DNA of 8,792 bases, taken from Lachnospiraceae bacterium (GTDB taxonomy: Bacteria; Bacillota_A; Clostridia; Lachnospirales; Lachnospiraceae). Below the pieces are notes generated by a model that saw nothing but the letters and a program-made list of their open reading frames with translations, had not been told where the DNA came from and made no database searches. Location of the stretch: NCBI GenBank assembly GCA_017958245.1, contig JAGDDC010000046.1, positions 1 to 8,792 on the forward strand, given 5' to 3'. Both the position numbers and the translations under genes were made by a program. Positions 1 through 8,792 of this stretch are shown one piece after another. Each line of letters starts with the position of its first letter. Position 1 is the stretch's first letter.

Positions 1-539
1 CCAAGCAGCAGTGCCGCTCTCTCCATGTTGTTTTTCTTTATCTCCTGCCTGATCAGCGAACTGCTTATCTCGACACCGTCCTGCCTGACCTTCTCACAGA
101 CGACGAGCCTGTAGCCGTACTTCCCGGCGAAGCTCTTCAGGAGCTCAACGTCTCCCTTCGCCTCCCTGCCGAACCTGAAGTCCGTACCGACAACGACGGC
201 CTTTGCTCCCAGCCTTCGCACGATCACATCCCTTATGAAAGCCTCCGCGTCCATGTCGCGCGTCGCCCTGTCAAAAGGGTAGGATATCAGGATGTCCGCC
301 TTGTCGCCATCCTCTATGTAGTTTCTTCTCTCCTCCTCGGTGAAGATCAGATCCGTCCCCTCTCCGAGCAGGAGCTTCGAGTCCGAGAGCGCGAACGTAA
401 ACACAACTCTTGCGAGTCCGTCCGTATCCGACATCCTCTCGAGCAGAAGCTCATGTCCCCTGTGTATGCCGTCGAACTTTCCGAGCGTCACACAGGTGTC
501 CTCGAAACAAAAGTCTCTCTTTCCCGCCAGATATAGCAT
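1..539 (-). CDS. ribF: Bifunctional riboflavin kinase/FAD synthetase RibF, N-terminal part (3' end outside window)
   Basis: RibF makes FMN from riboflavin and FAD from FMN, in the cytoplasm. Only the first 179 residues, about the whole FAD-synthetase (FMN adenylyltransferase) module, lie in the window; the C-terminal riboflavin-kinase domain would lie beyond base 1. Seen directly: the nucleotidyltransferase motif TLGKFDGIHRGH at residues 18-29 (the HxGH-type ATP site), VVGTDFRFG at 116-124, and ISSSLIR at 158-164, matching the family's SS-x-IR motif. The ATG at 539-537 is chosen because GGAG lies five bases upstream and the FDGIHRGH motif then sits at the usual distance from the N-terminus. 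It follows truB by 19 bases and is the last visible gene of the operon, a common place for ribF in Firmicutes. No frameshift is visible in this part. Family assignment is secure; the kinase half cannot be assessed. Confidence 0.94.
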   Translation of the reverse strand, partial: MLYLAGKRDFCFEDTCVTLGKFDGIHRGHELLLERMSDTDGLARVVFTFALSDSKLLLGEGTDLIFTEEERRNYIEDGDKADILISYPFDRATRDMDAEAFIRDVIVRRLGAKAVVVGTDFRFGREAKGDVELLKSFAGKYGYRLVVCEKVRQDGVEISSSLIRQEIKKNNMERAALLL

Positions 540-558
540 ATTTACTCCGTCAAATGAT

Positions 559-1572
559 CTACAGGAACATCTTCTTTGGCTTGTATGACTTGAATCGCCT
601 GCTGTATACATAGGTCGCCATGAACTCGCCGTGGCTGTCGTAGACCAGTATACCCTCGCGGCTGCGCTCGCTCTCGAGCCTTTCAAAGTCATCCGTCCCC
701 ACCATGTTGCCGCTTAGGAGGAATCTGTCGGCGCTCTCTTTTAAGTACCCTCTGCCGTAGCCCTCGAGACAGCTGTCGGTAGGAACTATCAGACTCTCGA
801 GCCTGCCTGCTTTTGCTATCTCCTCGACCTCTGCAAGTGTGTGAGCCTCACCGATCGAGAACCTTCCGACCTGCAGCCTTTTAAGTTCTCCGACGCATGC
901 ACCGCATCCGAGCTTCTTTCCTATGTCGTTGCAGAGAGTCCTGATATATGTGCCCTTCGAGCAGTCGACACTCATCACGGCTTCGACATGACCGTCAGAC
1001 TCTGTAACGGACTCGACATCGATACGGTCGATATCGACCCATCTGGTCTCGCGCTCTATCTCCACGCCCTGTCTTGCAAGCTCGTAGAGGCGTTTTCCGC
1101 CGATCCTCACGGCCGAGTACATCGGTGGTTCCTGGTCGTACCCGCCCACAAAGCTTAAAGCTGCCTCTGTGATATCAGACTCTTTGAGCGAAATGACATT
1201 CCCTGTGGGACACCCTTCCCTCAAATGACCTCCCTCACTGCAGGCATCGTTCTTTGAGCAAGACAGCCCGTCGTGTGCCTCAAGACAGGTCCCTACATCG
1301 GTCAGCACAGTCCCCGTCATATCCTGGGAATCCGTCGTCACGCCGAGGATCATCCGTACCCTGTAACACTTTTTCTTGTCTATCAGGAGGTCGTTTAACT
1401 TCGTGGCGTTTCCGAGTCCCACGGGAAGCACGCCCGTAGCCTCGGGGTCTAAAGTGCCCGTGTGTCCGATCTTTCTCTGGCCGGTTATCCCGCGAAGCCT
1501 CGCCACCACGTCATGCGAGGTATAGCCTTTGTCTTTGTCGATCACGAGGATCCCGTTGTACTTTTCCCGCAT
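559..1572 (-). CDS. truB: tRNA pseudouridine(55) synthase TruB with a Cys-rich insertion
   Basis: TruB converts U55 in the T-loop of tRNAs to pseudouridine. The 337-residue product opens with NGILVIDKDKGYTSHDVV, and the catalytic aspartate is D42 in GHTGTLDPEATGVLPV. Other family motifs are YRVRMILGVTTDSQD (70-84), EPPMYSAVRIGGKRLYELAR (148-167), and the late GTYIRTLCNDIGKKLG segment; the C-terminus resembles the small PUA-like tail of Firmicute TruB. It is somewhat longer than I expect for the family, mainly because of an insertion at about residues 93-127 with four cysteines (C96, C105, C111, C121) and two histidines (H100, H116). The ATG at 1572 lies 24 bases after nrnA with no clear Shine-Dalgarno, so it may depend on translation of nrnA. 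It ends in TAG, with an in-frame TGA two codons later. Confidence 0.96.
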   Translation of the reverse strand: MREKYNGILVIDKDKGYTSHDVVARLRGITGQRKIGHTGTLDPEATGVLPVGLGNATKLNDLLIDKKKCYRVRMILGVTTDSQDMTGTVLTDVGTCLEAHDGLSCSKNDACSEGGHLREGCPTGNVISLKESDITEAALSFVGGYDQEPPMYSAVRIGGKRLYELARQGVEIERETRWVDIDRIDVESVTESDGHVEAVMSVDCSKGTYIRTLCNDIGKKLGCGACVGELKRLQVGRFSIGEAHTLAEVEEIAKAGRLESLIVPTDSCLEGYGRGYLKESADRFLLSGNMVGTDDFERLESERSREGILVYDSHGEFMATYVYSRRFKSYKPKKMFL

Positions 1573-1575
1573 AAT

Positions 1576-1592
1576 AAAACCGTCCCGGTCTT
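1576..1592 (-). promoter_or_regulatory. Small hairpin between nrnA stop and truB start
   Basis: On the minus strand, a seven-pair stem including one G-U pair can form between 1592-1586 and 1582-1576, around a GGA loop. It ends three bases before the truB ATG. It has a few U residues but most are inside the stem, so it is a poor intrinsic terminator. It lies where the truB ribosome site should be, so it could lower truB initiation unless nrnA is being translated. The base pairing is seen in the sequence; any function is inference. Confidence 0.25.
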
Positions 1593-1596
1593 TTTC

Positions 1597-2589
1597 TCAT
1601 CTGTTTTGCAGGGATTCCATCTGGCTTTCTATGCACGCGGTGATCGAATTCACAGCGTCAAAGAAACTTCCCTTGATGTCGCATCCCGCAGCCCTCACGT
1701 GGCCGCCGCCTCCGAACATCGAGCAGATCCTGCTCACATCGATCAGATTGTTGGATCTCATGCTGACCCTCCATTCAAGGGGCTCGCTCTCCTTCAGAAG
1801 TATCGCCACCTCAACTCCTTTGGTGACGCGCATCTGATCAATGATCCCATCCAGATCGGACGGCATGAGTCCGTAGAATTCCTGTGTTTTCTTGCTGACG
1901 CTCGAGACTATGACCTTCCCGTCCATCAGCAGAATGCTCTCGAGCAGGCATCTGCCCAGGATCTGGTTCTGAACATATGTCTTCTCGTAGAAAGTTCCGT
2001 CGATTATCTTCGATGAAGAGACTCCCTTTTCGAGTAGTATGCCCGCACACTCCATCGTATGCCTCGTCGTGTTCGAATGCTTGAACACTCCGGTATCGTG
2101 CACGATCCCGAGGTAGAGCGCTTCGGCGCAGGCAAAGCCTATCCTGTCGCTCTCGAAGATATCGCACAGCAACTCGCATGCGGAGCTCGCCTCAGGGCGC
2201 ACATAAAACATCTCCCCGAAACCGCTGTTGGTGATATGATGATCGACAACGATCGTGTGGGCAGAGCTCTTAAGGAAAGCCGCAGCCTTCCCAAGTCTGT
2301 CCTCGTCACCGCAGTCGAGCACCACGAAGAGATCGTAGGACTCCTCCGTCGCGACTTCCTTCCTCACGGCGTCGAGTCCCCCGAGGAATCCGAAACTCTC
2401 GGGGATCTCCTCAAGGTACACGTCGATCTGTTTATCACAGGCGTTCTCCACGTTGTCTTTGAGATAGTTGTACATTCCCATGCACGCGCCGATACAGTCA
2501 CCGTCCGGACGTACATGTCCCGCTATCGCGATCTTTCCTGCCTCAGCAAAGAGGGGCGCTATATCGGAGAATCTGTCAAAATTGTTCAT
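1597..2589 (-). CDS. nrnA: DHH/DHHA1 phosphoesterase, NrnA-like (nanoRNase / pAp phosphatase)
   Basis: The family degrades 2-5 nt RNA fragments to mononucleotides and often also dephosphorylates 3'-phosphoadenosine 5'-phosphate; it is a cytoplasmic Mn-dependent enzyme. Numbered from the ATG at 2589 (330 residues), the metal motifs are GHVRPDGDCIG (H25, D29, D31), VVLDCGDEDR (D92), VVDHHITN (D116, H117, H118) and GIVHDTGVFKHSNTT (D165). The DHHA1 substrate motif GGGGHVRAAG is near 293-302. All expected metal ligands are present. The frame is also open to a TTG at 2619, which would add ten residues, but that start has only a weak ribosome site, whereas AGAGAGG lies 12 bases before the ATG. The gene sits between rbfA and truB, a common place in Clostridia, and ends in TGA. 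Cyclic-dinucleotide hydrolases (GdpP) share the DHH core, but the absence of membrane, PAS and GGDEF segments argues for the NrnA type. Confidence 0.9.
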   Translation of the reverse strand: MNNFDRFSDIAPLFAEAGKIAIAGHVRPDGDCIGACMGMYNYLKDNVENACDKQIDVYLEEIPESFGFLGGLDAVRKEVATEESYDLFVVLDCGDEDRLGKAAAFLKSSAHTIVVDHHITNSGFGEMFYVRPEASSACELLCDIFESDRIGFACAEALYLGIVHDTGVFKHSNTTRHTMECAGILLEKGVSSSKIIDGTFYEKTYVQNQILGRCLLESILLMDGKVIVSSVSKKTQEFYGLMPSDLDGIIDQMRVTKGVEVAILLKESEPLEWRVSMRSNNLIDVSRICSMFGGGGHVRAAGCDIKGSFFDAVNSITACIESQMESLQNR

Positions 2590-2624
2590 GATCGTTGCAA
2601 ACCTCTCTTTATCAGCCAAAAAAC

Positions 2625-3098
2625 CTACTCTTCGTCAAGAGAATCCAACTCTTCGTCCAAATCCTCAAGTTCCTCATCCAGAGCGTCCATACCCTCGTCC
2701 GAATAGCCCGGCTCGGCATCGCCGCGGTCTATAGCCGCCTGCCTGTCGATCTTTGCGACATCGTCGATGCGCTTCGACATCTTGACGCCGTATTCTATCG
2801 ACTGGTCATCCAAAAAGATGAGTTCGGGTGTGTTCCGAAGGTTGAGTGTCTTTGCGAGCTGTCCGCGCAGGAAAGGCGCAGCGGAATTGAGCCCTATGAG
2901 TGTTCCCTGTCTGTCCCTGTCGTCGCCGAGGACGCTCACATAGACCTTTGCGGTCTTCAAGTCGGGAGTTACGTTCACCGACACGACCGAGGTCATGGGG
3001 TGGATCCTGGGGTCTTTGAGCTCCATCGCGATCAGGACGGACAGTTCTCTCTGAACTTCCTGGTTGATCCTTATGTTTTTGATACTGTTCTTTCTCAT
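2625..3098 (-). CDS. rbfA: 30S ribosome-binding factor RbfA with acidic C-terminal extension
   Basis: RbfA is a single KH-fold protein that binds the maturing 30S subunit and assists late 16S rRNA 5'-end processing. The N-terminal part is typical: [20 protein letters not shown] (10-29), DPRI at 29-32, [19 protein letters not shown], and the late [21 protein letters not shown] strand-helix region. At 157 residues it is longer than the roughly 115-135 usual for the family; the extra length is an acidic tail from about residue 125, ending in an LDEELxx heptad-like run. The ATG at 3098 overlaps the infB TGA as ATGA, and a strong GGAGGAGG lies seven bases upstream inside the last codons of infB, so the two genes are probably translationally coupled. 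It stops with TAG; the next in-frame stop is 12 codons further on. Confidence 0.95.
2628..2681 (-). repeat. Heptad-like acidic repeat in the RbfA tail
   Basis: Residues 140-157 of RbfA read [18 protein letters not shown]: a seven-residue (21-base) repeat with leucines at 140, 147 and 154, plus 144 and 151. Nearly every other residue is Asp or Glu. The pattern could form a short amphipathic helix with a leucine stripe. The underlying DNA units are related but diverged. Confidence 0.7.
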
Positions 3099-6000
3099 CT
3101 GGGAACCTCCTCCATCACGTAGAACTCGATCTGGTCAAGCTCCATGAGATCGTTGAACTTCTCGAATACGAGACCGCACTCGTATCCCTTGTCAACTTCC
3201 TTCACGTCATCCTTGAAACGCTTGAGCGAAGCGAGAGGACCTTCGTAGATCTGCTCTCCCTCCCTCGTGATCCTCGCGCTGCATCCGCGCTGGATCTTTC
3301 CGTCGAGCACGTACGAACCGGCGATCACGCCGAGTCCGGAGGCCTTGAATGTCTGGCGCACCTCCGCGTGTCCGATGACCTTCTCGCGGAAGATAGGCTT
3401 GAGCATGCCCTTCATGGCGTTCTCAACGTCCTCTATAGCGTTGTAGATGACCTTGTATGTCTTGATCTCGACATTCTCTCTCTCGGCGGTATCCTTTGCG
3501 GTGTTGTCGGGCTTCACGTTGAAGCCTATGATGATCGCGTTGGAAGCACTTGCGAGGTTGATGTCGGACTCGTTGATCGCGCCGACTCCGCCGTGGATCA
3601 CGCGGACTACGACCTCCTCGTTGCTGAGCTTCTCAAGACTCTGGCGCACGGCCTCAACCGAACCCTGTACGTCCGCCTTGATGATGATGTTCAGCTCCTT
3701 GATGTTTCCTGCCTGGATCTGCGAGAACAGACCATCGAGAGACAGTCTCTTCTTGGTCTCCGCAAGGAGGTTCTCCTTGCTCTGCGAGATGAAGGCCTCT
3801 GCTATGGTCCTTGCCTCCTTCTCGTCCTTTACAGCCATAACGACCTCACCTGCGTTGGGAACTCCGTTGAGTCCAAGGATTTCTACAGGTGTAGACGGTG
3901 TGGCCTTCTTCACGGGCTTTCCGTTGTGATCCATCATAGCGCGGACCTTGCCGTGTGTCGCTCCGATGGCAACGTTGTCGCCCACCTCGAGTGTACCCTT
4001 CTGAACAAGGATGGTTGCAACGGGGCCCTTGCCCTTGTCAAGCTCTGCCTCGATGACTATACCGCGGGCTTTTCTGTTGGGGTTAGCCTTGAGCTCGCAT
4101 ACATCTGCGGTGAGGAGGATCATTTCGAGAAGATTCTCGATGCCCTCGCCGGTCTTTGCGGATACGGGACAGAACACCGTCTCGCCGCCCCACTCCTCGG
4201 CCGTGAGTCCGTGCTCGGTGAGCTCCTGCTTTACACGCTCAACGTTCGCGCCGGGCTTGTCGATCTTGTTGACCGCAACTATGATCTGGACGTTCGCCGC
4301 CTTCGCGTGGTTTATGGCCTCAACCGTCTGAGGCATGACGCCGTCGTCGGCAGCGACTACCAGGATCGCGATATCTGTAGACTTCGCGCCGCGCATACGC
4401 ATGGACGTGAAAGCCTCGTGTCCGGGCGTATCGAGGAAGGTGATCTTCCTGCCGTTCACCTCGACAACATAAGCACCGATGTGCTGCGTTATGCCGCCCG
4501 CCTCCTTGTCGGTCACGTTGGTCTCCCTGATGCGGTCAAGAAGCGATGTCTTGCCGTGGTCTACGTGACCCATTACACAAACTACGGGAGGGCGTTTCAC
4601 CATGAGGCTCTCGTCCTCTTCTTCTTCCTTCAAAAGTTCTTCCACTACGTTTACCTTTACCTCGTGCTCCGCAATACAGTTGTACTCGAGAGCAAGTTCT
4701 TCAGCTTCCTCAAAAGATATCTCAGAGTTGATCATGACTATCTTGCCTGCCAGGAAAAGCTTCTTGATGATAGCACCGGTAGGCTGCTTAAGCTTGTCGG
4801 CAAGCTCCTTGATGGTGACGGGATCCGGAAGAGTGATCGTCTTGATCTCCGTGGGATCCTCCGCCTTCTTGGGTGCGACCTCGGGCTTTATGAAAGCTCC
4901 CTTCCTGTTGGGATCCTTCTTGGGCTTCGCCTGATTCTGGTTGAATCCGTCCTCGTAGTCTCCTCTGCGCTTCTTGTCTCTGTCCTTGTTGCCCTTCTTG
5001 CTGTTGTATGCGTTGTCGCGCCTTGTCTTGTCGGTATCGTTCGACATCTCGGGCTTCGCGCCGGGCTTGGGACCTCTGCTGTCGCGCCTGTCGTTCTTGC
5101 CTGCTCCGTTCCTGTCATTTGAGAAGCCTGAGCCGTAACCGCCCGGTCTTCCGGGACCCGACTGACCATAGCTGCCTCTTCGCTGATCTGAAGGGCCTCT
5201 TCCGCCGTAAGGTCTGTCGCCGGATCTTTGGTCCGAACCTGCGGGCCTCTGTCCGTTCTGGTACGGAGGTCTGCCCTGTCTGTCGCCGAAAGGCTTTCTT
5301 ATATCGCCTCTCTGTCCCTGGTCGGGCCTTGTCTGTCCCCTGTCCTGTGAAGGATGCGCCCCGTCTCTTCCTGTGGGCGCCTTCTGAGGCTGGCGCTCAG
5401 TCTTTTCTTCGGGCTTTTGCGCGGGCTCTCTTGCGGGTCTTTCAGATCCCGCATCAGCTGCGGGTGCTGCAGTGTCCCTTGTCTTGTCCTCCGAAGGACG
5501 TTTCGGAGCCTGTCCTCCGGGGCCTACCGGAAGCGGTTTCCCGTCTATCCAAAGGTATGTCTGCCTGAGGGGCTTTCCATCGGGACCCAAAGGTCTTCCG
5601 TCGGGACCCATCTGAAGCGGCTTGCCGTCGGGAGCCACGGGCTTCCCGTCGGGACCTGTCTTCAAGGGACTTCCGTCGGGCCATACAAGTACTCTTCTCA
5701 AAGGCTTTCCGTCAGGTCCGAGTGCTCTCTGCCTGAGGGGCTTGCCGTCGGGTCCCAAAGGTCTTCCGTCAGGTCCTGTCTTCACAGGCTTGCCGTCAGG
5801 TCCTGCCTGAAGAGGTCTGCCGTCGGTCCACAGAAAAGCAAGCTTCAGAGGCTTGCCGTCGGGTCCTACGGGCCCGGGTCTTCTGACAGGTTTCCCCTCC
5901 GCTCCCGCGGGCGCCTGCTTTCCCTTGTCCTCTGCGGGGCGCTTCGCTGTCTTTGACTCGGGAGCTTCCTCTTTCTTCTCCTCAGCCTTATCCTCAGCCT

Positions 6001-6121
6001 TCGCAGCCGTCTTCTTCGCTGCGGGCTTTGTCTCCGTCTTTGCGGCGGGCTTTTTGGCGGAACTCTTTCCAAGGAAATGATCCCTAACCTCGCCTGCGTC
6101 CTCATCCTCAAGGGTACTCAT
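3095..6121 (-). CDS. infB: Translation initiation factor IF-2 (main frame, lacking the first IF2_N domain)
   Basis: IF-2 is the GTPase that brings fMet-tRNA to the 30S subunit and promotes 50S joining. Numbered from the ATG at 6121 (1008 residues): a Lys/Ala/Glu-rich stretch to about 80; a DG[KRS]P[LV] repeat region at 86-197; a Gly/Arg/Gln/Pro-rich, probably disordered region at about 265-415; a second IF2_N domain at about 420-485; then the GTPase with G1 GHVDHGKT (518-525), G2 GGITQHIG (542-549), G3 DTPGH (564-568), G4 NKID (618-621) and G5 SAK (654-656), followed by domains II, III and the fMet-tRNA-binding domain IV. The catalytic part looks intact. This is not the ancestral start: the same frame continues upstream through a TAG at 6145-6143 to a better ATG at 6241, where the first IF2_N domain begins; with the TAG read as sense the protein would be 1048 residues. 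The ribosome site for 6121 is weak, so expression may depend on reinitiation or readthrough. It overlaps rbfA by four bases. Confidence 0.95.
5531..5866 (-). repeat. GPDGKPL-type repeat region in IF-2
   Basis: Residues 86-197 of IF-2 contain twelve DG[KRS]P[LV] units, with aspartates at 88, 100, 109, 118, 125, 137, 149, 158, 165, 174, 181 and 193, spaced by 7, 9 or 12 residues. A higher-order block, GPDGKPL followed by five or so residues, Trp, one residue and DGxPL, occurs three times (86-104, 135-153, 179-197; Trp at 98, 147, 191). Codons vary between units, mainly at third positions, so the peptide pattern appears to be kept while the DNA drifts. No function is known to me for such repeats in IF-2. 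Confidence 0.88.
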
Positions 6122-6142
6122 GTGGCTCTTGTACTCTTTCCC

Positions 6143-6241
6143 CTACTCCGCGAGAAACGCTATGATATCTTTGCTCTTTAGTTCCGTTCCCTTTGCTTCG
6201 CTTATCTCTTTCGCGAGCTCATGGATTTTCAATTTGGCCAT
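6143..6241 (-). CDS. infB: 5' part of infB: first IF2_N domain, ended by an in-frame amber codon
   Basis: This frame encodes 32 residues, beginning MAKLKIHELAKEI and ending DIIAFLAE before TAG at 6145-6143. It is the classic start of Firmicute IF-2 (MAKxRVxELAKEL, then a KELI-FL helix). After the TAG the same frame continues GKEYKSH into the MSTLEDED at 6121, which is also the usual continuation of this domain, so a single codon is changed; CAG or AAG (Gln or Lys) to TAG is the simplest history. The ATG at 6241 has GGAGAG eight bases upstream, much better than the site before 6121. The piece is either translated as a 32-residue leader followed by reinitiation, read through to give full IF-2, or reflects a sequence error. 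It could equally be called a disrupted 5' end of infB. Confidence 0.82.
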   Translation of the reverse strand: MAKLKIHELAKEISEAKGTELKSKDIIAFLAE

Positions 6242-6272
6242 TTACACATCTCTCCAATCTGTTACCTTAAAC
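6242..6272 (-). promoter_or_regulatory. ylxQ-infB spacer with Shine-Dalgarno for the upstream infB start
   Basis: On the minus strand the 31 bases after the ylxQ TAG contain GGAGAG eight bases before the ATG at 6241. This decides that the original infB start is 6241 rather than 6121. No promoter or terminator is seen. An in-frame TAA follows the ylxQ TAG after one codon. Confidence 0.7.
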
Positions 6273-6629
6273 CTACAACGACTCTAAATACTTTATGATC
6301 TGCGCCGCCATGCCCTGATCATTCACGGCAAGCGATGCGCGGAATTCTTTTCCCATCGAATGACCGAGCGTATCCTTGTCTGAGAAGGAAAAGCAAGGCA
6401 CCCCGTAGTAGTCGCACATATCCTTGAACTTCTTTTTCGTGTTGTCCGAGGCGTCTCCCGCGACTATCACAAGCCGCGCCTTCCCGTCCTTTACGGACTT
6501 TTCGGTCAGGAACTCTCCGCTTGCGGCAAACCCTGCCTTCGTGCTGAGTCCGAGCAGCGAGAGAACCTTCTTTGAGATTTCTTCCGGGGGACGCTTAAAG
6601 CTTCCGTCATCCTTTTTCAAATGCCTCAT
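6273..6629 (-). CDS. ylxQ: L7Ae/L30e-family RNA-binding protein YlxQ
   Basis: A small protein of the L7Ae/L30e fold; Bacillus YlxQ is known to bind kink-turn RNA, but its cellular role is not settled. In the 118-residue product the family features are LLGLSTKAGFAASGE (25-39), LVIVAGDASDNTKKKF (53-68), the Cys/Tyr-Gly-Val-Pro segment CDYYGVPCFSF, LGHSMGKE and the terminal VNDQGMAAQIIKYL. It is slightly longer than Bacillus YlxQ through a charged N-terminal extension of about 20 residues. The start is uncertain: the ATG at 6629 lies directly against AAGGGGG, too close for a normal ribosome site, while a TTG at 6620 has that site at nine bases. Either choice overlaps the end of rnpM, which implies coupled translation. 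It ends in TAG. Confidence 0.88.
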   Translation of the reverse strand: MRHLKKDDGSFKRPPEEISKKVLSLLGLSTKAGFAASGEFLTEKSVKDGKARLVIVAGDASDNTKKKFKDMCDYYGVPCFSFSDKDTLGHSMGKEFRASLAVNDQGMAAQIIKYLESL

Positions 6630-6879
6630 CCCCCTTCAGCTTTTCATATATCTCCTTCGGGATCGTCATCTTGAAGGATCTCTCAAGGCCTTTGTTCTTC
6701 GCCGCTAGTTCAAGACAAGCCCTGTCGCGGCATATATAAGCGCCTCTTCCGTTCTTCTTTCCGGTTAAGTCGGTCTCAAACTCTCCCTCGGTCGTCCTTA
6801 CGATCCTCAACATCTCTTTCTTGGGTCGCATCTCACCGCATCCGGTGCACTTCCTGAGCGGTATCTTTCGCGTATTCAT
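6607..6879 (-). CDS. rnpM: RNase P modulator RnpM (YlxR family)
   Basis: A YlxR-family protein; the Bacillus member has been described as an RNA-binding modulator of RNase P and renamed RnpM. Family marks are the N-terminal RKIPLRKCTGCGEMRPKKEM with the C-x-x-C pair, LRIVRTTEG, and GRGAYICRDRACLELA containing the second cysteine pair. The 90-residue length is normal. The start is taken as the ATG at 6879, with AAAGGG ten bases upstream; a GTG three codons earlier at 6888 would be only about three bases from that site. It follows nusA by about 48 bases and its last codons overlap ylxQ. It ends in TGA. Confidence 0.92.
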   Translation of the reverse strand: MNTRKIPLRKCTGCGEMRPKKEMLRIVRTTEGEFETDLTGKKNGRGAYICRDRACLELAAKNKGLERSFKMTIPKEIYEKLKGDEAFEKG

Positions 6880-6911
6880 CTCACACACGCCCTTTCTCTG
6901 TCTGACTGACT

Positions 6912-6923
6912 GACCGTACGGTC
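6912..6923. repeat. 12-bp perfect palindrome in the nusA-rnpM spacer
   Basis: GACCGTACGGTC is its own reverse complement and lies in the 48-base spacer after the nusA stop, next to three direct copies of the tetranucleotide CTGA/TCAG. There is no loop and no T-tract on the transcribed strand, so it is not a terminator. It could be a protein-binding site or chance. Confidence 0.4.
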
Positions 6924-6927
6924 GTTA

Positions 6928-8331
6928 TCACTCCTTGGTCTTCTTTGACCTGGTCTTCTTCGCGGGCTTCTCTTCGGGCACTTCCTCAGCAGGCTCCTGA
7001 TCCTGAGCCTCTGCGTCATAGTACTCGTCCTGAGCGTCGGGGTCGTAGTAGTCGCCCTGATCGTCAGGATCATAGTAGTCGCCCTGCGCATCGGGATCGT
7101 AGTAGTCGCCCTGAGCGTCGGGATCGTAATAGTCGCCCTGCGCATCGGGATCGTAGTAATCGCCCTGTGCGTCGGGATCGTAGTAGTCACCCTGGTAGTT
7201 CGCGTCGTAGTACTCACCCTCGTAGCCTTCTGTGGTCTGAGCTGCGGGCTCGATGTACTCGCCTGCGGCCTCAGCCTGCGATTCGCTCTTTATGTCGATC
7301 TTGTAGCCTGTGAGTCTGGCCGCAAGTCTTGCGTTCTGTCCTTCCTTGCCTATAGCCAGCGAGAGCTGATAGTCGGGAACTATGACTCTCGCGCTCTTGT
7401 CCTCCACGGATACCCTCACGGATACCACCTTGGCAGGGCTTAAAGCGTTCTCTATGAGGATCTCGGGGTCGTCGCTCCAGTTGATGATATCGATCTTCTC
7501 ATCATTCAGCTCGCCGACGATCGCATTGACCCTCGCTCCGTTGAGACCAACGCATGCGCCGACCGCGTCGACGTTGGGGTCGTTGGAGTATACGGCCATC
7601 TTTGTCCTGGCACCCGCCTCACGCGCGATGCTCTTGATCTCCACAATGCCGTCCTTGACCTCTGTAACTTCCTCCTCAAAGAGTCTCTTCACGAGATCCT
7701 TGTGAGTCCTTGAGACTGTGATCTTCGGTCCTTTGGGCGTATCCTTTACCTCGAGGACATAAACCCTGATCCTCTGTGTGGGAGTGAAATGCTCGCTCTT
7801 TATCTGCTCGTTCTCTGTGAGGACAGCATCGCATTTGCCAAGATTGATGCTCACGTTGTTGCCGACATAGCGCTGAACGATGCCTGTCACAACTTCGTGT
7901 TCTCTGCCGAGATAGTGGTTGTAGAGGACTTTCCTCTCCTCTTCCCTGATCTTCTGTACAACGACCTGCTTTGCCTTCTGAGCCGCGATACGTCCGAAGT
8001 TCCTGGGTGTTACCTCGAGTCTTACGACGTCTCCTACGGAGAACTTCTTTCTGGGATGCTTTGCATGAGCCTCGGCAAGTGTCATCTCAAGCGCGGAGTC
8101 CGAAACCGTCTCCACTATGGTCTTGTCCGCGAACACGCCTACCGCTCCCGTCTCCCTGTTGATGCTCACAACGATGTTGTCGGACTTTCCGAACTCATTC
8201 TTGCAGGCAGCAAGCAGCGAGTTTTCGATCTCCTCAAGGAGTATCTCCTTGCTTATGTCCTTCTCCTTCTCGATCTGATCCAACGCTTCGATCAGTTCTC
8301 TGTTGTTGGATGCTTCCTGTTTCGTAGCCAT
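6928..8331 (-). CDS. nusA: Transcription termination/antitermination factor NusA with a repeat tail
   Basis: NusA binds RNA polymerase and nascent RNA, and governs pausing and termination. In the 467-residue product the N-terminal polymerase-binding domain covers about 1-130 (EALDQIEKEKDISKEILLEE near 15-34), S1 about 145-210, KH1 about 228-300 with GLNGARV at 262-268, and KH2 about 302-350 with IGKEGQNARLAARLTG at 327-342. As in other Firmicutes there are no C-terminal AR repeats. In their place is an acidic tail: eight nine-residue YYDPDAQGD-type repeats at 374-445, then EPAEEVPEE and a Lys/Arg-rich end. The ATG at 8331 is certain: AAGGAGGG lies nine bases upstream. It follows rimP by 24 bases and ends in TGA. 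Confidence 0.97.
   Translation of the reverse strand: MATKQEASNNRELIEALDQIEKEKDISKEILLEEIENSLLAACKNEFGKSDNIVVSINRETGAVGVFADKTIVETVSDSALEMTLAEAHAKHPRKKFSVGDVVRLEVTPRNFGRIAAQKAKQVVVQKIREEERKVLYNHYLGREHEVVTGIVQRYVGNNVSINLGKCDAVLTENEQIKSEHFTPTQRIRVYVLEVKDTPKGPKITVSRTHKDLVKRLFEEEVTEVKDGIVEIKSIAREAGARTKMAVYSNDPNVDAVGACVGLNGARVNAIVGELNDEKIDIINWSDDPEILIENALSPAKVVSVRVSVEDKSARVIVPDYQLSLAIGKEGQNARLAARLTGYKIDIKSESQAEAAGEYIEPAAQTTEGYEGEYYDANYQGDYYDPDAQGDYYDPDAQGDYYDPDAQGDYYDPDAQGDYYDPDDQGDYYDPDAQDEYYDAEAQDQEPAEEVPEEKPAKKTRSKKTKE
6997..7212 (-). repeat. Eight tandem 27-bp units encoding YYDPDAQGD in the NusA tail
   Basis: The tract has a strict 27-base period. Units in protein order are YYDANYQGD, four YYDPDAQGD, YYDPDDQGD, YYDPDAQDE and YYDAEAQDQ (residues 374-445). 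The central units differ almost only at synonymous positions (for example GCG/TCG-type third-base changes in the plus-strand reading), so they are not a recent exact duplication. The period is a multiple of three, so gain or loss of a unit would keep the frame. Confidence 0.93.
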
Positions 8332-8355
8332 CTTTAAAAACCCTCCTTAGAAAAA
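8332..8355 (-). promoter_or_regulatory. Ribosome binding site of nusA
   Basis: The 24-base rimP-nusA spacer contains AAGGAGGG nine bases before the nusA ATG, the strongest Shine-Dalgarno in the window. It fixes the nusA start. No terminator or promoter is visible in it. Confidence 0.8.
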
Positions 8356-8792
8356 TCAGTCTGTAAATGCAAGTCTTATGGACGATATGTTCTGTCTTTC
8401 GAGTCTGATCGTCCCGTTTTCAGTCTTTAGCGAAATTGTTTTATCATCAAAAGCCTCAAGCTCCGATTCAAATTCCTTCTGCCCGTCAAAGGCCTTAAAG
8501 AGCTTCACCTCCACGAGCTTTCCGATACTTCTTTCAAAGTCACGGTCCTTCTTTAGCGGTCTTGTGAGTCCCGGCGAACTCACCTCGAGGATATAAGGCC
8601 CGTCTATGAAATCCTCCGCATCAAGCGGCCCGTCAAGCCTCCTGCTGAAGGTCTCACAGTCGTCGACCGTTATCCCTCCTTCCTTGTCGATGTAGACTCT
8701 CAGATAGAAATCCGAGCCTTCTTTCACATACTCGACATCCACGAGTTCAAACCCGAGATCCTTTGCTATGCCTTCCGCAAGCTTCTCGGTCC
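8356..8792 (-). CDS. rimP: Ribosome maturation factor RimP (5' end outside window)
   Basis: RimP assists early 30S assembly. The frame is open to the window edge and encodes TEKLAEGIAKDLGFELVDVE upstream of YVKEGSDFYLRVYIDKEGG, the normal RimP N-terminal domain, so an internal GTG at 8742 is not the start. Further marks are ITVDDCETFSRRLDGPLD, PYILEVSSPGLTRPLKKDRD (the family signature) and a C-terminal Sm-like domain, VEVKLFKAFDGQKEFES. About 145 residues are visible; only a few N-terminal residues and the start codon are missing. It heads the operon as far as the window shows, and its TGA lies 24 bases before nusA. Confidence 0.95.
   Translation of the reverse strand, partial: TEKLAEGIAKDLGFELVDVEYVKEGSDFYLRVYIDKEGGITVDDCETFSRRLDGPLDAEDFIDGPYILEVSSPGLTRPLKKDRDFERSIGKLVEVKLFKAFDGQKEFESELEAFDDKTISLKTENGTIRLERQNISSIRLAFTD

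Follow-up and report, generated by a model that had tools for sequence, protein, structure and literature searches.

An in-frame TAG within the N1 domain of a Lachnospiraceae infB gene, very probably an isolated nonsense change

Translation initiation factor IF-2 of E. coli occurs as alpha, beta and gamma forms that arise from alternative in-frame starts of infB, and its Domain I, which includes the N1 domain, binds NusA (PMC12297416). As described in the same source, E. coli without Domain I grows, its growth being slowed by 18% in LB and by 15% in M9 with glucose. The disordered N-terminal region of IF2 (Domains I-III) has been described as non-essential, although growth at 15 C requires it (PMC11838494). 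In-frame stops are widespread in bacterial genes and many of them are thought to be short-lived, with pyrrolysine and suppression among the possible causes (PMC7918605); in the parts of it drawn upon here, PMC8629427 names no bacterial UAG reassignment. A cell could survive a nonsense change in the N1 domain of IF-2, and such a change would be of particular interest if it were real and read through, as an essential translation factor would then carry a natural stop, and the amount of its full-length form would depend on UAG decoding.

The stretch of DNA analyzed here (the window) comprises positions 1 to 8,792 of contig JAGDDC010000046.1 of an uncultured Lachnospiraceae bacterium. By NCBIfam matches it carries an operon in the order rimP, nusA, ylxR (rnpM), ylxQ, infB, rbfA, nrnA, truB and ribF, of which nusA, rnpM, infB, rbfA and truB passed the curated cut-off, whereas rimP and ribF (both cut by the window end), ylxQ and nrnA fell short of it. 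The gene of interest, infB (3095..6241, minus strand), opens at the ATG 6241-6239 and remains open to the TGA 3097-3095 (1048 codons with the TAG counted), except for one TAG at codon 33 (6143..6145, minus strand), exactly as the first-pass annotation had described it. The reading frame is identical on either side of this TAG, so that a single substitution suffices as an explanation. The TAG falls within the N1 domain, the first IF2_N (residues 1-60; 6062..6241, minus strand), and the residues flanking it indeed join into an IF-2 N-terminal domain: when the TAG was entered as X, two IF2_N stretches were recovered (79.9 bits), as opposed to a single one (47.5 bits) when the protein was started at the ATG 6121, and residues 1-54 align across the stop site to the solved IF-2 structure 4b3x (E 3e-4). 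The gene is otherwise an ordinary bacterial IF-2, in which IF2_N, the G domain, domain II and the IF-2 domain follow one another in this order, and the frame from ATG 6121 scores 818.6 bits against TIGR00487, the cut-off being 424.4. In a public set of approximately 5.8 billion proteins, the product has been predicted from ATG 6121 (P0001), and this entry consists of one member sequence from one contig.

The locus resembles each of the known systems in part. It is like the E. coli isoforms in that a shorter IF-2 without N1 is functional there; however, the internal starts described in PMC12297416 operate in a gene that no stop interrupts, whereas the TAG here would force an internal start, and the ATG 6121 is neither provided with a good ribosome site nor conserved as a start. 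It is like the short-lived stops of PMC7918605 in being a single nonsense codon in a constrained gene, unshared by the relatives examined, although the cases described there rest on several related genomes and ours on one contig with no close genome. Lastly, it has in common with pyrrolysine and suppressor-tRNA systems an in-frame UAG in a conserved protein, but differs from them in that UAG also ends three genes near the window infB.

The nearest relative found was a protein, P0002, which was by far the best match to the window IF-2 (78% identical over the full length; 1739 bits, the next match scoring 1169), and was the sole sequence retrieved when infB residues 1-60 alone were used as query. 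Its residue at the stop site is Val. Leaving aside the window's own protein, 119 homologues were listed, and in the 111 of them whose N1 start could be read, the column of codon 33 contained N in 69, K in 21, F in 13, A in 4, Y in 3 and V in 1; since predicted proteins end at stops, this count documents tolerance only, and searches of DNA weigh more. In the N1 search of the DNA of 397 family genomes, 300 were matched at E <= 0.1 and 97 were without a match, and no stop was seen inside N1 among the 150 matches listed. The site codon was then read in the DNA of 49 distinct loci, mostly picked by N1 similarity, and was a sense codon in all 49. The first-pass annotation had asked whether relatives carry TAG or a codon such as CAG or AAG at this position; AAG was in fact the commonest (16 loci), followed by AAA (13), and TAG occurred in none. 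In 20 of the 49 loci the site codon is one substitution away from TAG, so codon 33 is a variable position, easily made a stop by a single substitution.

A stop kept in related genes, as expected of read-through or recoding, was thus not found, with P0002 at 78% identity as the closest relative examined; given that distance, a stop common to the species or to a young clade would escape detection. Closer sequences were sought by other routes. Among the 120 homologues listed, the ten that bear an organism name all belong to Lachnospiraceae. Using YlxQ as a probe, 10 loci of 39-66% identity were found in genome contigs, and among 392 genomes drawn at order level, of which 175 gave a match, the best identity was 67-68%, so that no genus-level relative was found in either collection. 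A protein search with the first 350 infB residues, aimed at truncated contigs from the same species and limited to 7997 candidates, was uninformative: its 20 matches were drawn by the low-complexity repeats, with no IF-2 domain among the matches listed. When viral contigs were scanned for the sequence pattern with any codon allowed at the site, there were 0 matches.

Comparison with P0002 also bears on the age of the stop. Identity was 27/32 before the stop and 20/27 over residues 34-60, as against 202/354 aligned residues in the linker, while from residue 431 onward it rose to 599/618. On either side of the stop, N1 has therefore changed less than the linker, and so the stop would appear to be of recent origin, unless it is read through or is not real; a long-standing arrangement of leader plus restart would have let N1 drift.

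We consider it very probable that a recent and isolated single-base nonsense change, either a strain mutation or a wrong base in the contig, accounts for the TAG of this otherwise ordinary infB, and that the stop is neither programmed nor recoded. Since the relatives examined lack the stop, it is most likely the result of a misread base or of a one-off mutation, rather than of a new mode of decoding. Of the readings offered by the first-pass annotation, this one is best supported, considering that the stop was in no relative examined, that it comes from a single contig, and that the domain is otherwise well kept. A real mutation and a base error are held to be about equally likely. The frames of the window's other genes are open, so that the contig is unlikely to be of poor quality throughout. 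The ATG 6121 pairs with the ribosome only at background level (see below), so a real stop should cost the cell much IF-2. It is to be noted that assemblies do contain infB genes with broken frames. Among 50 loci with both N1 and the C part of infB, these two parts lay in different frames in three (L049, L051 and L052), which had been picked for their short frames; their breaks lie in the repetitive linker, are frame breaks and not N1 nonsense codons, and represent either frameshift errors or real breaks. No rate for N1 nonsense codons is derivable from them. In another locus (L055) infB stops at codon 324, its C part lying outside the stretch examined.

If the stop is real, ribosomes starting at 6241 would halt after 32 codons, and working IF-2 would most likely be made from the ATG 6121 (codon 41; 6119..6121, minus strand), either by reinitiation 21 bases past the TAG, a spacing that was confirmed, or by weak direct initiation. 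The product, of 1008 residues against 1048 for the frame read through the TAG, would be without N1 only, and would retain all other parts, including the G domain and the second IF2_N. The two starts are indeed as unequal as had been claimed. The Shine-Dalgarno segment of ATG 6241 (CAGATTGGAGA; 6251..6261, minus strand) forms a duplex of -9.4 kcal/mol at a spacing of 9, whereas that of ATG 6121 reaches -5.5, which is the background level for sampled window positions on the same strand (mean -5.0, 10th percentile -8.95); the ATG 6121 is therefore not an internal start that has a ribosome site to itself. None of the other in-frame infB starts at codons 42-532 scored better than -6.1, and no promoter-like sites were found at 5900-6700. 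Met 41 itself was present in 10 of 111 homologous proteins and in 36 of the 49 loci in relatives' DNA, these having been picked mostly by N1 similarity, and the pairing upstream of it in those 36 loci had a median of -2.8, compared to -10.9 at the gene starts, with 4 of the 36 scoring -10 or better. Considering this poor pairing, Met 41 in the relatives examined would mostly be a residue rather than a start. The proposal of an IF-2 lacking N1 and made from 6121 thus stands as plausible if the base is real, but it finds no good ribosome site behind it and a Met that serves as a residue in the relatives examined.

Among the alternatives to an isolated nonsense change, the one that survives best, although we regard it as unlikely, is that UAG specifies an amino acid in this organism, inserted by a suppressor tRNA or as pyrrolysine, and that the full-length 1048-residue IF-2 results. 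The conservation of N1 on either side of the stop and the tolerance of the site for many residues would both agree with it. Its further extension, to which we attach a still smaller chance, is that the amount of full-length IF-2, and hence of the N-terminal link that binds NusA in E. coli, hinges on the efficiency of UAG reading, so that the level of decoding would tune a core initiation factor. Stop-codon usage in the operon argues against reassignment of UAG. Three of the eight genes that end within the window, namely ylxQ (L7Ae-like; 6273..6629), rbfA (2625..3098) and truB (559..1572), all on the minus strand, end in TAG and the other five in TGA; UAG is therefore in use as a terminator here. 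This argument is softened by further stops nearby, since a ribosome reading through these TAGs would meet the next stop after 1 further codon in ylxQ (a TAA two codons on), 2 in truB and 12 in rbfA, which is a mild cost. The window's other genes showed no further TAG within their frames, and no tRNA was found in the window. The stop was absent from the 49 loci and from the 150 listed N1 matches, as already described, and these include the one genome that bears PylS (G057).

Pyrrolysine decoding may exist near the lineage, as PylS exceeded the curated cut-off in one of the 299 genomes of the related family draw (TIGR02367, 297.5 bits against 178). Weaker matches below the cut-off were found in 278 of these 299 genomes and likewise in 13 of 14 control genomes, one of which was over the cut-off; we have taken the weak matches for other, putative, aminoacyl-tRNA synthetases. 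The PylS-bearing genome is from the Lachnospiraceae-type family draw, with the gene at L069:1369-2235 (G057:C7:41952-42674), and an open reading frame beside it (246-1070 of L069) is a putative PylD by eye; the 3.7 kb of L069 around this PylS yielded no tRNA. To our knowledge, infB is not a pyrrolysine protein.

Nor does the RNA around the TAG offer the stimulating structure expected of read-through or recoding. The first-pass annotation had drawn a six-pair stem (6157-6152 with 6142-6137) that would hold the TAG in its loop. Such a stem can be drawn by eye if one G-T pair is allowed; however, it is absent from the minimum-free-energy fold, where 6157-6152 has other partners. Shuffled versions of the region are in general more stable (186 of 200 are at least as stable as the native sequence; z +1.57), and we give the stem no weight. 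There was no match in Rfam at gathering scores. Overall, UAG as an amino acid has gained no positive support from the window, where three further operon genes terminate with TAG and neither a shared stop nor a structure accompanies the codon, and as the evidence stands, a single contig cannot support a claim of UAG decoding.

A programmed arrangement, in which termination of a 32-codon leader sets the frequency of restart at 6121 and hence a controlled ratio of IF-2 forms, is in our estimate very improbable. It would draw on the good ribosome site at 6241, on the closeness of the ATG to the stop, and on the precedent of E. coli IF2 forms made from internal starts (PMC12297416), but the stop occurs in no relative examined, the common Met 41 is mostly poorly paired, as detailed above, and the segment is conserved as a protein domain and not as a free leader. 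The least probable of all is that the window infB is a decaying copy, its stop rendered harmless by an intact second infB elsewhere in the genome, considering that the gene sits in the full rimP-to-ribF order and that its near-identity to P0002 from residue 431 on gives no sign of decay.

Besides the stop, several other features of the window were observed. The IF-2 linker contains many GPDGKPL/GPDGRPL repeats (approximately 5530-5880, minus strand), which are partly common to P0002. At the C-terminal end of NusA (approximately 6990-7220, minus strand), about six tandem acidic repeats of the QGDYYDPDA type are followed by a charged tail. In TruB, the TIGR00431 match falls into two stretches, with an apparent insertion of tens of residues between approximately residues 85 and 130 (approximately 1180-1320 of the window, minus strand).
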